Assembly: GCF_001277995.1 (NCBI RefSeq)
Contig: NZ_CP009220.1
Coordinates: forward strand, 496,001 to 560,000
Source of the DNA: Corynebacterium deserti GIMN1.010
Lineage (GTDB): Bacteria > Actinomycetota > Actinomycetes > Mycobacteriales > Mycobacteriaceae
Reading direction: 5' to 3'
Length of the DNA: 64,000 nucleotides
Shown in pieces: positions 1 through 64,000 of this stretch (within the stretch, counting starts at the first letter, position 1; each line of letters begins with the position of its first letter). Under the pieces are notes generated by a model that was given only the letters and a program-made list of their open reading frames with translations, was not told where the DNA came from and did not search any database. The position numbers and the translations under genes are program-made.

Positions 1-1073
1 GGCTGGGTCGCCTGTTTTACTACGAAGGCCATGTCATCGTGGTGACTGATGGTGAGCAGAATTCCCAGAACTCCGTGTTCTGTAATACTGCAACCGCAAA
101 CTATGACTCCTTCCGTGCTGGCGCTAACTTCGACGGCACGGGCCTGACCACCTTCTGCTTCGAGGCACACGACTTCACCGCAGACTACTTGGTCAACGGC
201 CAGGCCGAGATGTTCCGCTCCAACATTTCCTACGCAGTGGGCGACGACATCCAAAACGACCCAGAGACCTGGGAAGACTACGAACTGCGCGTTAACCACC
301 CACTGCGCATCGCCGGGGACCGCGTCTACTTGCAGGGCCACGGCTACGCACCGACCTTCACCGTCACCTGGCCAAACGGCGAAACCCGCACACAAACCGT
401 GCAGTGGCGACCCGATGATCCAATGTTCTTCCTGTCTTCAGGCGTAATGCGTTTCGATCCACCCGCTGGCATGTACCCAGACCTGTACGAACGTCGCCAA
501 AACCAGCTGTCCATCCAAGGCCTGTTTGCACCGACCGCGTCATGGGAAGGCGACAACGATGAACTTCTGACCTCGTCCTACCCAGCGATGCGTGACCCCG
601 CCGTGGCCATTGATATCTACCGCGGCGACAACGGCCTAGACACGGGCATCGGACAATCGCTGTTCAGCTTGGATTCCTCGCTCATCCACTCCGGTGTGCT
701 GCAAAAGATCGAGCGCGTTAACCTGCAGGTCGGCGACACCGTCACGCTTGACGACGGCACCACCGTCACCTTCGACGGCGCCTCCGAATTTGCCAACTAC
801 CAAATCAGCCGCGACCCCACCCAAAACTGGGTGCTCGTGACCACCATGATTTCGCTTGGCGCCCTCGTGGGCTCGCTGATGATTCGTCGCCGCCGCATCT
901 GGGTGCGCATCCACCCACAAGCTGACGGCACCACACGCGTGGAAACCGGTGGCCTTGCCCGCACCGACCGCGCCGGCTGGGGCGGTGAATATGAGAAATT
1001 CCACCGCGAGTTGCTTGGCATCGAGGAAGAGGATGAAGATGAGAAGTACTTCGACGACGATGACCGCGATTAA
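1..1073 (+). CDS. resB: ResB-family cytochrome c biogenesis protein (5' partial)
   Basis: C-terminal part of a ResB/Ccs1 protein, the membrane partner of CcsB/CcsA in system II haem delivery to apocytochrome c outside the membrane. The frame is open to base 1, so the gene begins outside the window; the first in-frame GTG at 39 is internal. Most of what is visible is the large extracytoplasmic domain. A last membrane segment follows (after QNWVLVTTMISLGALVG), then the basic cytoplasmic stretch RRRRIWVRIH and a very acidic tail ending EEEDEDEKYFDDDDRD. ccsB follows 64 bp downstream on the same strand, the usual resB-resC order. Family assignment is firm; the exact symbol follows convention. Confidence 0.88.
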   Translation, partial: LGRLFYYEGHVIVVTDGEQNSQNSVFCNTATANYDSFRAGANFDGTGLTTFCFEAHDFTADYLVNGQAEMFRSNISYAVGDDIQNDPETWEDYELRVNHPLRIAGDRVYLQGHGYAPTFTVTWPNGETRTQTVQWRPDDPMFFLSSGVMRFDPPAGMYPDLYERRQNQLSIQGLFAPTASWEGDNDELLTSSYPAMRDPAVAIDIYRGDNGLDTGIGQSLFSLDSSLIHSGVLQKIERVNLQVGDTVTLDDGTTVTFDGASEFANYQISRDPTQNWVLVTTMISLGALVGSLMIRRRRIWVRIHPQADGTTRVETGGLARTDRAGWGGEYEKFHRELLGIEEEDEDEKYFDDDDRD

Positions 1074-1137
1074 CTCTTATGCACTTAACTATTCCTAGCC
1101 CCGAAAAACACTTAAAGAATAGGTTGGAAAGAACATA

Positions 1138-2136
1138 ATGCCCGTCAATCAAACGTACGCGGAGTTCTCAGACACTGCCTTCGTCTCGGCATACATAATC
1201 TACGTTCTGGCACTGATCCTCTCACTGGTCTATTACGTTAAACAGCAAGGCATTATCGACGCCCGCCGCGAGCGCGCCCGCGTCGACGAGCTGGTCGCCG
1301 CCGGAAGCGTTTCGACGAGCGACTCTGACGTTTCCGACGGCCTTGTCGACGAAGACGATCTTTCGGCCCGCGAAGACTCCGCACGCAAACTGGCTAATAT
1401 GACCCAATCCTTGATGTGGCTGGGTGTCCTCATCCACCTCACCTCTGTGATCATGCGTGCGCTGTCAGCCAGCCGCTTCCCGTTTGGCAACCTCTACGAG
1501 TACATCCTTATGGTTACCCTCTTCGCGATGATCGGCGCCACCATTATCCTGCAGCGCCCACAGTTCCGTGTCATGTGGCCATGGATCCTCACCCCCATGC
1601 TGGCCTTGCTGTTCTACGGCGGCACTGAACTCTACTCTGACTCCGCACCGGTTGTTCCTGCACTGCAGTCCTTCTGGTTCCCGATCCACGTCTCCTCAGT
1701 ATCGATCGGCGCATCCATCGGCATCGTCTCCGGCATCGCATCCTTGCTCTACCTCCTGCGCATGTGGCAACCCAAAGGCAAGGAAAAAGGCTTCTTCGGC
1801 GCAGTGGCCAAGCCCCTTCCTTCCGCGAAAACCCTCGACAACCTCGCCTACAAGACCGCGATCTGGACCGTCCCAATCTTTGGCCTGGGTGTCATCCTCG
1901 GCGCGATCTGGGCGGAAGCTGCATGGGGCCGATTCTGGGGATGGGATCCTAAAGAAACCGTTTCCTTCATCACCTGGGTTCTCTACGCTGGCTATCTGCA
2001 CGCTCGTGCAACCGCTGGTTGGCGAAACACCAACGCTGCGTGGATCAACATCCTGGCTCTGGCAACGATGATCTTCAACCTCTTCTTCATCAACATAGTG
2101 GTTGCGGGTCTGCATTCCTATGCAGGACTGAACTAA
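1138..2136 (+). CDS. ccsB: Cytochrome c biogenesis protein CcsB/ResC (haem handling)
   Basis: 332-residue polytopic membrane protein that exports haem and, with ResB, attaches it to apocytochrome c. The diagnostic tryptophan-rich haem motif WGRFWGWDPKET lies near residue 265, followed by a conserved His region (LHARATAGW) and the closing segment ending NIVVAGLHSYAGLN. An N-terminal membrane segment (residues 15-35) is followed by a hydrophilic linker rich in Asp/Glu before the core domain, as in actinobacterial CcsB. Start ATG at 1138 has the purine-rich stretch GGAAAGAAC upstream. Probably cotranscribed with resB. A strong inverted repeat follows the stop. Confidence 0.93.
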   Translation: MPVNQTYAEFSDTAFVSAYIIYVLALILSLVYYVKQQGIIDARRERARVDELVAAGSVSTSDSDVSDGLVDEDDLSAREDSARKLANMTQSLMWLGVLIHLTSVIMRALSASRFPFGNLYEYILMVTLFAMIGATIILQRPQFRVMWPWILTPMLALLFYGGTELYSDSAPVVPALQSFWFPIHVSSVSIGASIGIVSGIASLLYLLRMWQPKGKEKGFFGAVAKPLPSAKTLDNLAYKTAIWTVPIFGLGVILGAIWAEAAWGRFWGWDPKETVSFITWVLYAGYLHARATAGWRNTNAAWINILALATMIFNLFFINIVVAGLHSYAGLN

Positions 2137-2160
2137 TAAGAGTTATAATTGGGGCAAATC

Positions 2161-2199
2161 AGAGGCTCCTACCCACGAAAATCGTGGGTAGGAGCCTCT
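2161..2199 (+). terminator. Perfect 18-bp hairpin after ccsB
   Basis: Arms at 2161-2178 and 2182-2199 are perfectly complementary around an AAA loop, 24 bp after the ccsB stop. No clear T-run follows on the plus strand, so it may act as a processing or 3'-protection hairpin as well as a terminator. Confidence 0.75.
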
Positions 2200-2621
2200 G
2201 ATGTTGTCGTCCAGGTGGATCGACACTGTACTTGTTTAGCTGTTTCAGCTTTGTCCACTGGAGGTTTCCAAGGCGCATAACGAGCAATTTGGTGGATTCC
2301 TTTTAGTTTCTGGATGTAGTGCCTTAAGCGGCAATCCGCAATGGCACCGGCTTAACAAAAAATCCACCGCGTAGATGCGGCGGGCCCTTAAACTTGCGGT
2401 GCCAGAATCTTCAAGCCCATTCCTGCCCCTTGCTGATATGGTGGCCCTATGCCTGTTCGATTCGACTAACTTTTGGCAATTCTGGGCATTGATTGCTCGT
2501 TCCTGGACACTTCACTAAAGTTGGCAAAAGGAAACAGGTTAAAAACTGCAAGATTTGAGATTTCCCGCCGAGCTACTTCCGTAGTCCAGCGGGTTTCTTT
2601 TGAGGTTCTCCGCGACCCTAC
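2200..2621. other. Intergenic stretch without a convincing gene
   Basis: The only open frames are short and lack codon bias or a ribosome site; one of 62 codons (2473-2661) runs into the 3' end of the convergent arsR. A GC stem (CCCGC...GCGGG at about 2567-2598) followed by TTTCTTTT reads as a weak plus-strand terminator. I see no other structure. Confidence 0.5.
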
Positions 2622-2975
2622 TTATCTAGTCTTGAAAATCTCGGCAACAGTATCTGCGTGAGCCGAGTTGATGCTGAAGTAAGCCCACTTTCCGCATTGC
2701 TCTCGAGTCACCAGTTTTGCCGAGATAAGTTTCTTCATGTGGTGGGTGACCGTCGGAGCGGAAATGTTGAGTGAATGTGCAAGAGCGTTCGCACTGACCC
2801 GCGAATTCTTTGTGATGAAGATGAGATAGAGAATCTCTAGGCGGGTGGTGTCTCCCAGGGCCTTGTAAAACTCGCTGGCCTCCTCTGCGATGCTCGCGAT
2901 CCTGGTGGGAACCGTTTTAAGTGGTGCGAAGCTTGATTCAGGGATGATGGCGCGAGGAGAAGTCACAGTGGGCAT
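2622..2975 (-). CDS. ArsR-family winged-helix transcriptional regulator
   Basis: About 117 residues with a complete ArsR-type winged helix: the EFYKALGDTTRLEILYLI opening helix, the recognition region LAHSLNISAPTVTHHMKKL and the wing LVTREQCGKWAYFSIN. No obvious metal-binding CxC motif is visible, so the signal is unknown. I chose the ATG at 2975 rather than the upstream ATG at 2999 because a -10 hexamer TATATT ends 6 nt before it, which fits a leaderless transcript. A DtxR-like box overlaps the promoter. By position this matches the ArsR regulator (cg0527) that I recall as a DtxR target in C. glutamicum. Confidence 0.85.
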   Translation of the reverse strand: MPTVTSPRAIIPESSFAPLKTVPTRIASIAEEASEFYKALGDTTRLEILYLIFITKNSRVSANALAHSLNISAPTVTHHMKKLISAKLVTREQCGKWAYFSINSAHADTVAEIFKTR

Positions 2976-2986
2976 TCTCCCAATAT

Positions 2987-3005
2987 ATAGGTATGGCATG
3001 CCTAA
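2987..3005 (-). promoter_or_regulatory. DtxR-like iron box at the arsR promoter
   Basis: On the minus strand the 19-mer TTAGGCATGCCATACCTAT matches the DtxR consensus TTAGGTTAGSCTAACCTAA at 13 of 19 positions, including TTAGG and ACCTA at the ends. It lies immediately upstream of the -10 TATATT of the arsR gene, where a repressor would block RNA polymerase. Repression by Fe-DtxR is inferred. Confidence 0.55.
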
Positions 3006-3074
3006 GTGAACCGATTTGGGAAATTACTTGCATCACCCCTTATTAAAGGGGAGGCGAGGAATTGGCGATTCTGC

Positions 3075-3392
3075 TTAAGAATCCTCGGTAGGCTTGTCGG
3101 GTTCTTCTTCCGAAGAGCCGTTTTCTGGATCCTCAGGTTTGGCGTAGCGTTCGCGAGCTCGTTTGAGGCGTTCTTCCTCTTCTTGTAATGCGGCTTCTTC
3201 AGCGCGACGACGTTTAAAACGGTTCTTCTCAATGTTCCACAAGAACTCTTCGTCGTCGTCAGGCCCCTTCACTGCGCGAGGTGCCTGGCCCTGATTGATT
3301 CCCGCGTTGCGCTTCCACGTGGATGGTTTGAACGCCATCCACAGCAGAACAATCGCTGCGATCACCAAAATAATCAGCAAAAGCCTACCCAC
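3075..3392 (-). CDS. Small membrane-anchored protein with charged tail
   Basis: About 105 residues from a GTG at 3392 preceded at 4 nt by a strong ribosome site (AGGAGAGG). A longer in-frame version from 3524 exists, but it lacks such a site and would overlap the divergent gene. One N-terminal membrane helix (GRLLLIILVIAAIVLLWMAF) is followed by a strongly charged cytoplasmic tail, rich in Glu/Arg with coiled-coil character (EEAALQEEEERLKRARERY), and an acidic end. No family function is recognised. Confidence 0.7.
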   Translation of the reverse strand: MGRLLLIILVIAAIVLLWMAFKPSTWKRNAGINQGQAPRAVKGPDDDEEFLWNIEKNRFKRRRAEEAALQEEEERLKRARERYAKPEDPENGSSEEEPDKPTEDS

Positions 3393-3479
3393 TGAACCTC
3401 TCCTTATATATTTACCTTGACCTTCCACAATACGTAAGTGCGGAACATTCTTGGGTATCGGTGGGTACCGAGTAGGGTT

Positions 3480-3824
3480 ATGAGGGTGAGTGAGCTTAAT
3501 ATCTCGAACGTCGATTCGCACCAAGCGCCGGAACTGAACCCCGAGTTACAAAAAGCAGCCCGCAAGAATGTGTTGATTTACGGGCTGGCACGCATCTTGC
3601 TTTTTGTGGTTCTCACCGCCATTATTTACGGTTTGGCCGTGTTGATTAGTTCTCCCGTGCCTTTAGTGATGTGTGCGATGCTGGCATTGGTGGTGGCATT
3701 CCCACTATCTATGCTGGTGTTTGACACGATGCGGATGAATGCCACTTCTGCAGTAGCGCAGTGGGACGCGCAACGTAAGGCCCACAAGGAATGGGTGCGC
3801 AGCGAGTTGGCTGGCCGCGAATAA
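3480..3824 (+). CDS. DUF4229-type small membrane protein
   Basis: About 114 residues with two membrane helices (VLIYGLARILLFVVLTAIIYGLAV and a second from about residue 58) and a basic C-terminal tail. This resembles the DUF4229 proteins commonly found beside menA in Actinobacteria. The start is uncertain: ATG 3480 or GTG 3486, the latter placed for a leaderless start after TAGGGT. It is convergent with menA, with 13 bp between the stops. Function unknown. Confidence 0.7.
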   Translation: MRVSELNISNVDSHQAPELNPELQKAARKNVLIYGLARILLFVVLTAIIYGLAVLISSPVPLVMCAMLALVVAFPLSMLVFDTMRMNATSAVAQWDAQRKAHKEWVRSELAGRE

Positions 3825-3837
3825 CGAGCGAGTAGTG

Positions 3838-4734
3838 CTAGCTAAACGCCAGTGCAAGGCCGGTGAGCACTGCCCACAACGCCATCGCGCGCCCAGTGCC
3901 GCCAATAACGGGGATGAGAGCCTTGCCTAGGGCGTGCTTGAGGATCGGCTGCGCAGCTTTGACCGCAAGCGGAAGTACAACCAGTGCGATCAACGCGGGC
4001 CAGGCTACAAACGCCAGGCACAGTGACATGATAAATGGGGCGGAAATCAGTGCGAGGAAGAGGCGACGCGCGCCTGTGTCACCCAGCCGAACAGCTAGGG
4101 TGATTTTTCCCGTTTCACTGTCAGTTGGGATATCGCGGATATTGTTGGCCAAGTTCACGCCAGCAGACATTGAGCCCACGCCGACGGCTGCGGCGAGTCC
4201 GACCCAGCTCACGGAACCGGTTTGGGTGAATTCAGTGCCGAGGACGGCGACGAGACCGAAGAACACGAAGACAGCAATCTCACCAAGTCCTCGGTATCCA
4301 TAGGGGTTTTTGCCACCGGTGTAGAACCACGCGCCGAGGACACAAATGATGCCGATGACGATCAGCCACCACGCACTGGTCAGGCTCAAGATGGTGCCGG
4401 CGATACCTGCAATGCCAAAGGAGATAAACGCAGCAGCTTTCACCTTCTTCGGAGCTGCCAAGCCAGAGCCCGTTAAGCGGAGCGGACCAGTGCGATCCTC
4501 ATCGGTGCCACGAATGCCATCGGAATAATCATTGGCATAATTGACGCCAATGATAAGCGCCCACGCAACGATTAATGCCAGGAGTGCTTTCCACCAGACA
4601 AAACCATCATGAAACGCGGCGACGCCGGAACCTGCAATGACTGGAGCGAAAGCATTTGCCCAGGTATGCGGGCGAGCTCCCTGAAACCAATCGGACGCGG
4701 TTGCTTCAAAATGCTGTGGTGACGATTGAGACAT
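3838..4734 (-). CDS. menA: 1,4-dihydroxy-2-naphthoate polyprenyltransferase
   Basis: 298-residue UbiA-superfamily membrane enzyme that attaches the polyprenyl chain to 1,4-dihydroxy-2-naphthoate, giving demethylmenaquinone. Both Asp-rich prenyl-diphosphate/Mg2+ motifs are present: NYANDYSDGIRGTDEDR (near residue 70) and NNIRDIPTDSETGK (near residue 195). About eight hydrophobic segments follow the PHTWANAFAPVIAGSG opening. Start ATG at 4734 (MSQSSPQH) is preferred to the frame's upstream ATG because it gives the normal family length. It stands alone, away from the other men genes. Confidence 0.94.
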   Translation of the reverse strand: MSQSSPQHFEATASDWFQGARPHTWANAFAPVIAGSGVAAFHDGFVWWKALLALIVAWALIIGVNYANDYSDGIRGTDEDRTGPLRLTGSGLAAPKKVKAAAFISFGIAGIAGTILSLTSAWWLIVIGIICVLGAWFYTGGKNPYGYRGLGEIAVFVFFGLVAVLGTEFTQTGSVSWVGLAAAVGVGSMSAGVNLANNIRDIPTDSETGKITLAVRLGDTGARRLFLALISAPFIMSLCLAFVAWPALIALVVLPLAVKAAQPILKHALGKALIPVIGGTGRAMALWAVLTGLALAFS

Positions 4735-4905
4735 ACCCACTATCTTTCCCCATGTGTTAGGAGTTAGTGCAATCATGAGTGCCTGTCCGTGATGGAGACC
4801 GCATTGGTGTGGCGCGGTAGGTGTCGGGGTTAACCGCTATTGTGAGATGAGATAAAAACATGCGGTGTGCAGATCGCGTAATTGAGGAGGAGTCGGAAGT
4901 AGTTT

Positions 4906-5772
4906 ATGTGGGTAGGTTACGCGGTTCGACAGATCGCTAGCATTTTTCTCACTCTTTTTCGTATGCTGCCGTTGGCTGTGCGCAATCGAGTAGCCCTAAA
5001 CCGGATTCCGGCGCAGGGAGATGTTGTGATTTCGCTGACCACCCACGGCAAGAGAATTAACTACGTTCATTTCACCATTGAGTCGATCGCTCGAGGGCAC
5101 GTCAAAGCTCCTATTGTGTTGTGGCTAGACAAACGAGATTATGATGCGCCGTGGCCATCGACGGTTCGGCGACTGGTGGATCGCGGTTTACAGGTGCGTT
5201 GCAGCGACGGTGAATACGGGCCACACACGAAGTATTGGAATCAATTCCGGCTGGTTCATGGCGATAATATCCGTGTGGCCACGGTGGATGATGACATGAT
5301 CTACCCGGAGTGGTTCCTGCAGCGCCTGCTGTTTATTGGTGACTTGCGCATGGACGCGGTGGTCGCATACCGGGCGCACAGAATTGAGCTTCGCGACGAC
5401 CACCTGATGCCCTACGTCAAGTGGAGCGCAGCAGACACCTCGAAGGCATCGTTCCTGCACTTTGCCACTGGAGTGTCTGGCGTGCTGTATCCAGTGACTT
5501 TTATTGACTATGTCGTAAAGCAGGGTGACGTTTTTCTAGAAACGTGCAAACGAGCAGACGATGTATGGCTGCACGTATGTGCGCTGCGCTCTGATCACCC
5601 AATCCGCCAGGTCTATGCGCAACCGCGCCATTTCGCCGTTGTTCCCACAACTCAGGTGGGTGCGCTGGTCGTGGGCAATACCCTCATGGGTGGAAATGAT
5701 GAGCAGATCGCAAAGGTGTACACCAACGAAGACGTGGCCAAATTGGTGAGGGTCAGTAAACAGGAAGACTAA
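4906..5772 (+). CDS. Putative GT-A type glycosyltransferase
   Basis: 288 residues. The core shows ISLTTHGKRINYVHFTIESI (nucleotide-sugar-binding start), an acidic DXD-like motif VATVDDDMIYP near residue 126 (metal/sugar nucleotide) and a downstream RADDVWLHVCAL segment with the usual catalytic acidic pair. The N-terminus is hydrophobic with a possible membrane association. It overlaps the 3' end of the convergent menE by 4 bp. Substrate unknown; a cell-envelope or capsule-like glycan is possible but not shown. Confidence 0.78.
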   Translation: MWVGYAVRQIASIFLTLFRMLPLAVRNRVALNRIPAQGDVVISLTTHGKRINYVHFTIESIARGHVKAPIVLWLDKRDYDAPWPSTVRRLVDRGLQVRCSDGEYGPHTKYWNQFRLVHGDNIRVATVDDDMIYPEWFLQRLLFIGDLRMDAVVAYRAHRIELRDDHLMPYVKWSAADTSKASFLHFATGVSGVLYPVTFIDYVVKQGDVFLETCKRADDVWLHVCALRSDHPIRQVYAQPRHFAVVPTTQVGALVVGNTLMGGNDEQIAKVYTNEDVAKLVRVSKQED

Positions 5773-6899
5773 AACAGCTGTTGGATCGCGCGTCGATCAG
5801 CTTTTCCTGGGCCGATTGTGGGCAGGCTTTCAAGGTGCTTGAGCCGCTTGGGGAGCTGCCAGCGGGGGAGATCATCAAGACCTTCAATCACCTGCGCTGG
5901 GGTGATGCTTCCTTCATAAGCAGCAACGATGGCCTGTCCGAGTCGGGGATCAGGGATACCCACGACGCAGGCGGCATCCACGCCGTCGATATCCGTGATG
6001 GCGCGTTCTAAGACCTCGGGGTGGAGTTTGAGCCCACCGGAATCGATGATCGCATCAACACGACCTGTCACGGTCAAAATGCCCTCGGTGAGTTCGCCGG
6101 CATCAGAGGTAGTAAACCATCCCTCGTTGGCGAAATCGGGGTGGTCGATGGCATTGCGGTATCCCTGAGCAATCATGGGGCCACCGAGTTCAATGCGACC
6201 GTCATTGATGCGGACTTTCGCGCCGGGGAGCGGGCGACCGTCATATATGCATCCACCGGAGGTTTCCGAGGACCCGTAGGTGGCCACAATGGTGATGCCT
6301 AGCTTGTGTGCTGACGCCCGGGCCTGACGTGAAAGGGGGGCGCCGCCGACGAGGATGGCGTCGAAAAGCGTTAAAGCCTCAATGCCCTCAAGCGTGTCCA
6401 TGGTTTTGAGCAGCTGCATGGGGGTAAGCGATGTGTAGACGCGGTCGCCGGTGGATTTGAGTTCGCGGGCGGCGCGGGCGAAGTCGGGGATGTGAAAGCC
6501 GGTGCGCAGGTCGAGTGCGAGGGGTTCTACACCTGCGATGAGGCTGCGGATGAGGACTTGCATTCCTGCGATGTGGTGTGCGGGCATGGCGAGTAGCCAT
6601 TGGCCTTCGCCGCCTAGGAACTGGTGTGTGGCATCGGCGGAACTGACCAGGTTGAGTGGGGTGAGCTGCGCACCTTTGGGGGTTCCGGTGGAACCAGAAG
6701 TGGCCATCACCAAAGCGATCCGTGGATCGATGGGATGGCCGGTTCGTTGGGAATCGCGCAGAAGTTGAGCGCGTGCCTTGTCTTGTGCAGGTACTGGCAG
6801 GAAGGTTTTCTTGCCGGAGATTGCGTCTTCTAAGTCTGAGAGAATCGCAGTCGGATCTGCGAGATCAACGGGAAGTGCTTGAAGGACGCGGTTATTCAT
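5769..6899 (-). CDS. menE: o-succinylbenzoate-CoA ligase
   Basis: 376-residue adenylate-forming enzyme that activates o-succinylbenzoate to its CoA ester in menaquinone synthesis. The AMP-binding P-loop reads MATSGSTGTPKGAQ (near residue 65). The A5-type motif YGSSETSGG, the TSDAGEL region and the C-terminal catalytic Lys segment (IGPGKADRRAIQQ) follow in order. The protein is shorter than the roughly 480-residue firmicute enzymes, as is usual for actinobacterial MenE. The doxX gene lies upstream on the same strand. Confidence 0.93.
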   Translation of the reverse strand: MNNRVLQALPVDLADPTAILSDLEDAISGKKTFLPVPAQDKARAQLLRDSQRTGHPIDPRIALVMATSGSTGTPKGAQLTPLNLVSSADATHQFLGGEGQWLLAMPAHHIAGMQVLIRSLIAGVEPLALDLRTGFHIPDFARAARELKSTGDRVYTSLTPMQLLKTMDTLEGIEALTLFDAILVGGAPLSRQARASAHKLGITIVATYGSSETSGGCIYDGRPLPGAKVRINDGRIELGGPMIAQGYRNAIDHPDFANEGWFTTSDAGELTEGILTVTGRVDAIIDSGGLKLHPEVLERAITDIDGVDAACVVGIPDPRLGQAIVAAYEGSITPAQVIEGLDDLPRWQLPKRLKHLESLPTIGPGKADRRAIQQLF

Positions 6900-6934
6900 A
6901 GTCCAAAAGTCTAGTGCGGACTGAGGAGAAAACC

Positions 6935-7372
6935 TTAAGCCTTAACGGTTGCGCGAGTATTAGCTCCTGCGTTGCGCTTTGCCAGGATGGCGTCGATGCT
7001 CCATGAACCTGCGCCGCCAGCGATGAGGAGGAGTGCGCCTGCGCCGAGTACACCGGCGAGCTCCCAGCCGTTGTTGGTGACAAAGATGCCGGAGGAGATG
7101 TGGGCGAACAGAGTTGCCAGAAGCATGTCGACGAAGAGGACAGCTGCTGCGATGCGGGTGAATGCACCGGCGATGATCAAGATGCCGCCGACGATTTCAA
7201 TGACGCCAGCCAATGGTGCTGCGAAACCTGCAGCTGGGATGCCGAGGGAATCAAAGTAGCCGGTGACGCCTTCAAGTCCAGTGATGGCGAACTTGTCCCA
7301 GCCGTGGGCGATGAAGACGACGCCGAGGATAACGCGAGCGATAAGGGTTGCGATCTGCTTGATTGTTGACAT
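6935..7372 (-). CDS. DoxX-family membrane protein
   Basis: 145 residues with four membrane helices in the DoxX/DoxD pattern: ARVILGVVFIAHGWDKF opening with the conserved HGWDK, then the PLAGVIEIVGGILIIAGAFTR helix and two more. DoxX-like proteins are linked to redox and quinone-related membrane functions, but the role here is unproven. It has its own good sigma-A promoter and sits directly upstream of menE. Confidence 0.85.
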   Translation of the reverse strand: MSTIKQIATLIARVILGVVFIAHGWDKFAITGLEGVTGYFDSLGIPAAGFAAPLAGVIEIVGGILIIAGAFTRIAAAVLFVDMLLATLFAHISSGIFVTNNGWELAGVLGAGALLLIAGGAGSWSIDAILAKRNAGANTRATVKA

Positions 7373-7380
7373 GTTGACTA

Positions 7381-7409
7381 AAGCTAGAGGTTATTAGTTT
7401 CCGTGTCAA
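7381..7409 (-). promoter_or_regulatory. SigA promoter of doxX
   Basis: On the minus strand TTGACA (7404-7409) is followed after exactly 17 nt by TAGCTT (7381-7386). It lies just upstream of the doxX ATG at 7372. Confidence 0.65.
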
Positions 7410-7546
7410 GTATTGGGGTAGTGTGAGAAGTATTAAATTCTTCTGGGACGGGCAAAAGGAGAGGTCAGTGCCTATTTGGGTACGGGACTGGCATTGAGCA
7501 CTGGCCAGGAAAAGACATCTCGAAGCTGAATTAAAAGATTCACCTG

Positions 7547-8410
7547 TCAACTCAAAATCGAGAGAAATCGACGCACTGCGGGGTGGTCATTGTTCAACGA
7601 ATGAATGGCGTGAATTTCCACCAAATTGGAGGGAAGATCGTCAAATTTTCGTAAATTCTACTCCCTCATGTCGCAAATTCTTTGTTGATTCTGGAACAAG
7701 AGCAACACCTAAGCCAGCGGCCACAAGGCTAACCATCGTGGTGATTTGGCTCAGTGAATACCTCACTTGAGACTCTTGAATGACAAAATTTCGGACACAA
7801 AGGTCATAGGGGTATTTTGCTTTGGTCGGAGAATGCTGCAGGAAAGGAACCCCTGAAATATCCTCACGGTGCAGCTTGAGCGACGGATCAAGAAGTTTGT
7901 GTCCAGTTGGCGCGGCAAAAATCATCGACTCAGACTGCACTGTGACAGACTCAAATCCTTTCAGCAGGGAGTTAAGTCGTCCAAAGCCCACATCGATGTG
8001 ACCGGATTCTAAAGCACTGAGTTGTTCGGACGTGACCATTTCAAACAAATCAACGCTAACTTCCGGCATGTGTTCATCCACAGCAGTGAGTGTGGGGCCA
8101 AGCAAGGAAAAACCAGCAGCAGCTATATAGCCAATGTTGAGTTGTCCCCACACACCTGCACTGGCTAATCGCGCACGCTGTGTTGGCTTGTCCGTGGAGG
8201 TGAGAATTGAACGAGCATCAATGAGAAACGCTTGTCCTGCCGTAGTCGGCTCAACCTCGCGATTATCTCTGTTCAGTAAAGCGGTACCGACAATTTTCTC
8301 AAGCCTTTGAATCTGACGGCTTAATGGTGGCTGAGCTATTTTCAGAGCTAAGTCATTTTCAGCTCTGCCGCTGCCTTGCCAAAATGAAGGTGTTCTGCCA
8401 CAGCGACAAA
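7547..8410 (-). pseudogene. LysR-family regulator, inactivated by two frameshifts
   Basis: A LysR-type regulator is spread over three frames. The N-terminal frame reads RCFVAVAEHLHFGKAAAELK, then hits a stop. Removing a 17-bp near-tandem duplication (about 8343-8375) joins it to KIAQPPLSRQIQRLEK, the canonical helix-turn-helix. The middle frame (up to 7641) carries the effector domain as far as GVEFTKI and stops. An extra A in an A4 run near 7648 explains this, because the next frame continues DDLPSNLVEIHAIHSLNNDHPAVRRF to a stop at 7547. The expected N-terminal Met-Glu-Leu-Arg start is also missing. If these are real and not sequencing errors, no functional regulator is made. Confidence 0.82.
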
Positions 8411-8453
8411 ACACCTCAACTATTCAAAAGTGAACAATATAGCTCTAAAAAAA

Positions 8454-8771
8454 TCAGTCGCGGGTAGGGAAGCCTTCGTCACGCAGCTTGTGCTGAATGC
8501 GATCAATATCTTCTGGCTCAGGAGGTTGACTGTGCACGTGGGTAATCAGCTTCCCGATTTTCTCCCGAGTAATCGGCTTGGGGTGCAAACCATTGTGGTC
8601 GCCTTCTTCAATGAGAAGCTCTGCCAGTTCGTTGAGATCTTGTTCAGTGAGCTCACGCTCCAAAACATAAAACAGTGCAAAGGTGTCGTGGCGGGGCACC
8701 CCGGCAGGGTATCCCTGGCGCAACCAATTGAGCGCTTTACGGGCAAAGTTGGGGCTGTCCTTCTGGCTCAT
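8454..8771 (-). CDS. DUF3349-family protein
   Basis: 105-residue soluble protein, similar in sequence features and position to mycobacterial Rv0543c (DUF3349), which also lies beside a Pit phosphate transporter and menB. It is rich in charged helices (ALNWLRQGYPAGVPRHDTFALFYVL then LTEQDLNELAELLIEEG). It is separated from the pitA operon by a terminator, so it probably has its own promoter. Function unknown. Confidence 0.82.
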   Translation of the reverse strand: MSQKDSPNFARKALNWLRQGYPAGVPRHDTFALFYVLERELTEQDLNELAELLIEEGDHNGLHPKPITREKIGKLITHVHSQPPEPEDIDRIQHKLRDEGFPTRD

Positions 8772-8882
8772 AGACTTAAGCTTAGGCAGTTAGTGGGGGA
8801 AAATCAGTGCCTTTATTCGTGATTGTGCAGGTATTTCTGGAAGCGGCCCTGGTTGCCGTCAAGTGGGGTGTCAAACGGCAAA

Positions 8883-8913
8883 AATCCAGGCTCCTGAAAT
8901 GAGAGCCTGGATT
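8883..8913 (-). terminator. Terminator of the pitA operon
   Basis: Perfect 11-bp inverted repeat (8883-8893 with 8903-8913, 9-nt loop). On the minus strand it is followed by a T5 run, just past the stop of the small membrane gene. Confidence 0.85.
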
Positions 8914-8929
8914 CTTGTCGAGTGATTAT

Positions 8930-9193
8930 TTAGCCTTCAGTTCCGAAGATGTCGAATCCGGAGTATTGGTAGATCGTCGACTTAGTGATCCACAGGATGC
9001 CTGCGATGATCGCCACGACGATGATGGCAAAGCAAATGGTGGATGCGATTTTTCCGAATGCGTTTGATCCTTCAGCGGAAGGGGCGTGAGCAAAGCGGAT
9101 GCCAAGAGCAAACAGTGCAGGTAGGCCGGCGCCGAGCAAGATGCCTACGAGGGTGACGTCAACGAGGCTGCCAAAAAGAGTTGCGAAGTCCAT
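8930..9193 (-). CDS. Small two-helix membrane protein coupled to pitA
   Basis: 87 residues with two or three hydrophobic helices (VDVTLVGILLGAGLPALFALG; ICFAIIVVAIIAGILWI), like mycobacterial Rv0544c beside pitA. Its ATG shares one base with the pitA stop codon, so translation is probably coupled. It may be an accessory subunit of the transporter; this is inferred from conserved neighbourhood only. Confidence 0.82.
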   Translation of the reverse strand: MDFATLFGSLVDVTLVGILLGAGLPALFALGIRFAHAPSAEGSNAFGKIASTICFAIIVVAIIAGILWITKSTIYQYSGFDIFGTEG

Positions 9194-10458
9194 TACTTGG
9201 TTACCTCATTCTTAGAGCGTGGAGCGGTGTCCTGCTCGGGGTGAACTGCAGGAGCGGTGGGAGTGGCAGGCGTCGAAGGTGCTGCTGGTGCAACTGAGTT
9301 GGACTCTTCATTCCAGTCTGCGTTGACATTGCTTGGATCCACAGGGGCACGACGGGAACGAGCGAAGATGTAGCTAGACAAGCCCAGCAGGATAGCGAAG
9401 GCGACCAGCACGCCGACGAGGTCCGAGCTGATGAGGCCAACGCCGTGTGCAACCCACCAGCAGAAGATGCCAACAATCGCAGAGGCAGGAAGGGTAATTA
9501 GCCATGCCACAGCCATTCGTCCTGCAACTGACCAACGCACTGATGCGCCTTGTCGTCCGATGCCGGTACCCATGATGGAACCGGTGGCGACGTGAGTGGT
9601 GGACAGCGCCATGCCGAAGTGGGAGGAGGTCAAGATGATGGCAGCGGAGGAGGTTTCTGCAGCCATGCCCTGGGGGGAGTCGATTTCGACCAAGCCCTTG
9701 CCCAAGGTGCGGATGACTCGCCAGCCACCCATGTAGGTGCCAATTGCGATTGCCAACGCACAGGATGCCTTGACCCAGAAGGGGATGTCAGCATCAGTTC
9801 CGATGTGGCCGGTGGCAACTAGGGAAAGGAAGATAACGCCCATGGTTTTTTGGGCATCGTTAGTGCCGTGAGCTAGGGAAACAAGTGATGCGGAGCCGAT
9901 TTGTCCCCAGCGGAAGTAGCGGTTTTTCTCGTCGTCAGCAACGGCTTTGGTGATGCTGTAGACCGCAAAGGTGCCAATCGCGGCGACCAGACCTGCGACA
10001 ACTGGTGCGGCAAGAGCTGGGAGGATCATCTTCGACAGGACGCCTTCCCACACAACTCCGCCGAATCCCAAGCTGGCGATGGCTGCGCCGATGAGGCCGC
10101 CGAACAAAGCGTGGGAGGAGCTGGATGGAATGCCCAGCAGCCAGGTCAGAAGATTCCAGACGATGGCGCCGATGAGGCCTGCGAAGACGACGAGCAAGAG
10201 CTGATGGGAATCCCATGCGTTGCTGAGGTCGAATTGGTCGAGGTCAACAATGCCTTTGGCCACCGTAGTGGCGACTTCGACAGAAAGGAATGCACCGACC
10301 AAATTGAGTATGGCAGATAGGGCCACTGCAACTTTAGGTTTGAGGGCGCCTGTGGCAATGGACGTGGCCATTGCGTTGCCTGTGTCGTGGAATCCGTTTG
10401 TGAAATCGAAGGCAAGTGCCGTCACGATAACAATCAATAAAATAATCAGCTCGGTCAC
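9193..10458 (-). CDS. pitA: Low-affinity inorganic phosphate transporter (PHO4/Pit family)
   Basis: 421-residue polytopic permease importing phosphate (as metal-phosphate) driven by ion gradients. The duplicated PHO4 signature is visible as AFDFTNGFHDTGNAMATSI (residues about 16-34) and LAHGTNDAQKTMGVI (about residue 198). The C-terminal tail from about residue 378 is hydrophilic and Pro/Ala-rich. Start is GTG at 10458. First gene of a two-gene operon with the small membrane protein downstream. Confidence 0.92.
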   Translation of the reverse strand: MTELIILLIVIVTALAFDFTNGFHDTGNAMATSIATGALKPKVAVALSAILNLVGAFLSVEVATTVAKGIVDLDQFDLSNAWDSHQLLLVVFAGLIGAIVWNLLTWLLGIPSSSSHALFGGLIGAAIASLGFGGVVWEGVLSKMILPALAAPVVAGLVAAIGTFAVYSITKAVADDEKNRYFRWGQIGSASLVSLAHGTNDAQKTMGVIFLSLVATGHIGTDADIPFWVKASCALAIAIGTYMGGWRVIRTLGKGLVEIDSPQGMAAETSSAAIILTSSHFGMALSTTHVATGSIMGTGIGRQGASVRWSVAGRMAVAWLITLPASAIVGIFCWWVAHGVGLISSDLVGVLVAFAILLGLSSYIFARSRRAPVDPSNVNADWNEESNSVAPAAPSTPATPTAPAVHPEQDTAPRSKNEVTK

Positions 10459-10800
10459 GCTTGGGAAGTATGCCCTAAGAAGTACCTAATCCAAATATCC
10501 AAAGTGGGGTTTCTGTAGGGCTATTGGTTAACCTGTGAGTTTATTAACCCCGGAAGTGGGTGTGTTGTCGTACTTGGCCAATAACGATTGTTGGTTTTTC
10601 CCCACTTGCAACATGCGCTTTTGTGTTTAACAATCAAGCCATTGACAAGAAATGTTGCAAAAAGTAAAAAGATTAAATTCCATAACCAACAAGATGAACA
10701 TTGAGTGAATTTTTTCCCGGATTGCTGCTGGGCTAGCCGCAATTGAGAAAATAAACCCCTCAAGCGCCCACCCAAGCGCCCCCGTTCAACCGCACGACAA
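10459..10800. other. Intergenic region between pitA and menB terminator
   Basis: About 340 bp, AT-rich in the middle (around 10620-10720), with no convincing gene; a 105-codon minus-strand frame has a composition unlike neighbouring proteins. An imperfect inverted repeat GGTTAAC...TTAACC (10527-10549) lies upstream of pitA and could be an operator. No phosphate box is claimed. Confidence 0.4.
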
Positions 10801-10835
10801 AGGGTACGCGCCGAGGCAATCTCAACGCGCACCCT
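10801..10835 (-). terminator. Terminator after menB
   Basis: Inverted repeat AGGGTACGCG / CGCGCACCCT (10801-10810 with 10826-10835, one G-U pair on the minus transcript), 23 bp past the menB stop. The tail TTGTCG is only moderately U-rich. Confidence 0.55.
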
Positions 10836-10858
10836 CAAGAAGGCACAAACGACACAAT

Positions 10859-11818
10859 CTAGTAGTAGTACGGGAACTCATTCCAGTTCGGATCGCGCTT
10901 TTCAAGGAAGGCTTCTTTTCCTTCCACAGCTTCATCAGTCATATATGCCAAACGCGTTGCTTCACCAGCAAAAACCTGCTGGCCCATGAGGCCATCGTCG
11001 GTGAGGTTGAAAGCGAACTTGAGCATGCGCTGTGCAGTAGGGGACTTGGTGTTGATCTCCCGAGCTGCTTGGATGGCTTCCTTCTCCAAGTCGGCATGAT
11101 CGGCAACGATGTTGACAGCACCCATCTGTTGCATACGTTCGGCGTCGTAGGTACGTCCCAGGAAGAAAATCTCGCGAGCGTATTTTTGCCCCACCATTTT
11201 GGCCAAGTATGCAGAGCCGTAGCCAGCGTCAAAGGATCCGACATCGGCATCAGTTTGTTTAAAGCGTGCTTCCTGGCGGGAAGCAATGGTGAGGTCGCAG
11301 ACCACGTGCAGGGAATGTCCGCCACCGGCGGCCCATCCGTTGACTACGGCGATGACAACTTTGGGCATGGTGCGGATAAGGCGTTGTACTTCCAGAATGT
11401 GGAGGCGTCCACCTTCCACTTTCGCGCGAGCGGTGTCGATGGTGGAGGAATCGGCGATAGCGTCGTCGTGCGCGTGCTCAGTGGCGTATTGATAGCCGGA
11501 GCGGCCACGGATGCGTTGGTCGCCGCCTGAGCAAAATGCCCATCCGCCGTCTTTTTCACTGGGGCCGTTGCCAGTGAGCAAGATGGTGCCTACATCTGGG
11601 GTGCGACGTGCGTCGTCAAGGGCTGCGTAAAGTTCGTCGACGGTGTGTGGACGGAACGCGTTGCGCACCTCAGGGCGATCAAAGGCAATACGCACAATGC
11701 CATCGGCGCGGGTAGTGCCCACATGGCGGTGATAGGTGATGTCGGTGAGGTTTTCAAAACCTGAAACTATGGCCCACTGGGTAGGATCAAAAGGATTGTC
11801 GGTGCTGTAGGTAGTCAT
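10859..11818 (-). CDS. menB: 1,4-dihydroxy-2-naphthoyl-CoA synthase
   Basis: 319-residue crotonase-fold enzyme that cyclises o-succinylbenzoyl-CoA to dihydroxynaphthoyl-CoA. Typical signatures are FDRPEVRNAFRPHTVDELY, the flexible active-site region FCSGGDQRIRGRSGYQY, the oxyanion-hole segment VVNGWAAGGGHSLHVVCDL, and ADVGSFDAGYGSAYLAK with the catalytic Asp/Tyr area. The C-terminal PNWNEFPYYY is characteristic of MenB. The pterin dehydratase gene lies 19 bp upstream on the same strand. Confidence 0.95.
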   Translation of the reverse strand: MTTYSTDNPFDPTQWAIVSGFENLTDITYHRHVGTTRADGIVRIAFDRPEVRNAFRPHTVDELYAALDDARRTPDVGTILLTGNGPSEKDGGWAFCSGGDQRIRGRSGYQYATEHAHDDAIADSSTIDTARAKVEGGRLHILEVQRLIRTMPKVVIAVVNGWAAGGGHSLHVVCDLTIASRQEARFKQTDADVGSFDAGYGSAYLAKMVGQKYAREIFFLGRTYDAERMQQMGAVNIVADHADLEKEAIQAAREINTKSPTAQRMLKFAFNLTDDGLMGQQVFAGEATRLAYMTDEAVEGKEAFLEKRDPNWNEFPYYY

Positions 11819-11837
11819 AAGTTACAACCTTAAGGCC

Positions 11838-12119
11838 TTATTGTTGTGCCACGATGCCCAGGGCTGCGGCATGCACATCAATCGCAGCCGCCAACTTCTC
11901 GTCGCGGTCGGTTACGTGCCCAACGTCGTGACTTGTCAGCGTGACGTCGACGAAGCTGTAGCTCAGCAGAAGATCGGGGTGGTGATTGGCGGCTTCCGCG
12001 GAGACGCCAATGTGGTTGACAAATTCCAATCCGGTGGCGAAGTTTTTGGTGCTAAACCGTGCGGTTGCTGCACCGTTGGCGAGGGTCCAGTGGGAGGAGG
12101 CGTCGAAAAGCGTTGTCAT
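11838..12119 (-). CDS. 4a-hydroxytetrahydrobiopterin dehydratase (pterin dehydratase)
   Basis: 93 residues with the family signature [20 protein letters not shown] followed by SHD, carrying the catalytic paired His and the later His. Members recycle 4a-hydroxypterins formed by aromatic amino-acid hydroxylases; in bacteria without such enzymes other roles (for example in molybdopterin metabolism) have been proposed. I chose the ATG at 12119 (MTTLFDASS), which gives normal family length; the longer frame from 12437 overlaps the divergent peptidase gene. Probably cotranscribed with menB. Confidence 0.85.
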
Positions 12120-12147
12120 GTCCTTATTTTGCCCTACACTGGCGCTC

Positions 12148-12753
12148 ATGCGCCTGCTTCTGACGTCTTTTGGCCACGATCGTATTAGGGATTTTGTCCG
12201 GGGAACGGTTGCATATATTCCTGATGCGACCAGGCTTTTTGCATCGCATCCTGATGCTGCGCCATTTATTGATGTTGAGCGCGATATGTTGCGCGAGCAC
12301 GGCCTGCAGATTCGCGAGCTCCGCCTGGAAACTTCCACGCCTGCAATGGCAAATCGCGTGCTTTCTGAGGTCGATGGGGTGTATGTGGCAGGAGGGGAGA
12401 CCTTTGATCTGCTGTGGTTGCTGCGAACAACGGGCATCGATGAGGTGCTAGTTAAACATGTGCGCGCCGGGTTGCCCTATATCGGCACGAGCGCAGGCTC
12501 TGTGGTGGCGGGACCAAGTATCGCACCGGTCAGCCTTTTAGATAGCCCCGAGGTTGCGCCGGATTTAGGCGATTACACAGGCTTGCAGCTGTGTGAGCAT
12601 GTCATCATTCCTCATGCTGGTGGCACAATACCGCAGTTTCCCATCGAGATTTTTGCCGATACCGTGCGGAAATACGGCGCGGACTATCCGTTGGTGCTGC
12701 TCAAAGACGGGCAAGCGCTGTTGGTGGATGACCTGGGAACACACTTAATTTGA
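12148..12753 (+). CDS. Peptidase S51 (dipeptidase E-like)
   Basis: 201 residues with the S51 nucleophile motif [13 protein letters not shown] (Ser of GTSAG near residue 116), the [19 protein letters not shown] strand-loop and the His region [11 protein letters not shown]. PepE-type enzymes cleave Asp-X dipeptides; exact substrate unknown. ATG at 12148 lies 7 nt after TACACT, which suggests a leaderless transcript. The gene is divergent from the pterin dehydratase with only 28 bp between starts, and ends 22 bp before menC. Confidence 0.83.
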
Positions 12754-12775
12754 GCGCTGTTTTAAGGTGGAACCC

Positions 12776-13792
12776 ATGAACCTGCCTTCCGTTGATGAGA
12801 TCCTCGAGCGCTCACACGTTGTGTCGCTGCCCATGCGCGTGAAATTCCGCGGCGTCACCACCAGGGAGGCGCTGCTCATTAACGGCCCGCGCGGCTGGGG
12901 CGAGTTCGCACCGTTCCTGGAATACGAGGCCCAAGAATCCAGCAGCTGGTTGGCATCCGGCATCGAAGCAGCCTGGGAAGGCTTCCCCGCGCCACTGCGT
13001 GAGCATGTGGAAGTCAACGCAACCATCCCGGCCGTTCCGGCGCACCAAGTCGCAGAAATCCTTGAGCGCTTTCCGGGCTGCCGCACCATAAAGGTTAAAG
13101 TCGCAGAACCTGGCCAAACGCTTCTCGACGACATCGCCCGCGTCAACGCCGTCCGCGAGGCCCGCCCAGGAGTTAGCATCCGAGTTGATGCCAACTGTGG
13201 GTGGACCGTTGAGAAGGCCGTCGAAGCTGCAAGCGCGCTGGCACCGCTTGATTACCTCGAACAGCCCTGTAAAACCGTCGAAGAACTCGCCGAAGTGCGC
13301 GCGACACTGCAACGCCGTGGCATGTTTATCCGCGTTGCAGCTGATGAATCCATCCGCAAATCAGACGATCCCTACCGGGTGGCAAAGCTGCGCGCAGCTG
13401 ATGTTGCGGTGGTGAAAGTTGCTCCTTTGGGTGGGGTGAAAAGGGTCTTGGACGTGGCACAACACTTGCGTTCACGCGCGATGGACATCACTGTAGCAAG
13501 TGCACTGGACACGGTTGTGGGCATGAACGCCGGCCTGGCTGCCGTAGCGGCGTTACCCAAGCTTGATGACGACGACCTCATCGATGTTCCCCCCGCTGCC
13601 GCGGGTCTGGCTACGTCGCAGTTGTTCGTTCAGGACGTCGCAACCCCTCACGCAATCGTGGATGGTTTCATGGAAACGCGTGTCATTGAGCCGGAGCTTG
13701 ATCGTCTAGAAACCCTCGCTGCCAGTGCATCTCGCCGCGATTGGTGGTTTGAACGAGTCCGCGAATGCCACCACATTCTGGCAACAATCTAG
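12776..13792 (+). CDS. menC: o-succinylbenzoate synthase
   Basis: 338-residue enolase-superfamily enzyme that dehydrates SHCHC to o-succinylbenzoate. Active-site elements in order: TIKVKVAEP (catalytic Lys pair, near residue 106), VDANCGW and LEQP and ADES (metal ligands), [11 protein letters not shown] (second catalytic Lys). Start ATG at 12776 has AAGGTGG five nt upstream; the GTG at 12767 lies inside this ribosome site and is unlikely. Its stop codon is part of the -10 of the next gene, menD. Confidence 0.93.
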
Positions 13793-13795
13793 ACT
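13790..13795 (+). promoter_or_regulatory. -10 element of menD within the menC stop
   Basis: TAGACT overlaps the menC TAG stop and ends 7 nt before the menD ATG (13803). This spacing puts the transcript start on or next to the start codon. The same hexamer and spacing precede menG. Confidence 0.55.
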
Positions 13796-13802
13796 ATTGA
13801 GC

Positions 13803-15431
13803 ATGTCTCGCACGCCAGCCCAAGAACTTGCCGCCGCAGTAGTCGATACCCTTGCCCCACACATCACCGACGTGGTGCTGTGCCCCGGTTCCAGAAACTC
13901 ACCGTTGGTGCTTGAGATGCTGGCCCGTCAGGATTTGCGCGTCCATGTGCGTATCGACGAGCGCTCGGCGTCATTTTTAGCTCTTGCCCTAGCGCGGGTA
14001 CAGGCCAGGCCCGTTCCTGTGGTGATGACTTCAGGAACGGCAGTATCCAACTGCTTGCCTGCAGTGACGGAAGCAGCACACGCCCACATCCCGCTCATCG
14101 TGCTGTCGGCGGATCGTCCTTCTCGATTAGTCGGCACCGGCGCGAGCCAAACCATTAACCAGACGAATATTTTCGGTGACGTGGCACCCACGGTGACGAT
14201 AGAAAGCGTCGACAAGCTCTCTGAAATCGGTGACCACCTGGCATCCGGGCCCTCCCAGCAACCTCGCCATATAAATGTCGCGCTGGACATGCCGTTGGTA
14301 GCTGAGCCATTGCCGGATGCGCATGGCGAATCGCAGGTGAGCTGGCCACATCGCTGGGTCGATCATGGCTCAATCGATGTTGATTTAAGCAAGAACACCC
14401 TGGTCATTGCCGGTGATGAGGCGTGGGAAGTTGAGGGGCTCGAAGATGTGCCCACCATCGCTGAACCGACGGCGCCGCATCCGTTCCACCCCGTGCACCC
14501 GTTGGCCGCTGAGATCCTTGCCAAGGAGCAGGTGTCGGCTGAGGGGTATGTGGTAAATACCCGACCTGACCACGTCATTGTAATTGGGCACCCCACCTTG
14601 CACCGCAGCGTATTGGCGCTCATTACCGACCCAGAAATTACACTCAGTGTGCTCTCGCGAACCGAATCATTGACCACCCTTGGTCGCACACCTGACTTCC
14701 ACGGCACGACCGTGAAGGTTTCCGGTTCCCAGGACAAGCAGTGGCTGAAAATCTGCGACGCGGCTTCCGATTTGGCAGCTGAAGGCGTGCGCGACGTGCT
14801 GGACAATGATGAATTCGGCTTCACCGGACTACACGTTGCCGCAGCTGTCGCCGATACCCTCGGCACCGGAGATACCCTGTTTTCCGCAGCGTCCAATCCA
14901 ATCCGGGACCTGTCGTTGGTCGGATTGCCATTCGACGGCGTCGATACGTTTTCCCCACGTGGCACCGCTGGCATCGATGGCACTGTTTCCCAAGCCATCG
15001 GCACTGCACTGGCCGTCCAATCGCGTCACCCCGATGAAATACGCGCACCCCGCACCGTCGCGTTGGTGGGAGACCTGGCGTTCCTGCATGACATCGGTGG
15101 CCTGCTCATCGGCCCCAATGAACCCCGCCCGGAAAACCTCACCATTGTGGTCTCAAACGATAACGGTGGCGGAATCTTTGAATACCTGGAAACCGGATCG
15201 GATGGATTGCGCCCCAACTTTGAGCGCGCCTTCGGCACCCCACACGACGTCTCCATCGCTGACCTCTGCGCAGGCTACAACGTCGATCACACCCAAGTAG
15301 ACAACCTCCAAGACCTCATCGTGGCACTTGTCGATTCCACCGAAGTCTCCGGCTTCACCGTCATCGAAGCCACCACCACCCGTTCCACCCGCCGCGCTCA
15401 ACACCAAGCCCTGCTAGCCAAGGTGCGCTAG
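13803..15431 (+). CDS. menD: SEPHCHC synthase (menaquinone synthesis)
   Basis: 542-residue thiamine-diphosphate enzyme joining 2-oxoglutarate and isochorismate. It shows the N-terminal [14 protein letters not shown], the catalytic Glu in [16 protein letters not shown], and the ThDP/Mg motif [14 protein letters not shown] near residue 420 with the [11 protein letters not shown] segment. Start ATG 13803 fits a leaderless transcript after TAGACT. Its frame begins 10 bp after the menC stop, so readthrough from menC is also likely. The TAG stop overlaps the GTG of the next gene by one base. Confidence 0.94.
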
Positions 15432-15871
15432 TGGATCTCCTCCAAGTGCGCAGGCGCGCCCGACAACTTGTCCTGGTCATCTACATCACAGCGATGCTCG
15501 GTGTCGTGGCGATGGTTTTTGGTCCCTTCCTCAATGACCGCACCATCGAAGACAACCCCGGTCGCGCTCTTGCCCAAGTCACCAACGTCGGATCCTTCCG
15601 AACCACCGTGGATTACCAAGACGAGAAGGGCCTTTTTCACTCCCCAGCAACCGGCCTGCTGTATCCCACCGGACTCGGCGAAGGCCAACGCGTATGGGTC
15701 AACTACGCAAAGTCCGACCCAGAGCTAGTTAAAGTAGAAGGCCGCAAATGGACGTTGAGCATAATCCCAGCATTAAGTGTTGGAGCTGTTGCCACAGTGA
15801 TCGGCGCAGTATTATGGCTGGGAGTTGGCCGAATCGGAAGACGGTCCGAGAACGCCACCACAGTTGATTAA
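15431..15871 (+). CDS. DUF3592-like membrane protein
   Basis: 146 residues with two membrane helices (LVLVIYITAMLGVVAMVFGPF and a C-terminal SIIPALSVGAVATVIGAVLWLGVG) flanking an extracytoplasmic region of about 80 residues (VDYQDEKGLFHSPATG...). This arrangement is typical of DUF3592. GTG start overlaps the menD stop, so translation is coupled to menD. Role unknown. Confidence 0.8.
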   Translation: MDLLQVRRRARQLVLVIYITAMLGVVAMVFGPFLNDRTIEDNPGRALAQVTNVGSFRTTVDYQDEKGLFHSPATGLLYPTGLGEGQRVWVNYAKSDPELVKVEGRKWTLSIIPALSVGAVATVIGAVLWLGVGRIGRRSENATTVD

Positions 15872-15972
15872 CCAAGATGTAACCCAATAGAAGCGGAGAC
15901 TTCTACAAAGTTCTCGTTAAAGCCATACACGGTTCACTACGATGTTGGCATGATGTGGAGATAATAAAGCCC

Positions 15973-17196
15973 ATGCGGGTAGCGATTGTTGCAGAGTCAT
16001 TTCTTCCAAACGTCAACGGAGTCACCAATTCGGTGCTCCGCGTTTTGGAGCACCTCAAGGCCAATGGCCACGAAGCCCTGGTGATCGCGCCGGGTGCTCG
16101 TGATTTTCAGGAAGAAATTGCAGACTACCTTGGATTCGAAATCGTGCGCGTCCCCACCGTCAGGGTGCCACTGATTGACTCCCTGCCCATCGGTGTTCCG
16201 CTCCCATCCGTGACCACCGTCCTGCGCGAGTACAACCCAGACATCATCCACCTGGCATCCCCATTTGTCCTCGGTGGAGCAGCGGCCTTTGCCGCACGCC
16301 AGCTGCGCATCCCAGCAATTGCTATCTACCAAACCGATGTTGCGGGCTTCTCCCAGCGTTATCACCTCGCACCTCTTGCTACCGCAAGCTGGGAATGGAT
16401 CAAGACCGTTCACAACATGTGCCAGCGTACTCTCGCACCATCATCAATGAGCATCGATGAGCTGCGCGACCACGGTGTCAACGATATTTTCCATTGGGCA
16501 CGCGGCGTGGATTCCACGCGTTTCCACCCCTCCAAGCGTTCTGCAGCGCTTCGCCGCAGCTGGGATCCCACAGGAACCAAAAAAGTCGTCGGCTTTGTGG
16601 GTCGCCTTGCCTCGGAAAAAGGCGTTGAGCGTCTGGCAAGCCTGTCTGGGCGCAGCGACATTCAGCTGATCCTCGTCGGTGATGGTCCCGAAGCAAAGTA
16701 CCTCAAGGAAATGATGCCGGACGCCATCTTCACGGGTGCTCTCGGTGGCGAGGAACTGGCACGCACCTACGCATCCTTGGATCTGTTTGTGCACCCCGGC
16801 GAATTTGAAACCTTCTGCCAGGCAATCCAAGAGGCTCAAGCATCGGGTGTTCCCACCATCGGCCCTCGTGCTGGTGGCCCGATCGACCTCATCAATGAAG
16901 GCGTAAACGGTCTGCTGCTTGATGTTGTTGACTTCAAGGAAAGCCTCCCAGCGGCCGCTGAGTGGATACTGGATGACTCCCGCCACGCAGAGATGTGCAC
17001 CGCTGCATGGGAGGGCGTGAAGAACCGCACTTGGGAAGCTCTTTGCGATCAGCTGCTGCAGCACTATGCAGATGTCATCGCACTGTCTCAGCGTATCCCT
17101 CTGACCTTCTTCGGCCCCAGTGCAGAAGCTGCAAAACTCCCGGTGTGGGTGGCACGCGCACTGGGTGTGCGCACACGAGTGGGCATAGAAGTTTGA
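15973..17196 (+). CDS. mgtA: GT4 alpha-mannosyltransferase MgtA
   Basis: 407-residue GT-B glycosyltransferase. The N-terminal MRVAIVAESFLPNVNGV loop and the C-terminal donor-binding EFETFCQAIQEAQASGVPTI with the E-x7-E pattern are diagnostic of family GT4. By sequence features and location just before menG it corresponds to the C. glutamicum MgtA (Rv0557-type), which mannosylates a glucuronyl-diacylglycerol acceptor for a lipomannan-like glycolipid. Start ATG at 15973. A possible leaderless ATG-ATG-TGG-AGA-TAA mini-ORF begins at 15950 after TACGAT, so mgtA itself would have a short leader with a GGAG site. Confidence 0.85.
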   Translation: MRVAIVAESFLPNVNGVTNSVLRVLEHLKANGHEALVIAPGARDFQEEIADYLGFEIVRVPTVRVPLIDSLPIGVPLPSVTTVLREYNPDIIHLASPFVLGGAAAFAARQLRIPAIAIYQTDVAGFSQRYHLAPLATASWEWIKTVHNMCQRTLAPSSMSIDELRDHGVNDIFHWARGVDSTRFHPSKRSAALRRSWDPTGTKKVVGFVGRLASEKGVERLASLSGRSDIQLILVGDGPEAKYLKEMMPDAIFTGALGGEELARTYASLDLFVHPGEFETFCQAIQEAQASGVPTIGPRAGGPIDLINEGVNGLLLDVVDFKESLPAAAEWILDDSRHAEMCTAAWEGVKNRTWEALCDQLLQHYADVIALSQRIPLTFFGPSAEAAKLPVWVARALGVRTRVGIEV

Positions 17197-17240
17197 GGGA
17201 GAACTTTGGGATTTGTCTCAAAAACCCCAGCTAACCAAAC

Positions 17241-17310
17241 AATGGCAGTGCGCTCGGAGTAGGATTAGCGCCCGTTAGACGCACAATCCCACAAAAGGAG
17301 CACTGCCATT
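17241..17310 (+). promoter_or_regulatory. Inverted repeat enclosing the permease start site
   Basis: AATGGCAGTGC (17241-17251) is the exact reverse complement of GCACTGCCATT (17300-17310). The right arm contains the last base of the AAAGGAG ribosome site and the proposed ATT start. Folding would pair the start codon, so it may control translation. The left arm also holds an ATG followed by five codons and a stop (MAVRSE). Confidence 0.5.
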
Positions 17311-18714
17311 TCTGATAACGCAGCTCCAGACACCCACCTCCACAGGGGTCTGAGTAACAGGCACTTACAACTGATTGCCATCGGCGGAGCCATCGGAACC
17401 GGCCTGTTCATGGGATCAGGCAAGACCATCTCCGTAGCAGGACCCTCTGTGATCTTGGTCTATGCAATCATCGGTTTCATGCTTTTCTTTGTCATGCGTG
17501 CCATGGGAGAGCTCCTTCTAGCAAACCTCAACTACAAATCGCTTCGCGACGCCGTCTCCGACATCCTGGGACCGGGCGCGGGATTTGTCACCGGCTGGAC
17601 CTATTGGTTCTGTTGGATTGCTACAGGCATGGCAGATATCGTCGCGATCACCGGTTACACCCAATACTGGTGGCCAGAGATCCCACTGTGGCTGCCCGGT
17701 GTATTAACCATCATCGTGTTGTTCGCCCTCAACTTGGCGGCAGTGAGACTGTTCGGTGAGATGGAATTCTGGTTCGCCATCATCAAGATCGTTGCCATTG
17801 TTGCGCTCATCGCAGTGGGCTTTTTCATGGTGATTACCGCCTTTGGAGCACCCAACGGCACTACCGCATCGTTTAACAACCTCATTGAGCACGGCGGATT
17901 CTTCCCCAATGGCATCACAGGGTTTTTAGCGGGCTTCCAAATCGCCATCTTTGCGTTCGTGGGCATTGAGCTTGCGGGTACGGCGGCTGCGGAAACCAAA
18001 GATCCGGAGACGACGCTTCCGCGAGCAATTAACTCCATCCCAATTCGCATCGTGGTGTTCTATGTTCTCGCGCTGGCTGTCATCATGATGGTCACCCCAT
18101 GGAATGAAGTCAGCCCAGACAACAGCCCCTTTGTGCAGATGTTTGCGCTGGCGGGCATCCCTGCTGCCGCTGGCATCATCAACTTCGTGGTGATCACCTC
18201 GGCCGCGTCGTCAGCCAATAGCGGTATTTTCTCCACCTCACGCATGCTCTATGGCCTGTCACTGGAAGGCGCTGCGCCGAAGCGGTGGGGTGTGTTGTCG
18301 AAGAGACAGGTACCAGCGCGCGGCCTGACATTTTCTGTGCTGTGTCTGATTCCTGCGGTGGGTCTGCTGTACGCAGGTGGAACAGTGATTGAGGCGTTCA
18401 CGTTGATTACCACAGTGTCTTCTGTGCTGTTCATGGTGGTGTGGTCCTACATTCTGGTCGCCTACATTGTTTACCGTCGACGCAATCCTGAGCTTCATGA
18501 AAAGTCCGTTTTCAAGATGCCGGGCGGTGTTGTTATGGCGGTAGTGGTGCTGGTGTTCTTCGTCGCGATGCTCGGTGTGCTGTCGTTGGAAACCGATACC
18601 CGAACCGCTCTGCTTGCCACCCCCGTGTGGTTCATCATTCTAGGCGTTGGCTGGTTTGCCACTGGTGGGGCGAAGGGTGCGCAGCGACGCATCCAGATTC
18701 ATGAACGGGTGTAA
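17308..18714 (+). CDS. cycA: CycA-like amino-acid permease, proposed ATT start
   Basis: APC-superfamily permease of about 468 residues, twelve membrane helices, close to the D-serine/D-alanine/glycine transporter CycA. It has the conserved LSNRHLQLIAIGGAIGTGL opening and FAFVGIELAGTAAAETKDP. The first in-frame ATG (17410) would remove this conserved opening and most of helix 1. Between the upstream TAG (17266) and that ATG there is no ATG, GTG or TTG. The best start is ATT at 17308, seven nt after AAAGGAG. Substrates are inferred from family similarity only. Confidence 0.82.
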   Translation: MSDNAAPDTHLHRGLSNRHLQLIAIGGAIGTGLFMGSGKTISVAGPSVILVYAIIGFMLFFVMRAMGELLLANLNYKSLRDAVSDILGPGAGFVTGWTYWFCWIATGMADIVAITGYTQYWWPEIPLWLPGVLTIIVLFALNLAAVRLFGEMEFWFAIIKIVAIVALIAVGFFMVITAFGAPNGTTASFNNLIEHGGFFPNGITGFLAGFQIAIFAFVGIELAGTAAAETKDPETTLPRAINSIPIRIVVFYVLALAVIMMVTPWNEVSPDNSPFVQMFALAGIPAAAGIINFVVITSAASSANSGIFSTSRMLYGLSLEGAAPKRWGVLSKRQVPARGLTFSVLCLIPAVGLLYAGGTVIEAFTLITTVSSVLFMVVWSYILVAYIVYRRRNPELHEKSVFKMPGGVVMAVVVLVFFVAMLGVLSLETDTRTALLATPVWFIILGVGWFATGGAKGAQRRIQIHERV

Positions 18715-18747
18715 GCCCTCGGGGCGTGCTCAGTTAGACTGAACGTC

Positions 18748-19452
18748 GTGGCTAAGGCAGATTTAGATAAGAACCCCTTCGACGTAGCGTCAATGTTTGA
18801 TGACGTCGGAAAGAATTACGATCTCACCAACACGGTGCTGTCTTTTGGTCAGGACCGTGTGTGGCGAAAGCGCACGAGGCAGCGCCTGGATCTCAAGCCA
18901 GGGGAGAAGGTTCTAGATCTGGCAGCAGGAACAGCAGTGTCCACTGTTGAGCTGGCCAAATCCGGCGCCTGGTGTGTGGCCTGCGATTTCTCGCAGGGCA
19001 TGCTGGCGGCTGGAAAAGATCGTGACGTTCCTAAAGTCGTCGGCGACGGCATGAAACTGCCGTTCGCTGACAACACCTTCGACGCCGTGACCATCTCCTA
19101 CGGCCTGCGCAACATCCATGATTTCCGCGCCGGCTTGCGGGAAATGGCGCGCGTGACCAAACCAGGCGGACGCTTGACGGTTGCAGAGTTTTCCACTCCC
19201 GTCATCCCCGTCTTCGGCACCGTGTACAAGGAATACCTCATGCGTTTGCTGCCTCAGGTGGCACGTGCGGTGTCCTCAAACCCGGAGGCCTACATCTACT
19301 TGGCGGATTCGATCCGCGCGTGGCCAAGCCAGGCCGAGCTTGCCCGTGAGATTAATAACAACGGCTGGTCGGATTGCGGTTGGCAAAACCTCACCTTTGG
19401 CATTGTGGCGCTGCACTCCGCGGTAAAGCCCGCAATAAAGCCTGCTGACTAA
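18748..19452 (+). CDS. menG: Demethylmenaquinone C-methyltransferase
   Basis: 234-residue SAM-dependent methyltransferase of the UbiE/MenG family, last core step of menaquinone synthesis. Motif I reads [37 protein letters not shown] and [14 protein letters not shown] are the UbiE signatures. Start GTG at 18748 lies 7 nt after TAGACT, so the transcript is probably leaderless. It overlaps the 3' end of convergent menJ by four bases. Confidence 0.94.
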
Positions 19453-20714
19453 AGGGTTGAATCCCACAGTGGGGATCCCTTGCGCGCCCACGAAATAGCA
19501 GAACCCGCAGCGCCCCATGCTTGAGCGAGGATATCTCTATCCTCCTCAGTGATGAGGTTGCCCATCAGCCGCGCAGCAGCTGGCATAATCGCCTTTTGCA
19601 AAGGCCCACGAAACGCCAACGGCCCGGCCAGAGGCAGGAACTGTGGATAGGTCAACAGACGCGCGGCGGTCCGGGCGAGCATGAATGTCTCACCGTAGGC
19701 GTCGCGCAGCACATGTGGCCACACCAGCGTCAGATCACGCTTCTGGTTTGCGGTGATCGTCTCTACAGCCATCGCGGCGGTCTCAAGGCCGTAATCAATG
19801 CCCTCACCATTAAGCGGATTCACACACGCCGCAGCATCGCCGATGAGCATCCAGTTCTTACCGGCAACATTGGACACCGCGCCCCCCATAGGCAGCAGGG
19901 CAGAGGCAACGTCGTGCTCGGGCCCGAGTTGCCATGCTTGTCGACGCTGGCTCGCATAGAAACTCAACAACTTTTTTGTATTGATTTTGGCGGGGCGCTT
20001 ATCAGTCGATAGTGCTCCACAGCCCACGTTCACCGACCCGTTTCCGAGAGGGAAAATCCAGCCATAACCAGGTTGGACGGTACCTTCCTCATCACGAAGC
20101 TCCACGTGTGAATGGATCCACGGCTCATCAGACAGCGGAGTCTCACAATAAGCGCGCGCAGCTATGCCGTACACCTCATTGCGATGCCACACCCGCCCCA
20201 ACTTTTTACCAAAGGGGGAGCGGACACCATCGGCGACAATCACAAACTTGGCTGAGACGGTTTTCTCAACGCCTCCATGATTGACCACAACTGCCTTGAG
20301 ATCATTGCCATCAAGCACCGCATTCTCCGCAGAGGCGTTCTCCCAGGTAGTGACCTCCGCGTAGGACTGAGCTAGTCGGAAAAGAAGATCATCAAACGCC
20401 GAACGTGCCATCGCCGAACCCCTGTTGGTCACATACGTGTCCGGCCACGGTGCCTCGACGCTGCCACCAAACCCGTGCAACTTCAGACCCTTATTGGAAT
20501 AGGAGCTGGTCACCTGATCGCCGACACCCAGTAAATCGAGCTGGTGAATCGCCCGAGGAGTGAGGCCGTCCCCGCAGGTTTTATCGCGGGGGAAGACGGA
20601 GGCGTCGATAAGCAATGTTTGAAGCCCAGCCCTGGCTGCATGGACGGCGGCGCTCGCGCCAGAGGGCCCGGCGCCAATAATCAACACATCAAAAGTTGTA
20701 GACACATCCCCCAT
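19449..20714 (-). CDS. menJ: Menaquinone isoprenyl reductase (geranylgeranyl reductase family)
   Basis: 421-residue flavoprotein. The N-terminal Rossmann motif is [21 protein letters not shown], followed by the family motif [15 protein letters not shown], and the FAD-binding GD motif in [19 protein letters not shown] near residue 300. By family and location (Rv0561c type, beside menG and a polyprenyl synthase) it reduces one isoprene unit of the menaquinone side chain, giving the partly saturated MK(II-H2) forms typical of corynebacteria. Start ATG at 20714 (MGDVSTTFD) preferred; the longer frame overlaps the divergent ispB promoter. Confidence 0.9.
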
Positions 20715-20853
20715 TGTCGCAGGCTCGTAGCCGAGAAGACGAACCCAAGGTGCTTGAAGTGCCTCACGTCGACTACGGTTAAACAAAAAGCTTTATGTCC
20801 ATTTTTGGATTCATACCCATGAATCCACACTCGATCACCAAAGGTAGCGATGA

Positions 20854-21906
20854 ATGAGTAGCGGCCGAACCGTTCCAACCCGTTCCCACGGGCTCGGAAA
20901 AGAAGGTGTCTCCACCAAGGGAGCATCTCAGGTCGAGTTTGGTGACCCCGACCTCACGGCCAGGATCAATGACGCAATGGTGCAGGTAGAAGACCTCCTG
21001 CGACGTGAGCTGTCCTCCGGGGAAGACTTCCTTGTCGACAAAGTCATGCACCTCACAAGGGCCGGCGGAAAACGCTTCCGCCCCATGTTTGCCTTGCTGG
21101 CCTCCGAATTTGGCGAAAAACCACTATCGGACAACGTCATCAAAGCCGCCGTTGTCGTGGAGATCACTCACTTGGCCACCCTGTACCACGACGATGTGAT
21201 GGATGAAGCCACCATGCGTCGCGGCGTCCCCAGCGCCAACGCGCGCTGGGACAACTCCGTAGCCATCCTCGCAGGTGACATCCTGCTCGCCCACGCATCA
21301 CGCATCATGAGCCAGCTTGGCACCGAAACCGTCGCACACTTCGCGGAAACCTTCGGTGAACTCGTCACCGGCCAAATGCGCGAAACCGTCGGCCCCCGCG
21401 ACACCGACCCCATCGAGCACTACATGGCCGTCATCCGCGAAAAAACCGGCGTCCTCATCGCCTCCGCAGGCTTCCTTGGCTCCATGCATGCCGACGCTAC
21501 CTCCGAACACGTCAACGCCCTACGCAACTTCGGTGCAGCCATCGGCATGATCTTCCAAATCGTCGACGACATCATCGACATCTTCTCCGAAACACACGAA
21601 TCCGGAAAAAACCCCGGAACCGACCTTCGTGAAGGCGTCTTCACCCTCCCAGTGCTCTACGCTATGCGCGAAGAAACGCCCGTCGGCGAAGAACTCCGAT
21701 CCATCCTCACAGGACCCCTTGAAGACGACGAAACGGTCAACCACGTCCTCGAGCTCCTCTCCCAGACAAATGGCCGCCAGGCCGCCCTCGACGACGTCTA
21801 CCGCTACATGGACATCGCCAACTCCGAACTCGATCGCCTACCCGACAACTCCGTCAAGGAAGCCCTCCGCGAATTGGCGACCTTCACCGTCAAGCGGGTC
21901 GGCTAG
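20854..21906 (+). CDS. ispB: Long-chain all-trans polyprenyl diphosphate synthase
   Basis: 350-residue prenyltransferase making the menaquinone side chain. The first Asp-rich motif is LYHDDVMDEA, the second FQIVDDIIDIFS. The upstream GGKRFRPMFALLASE (substrate phosphate binding) and the GTDLREGVFTLPVLYA region are also present. It is divergent from menJ (139 bp between starts). No hairpin follows before the tRNA-Tyr gene, 96 bp downstream. Confidence 0.93.
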   Translation: MSSGRTVPTRSHGLGKEGVSTKGASQVEFGDPDLTARINDAMVQVEDLLRRELSSGEDFLVDKVMHLTRAGGKRFRPMFALLASEFGEKPLSDNVIKAAVVVEITHLATLYHDDVMDEATMRRGVPSANARWDNSVAILAGDILLAHASRIMSQLGTETVAHFAETFGELVTGQMRETVGPRDTDPIEHYMAVIREKTGVLIASAGFLGSMHADATSEHVNALRNFGAAIGMIFQIVDDIIDIFSETHESGKNPGTDLREGVFTLPVLYAMREETPVGEELRSILTGPLEDDETVNHVLELLSQTNGRQAALDDVYRYMDIANSELDRLPDNSVKEALRELATFTVKRVG

Positions 21907-22002
21907 TATCGTTAAGTGTCGTCTTTTTGCTGGTCAGCCCCACGATTTGCAATAGTTGAGGGGTCTCATAGTAAAGTATGAGGCGCACCAAATGAGGTGC
22001 CC

Positions 22003-22085
22003 GCCAGATTGCCCGAGCGGCCAATGGGAGCGGACTGTAAATCCGTCGGCTTGCGCCTACGTAGGTTCGAATCCTACATCTGGCA
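22003..22085 (+). tRNA. tRNA-Tyr (GTA)
   Basis: 83-nt class II tRNA. Acceptor GCCAGAT pairs with ATCTGGC, anticodon GTA at 22037-22039, long variable arm (GTCGGCTTGCGCCTAC), T-arm GTAGG-TTCGAAT-CCTAC, discriminator A. Confidence 0.95.
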
Positions 22086-22090
22086 CAATC

Positions 22091-22128
22091 ACCCGCTGAA
22101 CTTTCATCAGAAAGTTCAGCGGGTTTTT
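22091..22128 (+). terminator. Terminator after tRNA-Tyr
   Basis: Perfect 14-bp stem (22091-22104 with 22111-22124), 6-nt loop, ending in a run of five T. Confidence 0.92.
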
Positions 22129-22171
22129 GCGTTGCGCGGTGTTTTTGTGGGTTTGTTGCGGCTTGGTGGTT

Positions 22172-22227
22172 CTCGTAGGTCGATACTCGTAGGTCGATAC
22201 TCGTAGGTCGATACTCGTAGGTCGATA
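22172..22227. repeat. Four tandem copies of a 14-bp unit
   Basis: CTCGTAGGTCGATA is repeated four times without a gap (22172, 22186, 22200, 22214). A related 14-bp unit, TCGTGAAATCGAC plus A or T, follows twice at 22246-22273. The 14-bp period breaks reading frames, so the region is not coding. Confidence 0.9.
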
Positions 22228-22273
22228 AGAGCCCTTCTTCGCGGTTCGTGAAATCGACATCGTGAAATCGACT

Positions 22274-22565
22274 TTTAGTTGACTTGTTGGGCCGTTCGGA
22301 AATTTGGCGAAGTCGGTGGCGTGAAGTCGTAAACAAGTAAAGGGCAGGAAGTTCCGTGGATGAGGTCTTTGTGAAGCTCTTGGTTACTCTGCAAAGGAAG
22401 GTGCAAAGAAGATACGACGAGCCTCGGTGTGTGATGCTGAGACAAAGGCGTGCGACACTTCATGGAAAAGTAGGGGATAACCAGCGGTTTTGTGTTTTGG
22501 AAATCACAGGCTAATCTACATAAGACTTCAACAGAGAGCAGCACGCTGTTTTCCTAGAGGTTGAT
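22274..22565. other. Non-coding spacer before the first tRNA-Thr
   Basis: No gene with codon bias. The last about 45 bp (from about 22520) are related to the flank of the second tRNA-Thr copy. Confidence 0.5.
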
Positions 22566-22638
22566 GCCCCCTTAGCTCAGTCGGCAGAGCGTTTCCATGG
22601 TAAGGAAAAGGTCAACAGTTCGATTCTGTTAGGGGGCT
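22566..22638 (+). tRNA. tRNA-Thr (GGT), copy 1
   Basis: 73 nt. Acceptor GCCCCCT with AGGGGGC, anticodon loop ATGGTAA in the stem TTTCC/GGAAA (anticodon GGT), T-loop TTCGATT. A T-run follows immediately. Identical to copy 2. Confidence 0.93.
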
Positions 22639-22893
22639 CTTTTTGCATTTCCGGGGTAGTTTTACTCTTGCGTGGGACGGTGAATGTGCGGTGGAGGATG
22701 GGGTCTCCCGAAGATTTGCGGGGGACCGCAGAGGGGCTTTGCCTAGATGCCACGATTTCTAGGTAGAAAGTGCTTTCAAGGGTGAAAACCGTAGGCTTCC
22801 TGCAGATTTGTGTTGAAGCAATAGTTCGGGTTAAAGTTCTTAAGGCTTCAACGGAGCGCAGCGAATCTTTTCGGTGACTTCCTAGAGGTTGAT

Positions 22894-22966
22894 GCCCCCT
22901 TAGCTCAGTCGGCAGAGCGTTTCCATGGTAAGGAAAAGGTCAACAGTTCGATTCTGTTAGGGGGCT
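22894..22966 (+). tRNA. tRNA-Thr (GGT), copy 2
   Basis: Same 73-nt sequence as copy 1, 328 bp downstream. The upstream flank (CTTCAAC..GAG.GCAGC and TCCTAGAGGTTGAT) is shared, so the duplication includes promoter or leader sequence. Confidence 0.93.
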
Positions 22967-23004
22967 CTGTTGTTTTACTTCTGTAAAAAGAAGTTGAGCA
23001 ATGT

Positions 23005-23076
23005 GGCGGTGTAGCTCAGTGGTAGAGCAAGCGACTCATAATCGCTGTGTCGCGAGTTCAATTCTCGCCATCGCTA
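23005..23076 (+). tRNA. tRNA-Met (CAT), elongator type
   Basis: 72 nt. Acceptor GGCGGTG with CATCGCT (two G-U pairs), anticodon loop CTCATAA, T-arm GCGAG-TTCAATT-CTCGC. First base pair is G-U, and initiator features are not seen. Confidence 0.9.
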
Positions 23077-23188
23077 CCGCGGAAAAGCCCAGTTTGGGTG
23101 GAAGACCGCTTCTAACTGAAAATTCTTAAGGTTGGAAGCGGTATTTTCGCAAATGATCAGGCAACTGGTAACATTGCCTGTGTTGCAG

Positions 23189-23261
23189 AGGGGCGTAGCT
23201 CAATTGGCAGAGCAACGGTCTCCAAAACCGTAGGTTGCAGGTTCGATTCCTGTCGCCCCTG
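23189..23261 (+). tRNA. tRNA-Trp (CCA)
   Basis: 73 nt. Acceptor AGGGGCG with CGCCCCT, anticodon CCA in the loop CTCCAAA, T-loop TTCGATT, discriminator G. It is followed by a terminator and secE, the common tRNA-Trp/secE/nusG order. Confidence 0.94.
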
Positions 23262-23268
23262 CAAATGT

Positions 23269-23320
23269 GTCACCCTTGATCAGGTCTTTTAGCAAGAGCT
23301 GATCAAGGGTGACTTTGTAT
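23269..23320 (+). terminator. Terminator after tRNA-Trp
   Basis: 15-bp perfect stem (23269-23283 with 23299-23313), 15-nt loop, then TTTGTATTT. Confidence 0.85.
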
Positions 23321-23546
23321 TTCCAGGCGGAAATGCCACGCTGTTCCTTACTTTCAGCCTTTCAGCTCCGCAGTGTAGCTACATCGACCTCTATGTCCCT
23401 CTATGCCACTGCCATTAATATTGCGAGCGTTTGGGAAGTTAATGTACTCTCAAAGGTTGAACACAGGGCTGCGATAGTGCTGGATACAGAGTCCGCACAT
23501 AAAAACGGATGTCGCCCCTGGAAGATTTGTGAATTTGAGGAGTGCT

Positions 23547-23879
23547 GTGAGCGACGAGCAGAATTCTGGCGTAGGCGGAACATCTCGCCCAACTGGTAAG
23601 CGCCAGCTGTCGGGAACCTCCACCACGTCCACTTCCTCGTATGAGGCAAAGCAAGTAACCACGAAGCAGAAGTCTTCTGATGATTCTAAGCCAGGTGGCG
23701 GCGTTGTGTCCTTCCTGCCAGAGGTGGTCTCTGAGGTGCGCAAGGTTATTTGGCCTACGGCACGTCAGTTGGTTACGTACACCTTGGTGGTCTTGGCTTT
23801 CTTGATCATCGTGACTGCACTTGTTTCCGGCATCGATTTCGTTGCTGGTGTCGGAGTTGAGAAGATCCTTACTCCGTAG
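23547..23879 (+). CDS. secE: Preprotein translocase subunit SecE
   Basis: 110 residues. A hydrophilic Ser/Thr-rich N-terminal extension (about 50 residues) is followed by the SecE signature FLPEVVSEVRKVIWPTARQL and one membrane helix (LVTYTLVVLAFLIIVTALVSGIDF). Component of the SecYEG channel. GTG at 23547 has GAGGAG four nt upstream; the longer frame lacks this. nusG follows in the conserved order. Confidence 0.95.
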   Translation: MSDEQNSGVGGTSRPTGKRQLSGTSTTSTSSYEAKQVTTKQKSSDDSKPGGGVVSFLPEVVSEVRKVIWPTARQLVTYTLVVLAFLIIVTALVSGIDFVAGVGVEKILTP

Positions 23880-24101
23880 GTATGATGAGTTTCATCTATT
23901 GTCCCGCTGTTTCCGAGGAGGAAACGGCGGGATAATTTATTGCCCAGTGGCTGGTGTGGGGCGGTGGATGTAAATGCTTGTTTGTCGCAGTAGCATGGGG
24001 CGAAGAGCTTTCGGAAGAAATGAAGAATTGTTGCATCCCCGTGCCGGCTGTTTTAGCTGACTGGGTTGAGGGTCGATACAAAGGTTTGGAGAACACGCAC
24101 A

Positions 24102-25079
24102 ATGAGCGACGAGAACAACAACGAGTTTGCTGTTGAGGAGCAGTCCGTACAGGACACTGATCTTGATATTGCAGCTGGTTTCAGCGAGGAATTCGCAGAA
24201 GCGGATGCTGACCTTGCAGCTGCTGAGGAAGCTGAAGACAACGCAGCGGGCGAAGTCGAAGAAGCAGCCGAAGAAGCAGTCGAAGACGCAACCGCAGACG
24301 CAGATGCAGGCGCAGACGTCGAAGAGATCCCTGCGAACGCTGAAGAAGCTGCAGCTGCTGTCGAGGCTGAGGAAGATAGCCTTGCTCAGGCTGCAGCCGC
24401 TTTGGGTGATACCGAGGAGCAGGATGCAGATGCTGAATACCGTGCTCGTTTGCGTAAGTTCACCACTCAGTTGAAGAAGCAGCCTGGTCTTTGGTACATC
24501 ATTCAGTGCTACTCAGGCTACGAGAACAAGGTGAAGGCAAACCTTGACATGCGTGCTCAGACTCTTGAGGTTGAGGATGACATCTTTGAGGTTGTTGTTC
24601 CTATTGAGCAGGTCACCGAGATTCGTGACGGCAAGCGCAAGCTCGTTAAGCGTAAGTTGCTGCCAGGATATGTTCTTGTCCGCATGGATATGAACGATCG
24701 CGTGTGGTCTGTTGTTCGCGATACCCCGGGCGTGACCAGTTTCGTTGGTAACGAGGGCAACGCAACTCCTGTGAAGCACCGTGACGTCGCTAAGTTCCTG
24801 CTGCCTCCGGAGCAGGCTGTTGTTACCGGTGAAGCTGCTGCCGCTGCTGATGAGGGTGAGCAGGTTGTTGCAATGCCTACTGACGCCAAGAAGCCGCAGG
24901 TTGCTGTGGACTTCCAGGTTGGCGAGGCTGTCACCATCCTCACCGGTGCATTTGCTTCCGTGTCTGCAACGATTTCTTCCATCGATGTTGAGAACCAGAA
25001 GCTCGAAGCTTTGGTGTCCATCTTCGGTCGTGAAACCCCAGTTGACCTAGACTTTGACCAGGTCGAGAAGGTCAGCTAA
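24102..25079 (+). CDS. nusG: Transcription antitermination/pausing factor NusG
   Basis: 325 residues. An extremely acidic Ala/Glu-rich extension covers roughly residues 1-120. The NGN domain starts at about residue 124 ([20 protein letters not shown]) with [14 protein letters not shown] and [11 protein letters not shown]. An Ala/Glu linker leads to the C-terminal KOW domain ([17 protein letters not shown]). It binds RNA polymerase and couples it to Rho or the ribosome. The extension makes it nearly twice the E. coli length (181), as in other high-GC Gram-positives. ATG at 24102 has a weak GGAG site upstream. Confidence 0.95.
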
Positions 25080-25383
25080 CACCGAGCTAGCACCCAGCTA
25101 GCGCACCTTAAAACCCCGCACTCCCTCACGCCAATTACGGTCTTTGGAGATGCGGGGTTTGGTGTGTAGGATAGAAAATCGCGTGTTTTCTCAGAGTGGT
25201 CTTAACGGACAGCTCAAATGATGCGCTACATAAACATTCATCCCCGGTGGCCCGGTTACGCAAAGATCCTCAAGCTGATTAAGTTTCAACAAAGTTCGAG
25301 GTAGTGGGACCGAGCATCCGGACGGCTGCAAGTGGGGTTTCATCGTCCCAGGTGTAGCCGGTAACAAGGAAGCAGGTTAAACG
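25080..25383 (+). promoter_or_regulatory. nusG-rplK spacer with hairpin and probable rplK promoter
   Basis: A 10-bp stem (25111-25120 with 25151-25160, ending GGGGTTT) follows nusG and may terminate part of the transcripts. TTTGGA (25143-25148), 18-nt spacer, TAGGAT (25167-25172) is a plausible promoter, giving an rplK leader of about 200 nt. No gene is seen. Confidence 0.45.
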
Positions 25384-25818
25384 ATGGCTCCTAAGAAGAA
25401 GAAGGTCTCCGGCCTCATCAAGCTCCAGATCCAGGCAGGACAGGCAAACCCTGCTCCTCCAGTTGGCCCAGCACTTGGTGCTCACGGCGTCAACATCATG
25501 GAGTTCTGCAAGGCTTACAATGCTGCAACTGAAAACCAGCGCGGCAACGTTATCCCTGTTGAGATCACCGTCTACGAAGACCGTTCATTCGACTTCAAGC
25601 TGAAGACCCCACCAGCTGCAAAGCTGCTGCTGAAGGCTGCTGGCCTGCAGAAGGGCTCCGGCGTTCCTCACACCCAAAAGGTCGGCAAGGTCACCATGGC
25701 TCAGGTTCGCGAGATCGCTGAGACCAAGAAGGAAGACCTGAACGCTCGCGATATCGACGCTGCTGCGAAGATCATCGCTGGTACTGCTCGTTCCATGGGC
25801 ATCACCGTCGAGGACTAA
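25384..25818 (+). CDS. rplK: 50S ribosomal protein L11
   Basis: 144 residues, full-length L11. The N-terminal [20 protein letters not shown] loop (thiostrepton/GTPase-centre region) is intact and the C-terminal rRNA-binding domain ends [10 protein letters not shown]. Start ATG with AGGAAGCAGG upstream. Followed by rplA after 98 bp. Confidence 0.97.
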
Positions 25819-25916
25819 TCCTTCCTCCAAGAAGGTATTTCATCACAATTTTTTGTAAGTGGTAGGGCCAGCTCCGGCCCGTTACACCACGAAGTTCCAT
25901 GAAAGGGAATTAACTA

Positions 25917-26627
25917 ATGAGCAAGAAGTCTAAGGCTTACCGCGAGGCTGCTGAGAAGATCGACGCTGGTCGCGTCTACTCCCCACTTGAGGCTGCAGCC
26001 CTGGTTAAGGAGACCTCCTCCAAGAACTTCGACGCTTCCGTTGACGTAGCTATCCGCCTGGGCGTTGACCCACGTAAGGCTGATCAGCTCGTTCGTGGCA
26101 CCGTTTCTTTGCCAAACGGCACTGGTAAGACCGTTCGCGTTGCTGTGTTCGCACAGGGCGAGAAGGCTACCGAGGCTGAGGCTGCTGGCGCTGACTTTGT
26201 TGGCACCGACGAGCTCGTTGAGAAGATCCAGGGTGGCTGGACCGATTTCGACGTTGCTATCGCAACCCCAGATCAGATGGCTAAGATCGGCCGTATCGCT
26301 CGTGTTCTGGGCCCACGTGGTCTGATGCCTAACCCTAAGACCGGCACCGTCACCAACGATGTTGCTAAGGCTATTGAAGAGGTCAAGGGCGGCAAGATTT
26401 CCTTCCGCGTTGACAAGGCTTCTAACCTGCATGCTTCTATTGGTAAGGCTTCCTTCGATGCGAAGGCACTGGCTGAGAACTACGGCGCTCTCCTCGATGA
26501 GATCATCCGTATCAAGCCTTCTTCCTCCAAGGGCATCTACCTCAAGCGCGTTACCCTGTCTTCCACCACCGGCCCAGGTGTTGAGGTTGACACTCACGTA
26601 ACCCGCAACTACACCGAAGAGGCTTAA
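25917..26627 (+). CDS. rplA: 50S ribosomal protein L1
   Basis: 236 residues with the L1 hallmarks [39 protein letters not shown] and [19 protein letters not shown]. It builds the L1 stalk and in many bacteria represses its own operon. GGGAATTAACTAATG precedes the start. Confidence 0.97.
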
Positions 26628-26644
26628 GTCTTCTCGCTTGTCTT

Positions 26645-26688
26645 AAAAATTTCCCGCTCGGCTTCGGCTGGGTGGGAAATTTTTTTTG
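26645..26688 (+). terminator. Terminator after rplA
   Basis: AAAAATTTCCC (26645-26655) pairs with GGGAAATTTTT (26674-26684) around a GC-rich loop, ending in a run of eight T. The 3' end of gabR lies about 30 bp beyond. Confidence 0.92.
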
Positions 26689-26716
26689 CTTTTCGACGAA
26701 AAGAGCCAAAATCCTC

Positions 26717-28216
26717 CTATATGCGCCTTGTCGCCACGACGAGCAACAGCTCAGCTTTCGTCAGGGGATCGTTGATGTCGAGTTCGCAAATTTCTTCAAT
26801 GCGTTCGATTCGTGTGCGGATGGTGTGGCGGTGTACTCCCAGTTCGGTGGCGGTATCGCCAATGTGGCCGGCGTGTTGGACGAAGCAGACCAGGGTGCGG
26901 GCTAGTTCGGTGTTGGAGGTGGCGTCGTAGGCAAGCACTCGGTTGAAAGTGTCGCGGGCGCGTTGGTTGAGGGCGGCTCGGATGGCGGGGGTTTTCAACC
27001 ATTGGGCTGAGGCATCGCGGGGTTCGGAATGTGCGCCGAGTGGTAGGACTTGGGCAGTGGCGCTGAGATGATCGATGAGTTCTTGGTTGATGTTTTCGGT
27101 GGGGGTGGGCAGACCAATGCACATGCGGATGTCTTTGGTGGTGGTGCCAAAGAGCTCGACGATATTGGGGACGCTGCGGTTACCGCGCAGGAAGATGAGT
27201 TCGGTGAAGTCATCGAGCGCGAGGTGGGCAAGAGCGCGGTCTTGTTTGTTCAGTTGGGTTGTAATGCTGGTGAGCGCTTTTTTGACGGCTTGTTCTCGAT
27301 TTCCGGTGATGAGCACTGGACGGATTTTTCCCGAGGAATCGGAAACATCTGCAAACACTCCGCGCACGGTGGGGAGGTCGGAGGTGCGGCCCAGCAAAAG
27401 GGAGATGGCGAGGCTTTTGACTTCTACTTCGCGGGTGCGCATAGCGTGGGGGCGTTGGAGGAGGATGTCTGCGAGACCTGCGCAGTGGCGGATGAGGGCG
27501 CGGTGTTGTTCGGAGGGCCGTGTTTTCATGAGCACGGAGAGCACATGGTGTCGATCGCCGAATAGTGTCATGCGGTGAATGAGACCGAAGGTGTTGTCGG
27601 TGGTGATAGCTTGGTTTGCGCCATTGAGTCGACTGCGTGCTTGGGGGATCGCATCGAGGTCACCGTGGGAAATGGCGCAGGAGACACGACCATCACTGTC
27701 CAAGATGGCGATGGCAGCGTCTAAGAAGTCGGAGGTGTGTTTACACAGTTGTTCTAGACCCCCACTGATGGCGATGGAGTTGAGGCGATCTTGTTCTAAC
27801 AGGAGTTCTTGTTGTTCGCGGCCGGCGCGGCGGATTTGTTCGTCGCGGACTGCGGTGGTGATGGAGAGGAAGGGGATCTCGCGGGGGACTTCGAAGAGTC
27901 CGAGGCCGAGGTGGAGGGAGGCGTCGATAAGCGCTTTGGGGATCTGTGGGAAGGTGAGGCCTGAGCCGAAACCGATGGCAATGACGCCTGCGGTAGCCAG
28001 GGTGTGTGCCCAGTCGCGGAGGCGGTCGGGGTCATCGGCGAAGGCGATGCCGACGGAGAGGACGACGCTGTCGGGGCGGATGAAATCGGAGGGGTCGACG
28101 AGTTCGCTGATTTGGATGATGGAGAAGGGGCGTGTGGTGGGGAGGATTTCGCGGAGTTTGAGTTGTTGTTGGTGGTAAAGCCAGCTGAGATCGAGCTCTT
28201 GTGGTTGTGAATCCAT
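26717..28216 (-). CDS. gabR: PucR-family transcriptional regulator of GABA genes
   Basis: 499 residues from ATG 28216 (MDSQPQELDLSW). The N-terminal PucR-type domain (REILPTTRPFSIIQISEL...) is followed by a GAF-like middle section and the C-terminal helix-turn-helix (HIGDTATELGVHRHTIRTRIERIEEI), as in CdaR/PucR regulators. It is divergent from gabTDP with 139 bp between starts. This is the arrangement described for the C. glutamicum GABA activator, so positive control of gabTDP is likely. Confidence 0.88.
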   Translation of the reverse strand: MDSQPQELDLSWLYHQQQLKLREILPTTRPFSIIQISELVDPSDFIRPDSVVLSVGIAFADDPDRLRDWAHTLATAGVIAIGFGSGLTFPQIPKALIDASLHLGLGLFEVPREIPFLSITTAVRDEQIRRAGREQQELLLEQDRLNSIAISGGLEQLCKHTSDFLDAAIAILDSDGRVSCAISHGDLDAIPQARSRLNGANQAITTDNTFGLIHRMTLFGDRHHVLSVLMKTRPSEQHRALIRHCAGLADILLQRPHAMRTREVEVKSLAISLLLGRTSDLPTVRGVFADVSDSSGKIRPVLITGNREQAVKKALTSITTQLNKQDRALAHLALDDFTELIFLRGNRSVPNIVELFGTTTKDIRMCIGLPTPTENINQELIDHLSATAQVLPLGAHSEPRDASAQWLKTPAIRAALNQRARDTFNRVLAYDATSNTELARTLVCFVQHAGHIGDTATELGVHRHTIRTRIERIEEICELDINDPLTKAELLLVVATRRI

Positions 28217-28355
28217 GCGCCGGGCTCCTGTCAATTATCCAAGTGGGAGAAATTTTTCGGGAAAGTTCGCCAATGTGTCTATATTAGGTTTTCTTTCGCA
28301 TGATAGATACTCAGGTTTGTCACCGACAAGTGAAACTCACATCACAGGAGGAAAC
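28217..28355. promoter_or_regulatory. gabR-gabT divergent control region
   Basis: Holds both promoters. A short palindrome GTGAAACTCAC (28330-28340) and a strong AGGAGG ribosome site (28347-28352) precede gabT. The gabR binding site is expected here but I cannot define it. Confidence 0.5.
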
Positions 28356-29702
28356 GTGGAAGAACTGAACTATCGCATCCCGCAGAGCCGTCATCTGGAA
28401 ACTGATGGGCAGGGAGCGAAGTCGAAGGTGTTGGATGAGCGTCGACAAGCATCTGTTGCACGCGCGCTTGCGCCGGGCTTGCCTGGATACGTGGTGGATG
28501 CCGACGGCGGTGTATTGGCGGACGCAGACGGCAACCGCTTTATCGATCTGGCCTCGGGAATTGCAGTGACCACGGTGGGTGCATCCAATGCTGAGGTAGT
28601 TGCGGCCATCAATGAGGCGGCCGCGCACTTCACCCACACCTGCTTCATGGTGTCTCCCTATGAGTCCTATGTGGCCGTGGCTGAAAAGCTCAATGAGCTC
28701 ACCCCGGGCGATCACCACAAGAAGACCGCACTGTTTAACTCAGGCGCGGAGGCTGTGGAAAATGCGGTAAAGATCGCACGCGCGTATACCGGTAAGCCAG
28801 CAGTCGTGGTGTTCGACAACGCATACCATGGCCGCACCAACCTGACCATGGCGATGACCGCGAAGAATCGACCCTATAAGTCCGGCTTCGGCCCGCTGGC
28901 TTCTGATGTGTACCGCGCGCCGATGTCCTACCCGCTGCGCGACGGTCTAAATGGCGCTGATGCAGCGGCGCGCGCGATCGGCATGATTGAATCCCAGGTC
29001 GGCGCGGAAAACCTCTCCTGCGTGGTCATTGAACCCATCCAGGGTGAGGGCGGATTCATCGTCCCAGCTGACGGCTTCCTTCACGCGATCGCACAGTGGT
29101 GCCACGACAACGACGTGGTTTTTATCGCCGATGAGATCCAGTCCGGTTTCCAGCGCACTGGCACCTGGTTTGCCAGCGAAGCCGACGGCGTGATCCCAGA
29201 CCTCATCACCACCGCAAAGGGCATCGCCGGCGGTATGCCACTTTCTGCCGTTACTGGCCGGGCGGAAATCATGGATGCTCCAGGTCCGGGTGCTCTCGGC
29301 GGCACATATGGCGGAAACCCGGTCGCCTGTGCGGCAGCTCTCGCAGCCATTGACGTCATGGAAAAGCACGACCTCCAGTCCCGCGCCCGCGACATCGAAG
29401 CCATCATCCGCGATGAGTTCGCGCCTGTCCTCGGCCTGCCCGAAGTTGCTGAGCTCCGCGGACGCGGCGCCATGGTTGCCCTTGAGCTTGTCGACGCCGC
29501 CGGCCACCCCAACCCCGCCCTCACCGCAGCGGTGGCACAACGCGCCAAGGCACAAGGCGTGCTGATCCTTACCTGTGGCATCGACGGCAATGTCATTCGT
29601 TTCCTCCCTCCACTGGTCATCGCCGAAGACACCCTCCGTGATGGTTTGCGCGTGGTCGTGGAGGCCATCGAGCTTGAGACCGCGACCTCCAAGGTGGGAT
29701 AG
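28356..29702 (+). CDS. gabT: 4-aminobutyrate aminotransferase
   Basis: 448-residue class III PLP aminotransferase that converts GABA and 2-oxoglutarate to succinate semialdehyde and glutamate. NSGAEAVENAVKIAR (PLP phosphate), EPIQGEGGFIVP, FIADEIQSGFQRTG (Asp of the cofactor pair) and the Schiff-base Lys288 in TTAKGIAGG are present. Start GTG 28356 follows AGGAGG by 3 nt. Four bp separate it from gabD. Confidence 0.95.
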   Translation: MEELNYRIPQSRHLETDGQGAKSKVLDERRQASVARALAPGLPGYVVDADGGVLADADGNRFIDLASGIAVTTVGASNAEVVAAINEAAAHFTHTCFMVSPYESYVAVAEKLNELTPGDHHKKTALFNSGAEAVENAVKIARAYTGKPAVVVFDNAYHGRTNLTMAMTAKNRPYKSGFGPLASDVYRAPMSYPLRDGLNGADAAARAIGMIESQVGAENLSCVVIEPIQGEGGFIVPADGFLHAIAQWCHDNDVVFIADEIQSGFQRTGTWFASEADGVIPDLITTAKGIAGGMPLSAVTGRAEIMDAPGPGALGGTYGGNPVACAAALAAIDVMEKHDLQSRARDIEAIIRDEFAPVLGLPEVAELRGRGAMVALELVDAAGHPNPALTAAVAQRAKAQGVLILTCGIDGNVIRFLPPLVIAEDTLRDGLRVVVEAIELETATSKVG

Positions 29703-29706
29703 CACA

Positions 29707-31068
29707 GTGACCTCTACTTTTGATGTTCTCAACCCGCGCACCGGTGCCGTCTACGCAACAGTGGATAACCACACTTCCGACGATTGGATGGCTGCACTAT
29801 CCGAGGCCGACCAGCACGGATCTGCCTGGGCTGCGCTGTCGCCTCGCACCCGTTCGGTTATCCTGTCCGAGATCTTCCTTGAGTTAACCGAGCGCACCGA
29901 AGAGATCGCCGACATCATCCACGCAGAATCCGGCAAGCCCATTGCTGAAGCTCAAGGCGAAGTCGCTTATGGTGCCGAATACTTCCGTTGGTTCGCTGAG
30001 GAAGCCGTGCGCTTGCCTGGTCGCTTCGGCCAAGCACCCAGCGGAGGCGGACACATTGCGGTCACCCGCATTCCTGTCGGTCCAGTTCTTGCCATTACCC
30101 CGTGGAATTTCCCCATCGCGATGGCCGCCCGCAAGATCGCCCCAGCACTGGCAGCCGGATGCCCCGTGATTGTAAAGCCTGCATCGGAAACCCCGATGAC
30201 AATGGTCAAAGTTGTCCAGATCATCCATGAGGTCTTTGCCCGCCACGACATCCCCGCTGGGGTGGTGTCCATCATCACCACCACCCACGATGCTGAGCTA
30301 TCCGCCGAACTTATGGCTGATCCTCGACTGGCAAAAATCACGTTCACTGGGTCCACAAACGTCGGGCGCATTTTGGTTCGCCAATCGGCTGATCGCTTGC
30401 TGCGCACTTCGATGGAATTGGGCGGAAACGCGGCGTTTGTCGTGGACCAGCATGCGGACCTTAACCAGGTAGTTGCCGGTGCCATTGCCGCCAAGCTGCG
30501 CAACGCCGGCCAAGTATGCATCGCAGCCAACCGATTCATCGTCCACGAATCCAGGGCAACCGAGTTTGTCGAGCTGCTCGCAAAGGCCATGCAAGCAACC
30601 GACATCGGACCTGTGATCTCTGCGCGCCAACGCGACAGAATCGCCCAGCTTGTCGACGCCGCCGTCACCGAAGGCGCTGACCTAGTCATCGGCGGCACGG
30701 TGCCAGAAGGGGAGGGGTTCTACTATCCCGCAACCATTCTGACCAACATCCCTGCCGAAGCCCGCATCCTCCACGAAGAAATCTTCGGACCCGTAGCCAC
30801 CATCACCACCTTCACCGAGCTTGCCGACGGCGTCGCCCTTGCCAACTCCACCGAATTTGGCCTCGCCGCCTATGGATTCAGCACCGACACCGACGCCGCC
30901 CACTACCTGGCCACCAACCTCCGCGCCGGAATGGTCGGCATCAACCGCGGGGCCATCTCTGACCCCGCTGCTCCTTTTGGCGGCATCGGCCAATCCGGCT
31001 TCGGCCGTGAAGGCGGCACCGAAGGCATCGAAGAATACCTCGCCGTCAAATACATCGCCCTTCCATAA
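29707..31068 (+). CDS. gabD: Succinate-semialdehyde dehydrogenase
   Basis: 453-residue aldehyde dehydrogenase oxidising succinate semialdehyde to succinate. ITPWNFPIAMAARKIAPALA, FTGSTNVGRIL, catalytic Glu237 in MELGGNAAF and nucleophile Cys271 in GQVCIAAN are all present. Start GTG at 29707, just after gabT; the longer frame beginning at 29575 lies inside gabT. Second gene of gabTDP. Confidence 0.94.
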   Translation: MTSTFDVLNPRTGAVYATVDNHTSDDWMAALSEADQHGSAWAALSPRTRSVILSEIFLELTERTEEIADIIHAESGKPIAEAQGEVAYGAEYFRWFAEEAVRLPGRFGQAPSGGGHIAVTRIPVGPVLAITPWNFPIAMAARKIAPALAAGCPVIVKPASETPMTMVKVVQIIHEVFARHDIPAGVVSIITTTHDAELSAELMADPRLAKITFTGSTNVGRILVRQSADRLLRTSMELGGNAAFVVDQHADLNQVVAGAIAAKLRNAGQVCIAANRFIVHESRATEFVELLAKAMQATDIGPVISARQRDRIAQLVDAAVTEGADLVIGGTVPEGEGFYYPATILTNIPAEARILHEEIFGPVATITTFTELADGVALANSTEFGLAAYGFSTDTDAAHYLATNLRAGMVGINRGAISDPAAPFGGIGQSGFGREGGTEGIEEYLAVKYIALP

Positions 31069-31135
31069 AAATTTTTGTCCCTTTTGTTCTGCCCCCACCG
31101 TTAGTACCCTGCTTAACTAACCCTGAAGGAACATC

Positions 31136-32389
31136 ATGACCACTGAAATGACCACTGAATCTGTTGCCTCAACAGTTCCTGCCAGAACCCCAGCACCGGG
31201 GTCCGTGAAGAAGAAATACCTCAGCGTCGCCCAAGGTGTCGCGCTGATCTACGGAACCAATATCGGCGCAGGTATCCTCAGCCTTCCGTATGCTGCCCGC
31301 AACGGTGGCTTCCTCGCACTGGTCGTTGCACTGCTCATCGCAGGCACCCTGACCACCATCTCCATGCTCTACATCGCAGAAGTTTCTTTGCGAACCAACA
31401 AACCCCTCCAACTCTCCGGCCTCGCCGAAAAGTACCTCGGCCAATGGGGACGGTGGTTGGTGTTTGTGGCCATCCTGGTCAACAGCATCGGCGCGCTGAT
31501 TGCCTATGCCTCTGGCTCAGGCTCGCTGATAGCCAACATGACAGGCCTTCCACCGCTCGTGGGAACCCTGGCGTTCTTCGCCCTTGGAACGTTTATCATG
31601 TGGAAGGGCCTGCATACCGCCAGCATCGTCGAAGCCATGATCACCATCGGTATGGCTTCGATCATCGTGATTCTCTGTGGCTGGACCATCCTTGGACCTG
31701 GTCTTTCCGCCGACAACCTTATTGTTTTCCACCCCTTCTTCATCGTCCCCATCATGAACCTCGCGGTGTTTACCTTCCTGGCACAGTATGTGGTTCCAGA
31801 AATCGCCCGCGGCATGGATCCAGCCACTCCTAAGGCTGTTCCTCGTGCGATCATCATCGGCATGGTGGCAACCGGTGTTACCCTGGCGGCTGTACCATTC
31901 GCGGCACTCGGACTCTTGGGTACCGACGTCAGTGAAGTGGTCACCATCTCCTGGGGCGAAGCCCTTGGACCGGTGGCGTACTACATGGCCAACGCCTTCG
32001 CACTCCTTGCGATGTTCACCTCTTTTATCGCCATCGGCTTTACCGCCATGCGCAACGTCCTTGATATCGCGCACTGGTCAGAACACGGATGGCAACGCGC
32101 AGTCGCCGTGGCGTTCACCGTTGTTCCGCCACTTGCGATCTCTCTTGCCGGACTCGGCGGCTTCGTCTCCGCACTGAGCTACGCGGGTGGATTCGCCGGA
32201 GCAATCATGTCGGTCATCCCGGTCATGCTCCTGCGCAAGGCTCGTCGCACCGGTGATCGCGAACCGGTATGGAAGGCCACCTGGCAAGCGCACCCCATCT
32301 TCCAGATTGTGCTCATCGTGGTGTACTCCCTGGCATTTGTTTACTCAGTGTTGGCTATCGTGGGTCTTGTTCCAGCAGGCTGGGCATAA
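31136..32389 (+). CDS. gabP: GABA importer of the aromatic-amino-acid-permease (HAAAP) type
   Basis: 417 residues, eleven membrane helices, opening with the APC/HAAAP motif QGVALIYGTNIGAGILSLPYAAR. It lies third in gabTDP and matches the GABA-specific importer described in C. glutamicum, which belongs to this family rather than to the E. coli GabP family. The specificity is from that literature and the operon, not from visible residues. AAGGAAC precedes the ATG. Confidence 0.85.
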   Translation: MTTEMTTESVASTVPARTPAPGSVKKKYLSVAQGVALIYGTNIGAGILSLPYAARNGGFLALVVALLIAGTLTTISMLYIAEVSLRTNKPLQLSGLAEKYLGQWGRWLVFVAILVNSIGALIAYASGSGSLIANMTGLPPLVGTLAFFALGTFIMWKGLHTASIVEAMITIGMASIIVILCGWTILGPGLSADNLIVFHPFFIVPIMNLAVFTFLAQYVVPEIARGMDPATPKAVPRAIIIGMVATGVTLAAVPFAALGLLGTDVSEVVTISWGEALGPVAYYMANAFALLAMFTSFIAIGFTAMRNVLDIAHWSEHGWQRAVAVAFTVVPPLAISLAGLGGFVSALSYAGGFAGAIMSVIPVMLLRKARRTGDREPVWKATWQAHPIFQIVLIVVYSLAFVYSVLAIVGLVPAGWA

Positions 32390-32407
32390 AGCGGTAGCCT
32401 AATACCC

Positions 32408-33826
32408 GTGAATTACTCGGGTGGACAAACACCTTCAAGCAACGGCCGACATGCAGTCATCGTGGGCTCCGGCCCCAACGGATTGACTGCAGCTGCCGTT
32501 CTTGCGCTTTCCGGCTGGCAGGTCGATGTGTATGAGGCAGGCGCAACTCCCGGTGGGGCAGCACGATCAGAATCCGTGCTGGGGGAGGGGACCATCTCCG
32601 ATCTTGGAGCGGCTGCCCATCCATTTGGTGCAGCAAGCCCCGCGTTTCATTACCTAGGGCTTGAAGACCATGGCCTGGAGTGGGCGTATTCGCCCTATCC
32701 CATGGCGCATCCACTAGATAATGGGCGCGCCGGAATACTCTCGTCCACGTTGAATGACACCGCGGATCGTCTCGGCGCTGATGGCGGGCATTGGAAGAAA
32801 ATCCACCGCAACGTGGTCAAACACATTGATCAGCACTTGGACAACGTTTTGGGTTCGGTGCTGAAATTCCCGAAGCATCCCGTCAAGATGGCGCAATTTG
32901 GCGTGACTGCGATGCTTCCGGCACAAAACCTGGCCAATGCCGCATTTGCGTCGGAGGAAGCCCGCGCATTATTTATCGGTTCAGCAGTGCACTCGGCAAC
33001 GCCTCCCACCAAGCTGATGACGGCTTCGCTGGGACTGCTGTTCGGCGCGCTCGGGCACACCCGCGGCTGGCCAGTTGTGGTCGGCGGGACGAAGAGCATT
33101 ATCGACGCCCTCCTCAACGTCCTTAATACCCACGGCGGAAACGTCCACTGCGGACACCCCATCGAGTCCCTCGAACCCTTCCGAAACGCCGACGCCATCA
33201 TTCTCAACCAGACACCTAAGCAGATCCTTAAAATGCCCGGCGCACGCATCCACAACTCTTCCCGCCTAGCCAAGTGGAAATACGGGCCAAGTTCCTACAA
33301 GATCGATTATCTCCTCGATGGCCCCATCCCGTGGACCAATCCGGACGTCGCCAACGCCACCACCGTCCACGTGTGCGGAACAGCTGATGAGATCGCGTTT
33401 GCCGAAGCCGAGGTTGCCGCAGGCAAAATGCCAGAACGGCCATTTGTTATCGTCTGCCAGCAACAACTCGCAGATCCCTCGCGCGCCCGGGAGGGGCGCC
33501 ACGTTGTGTGGGCGTACGCGCATGTACCGCGGGGTTTCGTCGATAAGCGTGCAAGTGCCCTCATCACAGCCCAAATTGATCGTTTCGCGCCGGGCTTCCG
33601 CGACCGCATCCTTAGCATGGCGGAGCACAACGCGCACAACCTCGAAGCGTGGAACCCCAATCTCGTCGGCGGCGATATCACCGCAGGCACCGCTGCTTTA
33701 CGACGCATCCAGCCACGCCTCGGCCCAGGCCTCTACATGGCTTCAGCGTCGAACGCCCCAGGCGGCGGCGTGCATGGAATGCCCGGCTGGTGGGCAGCCC
33801 AAGCGGTGTTAAACGACCATCATTAA
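32408..33826 (+). CDS. FAD-dependent oxidoreductase, phytoene-desaturase-like
   Basis: 472 residues. The dinucleotide-binding motif AVIVGSGPNGLTAAAVLALSG is near the N-terminus, followed by YEAGATPGGAARSE. The C-terminus has the NLVGGDITAGTAALRRIQPR and GLYMASASNAPGGGVHGMPG signature of NAD(P)/FAD-dependent amine oxidase/CrtI-like proteins. GTG at 32408 lies 7 nt after TAGCCT (leaderless). It begins 18 bp after gabP, so it could also be reached by readthrough. Substrate unknown; no carotenoid genes are nearby. Confidence 0.83.
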   Translation: MNYSGGQTPSSNGRHAVIVGSGPNGLTAAAVLALSGWQVDVYEAGATPGGAARSESVLGEGTISDLGAAAHPFGAASPAFHYLGLEDHGLEWAYSPYPMAHPLDNGRAGILSSTLNDTADRLGADGGHWKKIHRNVVKHIDQHLDNVLGSVLKFPKHPVKMAQFGVTAMLPAQNLANAAFASEEARALFIGSAVHSATPPTKLMTASLGLLFGALGHTRGWPVVVGGTKSIIDALLNVLNTHGGNVHCGHPIESLEPFRNADAIILNQTPKQILKMPGARIHNSSRLAKWKYGPSSYKIDYLLDGPIPWTNPDVANATTVHVCGTADEIAFAEAEVAAGKMPERPFVIVCQQQLADPSRAREGRHVVWAYAHVPRGFVDKRASALITAQIDRFAPGFRDRILSMAEHNAHNLEAWNPNLVGGDITAGTAALRRIQPRLGPGLYMASASNAPGGGVHGMPGWWAAQAVLNDHH

Positions 33827-33835
33827 CATGGCGTC

Positions 33836-34447
33836 ATGACCCCCAAAATTAACGTTGACGCCAATGCTCATGTGTATGTTCCAGCTGATGTCTGGGTACT
33901 TGTCATTGAAATAGAGTGCACACACTCGTATCCAGCCAAAGCCTACGAAAAGCGGGCTGCCGCCATAGCCGAAGCTAAGCGCGTTGTCGGAGACATCGAG
34001 ATCCTGAACGAACACATCAATGAATGGACCCACAGAGGCGAAACATCAGCCGAATGGTCATGCCGCATTGAAGGCACACTAGGAAACCACGACCAGCTAA
34101 AGCGCATCGCCTCGACGCTTGCCGCGATTCCAGACATCAAATCCACAGGGCCCACGTGGTATGTCAGCGCCGAAGGCCATCGACAAGGACGAGACCGCGC
34201 CATCAAAGATGCAGTGGCACTCGCACGCCATGAAGCTGAAATCCTTGCCCAAGCGGCGGGTGGATCGCTCAGAAATGTTACGACCATCCATCTCGATAGA
34301 GACTACGAAAACAACAGAGCTCCTCGGCAAAACACGATGTCAGAGTTGATTGTTGAGGTCAGTGGAGCGCCCGAACTCGATCTCAACGCAAGTGACGTAT
34401 CCGTATCAGCCAGCGTTATCTTAGAGTACGAATTTATTGAAGGTTAA
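33836..34447 (+). CDS. SIMPL/DUF541-domain protein without signal peptide
   Basis: 203 residues of the SIMPL type. It starts INVDANAHVYVPADVWVLVIEIE, with the internal repeat-like ALARHEAEILAQAAGG and the closing VSASVILEYEFIEG. Most SIMPL proteins are secreted, but no signal peptide is visible here. It follows the oxidoreductase by 9 bp and is probably cotranscribed. Function unknown. Confidence 0.75.
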   Translation: MTPKINVDANAHVYVPADVWVLVIEIECTHSYPAKAYEKRAAAIAEAKRVVGDIEILNEHINEWTHRGETSAEWSCRIEGTLGNHDQLKRIASTLAAIPDIKSTGPTWYVSAEGHRQGRDRAIKDAVALARHEAEILAQAAGGSLRNVTTIHLDRDYENNRAPRQNTMSELIVEVSGAPELDLNASDVSVSASVILEYEFIEG

Positions 34448-34514
34448 AGCGCGATTTGGTATTTTGACGAAACCTCCTCTAAAGTGATCCACGAAGTTTG
34501 AACGATCGGCCACG

Positions 34515-34680
34515 CGCCAGATCGAGCTCAAGGTTCACCGAAGACCGTAGGTCATCCGAATTCGGATCGAAGGATTCCTCACCGTAGGAACGGCCCACGC
34601 AGGAGACACTTGAACGCCTTAGATTCCTTATGTGGAATATATAGCGCCCTGTGCTCTTGCACGGGGCTTTTTTCATTGCC
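34515..34680 (+). ncRNA. L10 leader (rplJL autoregulatory RNA)
   Basis: The region between 34515 and the terminator shows the conserved L10-leader elements CCGAAGACCGTAGGTCA and GGCCCACGCAGGAGACA with adjoining helices, directly upstream of rplJ. The L10(L12)4 complex binds this RNA. It ends in a GC hairpin with T-run (34646-34673) that could act as attenuator. Confidence 0.85.
34646..34673 (+). terminator. Attenuator hairpin in the rplJ leader
   Basis: GCCCTGTGC (34646-34654) and GCACGGGGC (34659-34667) form a stem with a TCTT loop and T6 tail. It lies 70 bp before rplJ, so it must be bypassed for rplJL expression. Confidence 0.85.
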
Positions 34681-34742
34681 TTTTGGCGGTGTAAAAGCTC
34701 CGCGGATCAGTAGATTACACATAAGAGGAAGGAGGCGAAGTA

Positions 34743-35258
34743 ATGGCAAACCCTAAGAATGAAGCAGCTTTGGCAGAGCTCAAGGCACGTTTCGCTGAGA
34801 CCGACACCGTCGTTCTCACCGAGTACCGTGGCTTGACCGTGGCACAGACCACCGAACTGCGTAAGGCACTGGGCTTTGATGTCCAGTACTCCGTCGCCAA
34901 GAACACCCTTGTTAAGATCGCCGCTAACGAAGCTGGCGTCGAGGGCCTTGATGATCTCCTGACCGGTCCGACCGCTGTTGCCTTCATCAAGGGCGAGGCA
35001 GTCGATGCCGCTAAGGCGCTGAAGAAATTCGGCGAAGAAAACAAGGCATTCGTAGTCAAGGGTGGCTACATGGATGGCAACGCGCTGACCGCTGAACAGG
35101 TCAACGCAATTGCCGAGCTGGACAACCGCGAGACCACTCTCGCAAAGCTTGCCGGCGCCATGAAGGGCAGCTTGGCAAAGGCCGCAGGCCTGTTCAACGC
35201 TCCTGCATCCCAGGTCGCACGCCTCGCCGTTGCGCTCCAGGACAAGAAGGAAGCATAA
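34743..35258 (+). CDS. rplJ: 50S ribosomal protein L10
   Basis: 171 residues with the L10 signatures [32 protein letters not shown] and LTGPTAVAF. The C-terminal helix ([16 protein letters not shown]) binds L7/L12 dimers. AGGAAGGAGGCGAAGTA precedes the ATG. Confidence 0.97.
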
Positions 35259-35334
35259 GTCGCCAACCGGCGCACCAGTTTTACCCCAAACTTATCGAGC
35301 GTGCTAAACGCTCAACAACAGGAAGGATGCCACC

Positions 35335-35721
35335 ATGGCTAAGCTCACCAAAGACGAGCTCATCGAGGCTTTCAAGGAAATGACCCTCATCGAGCTCTCC
35401 GAGTTCGTTAAGGAATTCGAAGAGGTCTTCGACGTTACCGCTGCTGCTCCAGTTGCAGTTGCTGCTGCAGGCGCTGCAGGCGGCGAAGCTGCTGCTGCAG
35501 AAGAGAAGGACGAGTTCGACGTCGTTCTCGAAGACGCAGGCGCAAAGAAGATCGGCGTCATCAAGGCTGTCCGCGAGCTCGTCTCCGGCCTGGGCCTGAA
35601 GGAAGCAAAGGAGCTCGTTGAGGGCGCACCTAAGGCTATCCTCGAGGGCGCAAGCAAGGACGACGCTGAGGCTGCAAAGGCTAAGCTCGAAGAGGCTGGC
35701 GCAAAGGTCACCCTTAAGTAA
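35335..35721 (+). CDS. rplL: 50S ribosomal protein L7/L12
   Basis: 128 residues. An N-terminal dimerisation domain, an Ala/Gly hinge ([17 protein letters not shown]) and the factor-binding C-terminal domain ([18 protein letters not shown]) are all present. CAGGAAGGATG precedes the start. Confidence 0.97.
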
Positions 35722-35741
35722 GTCTTTCTTACACCTTTTAG

Positions 35742-35785
35742 AAACCCCACACCTGGTTCATTTTGGAACCGGGGTGGGGTTTTCT
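35742..35785 (+). terminator. Terminator after rplL
   Basis: AAACCCCAC-ACC-TGGTTC (35742-35759) pairs with GAACCGGGGTGGGGTTT (35765-35781) with small internal mismatches, ending in T4. Confidence 0.88.
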
Positions 35786-36405
35786 GCTGTTTGGGTTCGG
35801 GGTTTGTGGTTGGGGCGGGGCTCCGGGTTGGGTTTCGGCTTGGGGCGTTAAGTTCGATTTCCCGGTAGCGATTTCGCAACTACAATTTCACGGTTTCGGT
35901 ACCCTGCGCTCAATTTCTTATGAGCGATTTCAGTCGGTTTTTGGTGGTTTTCCTAGTGGTATCGAACTTAAGAAATTGGATTTGAGAAATTGAATTTGTG
36001 GTATCGAACTTAAGAGGGGAGATCCTATCCAGAATTGGAAGCACAAGTATTACAGTTCGACTTCGCGTGTGCTGACTTCTCATGCTCAACTTCTCGTCAT
36101 ACGACTTCACGAGGAAAACTTGACATCGTCGATGGACGTCGACCATAAGAAGTCGCCTTTAAGGTATCGCTCCCAGGAAATCGAGCTTAAGGGAAAGCTG
36201 TGATGGCATTTCTCTAAATCCTGATCAAGCTGATAGTCCAGTTTGATTCCAGTTGTCTGGTTCGCTCACAACGCTGCCAAACTCAAGCCCACAATCCAGG
36301 GCCTAAGACCATTGGCTTTGGAGTTTCAAAGACCAACAAAGATATGCGAAATGATGCAAAGAAAGAACAAATCGGGTGGCGATGTCTTCTTGCTACACTG
36401 AGAAC
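35786..36405. repeat. Non-coding AT-rich spacer with degenerate CGATTTC and ACTTCNC repeats
   Basis: About 620 bp without a gene. The core CGATTTC/CAATTTC recurs at 35854, 35869, 35882, 35910 and 35924. GTGGTATCGAACTTAAGA occurs twice (35956 and 35999). ACTTC recurs every 12-16 bp around 36059-36105. The first core is the reverse complement of the tandem unit at 22246-22273. A promoter for the next gene lies at the end (TACACT). Confidence 0.6.
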
Positions 36406-37236
36406 ATGCAGGAAAAACACGGTTTTCGGATGAAGATCTTGTTTAGATCTTTGATGCTGACTGGAATTATCTTTGAACTTGTTATTGTGTTGGCATCAGT
36501 TATTGGAGGAGGGTTTCCACTCCAGGTAGTGGCTTTTCCTCTCGCTCCAATACTTGTGGCTTTGGGGCTCTTGTTTAGCGGAATGATTCGTGACCGATCA
36601 GTTTGTGGCTCGTGGGCGAGTTCGCTGAGTAAGACTGCATGTAGGTTTGGAGTTTCCCGACGTGCATTGGTGTTATTGGTCTCGGAGATTTATTCGATTA
36701 CTTCTTTTGCTAGGGTTTTTAATCGCGTAAAGCCTGTTCAAGTAGGAGAGATTCACCCGGGGCATAAGAATCTTCGCACCGTGGTGTTTCTAGTTGTGGG
36801 ATTGGTTGTTGTTGAGATCGTCGTAGTGCATTTAGCAATAACCAGCGAGATCTGGAGAATCGTTCTATTTGTCAGCAGTCTGTATGCACTAGTCCTTTTG
36901 CTGGGGTTCTACACCTCTATACGGATGAATCCCCATGTTGTTGAAAGTGGCAGCTTGAAAATTAGGCATGGAATTAGATTTTCTTGTGTAATTCCATGGG
37001 AGCAGGTTCGCTCGTTAAAAGGGATCGGTGCTGGACAGGGCAGCAACGTCTTTGTCAATGAAGATAATGAGTTACGGGTTCCGGTGCTCAGTGAGGTGAA
37101 TCTTCGACTTGAGCTGCATTCGCCTGTTGTGATTGAAGATCTGCATTTCGGAGAGGCTGAAATTACTGCGGTCGATGTCTACTGCGATGATAAGAAGGCC
37201 CTGTTAGATTCCGTTAAACAAGTATCGGATCAATAA
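36406..37236 (+). CDS. Hypothetical membrane protein
   Basis: About 276 residues from ATG 36406, which lies 6 nt after TACACT (leaderless). Four hydrophobic helices (two near residues 10-55, two near 125-175) are followed by a soluble C-terminal domain of about 90 residues beginning RMNPHVVESGSLKIRHGIRF, reminiscent of PH-like domains; this is not asserted. Base composition is more AT-rich than the adjacent ribosomal genes, which may mean recent acquisition or weak expression. Confidence 0.65.
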   Translation: MQEKHGFRMKILFRSLMLTGIIFELVIVLASVIGGGFPLQVVAFPLAPILVALGLLFSGMIRDRSVCGSWASSLSKTACRFGVSRRALVLLVSEIYSITSFARVFNRVKPVQVGEIHPGHKNLRTVVFLVVGLVVVEIVVVHLAITSEIWRIVLFVSSLYALVLLLGFYTSIRMNPHVVESGSLKIRHGIRFSCVIPWEQVRSLKGIGAGQGSNVFVNEDNELRVPVLSEVNLRLELHSPVVIEDLHFGEAEITAVDVYCDDKKALLDSVKQVSDQ

Positions 37237-37287
37237 ATCTAACCGCCGATACCAATGCCCGGCGGGTGCTCCGGTAACATCGTCCGC

Positions 37288-38262
37288 ATGCTGCCTAAAT
37301 CCAGGATTTTTTCCGCGCTCCTGCTCGGAATTGGTGTGGCACTTGTGGTCTGGGGTCTGGTGGCTCCGCGCTTTGTGCACGCTGATGGCCGGTTGCCTCT
37401 AGATTTGCAGGCGACGACGTATGTTCTTCATGATCCAGATGCCCAGACGACCATTAACTCCGACCCTTTGGCTGGGGTTGTCACCACGCCGGTGACCAGG
37501 CAGCTGCATTTTGAGGTGATGGATCCTGCAAGCGCTGATGAGGCCACGATCCGCATTGGCGATTCTATGCTTCGTGGTGACCCGGACACTCAGGGTTTTG
37601 AGCAGGAACGCCTCCTGAGTGCGGCCGTGTCGAGTTTCCGCATTGATCGCACCACGGGTGAGGTTCTCTCCGACATTGCGTTGACTAATCAGCTGGCTAG
37701 TCCCACAGTGCAGTACGCCGTGGATGGTATTTGGCTGAAGTTCCCAACCGATGCCCAGGAGACGACGTATAACGTGGTGGATCCAACGCTGCGGGAGGCT
37801 CGTCCTGCGGACTTTGTGGAGTCCACTGAGATCGATGGCCGCGAGGTTCTGCATTACCGCCAGGTGATCGATAACGCCAATGTAGCGGAGTCTTTTGCTG
37901 ATCCGAACAACACTACGACGCTCACCACTGAGGATGGCGGCACCACGACGGGGTATTTTTACCACAACGTGACCCGCGATTTTTGGGTGGATCAACGCAC
38001 CGGCTTGTTGGTTGATTTGTCTGAGTCGATCGACGATTACTACGGCGACCGCACTGGGCAAAAATACGAACAAAAATTGCTTTTCGACGCATCCCTTGAC
38101 GACGCCGCCGTGTCCTCCCTTGTATCTCAAGCAGAATCCATCCCAAACGGCGATGTGAGCAAAATCGCAAATACGGTAGGAATTGTGATCGGAGCGATCT
38201 TGGCGCTTGTGGGCCTTGCCGGGTGTTTTGGTGCATTTGGTGGGAAGCGTAAAGGTGCTTAA
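37288..38262 (+). CDS. DUF3068 (PorA-family-like) membrane protein
   Basis: 324 residues. An N-terminal membrane helix (IFSALLLGIGVALVVWGLVAP), a large extracytoplasmic beta-rich domain with GYFYHNVTRDFWVDQRTGLLVDLSE, and a C-terminal helix before a basic end (GGKRKGA) match DUF3068 proteins of mycolic-acid bacteria. ATG at 37288 follows TAACAT by 7 nt (leaderless). Function unknown. Confidence 0.78.
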   Translation: MLPKSRIFSALLLGIGVALVVWGLVAPRFVHADGRLPLDLQATTYVLHDPDAQTTINSDPLAGVVTTPVTRQLHFEVMDPASADEATIRIGDSMLRGDPDTQGFEQERLLSAAVSSFRIDRTTGEVLSDIALTNQLASPTVQYAVDGIWLKFPTDAQETTYNVVDPTLREARPADFVESTEIDGREVLHYRQVIDNANVAESFADPNNTTTLTTEDGGTTTGYFYHNVTRDFWVDQRTGLLVDLSESIDDYYGDRTGQKYEQKLLFDASLDDAAVSSLVSQAESIPNGDVSKIANTVGIVIGAILALVGLAGCFGAFGGKRKGA

Positions 38263-38690
38263 ATTGCTGTTCACGTAGATTTTTGTCGTTTCGAATTGCG
38301 AGAACCTAGGTGATGTTTGCTAGGGTGCCGTGTAGAAGGGAAACACAAGATTCCTGGGAAACGCACCCGTGCGGAGATGGCCAACTTATGGTTAATAGCA
38401 TGCGGAGCACCAGATGAAAAATCTCCCCTTTACTTTCATGCGCGATTGGTATACTCTGAGTCGTTGCGTTGGAATTCGTGACTCTTTTTCGTCCGGGTAT
38501 CGCTAAGACCTTGTTCAAGGTGGTTTGAAAAAGCCGATTTGACAAGGTCATTCAGTGCTATCTGGGGTGGACTAGGGGAGCGGATTCCTCAGCAGACCAA
38601 ATTGCTCAAAATACCAGCGGTGTTGATCTGCACTTGAGGCCTTGACCAGCCTGGTGCAGTTACCCGCGTGAGGTGCTGGAAGGACCCATC
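38263..38690 (+). promoter_or_regulatory. rpoBC upstream region
   Basis: 428 bp without a gene. The clearest promoter is TATACT at 38450-38455, which would give a leader of about 230 nt before rpoB. Downstream sequence contains short GC stems but no convincing terminator. Confidence 0.5.
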
Positions 38691-41600
38691 TTGGCAGTCT
38701 CCCGCCAGACCAAGTCAGTCGTCGATATTCCCGGTGCACCGCAGCGTTATTCTTTCGCGAAGGTGTCCGCGCCCATTGAGGTGCCCGGGCTACTAGATCT
38801 TCAACTGGATTCCTACTCCTGGCTGATTGGTACGCCTGAATGGCGTGCTCGTCAGAAGGAGGAATTCGGAGAGGGAGCCCGCATCACCAGCGGCCTTGAG
38901 AACATTCTCGAGGAACTCTCCCCAATCCAGGATTACTCTGGAAACATGTCTCTTAGCCTTTCGGAGCCACGCTTCGAAGACGTCAAGAACACCATTGACG
39001 AGGCTAAGGAAAAGGACATTAACTATGCGGCACCGCTGTATGTGACCGCAGAGTTCGTTAACAACACCACCGGTGAAATCAAGTCTCAGACTGTGTTCAT
39101 CGGCGATTTCCCAATGATGACGGACAAGGGAACGTTCATCATCAACGGAACCGAACGTGTTGTGGTCAGTCAGCTCGTCCGCTCCCCGGGCGTCTACTTT
39201 GACCAGACCATCGACAAGTCGACTGAGCGTCCACTGCACGCCGTGAAGGTAATCCCTTCCCGTGGCGCATGGCTCGAGTTTGACGTCGATAAGCGCGATT
39301 CGGTCGGTGTACGCATCGACCGCAAGCGTCGCCAGCCCGTCACCGTTTTGCTGAAGGCATTGGGTTGGACCACTGAGCAGATCACCGAGCGCTTCGGTTT
39401 CTCTGAGATCATGATGTCCACCCTGGAGTCTGATGGTGTTGCAAACACCGATGAGGCTTTGCTGGAGATTTACCGCAAGCAGCGTCCAGGCGAGCAGCCT
39501 ACCCGTGACCTTGCGCAGTCTCTGCTGGACAACAGCTTCTTCCGCGCAAAGCGTTATGATCTTGCGCGCGTTGGTCGTTACAAGATCAACCGCAAGCTTG
39601 GCCTCGGCGGCGACCACGATGGTTTGATGACTCTGACTGAAGAGGACATCGCAACCACCATCGAGTACTTGGTGCGCCTGCACGCAGGTGAGCGCGTCAT
39701 GACTTCCCCTAACGGTGAAGAAATCCCAGTCGAGACCGACGACATTGACCACTTTGGTAACCGTCGTCTGCGTACCGTTGGCGAACTGATCCAGAACCAG
39801 GTTCGTGTCGGTCTGTCCCGTATGGAGCGCGTTGTTCGTGAGCGTATGACCACCCAGGATGCGGAGTCCATCACTCCTACCTCCTTGATCAACGTTCGTC
39901 CTGTCTCTGCAGCTATCCGCGAGTTCTTCGGAACTTCCCAGCTGTCTCAGTTCATGGACCAGAACAACTCTCTGTCTGGTTTGACCCACAAGCGTCGTCT
40001 GTCGGCTCTCGGTCCGGGTGGTCTGTCCCGTGAGCGTGCTGGCATCGAGGTTCGAGACGTTCACCCATCTCACTACGGCCGTATGTGCCCAATTGAGACT
40101 CCTGAAGGTCCAAACATTGGTCTGATCGGTTCCCTGGCTTCGTACGCTCGCGTGAACCCATTCGGATTCATTGAAACCCCTTACCGTCGCATCATCGACG
40201 GCAAGCTGACCGATCAGATTGACTACCTCACCGCTGATGAGGAAGACCGCTTCGTTGTTGCTCAGGCAAACACCCACTACGACGAAGATGGAAACATCAC
40301 TGATGAGACCGTCACTGTTCGTCTGAAGGACGGCGACATCGCCATGGTTAACCGCACTGAGGTTGACTACATGGACGTCTCCCCACGTCAGATGGTTTCT
40401 GTTGGTACCGCAATGATTCCATTCCTCGAGCACGACGATGCTAACCGTGCACTGATGGGTGCGAACATGCAGAAGCAGGCTGTGCCACTGGTTCGCGCCG
40501 AGGCTCCTTTCGTGGGTACCGGTATGGAACAGCGCGCAGCTTACGACGCCGGCGACCTGGTTATCACCCCAGTTGCGGGTGTCGTGGAGAACGTCTCCGC
40601 TGACGTCATCACCATCATGGCTGATGACGGCAAGCGCGAGAGCTACCTGCTGCGTAAGTTCCAGCGCACCAACCAGGGCACCAGCTACAACCAGAAGCCT
40701 TTGGTGAACTTGGGCGAGCGCGTTGAAGCTGGCCAGGTTATCGCCGATGGTCCTGGTACCTACAACGGTGAAATGGCTCTTGGCCGTAACCTTTTGGTTG
40801 CGTTCATGCCTTGGGAAGGCCACAACTACGAGGATGCGATCATCCTCAACCAGAACATTGTTGAGCAGGACATCTTGACCTCGATCCACATCGAGGAGCA
40901 TGAGATCGATGCCCGCGACACCAAGCTTGGTGCCGAGGAAATCACCCGCGACATCCCTAACGTTTCTGAAGAAGTTCTCAAGGACCTCGATGAGCGCGGT
41001 ATTGTTCGCATTGGTGCTGACGTCCGCGACGGCGACATTCTGGTCGGTAAGGTCACTCCTAAGGGCGAGACCGAGCTGACTCCTGAAGAGCGTCTTCTGC
41101 GCGCAATCTTCGGCGAAAAGGCTCGCGAAGTTCGCGATACCTCCATGAAGGTGCCTCACGGCGAGACCGGTAAGGTCATCGGCGTTCGCCACTTCTCCCG
41201 CGAGGACGACGACGATCTGGCCCCAGGTGTTAACGAGATGATCCGCATCTACGTTGCCCAGAAGCGCAAGATCCAGGACGGCGACAAGCTCGCTGGCCGC
41301 CACGGCAACAAGGGTGTTGTCGGCAAGATCCTGCCACAGGAGGATATGCCATTCCTTCCGGACGGCACTCCTGTTGACATCATCTTGAACACCCACGGTG
41401 TGCCTCGTCGTATGAACATCGGTCAGGTTCTGGAAACCCACCTCGGCTGGCTGGCATCTGCTGGTTGGTCCGTGGATCCAGAGGATCCAAACAACGCTGA
41501 ACTGGTCAAGACCCTCCCTAAGGACCTCTACGAGGTTCCTGCAGGTTCCTTGACTGCAACCCCAGTGTTCGACGGTGCTTCCAACGAGGAGCTCGCAGGC

Positions 41601-42170
41601 CTGCTCGCCAACTCCCGCCCTAACCGCGACGGCGACGTCATGGTTAACGCGGACGGCAAAGCAACGCTTATCGACGGTCGCTCCGGTGAGCCTTACCCAT
41701 ACCCGGTCTCTATCGGCTACATGTACATGCTCAAGCTGCACCACCTGGTCGACGAGAAGATCCACGCACGTTCCACTGGTCCTTACTCCATGATCACCCA
41801 GCAGCCACTGGGTGGTAAGGCACAGTTCGGTGGCCAGCGTTTCGGCGAAATGGAAGTGTGGGCAATGCAGGCCTACGGCGCTGCTTACACCCTCCAAGAG
41901 CTGCTGACCATCAAGTCTGACGACGTGGTTGGCCGTGTCAAGGTCTACGAGGCAATTGTGAAGGGCGAGAACATCCCGGATCCAGGTATTCCTGAGTCCT
42001 TCAAGGTTCTCCTCAAGGAGCTTCAGTCCCTGTGCCTGAACGTGGAGGTTCTTTCCGCAGACGGCACACCAATGGAGCTCGCGGGTGACGACGACGACTT
42101 CGATCAGGCAGGCGCCTCACTGGGCATCAACTTGTCTCGTGACGAGCGTTCCGACGCCGATACCGCATAG
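38691..42170 (+). CDS. rpoB: RNA polymerase beta subunit
   Basis: 1,159 residues from a TTG at 38691 with AAGGA six nt upstream; the alternative GTG at 38673 (MLEGPILAV...) has no such site and includes this ribosome site. All beta regions are intact. The rifampicin pocket reads [21 protein letters not shown], with the wild-type Asp, His and Arg residues. The switch/active-site segments [14 protein letters not shown] and [16 protein letters not shown] are present. rpoC follows after 84 bp. Confidence 0.97.
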
Positions 42171-42254
42171 CAGATCAGAAAACAACCGCTAGAAAATCAA
42201 GCCATACATCCCCCGGAAACCGCACAAGGATCCTGGGGGGAAAGGGAGTTTTAC

Positions 42255-45200
42255 GTGCTCGACGTAAACGTCTTCGATGAGCTCCGCATCGGCCTGGCCA
42301 CTGCTGACGACATCCGTCGTTGGTCCAAGGGCGAGGTCAAGAAGCCGGAGACCATCAACTACCGAACCCTCAAGCCTGAGAAGGACGGTCTGTTCTGCGA
42401 GCGTATCTTCGGTCCAACTCGCGACTGGGAGTGCGCCTGCGGCAAGTACAAGCGTGTCCGTTACAAGGGCATCATCTGTGAGCGCTGTGGCGTTGAGGTC
42501 ACCAAGTCCAAGGTGCGCCGTGAGCGCATGGGACACATTGAGCTCGCCGCTCCAGTAACCCACATCTGGTACTTCAAGGGTGTTCCTTCACGCCTTGGCT
42601 ACCTGTTGGACCTTGCTCCAAAGGACCTGGACCTCATTATCTACTTCGGTGCAAACATCATCACCAGCGTGGATGAAGAGGCTCGCCACAGCGACCAGAC
42701 CACTCTTGAGGCAGAAATGCTCCTGGAGAAGAAGGACGTTGAGGCAGACGCAGAGTCTGAGATCGCAGAGCGCGCTGAAAAGCTCGAAGAGGATCTCGCT
42801 GAGCTCGAGGCAGCTGGCGCTAAGGCCGATGCTCGCCGCAAGGTTCAGGCTGCAGCCGATAAGGAAATGCAGCACATCCGTGAGCGTGCACAGCGCGAAA
42901 TCGATCGCCTGGATGAGGTCTGGCAGACCTTCATCAAGCTTGCTCCAAAGCAGATGATCCGTGACGAGAAGCTCTACGACGAGCTGATCGACCGCTACGA
43001 GGATTACTTCACCGGCGGCATGGGTGCAGAGTCCATCGAGGCTTTGATCCGCAACTTCGACCTCGACGCTGAGGCTGAAGAGCTGCGCGACATCATCAAC
43101 AACGGCAAGGGCCAGAAGAAGATGCGCGCCCTGAAGCGCCTGAAGGTTGTCGCAGCCTTCCAGCGCTCCGGTAACGATCCAGCAGGCATGGTTCTGAACG
43201 CGATCCCAGTGATCCCACCAGAGCTTCGCCCAATGGTTCAGCTTGACGGTGGCCGCTTCGCTACCTCTGACCTGAACGACCTTTACCGTCGTGTGATCAA
43301 CCGCAACAACCGCCTGAAGCGCATGATTGAACTCGGTGCACCTGAGATCATCGTGAACAACGAAAAGCGCATGCTGCAGGAATCCGTTGACGCGCTGTTC
43401 GACAACGGTCGTCGTGGTCGCCCAGTGACCGGTCCAGGTAACCGTCCACTGAAGTCTCTGTCTGACCTTCTGAAGGGTAAGCAGGGTCGTTTCCGCCAGA
43501 ACCTTCTGGGTAAGCGTGTTGACTACTCTGGTCGTTCCGTAATTATCGTTGGTCCTCAGCTGCGCCTCCACGAATGTGGTCTGCCTAAGCTGATGGCTCT
43601 CGAGCTCTTCAAGCCTTTCGTCATGAAGCGCCTTGTGGAGAACGAGTACGCACAGAACATCAAGTCTGCAAAGCGCATGGTTGAGCGTCAGCGCCCTGAG
43701 GTGTGGGACGTTCTTGAAGAGGCCATCTCTGAGCACCCAGTGATGCTGAACCGTGCACCAACCCTGCACCGCCTCGGCATCCAGGCGTTCGAGCCTGTCC
43801 TCGTCGAGGGTAAGGCTATTCAGCTGCACCCACTGGCCTGTGAAGCATTCAACGCTGACTTCGACGGTGACCAGATGGCAGTTCACCTGCCACTGTCCGC
43901 TGAGGCTCAGGCTGAAGCTCGCATCCTGATGCTTGCATCCAACAACATTCTGTCTCCTGCGTCTGGTAAGCCACTGGCTATGCCACGTCTGGATATGGTT
44001 ACCGGTCTGTACTACCTGACTCTGGAGAAGTCTCCTGAGGAGTTCGGTGGACAGGGTGCTTACCAGCCAGCAAATGAGAACGGCCCTGAGCAGGGTGTGT
44101 ACTCCTCCTTGGCTGAGGCAATCATGGCGTACGACCGCGGCGTGCTTGGTCTCCAGGCACCCGTGCGTATCCGCCTTGATCACCTGCGCCCACCAGCAGA
44201 CGTTGAAGCAGCACAGTTCCCAGGTGGCTGGACTCAGGGTGAATCCTGGCTCGCACACACCACCTTGGGTCGTGTCCTGTTCAACGAGATCCTGCCTTGG
44301 AACTACCCATACCTTGAGGGCGTCATGGTCCGTAAGGGTGGCGGCTCCGACAAGATCATGCTTGGCGACGTGGTCAACGACCTCGCTGCTAAGTACCCAA
44401 TGATCACTGTGGCTCAGACCATGGACAAGATGAAGGACGCTGGTTTCTACTGGGCTACCCGCTCCGGTGTCACCATCGCTATGTCTGACGTTCTGGTTCT
44501 TCCAAACAAGGAAGAAATGCTGGACCGCTACGAGGAATCTGCACGACAGATCGAAGTTAAGTACAACCGCGGTAAGCTCACCAGCCGTGAGCGTTACGAC
44601 CGACTGGTCGAGCTGTGGAAGGACGCAACCGACGCTGTTGGTCAGGCTGTTGAGGATCTGTACCCAGATGACAACCCAATTCCAATGATCGTGAAGTCCG
44701 GTGCTGCCGGTAACATGCGTCAGATTTGGACCCTTGCAGGTATGAAGGGCATGGTTGTGAACTCGAAGGGTGACTACATCACCCGTCCTATCAAGACTTC
44801 CTTCCGTGAAGGCCTGACAGTTCTCGAGTACTTCAACAACTCCCACGGTTCCCGTAAGGGTCTGGCCGATACCGCACTGCGTACTGCTGACTCTGGCTAC
44901 CTGACCCGTCGTCTTGTTGACGTCGCTCAGGACGTCATCGTCCGCGTCGAAGACTGTGGCACCCGCCAGGGCGTTCGCGTTCCTGTTGCTGCTGAAGTTT
45001 TGGATGCAACCGGTGCAGTCACCGGCTACACCCGCCATGACCTGATCGAGACTTCTGTTTCTGGTCGTGTTTTGGCTGGCGACGCAACCAACGCTGCTGG
45101 TGAGGTTATCCTCGCTGCTGGCACCGACCTGACCGAGCTCAACATTGATCTCTTGGTTGGGGCTGGCATCAAGGAAGTTAAGGTTCGTTCCGTACTTACC

Positions 45201-46256
45201 TGCCAGACCCCAACCGGTGTGTGTGCAAAGTGCTACGGCAAGTCCATGGCTTCCGGCCACCAGGTTGATATCGGAGAGGCTGTCGGCATCGTGGCTGCAC
45301 AGTCCATCGGTGAGCCTGGTACCCAGCTGACCATGCGTACCTTCCACCAGGGTGGTGTCGGTGGCGACATCACCGGCGGTCTGCCTCGTGTTCAGGAGCT
45401 GTTTGAGGCGCGTGTTCCTAAGAACTGTGCACCAATCGCTTCCGTCGACGGCACCATCCACCTTGAGGATGAGGGCAACTTCTACACCTTGACCATCGTC
45501 CCTGACGATGGCTCGGACAACGTTGTCTACGAGAAGCTGTCCAAGCGACAGGGTCTCGCATCCACTCGCGTGGCAATGGAATCGAACGCAGGTGCCTTCA
45601 TCGAGCGCACTCTGACCGAGGGTGACCACGTCACCGTTGGCCAGCGTCTGCTCCGCGGTGCTGCCGATCCTCACGATGTTCTCGAAGTTTTGGGTCGTCG
45701 TGGTGTGGAACAGCACCTCATCGATGAGGTCCAGGCTGTTTACCGTGCACAGGGTGTGGCCATCCACGACAAGCACATCGAAATTATCATTCGACAGATG
45801 CTTCGTCGCGGTACCGTCATCGAATCCGGTTCTACCGAGTTCCTCCCAGGTTCTTTGGTGGATCTGTCTGAGGCAAAGCTCGCTAACTCCGAGGCAATCG
45901 GTGCTGGCGGACAGCCTGCAGAGCTCCGCTCTGAGATCATGGGTATCACCAAGGCATCGCTGGCAACTGAGTCGTGGCTGTCCGCTGCATCCTTCCAGGA
46001 GACCACTCGTGTCCTGACTGATGCTGCGATCAACAAGCGCTCCGACAAACTCATTGGTCTGAAGGAGAACGTGATCATCGGTAAGCTGATCCCAGCTGGT
46101 ACCGGTATCGCGCGCTACCGCAACATCTCCATCAAGCCAACCGAGGCTGCACGCAACGCCGCATACTCGATTCCTACCTACGGTGAGTCGATCTACGGTG
46201 ATGACGGATTCGGTGAGTTCACCGGCGCATCCGTCCCATTGGATGAGGCTTTCTAG
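42255..46256 (+). CDS. rpoC: RNA polymerase beta' subunit
   Basis: 1,333 residues. The N-terminal zinc site is Cys60, Cys62, Cys75, Cys78. The catalytic Mg motif NADFDGDQ has Asp535, Asp537 and Asp539. A second zinc site ([11 protein letters not shown]... with [13 protein letters not shown]) is also complete. An acidic coiled insertion ([21 protein letters not shown]) lies near residue 170, as in actinobacteria. Start GTG 42255 with AAAGGGAG upstream. Confidence 0.97.
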
Positions 46257-46304
46257 AGCAAGGAAACCGTAATCCAGCACAGCATATTTGGTCGCTGAGA
46301 AGTT

Positions 46305-46348
46305 GAGGCCCTGGAGCTACTTGAAAAAGTAGCTCCAGGGCCTCTTTT
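46305..46348 (+). terminator. Terminator after rpoC
   Basis: 18-bp perfect stem (46305-46322 with 46327-46344), GAAA loop, T4 tail. Confidence 0.93.
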
Positions 46349-46373
46349 GTGTACACCGTAGACCATTTTCCCT

Positions 46374-46412
46374 GTACCGTTTATGGCACAGGGTGCGTAC
46401 CATAAACGGTAC
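46374..46412. promoter_or_regulatory. Perfect 13-bp inverted repeat, probable operator
   Basis: GTACCGTTTATGG (46374-46386) is the exact complement of CCATAAACGGTAC (46400-46412), centre-to-centre 26 bp. A partial third half-site (GTACACCGTA) lies at 46350. There is no T-run, and the repeat lies upstream of a regulator operon. A target for the XRE/MmyB protein encoded there is likely but inferred. Confidence 0.5.
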
Positions 46413-46495
46413 ACATGTCCCACAGTCGTGGGGAATAAAACCCTTAACCCCCAGATTCCTAGGTAAATGCCCACCTCAGGCCTAGTTTCAGAAGT

Positions 46496-46678
46496 ATGTG
46501 GAAACTCTCTCTTGGAATCATCATCGGCGGAATTCTTTTCTCGCTAGGCATCTGGGCAACCCATGCGGCCACCAACATCGTGGTTATCGCGGGGTGGGTG
46601 GGAATCTTTGCATCAATCGCAGTCTGGTTATACGTCATCTGGCGTGCGGCAGTGGGCAATGTAAAAAGCCCGTTCTAA
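46496..46678 (+). CDS. Small two-helix membrane protein
   Basis: 60 residues, MWKLSLGIIIGGILFSLGIWATH then a second helix (IVVIAGWVGIFASIAVWLYVIW). AGAAG lies 3 nt before the ATG. It ends 11 bp before the XRE regulator, so the two are probably cotranscribed. Function unknown. Confidence 0.65.
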   Translation: MWKLSLGIIIGGILFSLGIWATHAATNIVVIAGWVGIFASIAVWLYVIWRAAVGNVKSPF

Positions 46679-46689
46679 GATGGAGGCGT

Positions 46690-47478
46690 ATGGACGACCT
46701 TCTTAAGCAGGAAGTAAAAGACTTCCTCACCACCCGAAGGGCGCGGCTGCAGCCCAGCCAAGCAGGCATTGCACACCAGATGGGCGATGACCGCCGCGTG
46801 CCGGGGCTGCGTAGGGAAGAGGTAGCTAAGCTCGCCGGTATTTCACTCGAGTACTACATCCGTTTTGAGCGGGGAAACCTTAAAGGAGTCTCGCGGGACA
46901 TCTTGGAATCGTTGTCCAAAGCCCTGCAGTTAAGCGACATTGAGAAGCAGCACCTGATCAATCTGGCACAGCGCGCGGAAAATTCACGACAGCAGCTCTC
47001 CATCGGCGCCCCGACAGCACCGCTGCAGGACATTGTTGATGCACTCAGCGGTAATCCTGCGTGGATCCGCAACGAACAGATGGATATTCTGGCCACTAAC
47101 TCAATGTGCGCCACACTCTATGAACCGATCTTTAAGGATCTCCCGGATCGTCCCAACACGGCGAGGCATTGCTATATGGGCGCGAGTGCGGGAGATTTTT
47201 GGGTTGACCGCGAAGCATTGAGCGCGGAGTTTGCGGCGAAACTGCGCCTCGAGTACGCGCGGCGCCCCAGTGCGCCCGGATTAAAGGAGCTTATCGACGA
47301 ACTCCACCACAACAGTTCAGTTTTTCGCGAGAACTGGGCTACGGCGGATGTGACGTCTTTCGGGGCCGGCATCAAACGGTTTAATCATCCAGAGATAGGG
47401 TTGGTGACGTATCGTTATGAGACCTTCAATATCAACAGTGCGCCGGGATATGTGTTGAGTGTGTATTTCCGGCAATGA
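46690..47478 (+). CDS. XRE-family regulator with MmyB-like ligand domain
   Basis: 262 residues from ATG 46690 with GGAGG five nt upstream. The N-terminal helix-turn-helix is RVPGLRREEVAKLAGISLEYYIRFERGN (residues about 37-64). The C-terminal PAS-like MmyB domain contains NPAWIRNEQMDILATNSMC and the SVFRENWATADVTSFGAG motif. Such proteins sense small hydrophobic ligands and often control an adjacent gene. The inverted repeat at 46374-46412 is a candidate site. Confidence 0.85.
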   Translation: MDDLLKQEVKDFLTTRRARLQPSQAGIAHQMGDDRRVPGLRREEVAKLAGISLEYYIRFERGNLKGVSRDILESLSKALQLSDIEKQHLINLAQRAENSRQQLSIGAPTAPLQDIVDALSGNPAWIRNEQMDILATNSMCATLYEPIFKDLPDRPNTARHCYMGASAGDFWVDREALSAEFAAKLRLEYARRPSAPGLKELIDELHHNSSVFRENWATADVTSFGAGIKRFNHPEIGLVTYRYETFNINSAPGYVLSVYFRQ

Positions 47479-47494
47479 TGCGTCGAAAAGCACT

Positions 47495-48190
47495 TTAGGC
47501 GCGGGGTTTGGTGATTACGCTGACCCCGCCCATGAAAGCAATACCCTGGACTCGGACGACGGGCGCGTCGTCAGGCAGCATGCCGGGTTGGATGGTTGCC
47601 TTTTTGTCTATCGTTTGTTCGAAGCCGCCCATGACGCCGACGCCGTCGCAGATCACGCGCACGCCTTCGGGGACGATGATTTCCATGCCGCCCATGACGC
47701 AGAACGCGCTGATTTCGATGTGATTGCTCTCAAGCAGTGCGTCGCGGAGGTCAAGTTCGCTTCCGCCCATGATTGCAATCGAGGTGTGACTCTGGGGCAC
47801 GAGCCAATTTCCTTTGCGCGAAGCGCCACCTAAGAGAGAAAAGGATAGCTTGGAGCCGGTGGGATTGCCGGTGATTTGTCGACGCACGCGAGCCACAGCC
47901 GATTGTGCATCAAAGACTTCGGGAGCGGGGAAGTGGTGGGCCGTCGGAAGGTTGTAGGCGCCGGGAAATGCCTGGCCTAGAAGGTGATGAGGGTTATCGT
48001 TGACGTCAGCGATCAGCGAAATCAAAGTATCAAGATGCCTGGCATTCCACGCTTGAGTAGAACGCTCCTCAAACTCCTCGAGTGTGAGTTGACCACGGGA
48101 AACGGCTGCAGAAAGTTCATCTACCACTTGGTTTCGATTCTGATCGGTGGCGAGTTTCTTGATGGGGTCATTTTCCTGTGGGGCAGCCAT
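47495..48190 (-). CDS. DUF1707 and LiaF-like C-terminal domain protein
   Basis: 231 residues. The N-terminal DUF1707 segment ([33 protein letters not shown]) is followed by a beta-rich domain with repeated GG motifs ([39 protein letters not shown]), as in the LiaF C-terminal domain linked to cell-envelope stress. There is no membrane segment. ATG 48190 lies 7 nt after TAGAAT (leaderless). It is convergent with the MmyB regulator gene. Confidence 0.83.
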
Positions 48191-48514
48191 GCCCACCATT
48201 CTAAACTTGGGATTTGTTATATGTCGATCTCGCTGCTAATGTGAACGGCTGAGTCCCACTCTTGTAGTTGGGAACTGACGGCACCTCGCTTACACGCGGT
48301 GGTACTGCCCCTGGATTTCCGGGACGCGGTGACGCATGTGAGCACTTGTGAGGTTGTCCGTGACATGTTTGGTCGGGCCCCAAAAAGAGCCCCCTTTTTT
48401 TCGTGTCTGGATAACTTTTCAATGATACACGCGCCATCGACAAGCTCAGCCTTCGTGTTCGTCCCCCGGGCGTCACGTCAGCACTAAAGAACAACTCCGA
48501 AATAAGGATGGTTC
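48191..48514 (+). promoter_or_regulatory. rpsL upstream region
   Basis: 324 bp with no gene. GGGCCCCAAAAAGAGCCCCC followed by seven T (about 48376-48402) resembles a weak terminator or attenuator. The ribosome site AAGGATGG precedes rpsL. No promoter can be fixed with confidence. Confidence 0.4.
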
Positions 48515-48883
48515 ATGCCAACTATTCAGCAGCTGGTCCGTAAGGGCCGCCACGATAAGACCGCTAAGGTGGCTACCGCGGCACTGAAGGGTTCCCCTCA
48601 GCGTCGTGGCGTATGCACTCGTGTGTACACCACCACTCCAAAGAAGCCTAACTCTGCACTCCGTAAGGTTGCCCGTGTGCGCCTTACCTCCGGCATCGAG
48701 GTTTCCGCTTACATCCCTGGTGAGGGCCACAACCTGCAGGAGCACTCTATGGTGCTCGTTCGCGGTGGTCGTGTTAAGGACCTCCCAGGTGTCCGTTACA
48801 AGATCGTCCGTGGTGCACTGGATACCCAGGGTGTTAAGGACCGCAAGCAGGCTCGTTCCCGCTACGGCGCGAAGAGGGGATAA
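48515..48883 (+). CDS. rpsL: 30S ribosomal protein S12
   Basis: 122 residues. The conserved [18 protein letters not shown] and [17 protein letters not shown] are present with Lys43 and Lys88, the wild-type (streptomycin-sensitive) residues. First gene of the str operon; rpsG begins 7 bp after the stop. Confidence 0.97.
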
Positions 48884-48889
48884 TAAACA

Positions 48890-49357
48890 ATGCGTAAATC
48901 AGCAGCTCCTAAGCGTCCAGTAGTTCTGGATCCTGTATACAAGTCTGAGGTTGTTACTCAGCTGGTAAACAAGGTCCTTATCGGTGGTAAGAAGTCCACC
49001 GCAGAGCGCATTGTCTACGGTGCCCTCGAGATCTGCCGCGAAAAGACCGGCACCGATCCAGTTGGCACTCTCGAAAAGGCTCTTGGCAACGTTCGCCCAG
49101 ACCTCGAGGTTCGCTCCCGCCGTGTTGGTGGCGCAACCTACCAGGTCCCAGTTGACGTTCGCCCAGCACGTGCGAACACCCTCGCATTGCGTTGGTTGGT
49201 TACCTTCACCCGCCAGCGTCGTGAGAACACCATGATCGAGCGCCTCGCAAACGAGATCCTCGATGCAGCTAACGGCCTTGGCGCTTCCGTGAAGCGTCGC
49301 GAGGATACCCACAAGATGGCAGAGGCCAACCGCGCCTTCGCCCACTACCGCTGGTAG
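48890..49357 (+). CDS. rpsG: 30S ribosomal protein S7
   Basis: 155 residues with [22 protein letters not shown] and the C-terminal [14 protein letters not shown] typical of S7. It binds the 3' domain of 16S rRNA. Follows rpsL directly. Confidence 0.97.
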
Positions 49358-49726
49358 TACTGCACGACATGATTGCCCACCCACCTTTGAAAAACTCTTC
49401 CCGCCTACGTACTTCACACTTGAATATGCTGGCAGTTGGTAGTTTCATTAGGTGGATGGGCTTTTAGTCTCATTAGTGCAGGTTAGGGTCGCTAAATAGA
49501 CCGACTAAAGTCACTGAATAATACTGAATAATCCAGTGTGTTACATAAAAAGTTGACACCACTTGCTCTTAGCACACTGCTTTGCAGCCAAGTTAGTGGC
49601 AAAATGTAACAAGAGAATTATCCGAAAGGCGTCGAGCTTTTAAGTATCGGGGCAATCTTTATTGATTGAGATTGCCCCAGGGTGCTTGATAGTAAAACGC
49701 CGTAACCAACAAGTTGGGGTACCACT
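49358..49726 (+). promoter_or_regulatory. rpsG-fusA spacer with hairpin
   Basis: 369 bp, AT-rich for this genome, no gene. ACTGAATAAT is directly repeated (49513, 49523). TTGACA at 49553-49558 is a good -35 for a fusA promoter. A perfect 10-bp hairpin GGGGCAATCT/AGATTGCCCC (49649-49658 with 49669-49678) lies 50 bp before fusA and has no T-run, so a leader regulatory role is possible. Confidence 0.5.
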
Positions 49727-51856
49727 GTGGCACAAGAAGTGCTTAAGGATCTAAACAAGGTCCGCAACATCGGCATCATGGCTCACATCGATGCTGGTAA
49801 GACCACGACCACCGAACGCATCCTTTTCTACACCGGCATCAACCGTAAGGTCGGCGAGACCCACGACGGTGCATCCACCACCGACTGGATGGAGCAGGAG
49901 AAGGAACGCGGCATCACCATTACCTCCGCTGCTGTTACCTGTTTCTGGGACAACAACCAGATCAACATCATTGACACCCCAGGTCACGTTGACTTCACCG
50001 TTGAGGTTGAGCGTTCCCTCCGTGTTCTTGATGGCGCAGTTGCTGTGTTCGACGGCAAGGAAGGCGTTGAGCCACAGTCCGAGCAGGTTTGGCGTCAGGC
50101 TACCAAGTACGACGTTCCACGTATCTGCTTCGTCAACAAGATGGACAAGCTGGGCGCAGACTTCTACTTCACCGTTGGCACTATCGAGGACCGCCTCGGC
50201 GCAAAGCCATTGGTTATGCAGCTCCCAATCGGTGCTGAAGACGACTTCGAGGGCGTCATCGACCTTCTGCAGATGAAGGCTCTGACCTGGCGTGGCGTGA
50301 CCCCAATTGGTACCGAAGCTACCGTTGAGGAAATCCCAGCAGACCTCGCAGACCGTGCAGCTGAATACCGCGAGAAGCTTCTTGAGACCGTCGCTGAGTC
50401 CGACGAAGAGCTCATGGAAAAGTACTTCGGCGGCGAAGAGCTCACCATGGACGAGATCAAGGGTGCCATCCGTAAGATGGTTATTAACTCTGAGATCTAC
50501 CCTGTGTACTGCGGTACCGCATACAAGAACAAGGGCGTCCAGCCACTGCTCGACGCAGTAGTTGACTTCCTGCCATCCCCACTGGACCTCGGCGAGACCA
50601 GCGGTACCGACGTTAAGGATCCTGAGAAGGTCCTGACCCGTAAGCCTTCCGACGATGAGCCACTGGCAGCACTTGCATTCAAGATCGCAGCTCACCCATT
50701 CTTCGGCAAGCTGACCTTCGTCCGTCTGTATTCCGGCAAGGTTGAGCCAGGCGAGCAGGTCCTGAACTCCACCAAGGGCAAGAAGGAGCGCATCGGTAAG
50801 CTGTTCCAGATGCACGCCAACAAGGAAAACCCTGTTGAGGTTGCACACGCTGGTAACATTTACGCATTCATCGGCCTGAAGGACACCACCACCGGTGACA
50901 CCCTCTGCGATGCAAACGCACCAATCATCCTGGAGTCCATGGACTTCCCAGACCCAGTCATTAAGGTTGCTATTGAGCCTAAGACCAAGTCTGACCAGGA
51001 GAAGCTCGGCGTTGCTATCCAGAAGCTCGCTGAAGAAGACCCAACCTTCACCGTTGAACTGGATGAAGAGTCCGGCCAGACCGTTATCGGTGGCATGGGC
51101 GAGCTCCACCTCGACGTTCTTGTTGACCGCATGAAGCGCGAGTTCAAGGTTGAGGCAAACATCGGTGACCCACAGGTTGCTTACCGTGAGACCATCCGTA
51201 AGCCTGTTGAGTCCCTGAGCTACACCCACAAGAAGCAGACCGGTGGTTCCGGTCAGTTCGCTAAGGTCATCATCTCCATCGAGCCTTACGCACCTGCACC
51301 AGAAGAGCTTGAAGAGGGCGAGTCCGCAATCTACAAGTTCGAGAACGCTGTTACCGGTGGTCGTGTTCCTAGGGAATACATCCCATCCGTTGACGCTGGT
51401 ATCCAGGACGCAATGCAGTACGGTTACCTCGCTGGTTACCCACTGGTTAACGTCAAGGCAACCCTTGAAGACGGCGCTTACCATGACGTTGACTCCTCTG
51501 AAATGGCCTTCAAGCTCGCCGGTTCCCAGGCGTTCAAGGAAGCTGTTGCAAAGGCAAAGCCAGTTCTTCTCGAGCCAATCATGTCCGTTGAAATCACCAC
51601 TCCTGAGGAGTACATGGGTGAAGTCATCGGTGACGTGAACGCTCGTCGTGGCCAGATCGCTTCCATGGATGACCGTGCAGGCGCAAAGCTGGTTAAGGCT
51701 AAGGTTCCACTGTCTCAGATGTTCGGCTACGTCGGTGACCTCCGTTCCAAGACCCAGGGTCGTGCAAACTACTCCATGATCTTCGATTCCTACGCTGAGG
51801 TTCCTGCCAATGTTGCAGCTGAGGTTATTGCTGAGCGCAACGGCACCGCTTCCTAA
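49727..51856 (+). CDS. fusA: Elongation factor G
   Basis: 709 residues. GTPase motifs are [15 protein letters not shown] (P-loop), DTPGHVDFT and NKMDKLGAD; domain IV and V signatures ([22 protein letters not shown]) are intact. It catalyses ribosomal translocation. GTG start. Confidence 0.97.
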
Positions 51857-52240
51857 TCACCATTAGGTAAGCACTGGATAGCCAACCGATTGTGGTTGGC
51901 TGCCAAACCCCACCCCGCGAGTTTAACCGTGTCAGAAGGCACGTAGGGTGGTGTGGGGTAGCGGCCTGTTAAATATTTTGAATGAGACTCTTCCAGCCAC
52001 CCTGTGGCCCCAGAGAAGCTAGTCAAATCCGATGTGTTTAGCTGGCCGTTACCCTGCGAATGTCCACAGGGTAGCTGGTAGTTTGAAAATCAACGCCGTT
52101 GCCCCTAGGATTCAGTAACTGGCACATTTTGTAATGCGCTAGATCTGTGACCCAAGCTCTTAGCTGTTGATCACAGTGAAGGCAAAACCAATTCGTGGCT
52201 GCGAAAGTCGTAGCCACCACGAAGTCCAGGAGGACATACA
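51857..52240 (+). promoter_or_regulatory. fusA-tuf spacer
   Basis: 384 bp, no gene. An 8-bp stem AGCCAACC/GGTTGGCT (51880-51887 with 51894-51901) follows fusA. The CACCCCGC...GTGGTGTGGGG region (51910-51958) may form a second hairpin. The strong ribosome site AGGAGG precedes tuf. It probably holds a separate tuf promoter. Confidence 0.45.
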
Positions 52241-53431
<1,191 letters not shown>

Positions 53432-53469
53432 TGATCTTTTAAGAATCACTAACGATTCTTAAACAAGCT

Positions 53470-53506
53470 AAATGAGCTTGGAGGATTTTCCTCCAAGCTC
53501 ATTTTT
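53470..53506 (+). terminator. Terminator after tuf
   Basis: 16-bp perfect stem (53470-53485 with 53489-53504) around TTT, ending T-rich; its arms carry A- and T-runs, so it can work in both directions. Confidence 0.92.
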
Positions 53507-53593
53507 CTGTCTAAACCCAAGTGACTAAACCCACTGTGTCTCGCCCCACCTGGAGGTTCGGCGCTTCGCAAGGGCTGGACTACAATCGTGGCA

Positions 53594-54301
53594 ATGACCA
53601 GCGAACCCCGACGAATCCCCGCAGTGTTACAGGAACTCCAAGCAACGTGGGAGGGCCAACCCGACCTCTCCCTAACCGCACTCTTCGGCATCCTCAACAC
53701 ACACGGCGTTGGCTGGGGAGCAGATGATGACCTCCTGATCCAAGCGCTGCGCACCATGCGCGAAGAGTATCCCGCGACTATCACCGGACCGCGATACACC
53801 GTGGATTCCCGTTTCGTAGTCAGTACGAGACAGCCCGACAACATCGTCACCATCGATCCGTTTCGAGTGGTCGTACGCCCCGCCGTCATCACCGACACCC
53901 GCAAACAGCCCGGCATCTGGGAATACTCGCACATCGAGTGCACCGTTGGCGGCAGCCTGATACTCACCGACGCCGACGACTTCGCACACAACCTTGGCCA
54001 AGTTCAACGCATCCGCCGTGTAACCCACGAGGCTCACCCAGAAACCCCACAGCTAACCGGCGTTAATCGGCAAGGGCTAGGCGAGCAGGTGTACCTGCTT
54101 GTGCTTATCGACGGATCCCTCATCCTTCTAGACTCCAAACTACGAGTCTTCGAAGCGCTGCGCCGCGAGGTAAAAGCCGAAACGCTCACCTGGAAAAAGA
54201 TTCTCACGTGTGTTCCGGGCGAACCTCTCCGAGTGCGTACTGACACTGGGGATACCACCATTGGCAATGCAGCTGTCGCAAAGATCATTCCGCTGGAATA
54301 A
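53594..54301 (+). CDS. Conserved hypothetical protein
   Basis: 235 residues, soluble, no recognised domain. N-terminal helical part (RRIPAVLQELQATWEGQPDLSLTALFGIL), then a beta-rich half ending GDTTIGNAAVAKIIPLE. TACAAT ends 7 nt before ATG 53594, so the transcript is probably leaderless. It stands alone between tuf and the AraC gene. Confidence 0.72.
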   Translation: MTSEPRRIPAVLQELQATWEGQPDLSLTALFGILNTHGVGWGADDDLLIQALRTMREEYPATITGPRYTVDSRFVVSTRQPDNIVTIDPFRVVVRPAVITDTRKQPGIWEYSHIECTVGGSLILTDADDFAHNLGQVQRIRRVTHEAHPETPQLTGVNRQGLGEQVYLLVLIDGSLILLDSKLRVFEALRREVKAETLTWKKILTCVPGEPLRVRTDTGDTTIGNAAVAKIIPLE

Positions 54302-54317
54302 TACTTGGATTTATGGC

Positions 54318-54336
54318 TTAGGTAAGGCACTGCTAA
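54318..54336 (+). promoter_or_regulatory. DtxR-like iron box over the AraC promoter
   Basis: TTAGGTAAGGCACTGCTAA matches the DtxR consensus at 14 of 19 positions, with TTAGGT and CTAA at the ends. It overlaps the -10 TAACGT (54334-54339), which itself lies 7 nt before the ATG at 54347. Iron repression of this gene is inferred. Confidence 0.55.
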
Positions 54337-54346
54337 CGTAGTTTGC

Positions 54347-54571
54347 ATGGTTAGTGCAGTGCCGAGTCTAAGTGAACCCGTTCAGCCCTCCATTAGTGTG
54401 TGGGTTCAACGGGGTGAAGCTGATGTCAGCATTGGCGAGAGAAAGTGGCCGATGACTGCGGACAATCTCTTGTGGATGCCTGCCTACTCAACTGCCGGAC
54501 TAATGCAATCACCTGATGCAATTGCGCTTTCCGTTCAGTTTCCATTTGCCGGGCCAAAGATCCCCCGAATG
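54347..54571 (+). pseudogene. AraC-family regulator, 5' fragment (cut by transposon)
   Basis: The first 75 codons of an AraC regulator (MVSAVPSLSEP... to FPFAGPKIPRM) hold the start of the sensor part, including an RmlC-like stretch (VWVQRGEADVSIGERKWPM, DNLLWMPAY). The frame continues a few codons into the insertion sequence without homology. Removing 54572-59933, that is the transposon and one ATG copy, joins it in frame to the fragment at 59931 and restores a protein of about 246 residues. The gene probably responded to iron, given the DtxR-like box. Confidence 0.9.
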
Positions 54572-54642
54572 GGACCTGACCCCTGTTTGGTAGACACCCG
54601 ACAACCCGGCTTTCTGCCGGGGAAGAAAGGTAACCTGCCACC

Positions 54643-54954
54643 ATGCCCAGCAAGACCTACACCGAGGAATTCCGCCACGACGCGGTCGCCCTCTACGAGA
54701 ATTCCCCCGGCGTATGGATCAACGCCCTCGCCACCGAACTCGGCGTCAACCGCAACACCCTCCAGATCTGGGTCCGCAAATACGGCACCGGCGCCCGCAC
54801 CACCACCAGCACCGAGGCCGCCTCGCAGACCCCGACATCGGTGACCGATGCCGAACGTATCCGCCAGCTGGAACGGGAAAACGCCCGACTGAAGGAAGAG
54901 CGCGACATCCTGCGCAAGGCCGCGAAATATTTTGCGGAAGAGACGACCTGGTGA
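54643..54954 (+). CDS. IS3-family transposase OrfA
   Basis: 103 residues. A helix-turn-helix (YTEEFRHDAVALYENSPGVWINALATELGVNRNTLQIWVRKYG) is followed by a leucine-zipper-like coiled coil (RIRQLERENARLKEERDILRKAAKYF), the standard OrfA layout. Its TGA overlaps the GTG of orfB (GTGA). Confidence 0.93.
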   Translation: MPSKTYTEEFRHDAVALYENSPGVWINALATELGVNRNTLQIWVRKYGTGARTTTSTEAASQTPTSVTDAERIRQLERENARLKEERDILRKAAKYFAEETTW

Positions 54955-55847
54955 TCCGCTTCCAGTTCGTTGACGACGCCAAGAACAGCCATTCGGTCAA
55001 GCGGTTATGTGAGGTTCTGAAACTCAACCGGTCCTCGTACTACAAATGGAGAAACACCTCCTCCGCCAGGACACAACGCCTGCTCAGCGACGCGATCCTC
55101 GGCGCACGGGTCAAGGCCGTGTTCGCCGCAGAACGCGGCTGCTACGGCTCCAAACGCATCACGGCGCAACTCAACGACGACTCGCCCGGCAGTCCGGTCA
55201 ATCACAAGAAAGTCGCCCGGATCATGCGCTCGTTGCAACTGGTTGGCTACTCCAAGAAACGCAAGGTCACCACGACTGTCTCGGATGGGAGGAAGCCGGT
55301 GTTTCCGGATCTCGTCGGCCGGAGGTTCACCGCCCCGGCACCGAACCAGGTCTACGTCGGCGATATCACGTACCTGCCGATCGCGGACGGGTCGAATATG
55401 TACCTGGCCACGGTCATCGACTGTTTCTCCCGCCGGCTGGTCGGCTTCGCGATCGCCGATCACATGCGTTCTTCCCTGGTCCAGGACGCCCTGGTGATGG
55501 CCAAGGGCCAGCGCGGAAGTCTCGACGACGCAATTTTTCACTCGGACCATGGCAGTGTCTACACTTCCCATGCGTTCCAGGACACGTGTACGCAGCTGGG
55601 GATCCGGCAGTCGATGGGCGCGATCGGCAGCAGCGCTGATAACGCCCTGGCGGAGTCCTTCAACGCCGCGTTGAAGCGTGAGGTCCTCCAGGACGCAAAG
55701 ACGTTTGCCAATCAGTTGCAGTGCCGGCGAGTTGTTTTCCGCTGGTGTACCCGCTACAACACCACGCGTCGGCATTCCTGGTGCGGGTATCTCGCTCCAG
55801 CAGTGTTTGAGGAGCAATGTCCTGTTACGCTGAGATCTGCTTCCTGA
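54951..55847 (+). CDS. IS3-family transposase OrfB (DDE integrase)
   Basis: 298 residues from GTG 54951; its frame is -1 to orfA and stays open back to 54714, so a fused OrfAB by programmed frameshift is possible. The DDE triad is visible: Asp in VYVGDITYLP, Asp in FHSDHGSVYT, Glu in NALAESFNAALKREV. The HTH_21 segment ERGCYGSKRITAQLND precedes it. It appears intact, so the element may still be active. Confidence 0.92.
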   Translation: MIRFQFVDDAKNSHSVKRLCEVLKLNRSSYYKWRNTSSARTQRLLSDAILGARVKAVFAAERGCYGSKRITAQLNDDSPGSPVNHKKVARIMRSLQLVGYSKKRKVTTTVSDGRKPVFPDLVGRRFTAPAPNQVYVGDITYLPIADGSNMYLATVIDCFSRRLVGFAIADHMRSSLVQDALVMAKGQRGSLDDAIFHSDHGSVYTSHAFQDTCTQLGIRQSMGAIGSSADNALAESFNAALKREVLQDAKTFANQLQCRRVVFRWCTRYNTTRRHSWCGYLAPAVFEEQCPVTLRSAS

Positions 55848-55884
55848 TCACATCCCCCGTGTCTACTTTCCGGGGGTCGGGCCC

Positions 55885-56307
55885 CAACGCAACAAGGTTG
55901 TCCAGCCAAGGCGCGAGCATTTCCGTTCGATGTTCGCCAATCCGAAGAAGTTGAGCAGGCTTGACATACTCCAGTTCGTAAAAGGTTCTTGCCTCCAGCC
56001 GGTCGGTGAACTTGGCGGCATGTAGCCAGAACACTTGGTCGATAACGTAGTCGAGATCAAGGCAGATCGTTGTCACGGTCACGAAGCCTTCCGGTTCATA
56101 GCCGAACATGGCATTTGACCCCAATGTGATGACGTCTCCAACGTTCGACTGTTGCACACCCAGCTCGTTGTGCAACAGAACCGATCCGGCACGCACGAAG
56201 ATCAGCCTCGCGCAGTCTTCTGCGGAGATCGGGCCAGCGGTACGAAAAGTTCGGCTTCGAGCCACTAAAGGCTCGAAGCCGAACGTCCGGGATATTCCCA
56301 GAGCCAT
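55885..56307 (-). pseudogene. AraC-family regulator of the cargo, 3'-truncated by the IS
   Basis: ATG 56307, five bp after the MFS stop. About 140 residues of an AraC-type N-terminal sensing domain remain (ARLIFVRAGSVLLHNELG, GDVITLGSNAMFGYEPEG, LEYVKPAQLLRIGEHRTEML). The frame then runs into the IS end (GPDPRKVDTGDVI...) and stops at 55825. The DNA-binding domain is lost. It is unrelated in sequence to the disrupted host AraC. Confidence 0.85.
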
Positions 56308-56312
56308 CGAGG

Positions 56313-57575
56313 TCAGTCTGCGTCTAGTGGTTGACTGTCCTCGGTCTGGCGCATGCGCCCGGCCAGCAATGCGATCAACGCGAGAGCTGGCGGAATGACT
56401 CCCGCAATCACAAAGATGATGGGGATGGGAACCAACAGTGAGAGCGGCCCTGCGATGGCGATTGAGACCGGCATGAACGCGATCGAAACGAAGAAGTCGA
56501 GGCTGGCGACTCGGCCGATCATGTCGAGCGGCACCAACCGTTGCAGCAATGTTCCCCACACGACAACGCCAGCCCCGGTGAGTGCACCGACGACAAAGAG
56601 CGCGGAGAGCATAAGGATCAAATTGTCGGCAACGCCAATGACCACAAGAGGTAGTGTTCCTCCACCCCAGCACAGGATCATAAACGTCAAGTACCGACGA
56701 GGAAGCTTCAACGACGACACGATCAGCGAACCGACAGCCCCACCTATCCCATAGGCGGCCAGAAGGAACCCGAAAGTAGCTTCAGCATCCTCGAATCGGT
56801 CGCGGGTGAGGAACGGGAGGAGAACTTCGATCGGGCCTTGGACAATGAGCGCAAGCGAAGACCCGAAGATCAGCGTCCAAAGCAACCAGCGTGTACGAGC
56901 CACGTAGGCAACCCCCGCACGAAGGTCACCCCAGACGGTCGGGCGATCCTCGGGAGGAGTGGGCTCAGTGTGTTCGTCACGACGGCTAAGAAACAACGTG
57001 ATGACGAAAGCAATCGCGTACGAAGCCGCGACGATGACCGCTCCGATAGCGGGGAAGAACATACCGACGATGACTCCACCGAGGGCCGGGCCCAGCCCTT
57101 GCCCCATCGATGGACGGAGCGCCCCTTCGAGCCCATTCGCGGCCAGGAGTTGCTCCGGCGGAAGGACCACAGGTAGGTAAGCGCTGTACGCAGGGTAGAA
57201 AAAGGCGCTCCCGGCACCCATCGCGAACGAGGCTGCGGCGACGTGCCAAAGTTCGATATTCCCGGTGAGCGACAGGACCGCCACGGCGGTCATGATCGCG
57301 GCCGTTGAGCCCTGCACTGTAATGAGAATCCGCCGTTTGGAGAACCGGTCTGCGACAACCCCACCGAGAACGGAGAACGCAAACAGGCCAAGACTCATTC
57401 CGGTTGCAACCGCCGACAAGGCAAGTGGGCTGTCATCGAGTGCGAGTACTTGGAAGACCATGACGATCGTCCACATACCGGTCCCGAATACCTCGATGCC
57501 GACGGCGGCAAACAGGAGACGGTAATCACGTGATGCCAATGGGCGGAGTGCGCGTAGCTTGATGGTGTTGCTCAT
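56313..57575 (-). CDS. MFS exporter, drug-efflux type
   Basis: 420 residues, twelve membrane helices, MFS_3-like. It opens with [25 protein letters not shown] and carries the loop motif [15 protein letters not shown] between helices 2 and 3 (near residue 72). Its ATG overlaps the ABC-F stop (ATGA), so translation is coupled. By family and partner an antibiotic exporter is likely, comparable to Mef; the drug is unknown. Confidence 0.88.
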
Positions 57576-59227
57576 ACCAGTGCCTCGCCTTCAGCCATCG
57601 CCATCAGATGTACATGAGGCCATTGGGCGACATCGCGCAGGAGTTGCCGATCGTGGGTCGACAGTACGACGGCCGCTTGGGTAGCCCCGAGTGCCTCGGT
57701 GAGTTCGTCAACGAGCGCGATGGAGAGGTGGTTGGTGGGCTCGTCTAGTAGTAGCACGTGCGGGCGTGCCGCGAGTACGAGCGCCAGATCGAGGCGTCGT
57801 TGTTGACCCATCGACAGTTCACCCACTCGTTTGCCTGCCTCGCGCGATCGCAGCAGTCCAAGTTGACCGAGACCGACCGCCTCAGATGATTGAAGCGTTC
57901 CTTGACCGACGAGTTCGTCGAGGTGTCGGGCGTATACCTCGTTCGCCCGGCGATCAGGCGGCAGCATCGTCTCCTGACGAAGAAAACCCAAACGCGTGCC
58001 ACGGGATGTCCGCACTGTTCCCGTATCTGGCAGTAGTTCGCCCGCCGCGATACTCAGGAGCGTCGACTTTCCGGCCCCGTTCGAGCCGGTGACCACGAGC
58101 CTGCCGCGGTGCGAGAGTTCGAACGACACTGGCTGCGCTAACCGCCCGGCAAGGCTCACGTTGTCGACGTTTAGTAGCACCGCCCCTTTTCGTGTGGGCA
58201 GGTCGGGGAACTGGAATAGCTGCGGTGGTTCAGGTACCGTCACCGCGTGTGCTTCGAGTGCTTCCTGGCGTCGGTGCACGCTCTGCACCAGCCCGCCCGC
58301 GCGCGTCGCGCGGCCGTGCTTCGGTGACCCCTTCTCCGGTCGCCAACCCGATACGAGTCGGTTCTGTGCAGCGCTGAGACTGTCCTGCAGCCGGGCTTGT
58401 TCCTGCTGCTGGCGGTCGTACTCCTGCTCCCAGCGTTCCCGCTCGGCCACGCGCCCTTCTCGGTATCCCGCGTACCCGTTGCCGTAGATGCGGGGGCGAT
58501 CATCAGGTGTCGGATCGAGGTCGACCACCGTCTCCGCAATGTCAGAGAGCAGCGCGCGATCGTGGCTGACGATGACGACACCACCGTTGCGCGTGCGGAG
58601 TTGCATGGTCAAGAAATCAAGTCCGCTGCGGTCGAGGTGATTGGTGGGCTCGTCCAGCAGTAAGAAATCATCTTCAGCCCCCAACAGGCAGGCCAACCGC
58701 ACTCGATATCGCTGCCCCACAGACAGATCAGCGAGCAACCGCGTCATGTCGGTTTCGGCGTCGAGTGCTTCGAGCGCGATTTGTACCCGGCGCTCGGCAT
58801 CCCAAGCGTCGAGCGCTTCCGCATCTTCCAAGGCCGCAGCGTACTGCTCTGCGGCCTCGCTACTCCCTTCCGCGAGAGCGGCAGCGGCGTCGTCGAGTGT
58901 GGCCAGCGCTGCGAGCGGTTCGGCGATGGCCTCCGCGACGGCCTGCCCAACGGTTCGGTTGTCGGTGGAGTCCATCTCTTGTTCAGCGAGCCCGAGCGTG
59001 CCGATGCGCTGGATCGTTCCACTATCAGGTACCAGCGTGCCCGCGAGCGCGTGCAGAAGTGTGGTCTTTCCGCGCCCGTTCTCTCCGACGATCGCCACAC
59101 GGGACGCGGGAGTGACGACGAGATCGACATGGTTGAGCACCGGGGTTACGCCTCGCATTACGGAGACGTCGGAAGCGGTGAGTTGCGCGCGATGGCGCGC
59201 CGGATGACGGTTAGTAGGGGTAAGCAT
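57572..59227 (-). CDS. ABC-F protein, probable ribosome-protection resistance factor
   Basis: 551 residues with two ABC domains and no membrane part. First domain: Walker A GENGRGKT (48-55), signature LSVGQ (168-172), Walker [13 protein letters not shown] (188-199). A charged interdomain linker (about 255-335) is the part that reaches the ribosomal P/peptidyl-transferase site in resistance ABC-F proteins. Second domain: [33 protein letters not shown] lies 6 nt before the ATG. A leader ORF with hairpins precedes it. It is placed with antibiotic-resistance ABC-Fs by context; sequence alone does not exclude a housekeeping EttA-like role. Confidence 0.88.
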
Positions 59228-59366
59228 TCAAATCCTTCAGCAAGGCGCACCACGACGAGCCAAACAGCCAGCGGGCACGCAAATGACGGGGACCCTTCCA
59301 GGGTCAGAACGAGCGGCCGTCGCTAGCTCGGAGTTGCTCAACGAGCGCGGTAGGCCTACTCAACCG
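59228..59366 (-). promoter_or_regulatory. Attenuator-like hairpins before the ABC-F gene
   Basis: On the minus transcript GCTCG pairs with CGAGC (59325-59345), and the same CGAGC can pair instead with GCTCG at 59309-59313, so the two stems exclude each other. GACCCTGGAAGGGTC (59291-59305) is a further hairpin. Close to the gene, CCTTGCTGAAGG (59232-59243) can close over the AAGG ribosome site. No T-run follows, so control of translation is as likely as termination. Confidence 0.55.
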
Positions 59367-59387
59367 TCACAGGAAATACAAATGCAT
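59367..59387 (-). CDS. Six-codon leader peptide MHLYFL
   Basis: ATG CAT TTG TAT TTC CTG TGA on the minus strand, 139 bp before the ABC-F start. The ATG lies 6 nt after the -10 TACACT, so the ORF would begin at the 5' end of the mRNA. It is the same length and type as the msr(D) leader MYLIFM, which stalls ribosomes in the presence of macrolides. Function inferred from position and similarity. Confidence 0.6.
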   Translation of the reverse strand: MHLYFL

Positions 59388-59393
59388 GCTTCC

Positions 59394-59423
59394 AGTGTAC
59401 CCCATAAGGTCGGCAACGCTCAA
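59394..59423 (-). promoter_or_regulatory. Promoter of the ABC-F operon
   Basis: Minus strand TTGAGC (59418-59423), 18-nt spacer, TACACT (59394-59399). The predicted start falls on or next to the leader ATG at 59387. It lies between the truncated tetR and the ABC-F gene, so it survived the deletion. Confidence 0.6.
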
Positions 59424-59473
59424 TCCCCACCTCCGCAACCAAGCATGTAAATGTCGATAGCAGTGCCGACCTC

Positions 59474-59797
59474 TCAAAGCAGACTGCGAAGCGACGCAAG
59501 CCACCGCTGGCGCGTCTCTTCCGGTGATTGTGACCGGCCCGACACCTCAGTAGCGAGAGAGAGGTAAAGCCCCACGAGAATCTGTGGACGCAAGTCAGAT
59601 GTGTCGGCGGGGTCTATGCCGAGGCGGCGAACGTAGGCATCGCGCAGCCGGATGCTAAGTGACTCATGGAGGTAGGCGAGTTGGCGCTGAACGCGCGCAT
59701 CGTCGCCAAGCTGATTGCGAATCGCCTGTCGTCGCCTGTCCAATTCGGTCGTCGGGATCAAGAAGAGTTGCGCAGTCGCCCAGTCAAGCGTCTCGAT
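59474..59797 (-). pseudogene. TetR-family repressor, 5'-truncated
   Basis: Only about 107 C-terminal residues remain (ETLDWATAQLFLIPTTELDRRRQAI... to RQRWLASLRSLL), a TetR-type helical ligand-binding half. The sequence upstream of 59797 is the IS remnant, so the helix-turn-helix and the promoter are lost. In the donor it probably repressed the downstream ABC-F/MFS operon; here it cannot bind DNA. Confidence 0.8.
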
Positions 59798-59930
59798 CGC
59801 TACAACACCACGCGTCGGCATTCCTGGTGCGGGTATCTCGCTCCAGAAGTGTTTGAGGAGCAATGTCCTGTTACGCTGAGATCTGCTTCCTGATCACATC
59901 CCCCGTGTCTACTTTCCGGGGGTCGGGCCC
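59798..59930 (+). mobile_element. 133-bp remnant of the IS right end
   Basis: Matches 55752-55884 of the complete copy base for base, except C to A at 59847 (Ala to Glu in the OrfB tail). It includes the right terminal inverted repeat. The junction at 59797/59798 marks a deletion that removed the rest of this IS together with the 5' part of tetR. Confidence 0.92.
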
Positions 59931-60449
59931 ATGCTCCTGATTGGAAATGAACTCCGGGACGCACTCGCTAACTTTCTCACCGACGAGGCTTCACCAACCT
60001 ATGCGTCACAGCTGCTACGGGCGCTCAATAATGCGTCTGAGATTGTCCCGTTTGTGTTCCCTAAGTCCCCTGAAGCCTGGACGGTGGCGTCGCACATGTG
60101 GGACAACATGCGCGAGCACTCCTCGATTGATGAGTTAGCCAAGATGGTTCATGTGTCGTCAAGAACTCTCGGCCGGCAATTTCTCGCTGAGACCGGTATG
60201 ACGTTTAACGAATGGAGAAGGGAAACTCGGTTCGCAGGAGCATTTGATCTTCTGAAGGGGCCAGAAGAGGTGTCTATTGAATTCGTTTCGCACGCCGTCG
60301 GCTTTACCAACGTCAGTTCTTTTACTCGTGCCTTCCGAAAGCGTTTTGATAGAACCCCTGGGCAGATCCAACGTGCACAGGCCACGAGACGCAAAGCTAC
60401 TCAGCAAAATATGAAGGCAGAGAGGGCCCAGAGGTCAAGAAAAGCCTAA
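59931..60449 (+). pseudogene. AraC-family regulator, 3' fragment (DNA-binding half)
   Basis: 172 codons beginning with the duplicated ATG. It contains the full AraC double helix-turn-helix: SSIDELAKMVHVSSRTLGRQFLAETGMTFNEWRR and VSHAVGFTNVSSFTRAFRKRFDRTPGQ. It continues the 54347-54571 fragment in frame when the transposon is removed. The ATG could in principle start a sensor-less DNA-binding protein, but only a G-rich stretch precedes it. The 3' end overlaps the convergent siderophore-binding gene by 4 bp. Confidence 0.9.
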
Positions 60450-61471
60450 GCTGCTTCCCGTAGTCCGATGAGGATTTCTTCGAGCTGATCCAAGCTGTAC
60501 ATTGCGTCGGTGAATCCGGCGATGGTCAGCTTTCCGATAGGGAAGTCTTTTCCATCAACGACGGCTGGGAGGTTGGTGTAAACTTCCGTGGTCATAAAGC
60601 TGGCGGTTTCTTCGTTGGGTTCCGCACGAAGATCTGAGGCATACAGCAGCACGGTGGCGTCGCTGACAGCGCGGGTGACTTCTTCTGGGGAGACAGTTAG
60701 TTCTGCACCTTCATTTCCGCCAACGATGTGATCTTCAGCTGCGGACCACTGCACACCTGCGTTTGTGAGTAGGTTGCCCAGCATGCTTTCGGATCCGTTG
60801 AGACCAACTTCTTGCGGGCTGTAGGCGTTGATTACTGCGAAGGTGTTGTCTGCAAGAATATCGGCGTATTCAGTGGCGATTTCTTCTTGGCGTGCGACAA
60901 CGGCGTCGTCGAGTGCAACAAACTTGTCGTGAAGGTTGAGTGCTTCGGAGATTTCTTCGATGCGGCCTTGCCAGTCAGCACGGTCGGCGCCACTGTGGGT
61001 GTAGACGTAAGCGGGGGCGATTTTACGGATCTCGGCGGTGTCTTCGGCAGATATCATGTTGGGCACGAGAACGAGGTCTGGTTCAAGAGCTGCGATTTGT
61101 TCGAGGTTGACGGAGTCGGAGTCGCGGACGACGGGGATATCAATAACCTCTGGCTCAATGTCTTCAGGCAGCAGGCCCGGAATGTAGGCACCTTGGCCGA
61201 TGGGAGTGATCCCCAGATCCAGGCTGGCTTGTGTGGCGGCGAAGTGAAGTGTGACAACTTTTTGCGGATGCGCCGGAACGGTGACCGAGGTGCCTTGGGA
61301 GTCCTTGATCGTGCGGGTAGCGCTGTCTAACGCAGCCGAAGCCACTGAAGCCACAGAAGTACCACTACCTTCAGTAGTTGATGTGGATGAACATGCGCCA
61401 AGACCCAAAGCTGTTGCCAGAACAAGTGCGCCGCCAAGAATTACGCGGGAGGAGTGTGGAGTTAAAGTCAT
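60446..61471 (-). CDS. Iron-siderophore ABC transporter substrate-binding lipoprotein
   Basis: 341 residues. Lipoprotein signal peptide with lipobox LGLGAC (Cys27), then the FecB/FepB-type fold starting VTVPAHPQKVVTLHFAATQASLDLG and the helix ending VLLYASDLRAEPNEETASFM. It captures ferric siderophore outside the membrane. Last gene of the operon, 27 bp after the ATPase gene. Siderophore type unknown. Confidence 0.92.
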   Translation of the reverse strand: MTLTPHSSRVILGGALVLATALGLGACSSTSTTEGSGTSVASVASAALDSATRTIKDSQGTSVTVPAHPQKVVTLHFAATQASLDLGITPIGQGAYIPGLLPEDIEPEVIDIPVVRDSDSVNLEQIAALEPDLVLVPNMISAEDTAEIRKIAPAYVYTHSGADRADWQGRIEEISEALNLHDKFVALDDAVVARQEEIATEYADILADNTFAVINAYSPQEVGLNGSESMLGNLLTNAGVQWSAAEDHIVGGNEGAELTVSPEEVTRAVSDATVLLYASDLRAEPNEETASFMTTEVYTNLPAVVDGKDFPIGKLTIAGFTDAMYSLDQLEEILIGLREAA

Positions 61472-61498
61472 GAAGATTTTCTTTCACATAGGTGGTGT

Positions 61499-62302
61499 TT
61501 ACACAGCGGGATTGTGAGTTTTGGCCAGGGGGAATACTGCGGGCGTTCCTGTGACGGGGTCGGGGGAAATCATGCAGTCCAAGCCGAAAACATCGTGGAC
61601 AAGTTCTGGGGTGATCACCTCTTGGGGGCTGCCGGTGGTGTGGATGTGGCCGTCTTTCATGACGATGAGGTGATCGGCGTAGCGGGATGCTTGGTTGAGA
61701 TCGTGTAGAACTGTGATCACGGTTTTGCCGGCGTGGTTGAGATCTCGCAGCAGGTCGAGAAGCTCGAATTGGTGGGAGATGTCGAGGAAGGTGGTGGGTT
61801 CGTCGAGAAGCATGATGGGTGTTTGCTGGGCGAGCAGCATGGCAACCCATACGCGTTGGCGCTGCCCGCCAGAGAGCTGATCAACTAGTCGGGTGGATAG
61901 CTCCGTGAGGTTAGTGGCAGCGAGTGCTTGGGTGACGGCTTCTTCATCCTCGGGGCTCCATTGGCGGAGCAGGCTTTGGTACGGTGCGCGACCTCGGGCG
62001 ACGAGGTCGTAGACGCGGATTCCTTCGGGTGCGATAGAGGTTTGGGGGAGCAGGCCGAGTTCGCGGGCTAGGTCTTTCGGTTTGTAGGAATCAAGGCTCT
62101 TTTCGTCGAAAAGCACCTGCCCGGTCTGTGGCCGGATGACTCGGGCGAATCCGCGCAGCAGCGTCGACTTGCCGCAGCCGTTGGGCCCAATGATGGCGGT
62201 GAAGGTGCGGTCGGGGATGGCGAGTTTGAGGTCGCGGGCGATGGTGTGGTTGTCGTAGCCGATAGTGACGTTGTTCATGGCAAGACGCGAGGTGGTAGTC
62301 AT
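61499..62302 (-). CDS. Iron-siderophore ABC transporter ATPase (FepC-type)
   Basis: 267 residues. Walker A IGPNGCGKSTLLRGFAR (near residue 38), signature LSGGQRQRVWVAMLLAQ, Walker B IMLLDEPTTFLD and the switch His in VLHDLNQASRYADH. It energises the two permease subunits encoded upstream. Confidence 0.94.
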   Translation of the reverse strand: MTTTSRLAMNNVTIGYDNHTIARDLKLAIPDRTFTAIIGPNGCGKSTLLRGFARVIRPQTGQVLFDEKSLDSYKPKDLARELGLLPQTSIAPEGIRVYDLVARGRAPYQSLLRQWSPEDEEAVTQALAATNLTELSTRLVDQLSGGQRQRVWVAMLLAQQTPIMLLDEPTTFLDISHQFELLDLLRDLNHAGKTVITVLHDLNQASRYADHLIVMKDGHIHTTGSPQEVITPELVHDVFGLDCMISPDPVTGTPAVFPLAKTHNPAV

Positions 62303-62321
62303 GGTTGTCCTTCTAAGTCTG

Positions 62322-63410
62322 TTAGAGCATTTTCGCGCGGGTTTCGCGGATGAGCAGCCAGATCATGTAGCAGCCACCGATCGAGACAGTGAGTAGGCCG
62401 ACGGGAATGCTGCGGTAGAAACTTGCGATGTATAGCGAGGCTAGGTGTGCGCAGCTTAGAAGTGCTGCACCCATAGCCGCGGATGCGTAGAGGTTAACGC
62501 CGGGGGAGTGGGAGAGGCGACGTGCGAGCTGCGGTGCGACGAGCGCGATGAAGGAGATCGGGCCGGCAGCGGCGGTGACCAGTGCGGTGGTGGCCACGCC
62601 GATGACAATGAGTGCTAGGCGTGTGGAGTTGATGTGGAAACCGAGGGTGCTGGCCACGTCATCGCCCATTTCCATCATTGCTATTCGACGCGACAGTGCG
62701 AGCGCCGCGACGATGATGACGGCGGCTATCAGCAGCGAGGGGATCAGGGACTGCCAGGTGACGCGGTTGATGGAGCCGGCGCTCCAAAAGCCGACAACCA
62801 TCGCGTCTTCTACTTCCGCGCGTGTGATGAGGTAGGCGTTGATTGAGGTGAGCATCGCGGATACACCGATGCCGACGATGATCAACCGAAAACCTTGGAC
62901 ACCTTTGCGCCAAGCCAGTAGGTATACCGCGATGGCTGTGGTGATGCCGCCGATGATCGCGGCACACGCGATGCCCCAGTAGTGGGTGTTGCCGGCAACC
63001 AAAATGACTAAAACAACTGCGGTGTAGGAACCGGCGTCGAAACCGATGACATCGGGTGATCCCAGTGGATTGCGGGTTAGCGATTGGAAGATGGCGCCAC
63101 CGATGCCCAGGAGTGCGCCGAACACGACGGCCGCGATGGCGATCGGTAGGCGCCATTCGCGGACCACAAGGAGTTGGAATTTCTCACCTTCACCTGCCAG
63201 GGCTGCAATGACCTGGGAAAGGGAAAGCGGGTAGTCGCCGAGGGTGATTGCAACAGTGGCGGATGTAATGGCCACAGCAAACAGCACAAGACACACGACA
63301 ACTGTGCGTAGAGGCATACGCACAGACAGCGAACGATTTCGAACGGTGAGGCTGCGGTACCCGGTTGCTGGTACGCCTGAGGCGGTGTGAAGTTTAGATA
63401 CCACTTGCAT
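62322..63410 (-). CDS. Iron-siderophore ABC transporter permease (FepG-type)
   Basis: 362 residues, FecCD family with about nine to ten membrane helices. RNPLGSPDVIGFDAGSYTAVV and the coupling-region GPISFIALVAPQLARRL are the family signatures. It overlaps the upstream permease gene by 17 bp, indicating translational coupling. Confidence 0.93.
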   Translation of the reverse strand: MQVVSKLHTASGVPATGYRSLTVRNRSLSVRMPLRTVVVCLVLFAVAITSATVAITLGDYPLSLSQVIAALAGEGEKFQLLVVREWRLPIAIAAVVFGALLGIGGAIFQSLTRNPLGSPDVIGFDAGSYTAVVLVILVAGNTHYWGIACAAIIGGITTAIAVYLLAWRKGVQGFRLIIVGIGVSAMLTSINAYLITRAEVEDAMVVGFWSAGSINRVTWQSLIPSLLIAAVIIVAALALSRRIAMMEMGDDVASTLGFHINSTRLALIVIGVATTALVTAAAGPISFIALVAPQLARRLSHSPGVNLYASAAMGAALLSCAHLASLYIASFYRSIPVGLLTVSIGGCYMIWLLIRETRAKML

Positions 63411-64000
63411 GCCTCCGTCGAACGAGCGCGATAAGCACTGGTGCGCCGATCACGGCTGTCACAATGCCGACTTCAATTTCTCCAGGACGTGCGATGACGC
63501 GTCCCAAGATATCGGCGGCCAGGATGAGGGCAGGAGCGCAGAGCGCGGAAAATGCGATGATCCAGCGTTGGTCGGGGCCGACAATCCAGCGCACCACGTG
63601 AGGCACCATCAAACCAACAAAGCCAATACCGCCGGTCAGCGCTGTTGCACCACCCGCAAGTAGAGTGACTGCGATAATTCCGAGCACGCGGGTGCGAATG
63701 ACTTTGGTGCCAAGCGAGGCTGCGAGATCGTCTCCAAGTGCGATGGAATTAAGAGCGCCCGAGACTCCCAGGGCGAGGATGAGGCCGATAGTGAGGAAAG
63801 GCAGCACAGCGACGGTGTCGGAAATATCGGTGCGAGCTACCGAACCGAGGTTCCAATTGCGAATGCTTTCAAAAGTATCTGGATTAATTAACGTGAGGAA
63901 GCTGGTAAATCCACCCAGCACTGCCGACAACGCAACACCCGCGAGCACGAGCGCAACAGGATTAGCGCGCGTCGAGCCCGTGCCTGCACCAATTAGATAC
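63394..64000 (-). CDS. Iron-siderophore ABC transporter permease (FepD-type), 5' partial
   Basis: FecCD-family permease whose frame remains open to the window edge (upstream codons read LIGAGTGSTRANPVALVLAGVAL), so the N-terminus is outside. GGIGFVGLMVPHVVRWIVGPD is the ATPase-coupling region. First visible gene of the siderophore operon; a DtxR box would be expected upstream, outside the window. Confidence 0.92.
   Translation of the reverse strand, partial: YLIGAGTGSTRANPVALVLAGVALSAVLGGFTSFLTLINPDTFESIRNWNLGSVARTDISDTVAVLPFLTIGLILALGVSGALNSIALGDDLAASLGTKVIRTRVLGIIAVTLLAGGATALTGGIGFVGLMVPHVVRWIVGPDQRWIIAFSALCAPALILAADILGRVIARPGEIEVGIVTAVIGAPVLIALVRRRHASGI

What the first reader, a model, noticed from the sequence alone, without database searches (positions are those of the whole stretch)
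59228..59423. Leaderless MHLYFL leader peptide and switching hairpins before an ABC-F gene
A six-codon ORF starts 6 nt after a -10, so the ribosome would load at the 5' end of the mRNA. Its peptide resembles the msr(D) leader MYLIFM. Downstream, two stems compete for the same CGAGC and a small stem can cover the ribosome site. This would be drug-induced attenuation driven by a leaderless leader peptide, which I do not recall as described in corynebacteria.
Basis: partly seen in the sequence, partly recalled or inferred. Interest (0 to 1): 0.85.

Follow-up and report, generated by a model that had tools for sequence, protein, structure and literature searches.

The report
Leaderless drug-sensing switch locks resistance gene
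In front of a ribosome-protection-type (ABC-F) gene sits a six-codon reading frame placed so that the messenger RNA would begin at its first letter, and this short frame is predicted to pair with the gene's ribosome-binding site and hold it shut until an antibiotic likely stalls a ribosome there; 84 of 87 related loci examined, nearly all from actinobacteria, have a short frame placed the same way, so this looks like a widespread and testable kind of drug-inducible resistance control.

Summary
On the minus strand, TACACT, 6 nt, then ATG CAT TTG TAT TTC CTG TGA (MHLYFL) lies 160 nt before a 551-aa ABC-F gene that overlaps an MFS exporter gene. It is not chance: 84 of 87 ABC-F loci have a 5-22-codon ORF whose start codon follows TANNNT by 6-7 nt, against 25 of 3480 control windows. 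In 41 non-redundant loci picked by peptide alone the box lies at exactly 6 (25) or 7 (16) nt. The leaders fall into two kinds that track the ABC-F tree: MsrD-leader-like (MHLYFL, MQYLFFL, MHLPLYL) and ErmD/MefA-leader-like (ASMKLR, TASMRLR). ORFs before erm(X) and cmx on plasmid pTP10 have the same layout. The better-supported switch is simpler: the leader ORF is complementary to the ABC-F ribosome-binding site, and own leader/RBS pairs bind better than mismatched ones (0 of 5000 permutations), though not within the 16 closest loci. Predicted mechanism: a ribosome loads on the 5' AUG, a drug stalls it, the leader is covered and the ABC-F start is freed. Transcript start, drug response and inducer are untested. 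New variant of ribosome-mediated attenuation.

The parts
59394..59399 (-). -10-like box TACACT, 6 nt before the leader start codon
   Evidence: same 6-7 nt spacing in 41 of 41 non-redundant class-A loci
59418..59423 (-). weak -35-like TTGAGC, 18 nt from the -10; not conserved
   Evidence: deleted in L010 and L015, changed in L012-L014 and L029
59367..59387 (-). leader ORF MHLYFL, predicted leaderless (RNA 5' end at or within a nucleotide or so of its A)
59379..59385 (-). clamp 5' arm 1 (GCAUUUG of the leader), pairs with the ABC-F start region
   Evidence: folds; duplex
59371..59374 (-). clamp 5' arm 2 (UCCU of the leader), pairs with the SD core AGGA
59224..59236 (-). clamp 3' arm: SD core AGGA (59236-59233) and UGAAUGC around the ABC-F AUG (59230-59224)
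59364..59369 (-). stop-codon stem, 5' arm UGACGG
   Evidence: helix 96.6% of cells paired, G-C to A-U on both sides in 3 of 20 sequences, that pair broken in 2
59284..59289 (-). stop-codon stem, 3' arm CCGUCA
59321..59349 (-). hairpin CGC-GCUCG...CGAGC-GCG
   Evidence: 93.8% of cells paired
59291..59305 (-). hairpin GACCC...GGGUC, loop variable in relatives, no U tract
   Evidence: no terminator call in the leader
59245..59280 (-). hairpin GCGUGCC...GGUGCGC
   Evidence: 98.6% of cells paired, both-side changes at two pairs
59234..59245 (-). small CCUU/AAGG stem over the SD
   Evidence: counterpart in 6 of 20 leaders
57572..59227 (-). ABC-F ribosome-protection-type gene, 551 aa
   Evidence: two ABC_tran stretches; 322 bits to the TlrC/CarA/OleB/SrmB model (cut-off 800)
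56313..57575 (-). MFS exporter, start overlaps the ABC-F stop
   Evidence: 486 bits to Tet(V) (cut-off 640), weak hits to Mef models

Best explanation
The 160-nt leader of this ABC-F/MFS operon carries a MHLYFL frame set 6 nt after a -10-like box and complementary to the ABC-F ribosome-binding site, and it is predicted to be a drug-inducible translational attenuator in which a ribosome would load on the 5'-terminal AUG and the MHLYFL frame would keep the ABC-F start paired and shut until a drug-stalled ribosome likely covers that frame. Shown by sequence: the frame, its box spacing, its conservation, the complementarity and the covarying inner helices. Inferred: transcript start at the AUG; leaderless initiation; stalling at or near the last codon by a macrolide-like drug, by analogy with the msrD leader; release of the ABC-F start codon. 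The inner helices (stop-codon stem and three hairpins) would bring the two ends together. Loss of full-length transcript through Rho may add to the OFF state.
For: Spacing: 41 of 41 non-redundant class-A loci at 6 or 7 nt. Layout in 84 of 87 loci against 25 of 3480 controls. Near-identical leaders sit behind unrelated upstream DNA: window vs L017, 97% in the leader, 58% in the 60 nt before it against 57% for unrelated 60-mers, BLAST homology beginning at the A of the AUG. No SD signal at the leader start. Peptide-level constraint: of 33 leaders picked by a loose DNA pattern 29 read MHL[YF]FL while codons 3-6 and the stop vary; MHLYFL is kept before an ABC-F of 41% identity (L076). Clamp: ABC-F AUG unpaired probability 0-0.15 in 18 of 18 free leaders, 0.35-0.98 when nt 1-33 are masked; window 0.00 to 0.98. 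The RBS is the strongest partner window in 29 of 40 leaders; cognate duplexes -13.7 vs -11.0 kcal/mol for non-cognate, 0 of 5000 permutations as low, also 3 and 8 of 5000 inside two of three groups. 34 of 40 class-A leaders have 8 or more expected leader:RBS pairs. End-stall masking raises SD access in 32 of 40 and AUG access in 31 of 40. Helices: 94.6% of cells paired, covariation 0.140 against 0.115 shuffled (0 of 500) and at most 0.079 slid. Two leader kinds, one change on the ABC-F tree. No such ORF upstream of four ABC-F paralogs of the same genome (L002-L005).
Against: No transcript start, ribosome or drug data. Anti-SD-like codons (UUC CUC) pair with any SD, so part of the complementarity is trivial; in the 16 closest loci, the window's own group, cognate pairs are no better than swapped ones (877 of 5000). 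Shuffling the middle of the leader keeps the clamp, so the inner helices are not needed for it. In the window the masked fold frees the AUG but not the SD (0.32 to 0.35). A start-codon stall opens the site about as well as an end stall, and the AUG more, so the stall position is not fixed by the model. 6 of 40 class-A leaders (L033, L035, L037, L051, L072, L078) have under 4 expected leader:RBS pairs. 'Further standard pair types' in the covariation count is not above shuffles (458 of 500). L084 and L102 have no such leader; L019 is cut at a contig end.
Confidence: 0.66

Rival explanations
1. The leaderless leader peptide acts by transcription attenuation: without drug the RNA ends early (intrinsic or Rho-dependent) and a stalled ribosome lets polymerase pass.
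For: msrD, vmlR, vga(A), lmrC and others are reported to work this way (PMC10314930, PMC8546547, PMC12421871, passages). A GC-rich GACCC/GGGUC hairpin is conserved. Rho could act on the long untranslated leader.
Against: No U tract after any leader hairpin; the terminator scan finds none in the leader. It does not explain the cognate leader:RBS complementarity.
Confidence: 0.2
2. A classical erm-type translational attenuator: hairpins competing for CGAGC and the small SD stem are the switch.
For: Both pairings can be written in the window; masking re-pairs the CGAGC region and frees the AUG.
Against: The second CGAGC partner is full in only 9 of 20 leaders; the small stem has a counterpart in 6 of 20 and is weak (-2.2 kcal/mol).
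Confidence: 0.1
3. The short ORF feeds ribosomes to the operon or senses an amino acid rather than a drug.
For: Leaderless ORFs at operon starts are common in mycobacteria and cysteine-rich ones are proposed attenuators (PMC4633059, passages).
Against: No run of one amino acid; the distance to the ABC-F start (101-222 nt in the class-A rows, L082 with a wrong start set aside) is long for coupling; pattern hits lie before ABC-F genes; peptides mirror known drug-arrest peptides.
Confidence: 0.03
4. The layout is a chance or annotation artefact.
For: Short ORFs are common and TANNNT is a loose motif.
Against: 84 of 87 against 25 of 3480; 41 of 41 spacing.
Confidence: 0.01

Closest known systems
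msrD leader peptide MsrDL (MYLIFM), streptococcal mefA-msrD operon (PMC10314930, passages)
   Same: six-residue hydrophobic-aromatic leader before an ABC-F gene that is in one operon with an MFS exporter; M1, L3, F5 shared
   Different: MsrDL lies inside an operon transcript and works through a Rho-independent terminator; here the ORF is predicted at the RNA 5' end, no terminator is seen and the leader is complementary to the RBS; gene order is reversed
ORF before erm(X) of corynebacteria (pTP10, L103; that it is the described erm(X) leader peptide is recalled)
   Same: leader ORF 7 nt after a -10-like box; RLR motif like the class-B ABC-F leaders; shares CCGGGCGG and GCCCGGCTC, each in 21 of 25 class-B-like loci
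   Different: methyltransferase gene; the window's leader is class A with other RNA elements
Actinobacterial ARE5 attenuators (lmrC, tiaA, are5sc; PMC8546547, PMC12421871, passages)
   Same: uORF-controlled actinobacterial ABC-F genes
   Different: tiaA and are5sc leaders (MVGDDDISG, MLV) have their own ribosome-binding sites and predicted terminators; lmrC has a mapped premature terminator and its uORF2 overlaps it; not described as leaderless in the passages seen
Polycysteine leaderless short-ORF attenuators, mycobacteria (Canestrari 2020; title in a reference list) and S. meliloti trpL (PMC7298713, passage)
   Same: attenuator ORF at the RNA 5' end
   Different: amino-acid attenuators, not drug-arrest leaders before an ABC-F gene
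LEU element before actinobacterial leuA (PMC1262725, passages)
   Same: leader codons pair with the SD box of the gene
   Different: leucine gene, pseudoknot, leucine codon run; mutation work cited there speaks against classical attenuation

Membership tests
Ribosome-mediated (drug-inducible) attenuators | short conserved leader ORF upstream of a resistance-type gene | tested here: met
Ribosome-mediated (drug-inducible) attenuators | RNA structure that depends on leader occupancy and controls the gene | tested here: inconclusive
   met in folding predictions only, with exceptions in 6 of 40; no probing
Ribosome-mediated (drug-inducible) attenuators | drug-dependent stalling and induction | not testable with these tools
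   needs toeprinting and reporter assays
Leaderless mRNA | transcript begins at the start codon | tested here: inconclusive
   indirect: -10-like box 6-7 nt from the start codon in 41 of 41, no SD signal
Transcription attenuators of the msrD/vmlR type | intrinsic terminator with U tract before the gene | tested here: not met
   sequence
MsrDL leader family | peptide MYLIFM | tested here: not met
   3 of 6 residues shared; likeness, not membership
TlrC/CarA/OleB/SrmB ABC-F proteins (NF000171) | score at or above curated cut-off 800 | tested here: not met
   322 bits; of 10 relatives 5 score 307-335 and 5 are not listed at E 1e-90
Ribosomal-protection-like ABC-F (NF000355) | score at or above curated cut-off 380 | tested here: not met
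   319 bits
ABC-F proteins | two ABC ATPase domains, no transmembrane domain | tested here: met
   PF00005, two stretches, and no membrane family listed; alignment to EttA and YheS chains over residues 8-534 or so
Any Rfam family | covariance-model match | tested here: not met
   no match at E up to 1 for the leader

The most novel reading that the evidence does not exclude
Across actinobacteria one stretch of about 21-27 nt at the very 5' end of an ABC-F mRNA is at once the transcription start, the only ribosome-loading site needed, the drug-sensing arrest peptide and the antisense lock of the resistance gene, so that promoters can be exchanged freely as long as the -10 box keeps its 6-7 nt distance; the leader class (MsrDL-like or ErmDL-like) would be tuned to the drug range of its ABC-F clade.
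Probability: 0.45. Interest if true: 0.85.

Novelty: new variant of a known kind. Interest (0 to 1): 0.74.

Why it matters
It would show that a leaderless start is a standard way for actinobacteria to build drug sensors for ABC-F genes, with leader peptides that resemble streptococcal and bacillar ones but sit in a different, minimal RNA design. It gives many uncharacterised actinobacterial ABC-F genes a predicted inducer class and makes it directly testable whether ribosomes that start on a leaderless AUG are arrested by drugs in the same way. The window's 3.9-kb cassette is 98.4-99.7% identical in Leucobacter, Microbacterium and a Propionibacterium MAG, so the control module travels with the resistance-type genes.

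Tried and rejected
Competing CGAGC stems as the main switch: rejected because the second partner is full in 9 of 20 leaders. Intrinsic terminator: none found in the leader. Shuffled-middle control for the clamp (15 of the 18 leaders): the clamp persists without the native middle, so it speaks for leader:RBS complementarity, not for the inner helices. Stall position from the model: end stall and start stall are not told apart for the SD, and the AUG opens slightly more with a start stall. Telling codon constraint from antisense constraint in the 16 closest loci failed (877 of 5000 permutations). Rfam: no match in the leader or in four relatives. Solved structures: nearest are YheS/EttA-type chains, so nothing was learned about the drug range. 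No structure prediction was run. Phage records: no match to the cassette. L006 was meant as a fifth paralog control, but its match begins at residue 161, so its upstream stretch lies inside the gene; only L002-L005 are counted.

Rows dropped before counts: L040-L044 (5 of 35 loci, 25-33% identity); 5 of 35 matches for which no locus was given; L074, L075, L077, L104-L106 as repeats of loci already counted. L019 (labelled an Oscillospiraceae MAG) is cut at a contig end and counts as a miss in the 87. L082 was left out because picked a wrong main start for it, so 40 of 41 class-A loci were tested there; L050 is class-A-like by eye but misses the pattern and was not in that set. One search used a spacing filter; one search did not. 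The class-B leader picker chose wrong ORFs for L065 and L066, so class-B spacing was not counted as a statistic. In one search the SD window was chosen by duplex energy, by fixed distance, hence differing SD values for the window. A notebook line says the second CGAGC partner is full in 10 of 20; the printed rows give 9. The labels count L050 as A, and L059, L065, L069, L071 and L099 as B, by eye; the tree is a quick one with 22 of 57 inner branches open.

Full report
What is there. On the minus strand of the window, TACACT (59399-59394), six nucleotides, then ATG CAT TTG TAT TTC CTG TGA (59387-59367) encode MHLYFL; the ABC-F start codon follows 160 nt later at 59227. The ABC-F protein (551 aa) has two ABC ATPase domains and scores best with the TlrC/CarA/OleB/SrmB and ribosomal-protection-like models, under both cut-offs. 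The next gene, overlapping by four bases, is an MFS exporter nearest Tet(V) with weak Mef similarity. So the operon resembles mefA-msrD in content, with the order reversed.

Is it more than chance. I collected 87 ABC-F loci: the window, a Glutamicibacter plasmid, 30 of 35 loci from named genome contigs, 29 further loci from 201 genomes of the window's genus, 25 from 394 genomes of its class and one from a pattern search (its gene is an ABC-F of 41% identity). In 84 of 87 the 350 nt upstream hold an ORF of 5-22 codons whose ATG or GTG lies 6-7 nt after TANNNT; of 3480 windows elsewhere in the same loci 25 do. With a peptide class required it is 74 of 87 against 4 of 3480. Choosing leaders by peptide alone and removing near-copies leaves 41 class-A loci; the box is at 6 nt in 25 and at 7 nt in 16, and other offsets from 0 to 25 give single hits at 4, 11 and 24 nt only. 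That is the spacing expected if RNA synthesis starts at the start codon (established promoter geometry, recalled). There is no Shine-Dalgarno signal before the leader start: mean duplex -2.86 against -3.11 kcal/mol at random positions. Near-identical leaders occur behind unrelated upstream DNA: window against L017 is 97% in the leader and 58% in the 60 nt before it, unrelated 60-mers giving 57%, and BLAST homology begins at base 59387, the A of the AUG. Promoters have been exchanged while the start point stayed. Four ABC-F paralogs of the same genome (L002-L005) have no such ORF in the 350 nt upstream of the match. The DNA pattern for MHLYFL occurs in 4 of 242 genomes of the genus, and box plus MHLYFL in 3 of 296 of the class, the window's genome included in both, each time before one of these ABC-F genes, controls 0.

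Two kinds of leader. Class A is short and ends in an aromatic residue and leucine: MHLYFL, MHLFFL, MQYLFFL, MQYLYFL, MIQQLFFL, MIQSVLYL, MHLPLYL, MFPLLFL. Class B is longer with R/K-x-R/K: MYSGIASMKLRSAR, MMYTGIASMRLRSCR, MLTASMRLRFRA, MFTGFVSMACTASMRLRLAA. PMC10314930 (passages) gives the msrD leader as MYLIFM and the mefA leader as MTASMRLR, with ErmDL MTHSMRLRFPTLNQ: the two classes mirror the two leaders of one streptococcal operon. On a quick maximum-likelihood tree of 60 ABC-F proteins class B is one clade (SH-aLRT 99) and one change explains A and B (labels of five irregular class-B rows and of L050 were set by eye, and 22 of 57 inner branches are open). On the C. striatum plasmid pTP10 the ORF before erm(X) reads TATAAT, 7 nt, MLISGTAFLRLRTNR, and the ORF before cmx reads TAGAGT, 7 nt, MSSPESDRSGVVGHTASPLNH. 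CCGGGCGG and GCCCGGCTC, present after the erm(X) leader, are each found in 21 of 25 class-B-like loci and in 5 and 0 of 62 others, so class B and erm(X) seem to share one attenuator. Common descent was not tested.

How it would work. All 18 aligned leaders of the window's group fold with the leader ORF paired to the ABC-F ribosome-binding site: in the window GCAUUUG with UGAAUGC over the start codon, and UCCU with AGGA of the SD. The ABC-F AUG is unpaired with probability 0-0.15 in the free RNA and 0.35-0.98 when nt 1-33, the assumed footprint of a ribosome stalled at the leader's end, are masked; in the window 0.00 becomes 0.98. The window leader folds 2.5 standard deviations better than shuffles. 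The pairing goes beyond this group and in other registers: in L047 UGUAUUUCCU matches AGGAAAUACA, in L052 there is a 10-nt and in L068, L076 and L095 a 9-nt perfect complement. Since SD-complementary codons pair with any SD, the permutation result, not the raw energy, is the evidence. In 34 of 40 class-A loci the folded RNA has 8 or more expected leader:RBS pairs, in 6 (L033, L035, L037, L051, L072, L078) under 4. Masking raises SD access in 32 of 40 and AUG access in 31 of 40 loci. Inner helices are supported by covariation: 94.6% of cells paired, score 0.140 against 0.115 (0 of 500 shuffles) and at most 0.079 when slid, though the count of further pair types is not above shuffles; the stem that contains the leader stop codon changes from G-C to A-U on both sides in 3 of 20 sequences and is broken at that pair in 2.

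My reading. A ribosome loads on the 5'-terminal AUG; without drug it finishes quickly and the leader re-pairs with the RBS; with drug it stays on the leader, the antisense strand is occupied and the ABC-F start opens. Sequence shows the anatomy; transcript start, stalling, inducer and the ON state are inferred. Weak points: in the window the masked fold still covers the SD by a -2.2 kcal/mol hairpin; start-codon and end stalls open the site about equally; six class-A loci lack the clamp in the fold; two loci (L084, L102) have no such leader and L019 is cut off.

What is known. Leader-peptide control of ABC-F genes is common (msrD, vmlR, vga(A), lmrC, passages), and PMC10201436 (passages) asks for a wider study of such leaders and reports that too few homologues were at hand to predict one for the actinobacterial Ard1. 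Leaderless attenuator ORFs exist for amino acids, and leader-codon:SD pairing was proposed for the leuA LEU element (PMC1262725, passages). In the open-access library, a search for leaderless, leader peptide, ABC-F and attenuation together gave 0 papers, and leaderless, leader peptide, macrolide and erm gave 10 papers, none of whose titles or abstract openings describes this; the rows shown by the other searches (some lists were capped) likewise show no such report. Subscription papers and preprints were not searchable, so this is not proof of absence.

Context. A 3925-bp module (55876-59800) is 98.4-99.7% identical in Leucobacter, Microbacterium and a Propionibacterium MAG, and 3642 bp of it in a Candidatus Agrococcus MAG; in the window and in two Rothia genomes the module lies between 133-bp direct repeats of an IS3 end. 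The operon appears mobile, and the leader travels with it.

Noticed in passing
L103: ORFs before erm(X) (3116-3069, minus) and cmx (from 17221, minus): Both corynebacterial resistance genes on pTP10 have a short ORF starting 7 nt after a -10-like box, so their leaders look leaderless too.
   Followed up: partly
class-B loci such as L055, L096; L103: CCGGGCGG and GCCCGGCTC elements of the erm(X) leader recur each in 21 of 25 class-B-like ABC-F leaders: a shared attenuator module before methyltransferase and ABC-F genes.
   Followed up: partly
L031, L033, L035-L038, L061, L080-L083, L085-L087, L089, L090, L094, L095, L097: An A/T run of four or more starts 31-33 nt upstream of the -10 box in 19 of 78 listed loci, the place recalled for WhiB7/WblC boxes; absent in the window.
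   Followed up: no
window 55752-55884 and 59798-59930: 133-bp direct repeats (99.2%) of an IS3 end flank the ABC-F/MFS module, as in Rothia L011 and L030.
   Followed up: partly
window 59387; L009, L016, L017, L018: Homology between cassettes stops at or within 17 bp of the leader start codon: unrelated promoters have been attached at the predicted transcription start.
   Followed up: yes
window 59474-59863 (-), 59931-60449 (+), 55825-56312 (-): A short ORF fused to the IS3 end that reads by eye like a TetR-type C-terminus (no Pfam hit), an AraC-type C-terminal domain beginning at the repeat (Pfam hit), and a stretch that reads by eye like an AraC-type N-terminal part (no Pfam hit); partial genes beside the module, described only.
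   Followed up: no
L084, L102: ABC-F relatives (62% and 49% identity) with no leaderless ORF of this layout in 350 nt upstream.
   Followed up: no
L045, L046 (plus strand, next to the ABC-F 3' side): Two tRNA-like genes lie just beyond the ABC-F region (seen by eye), a possible insertion site.
   Followed up: no
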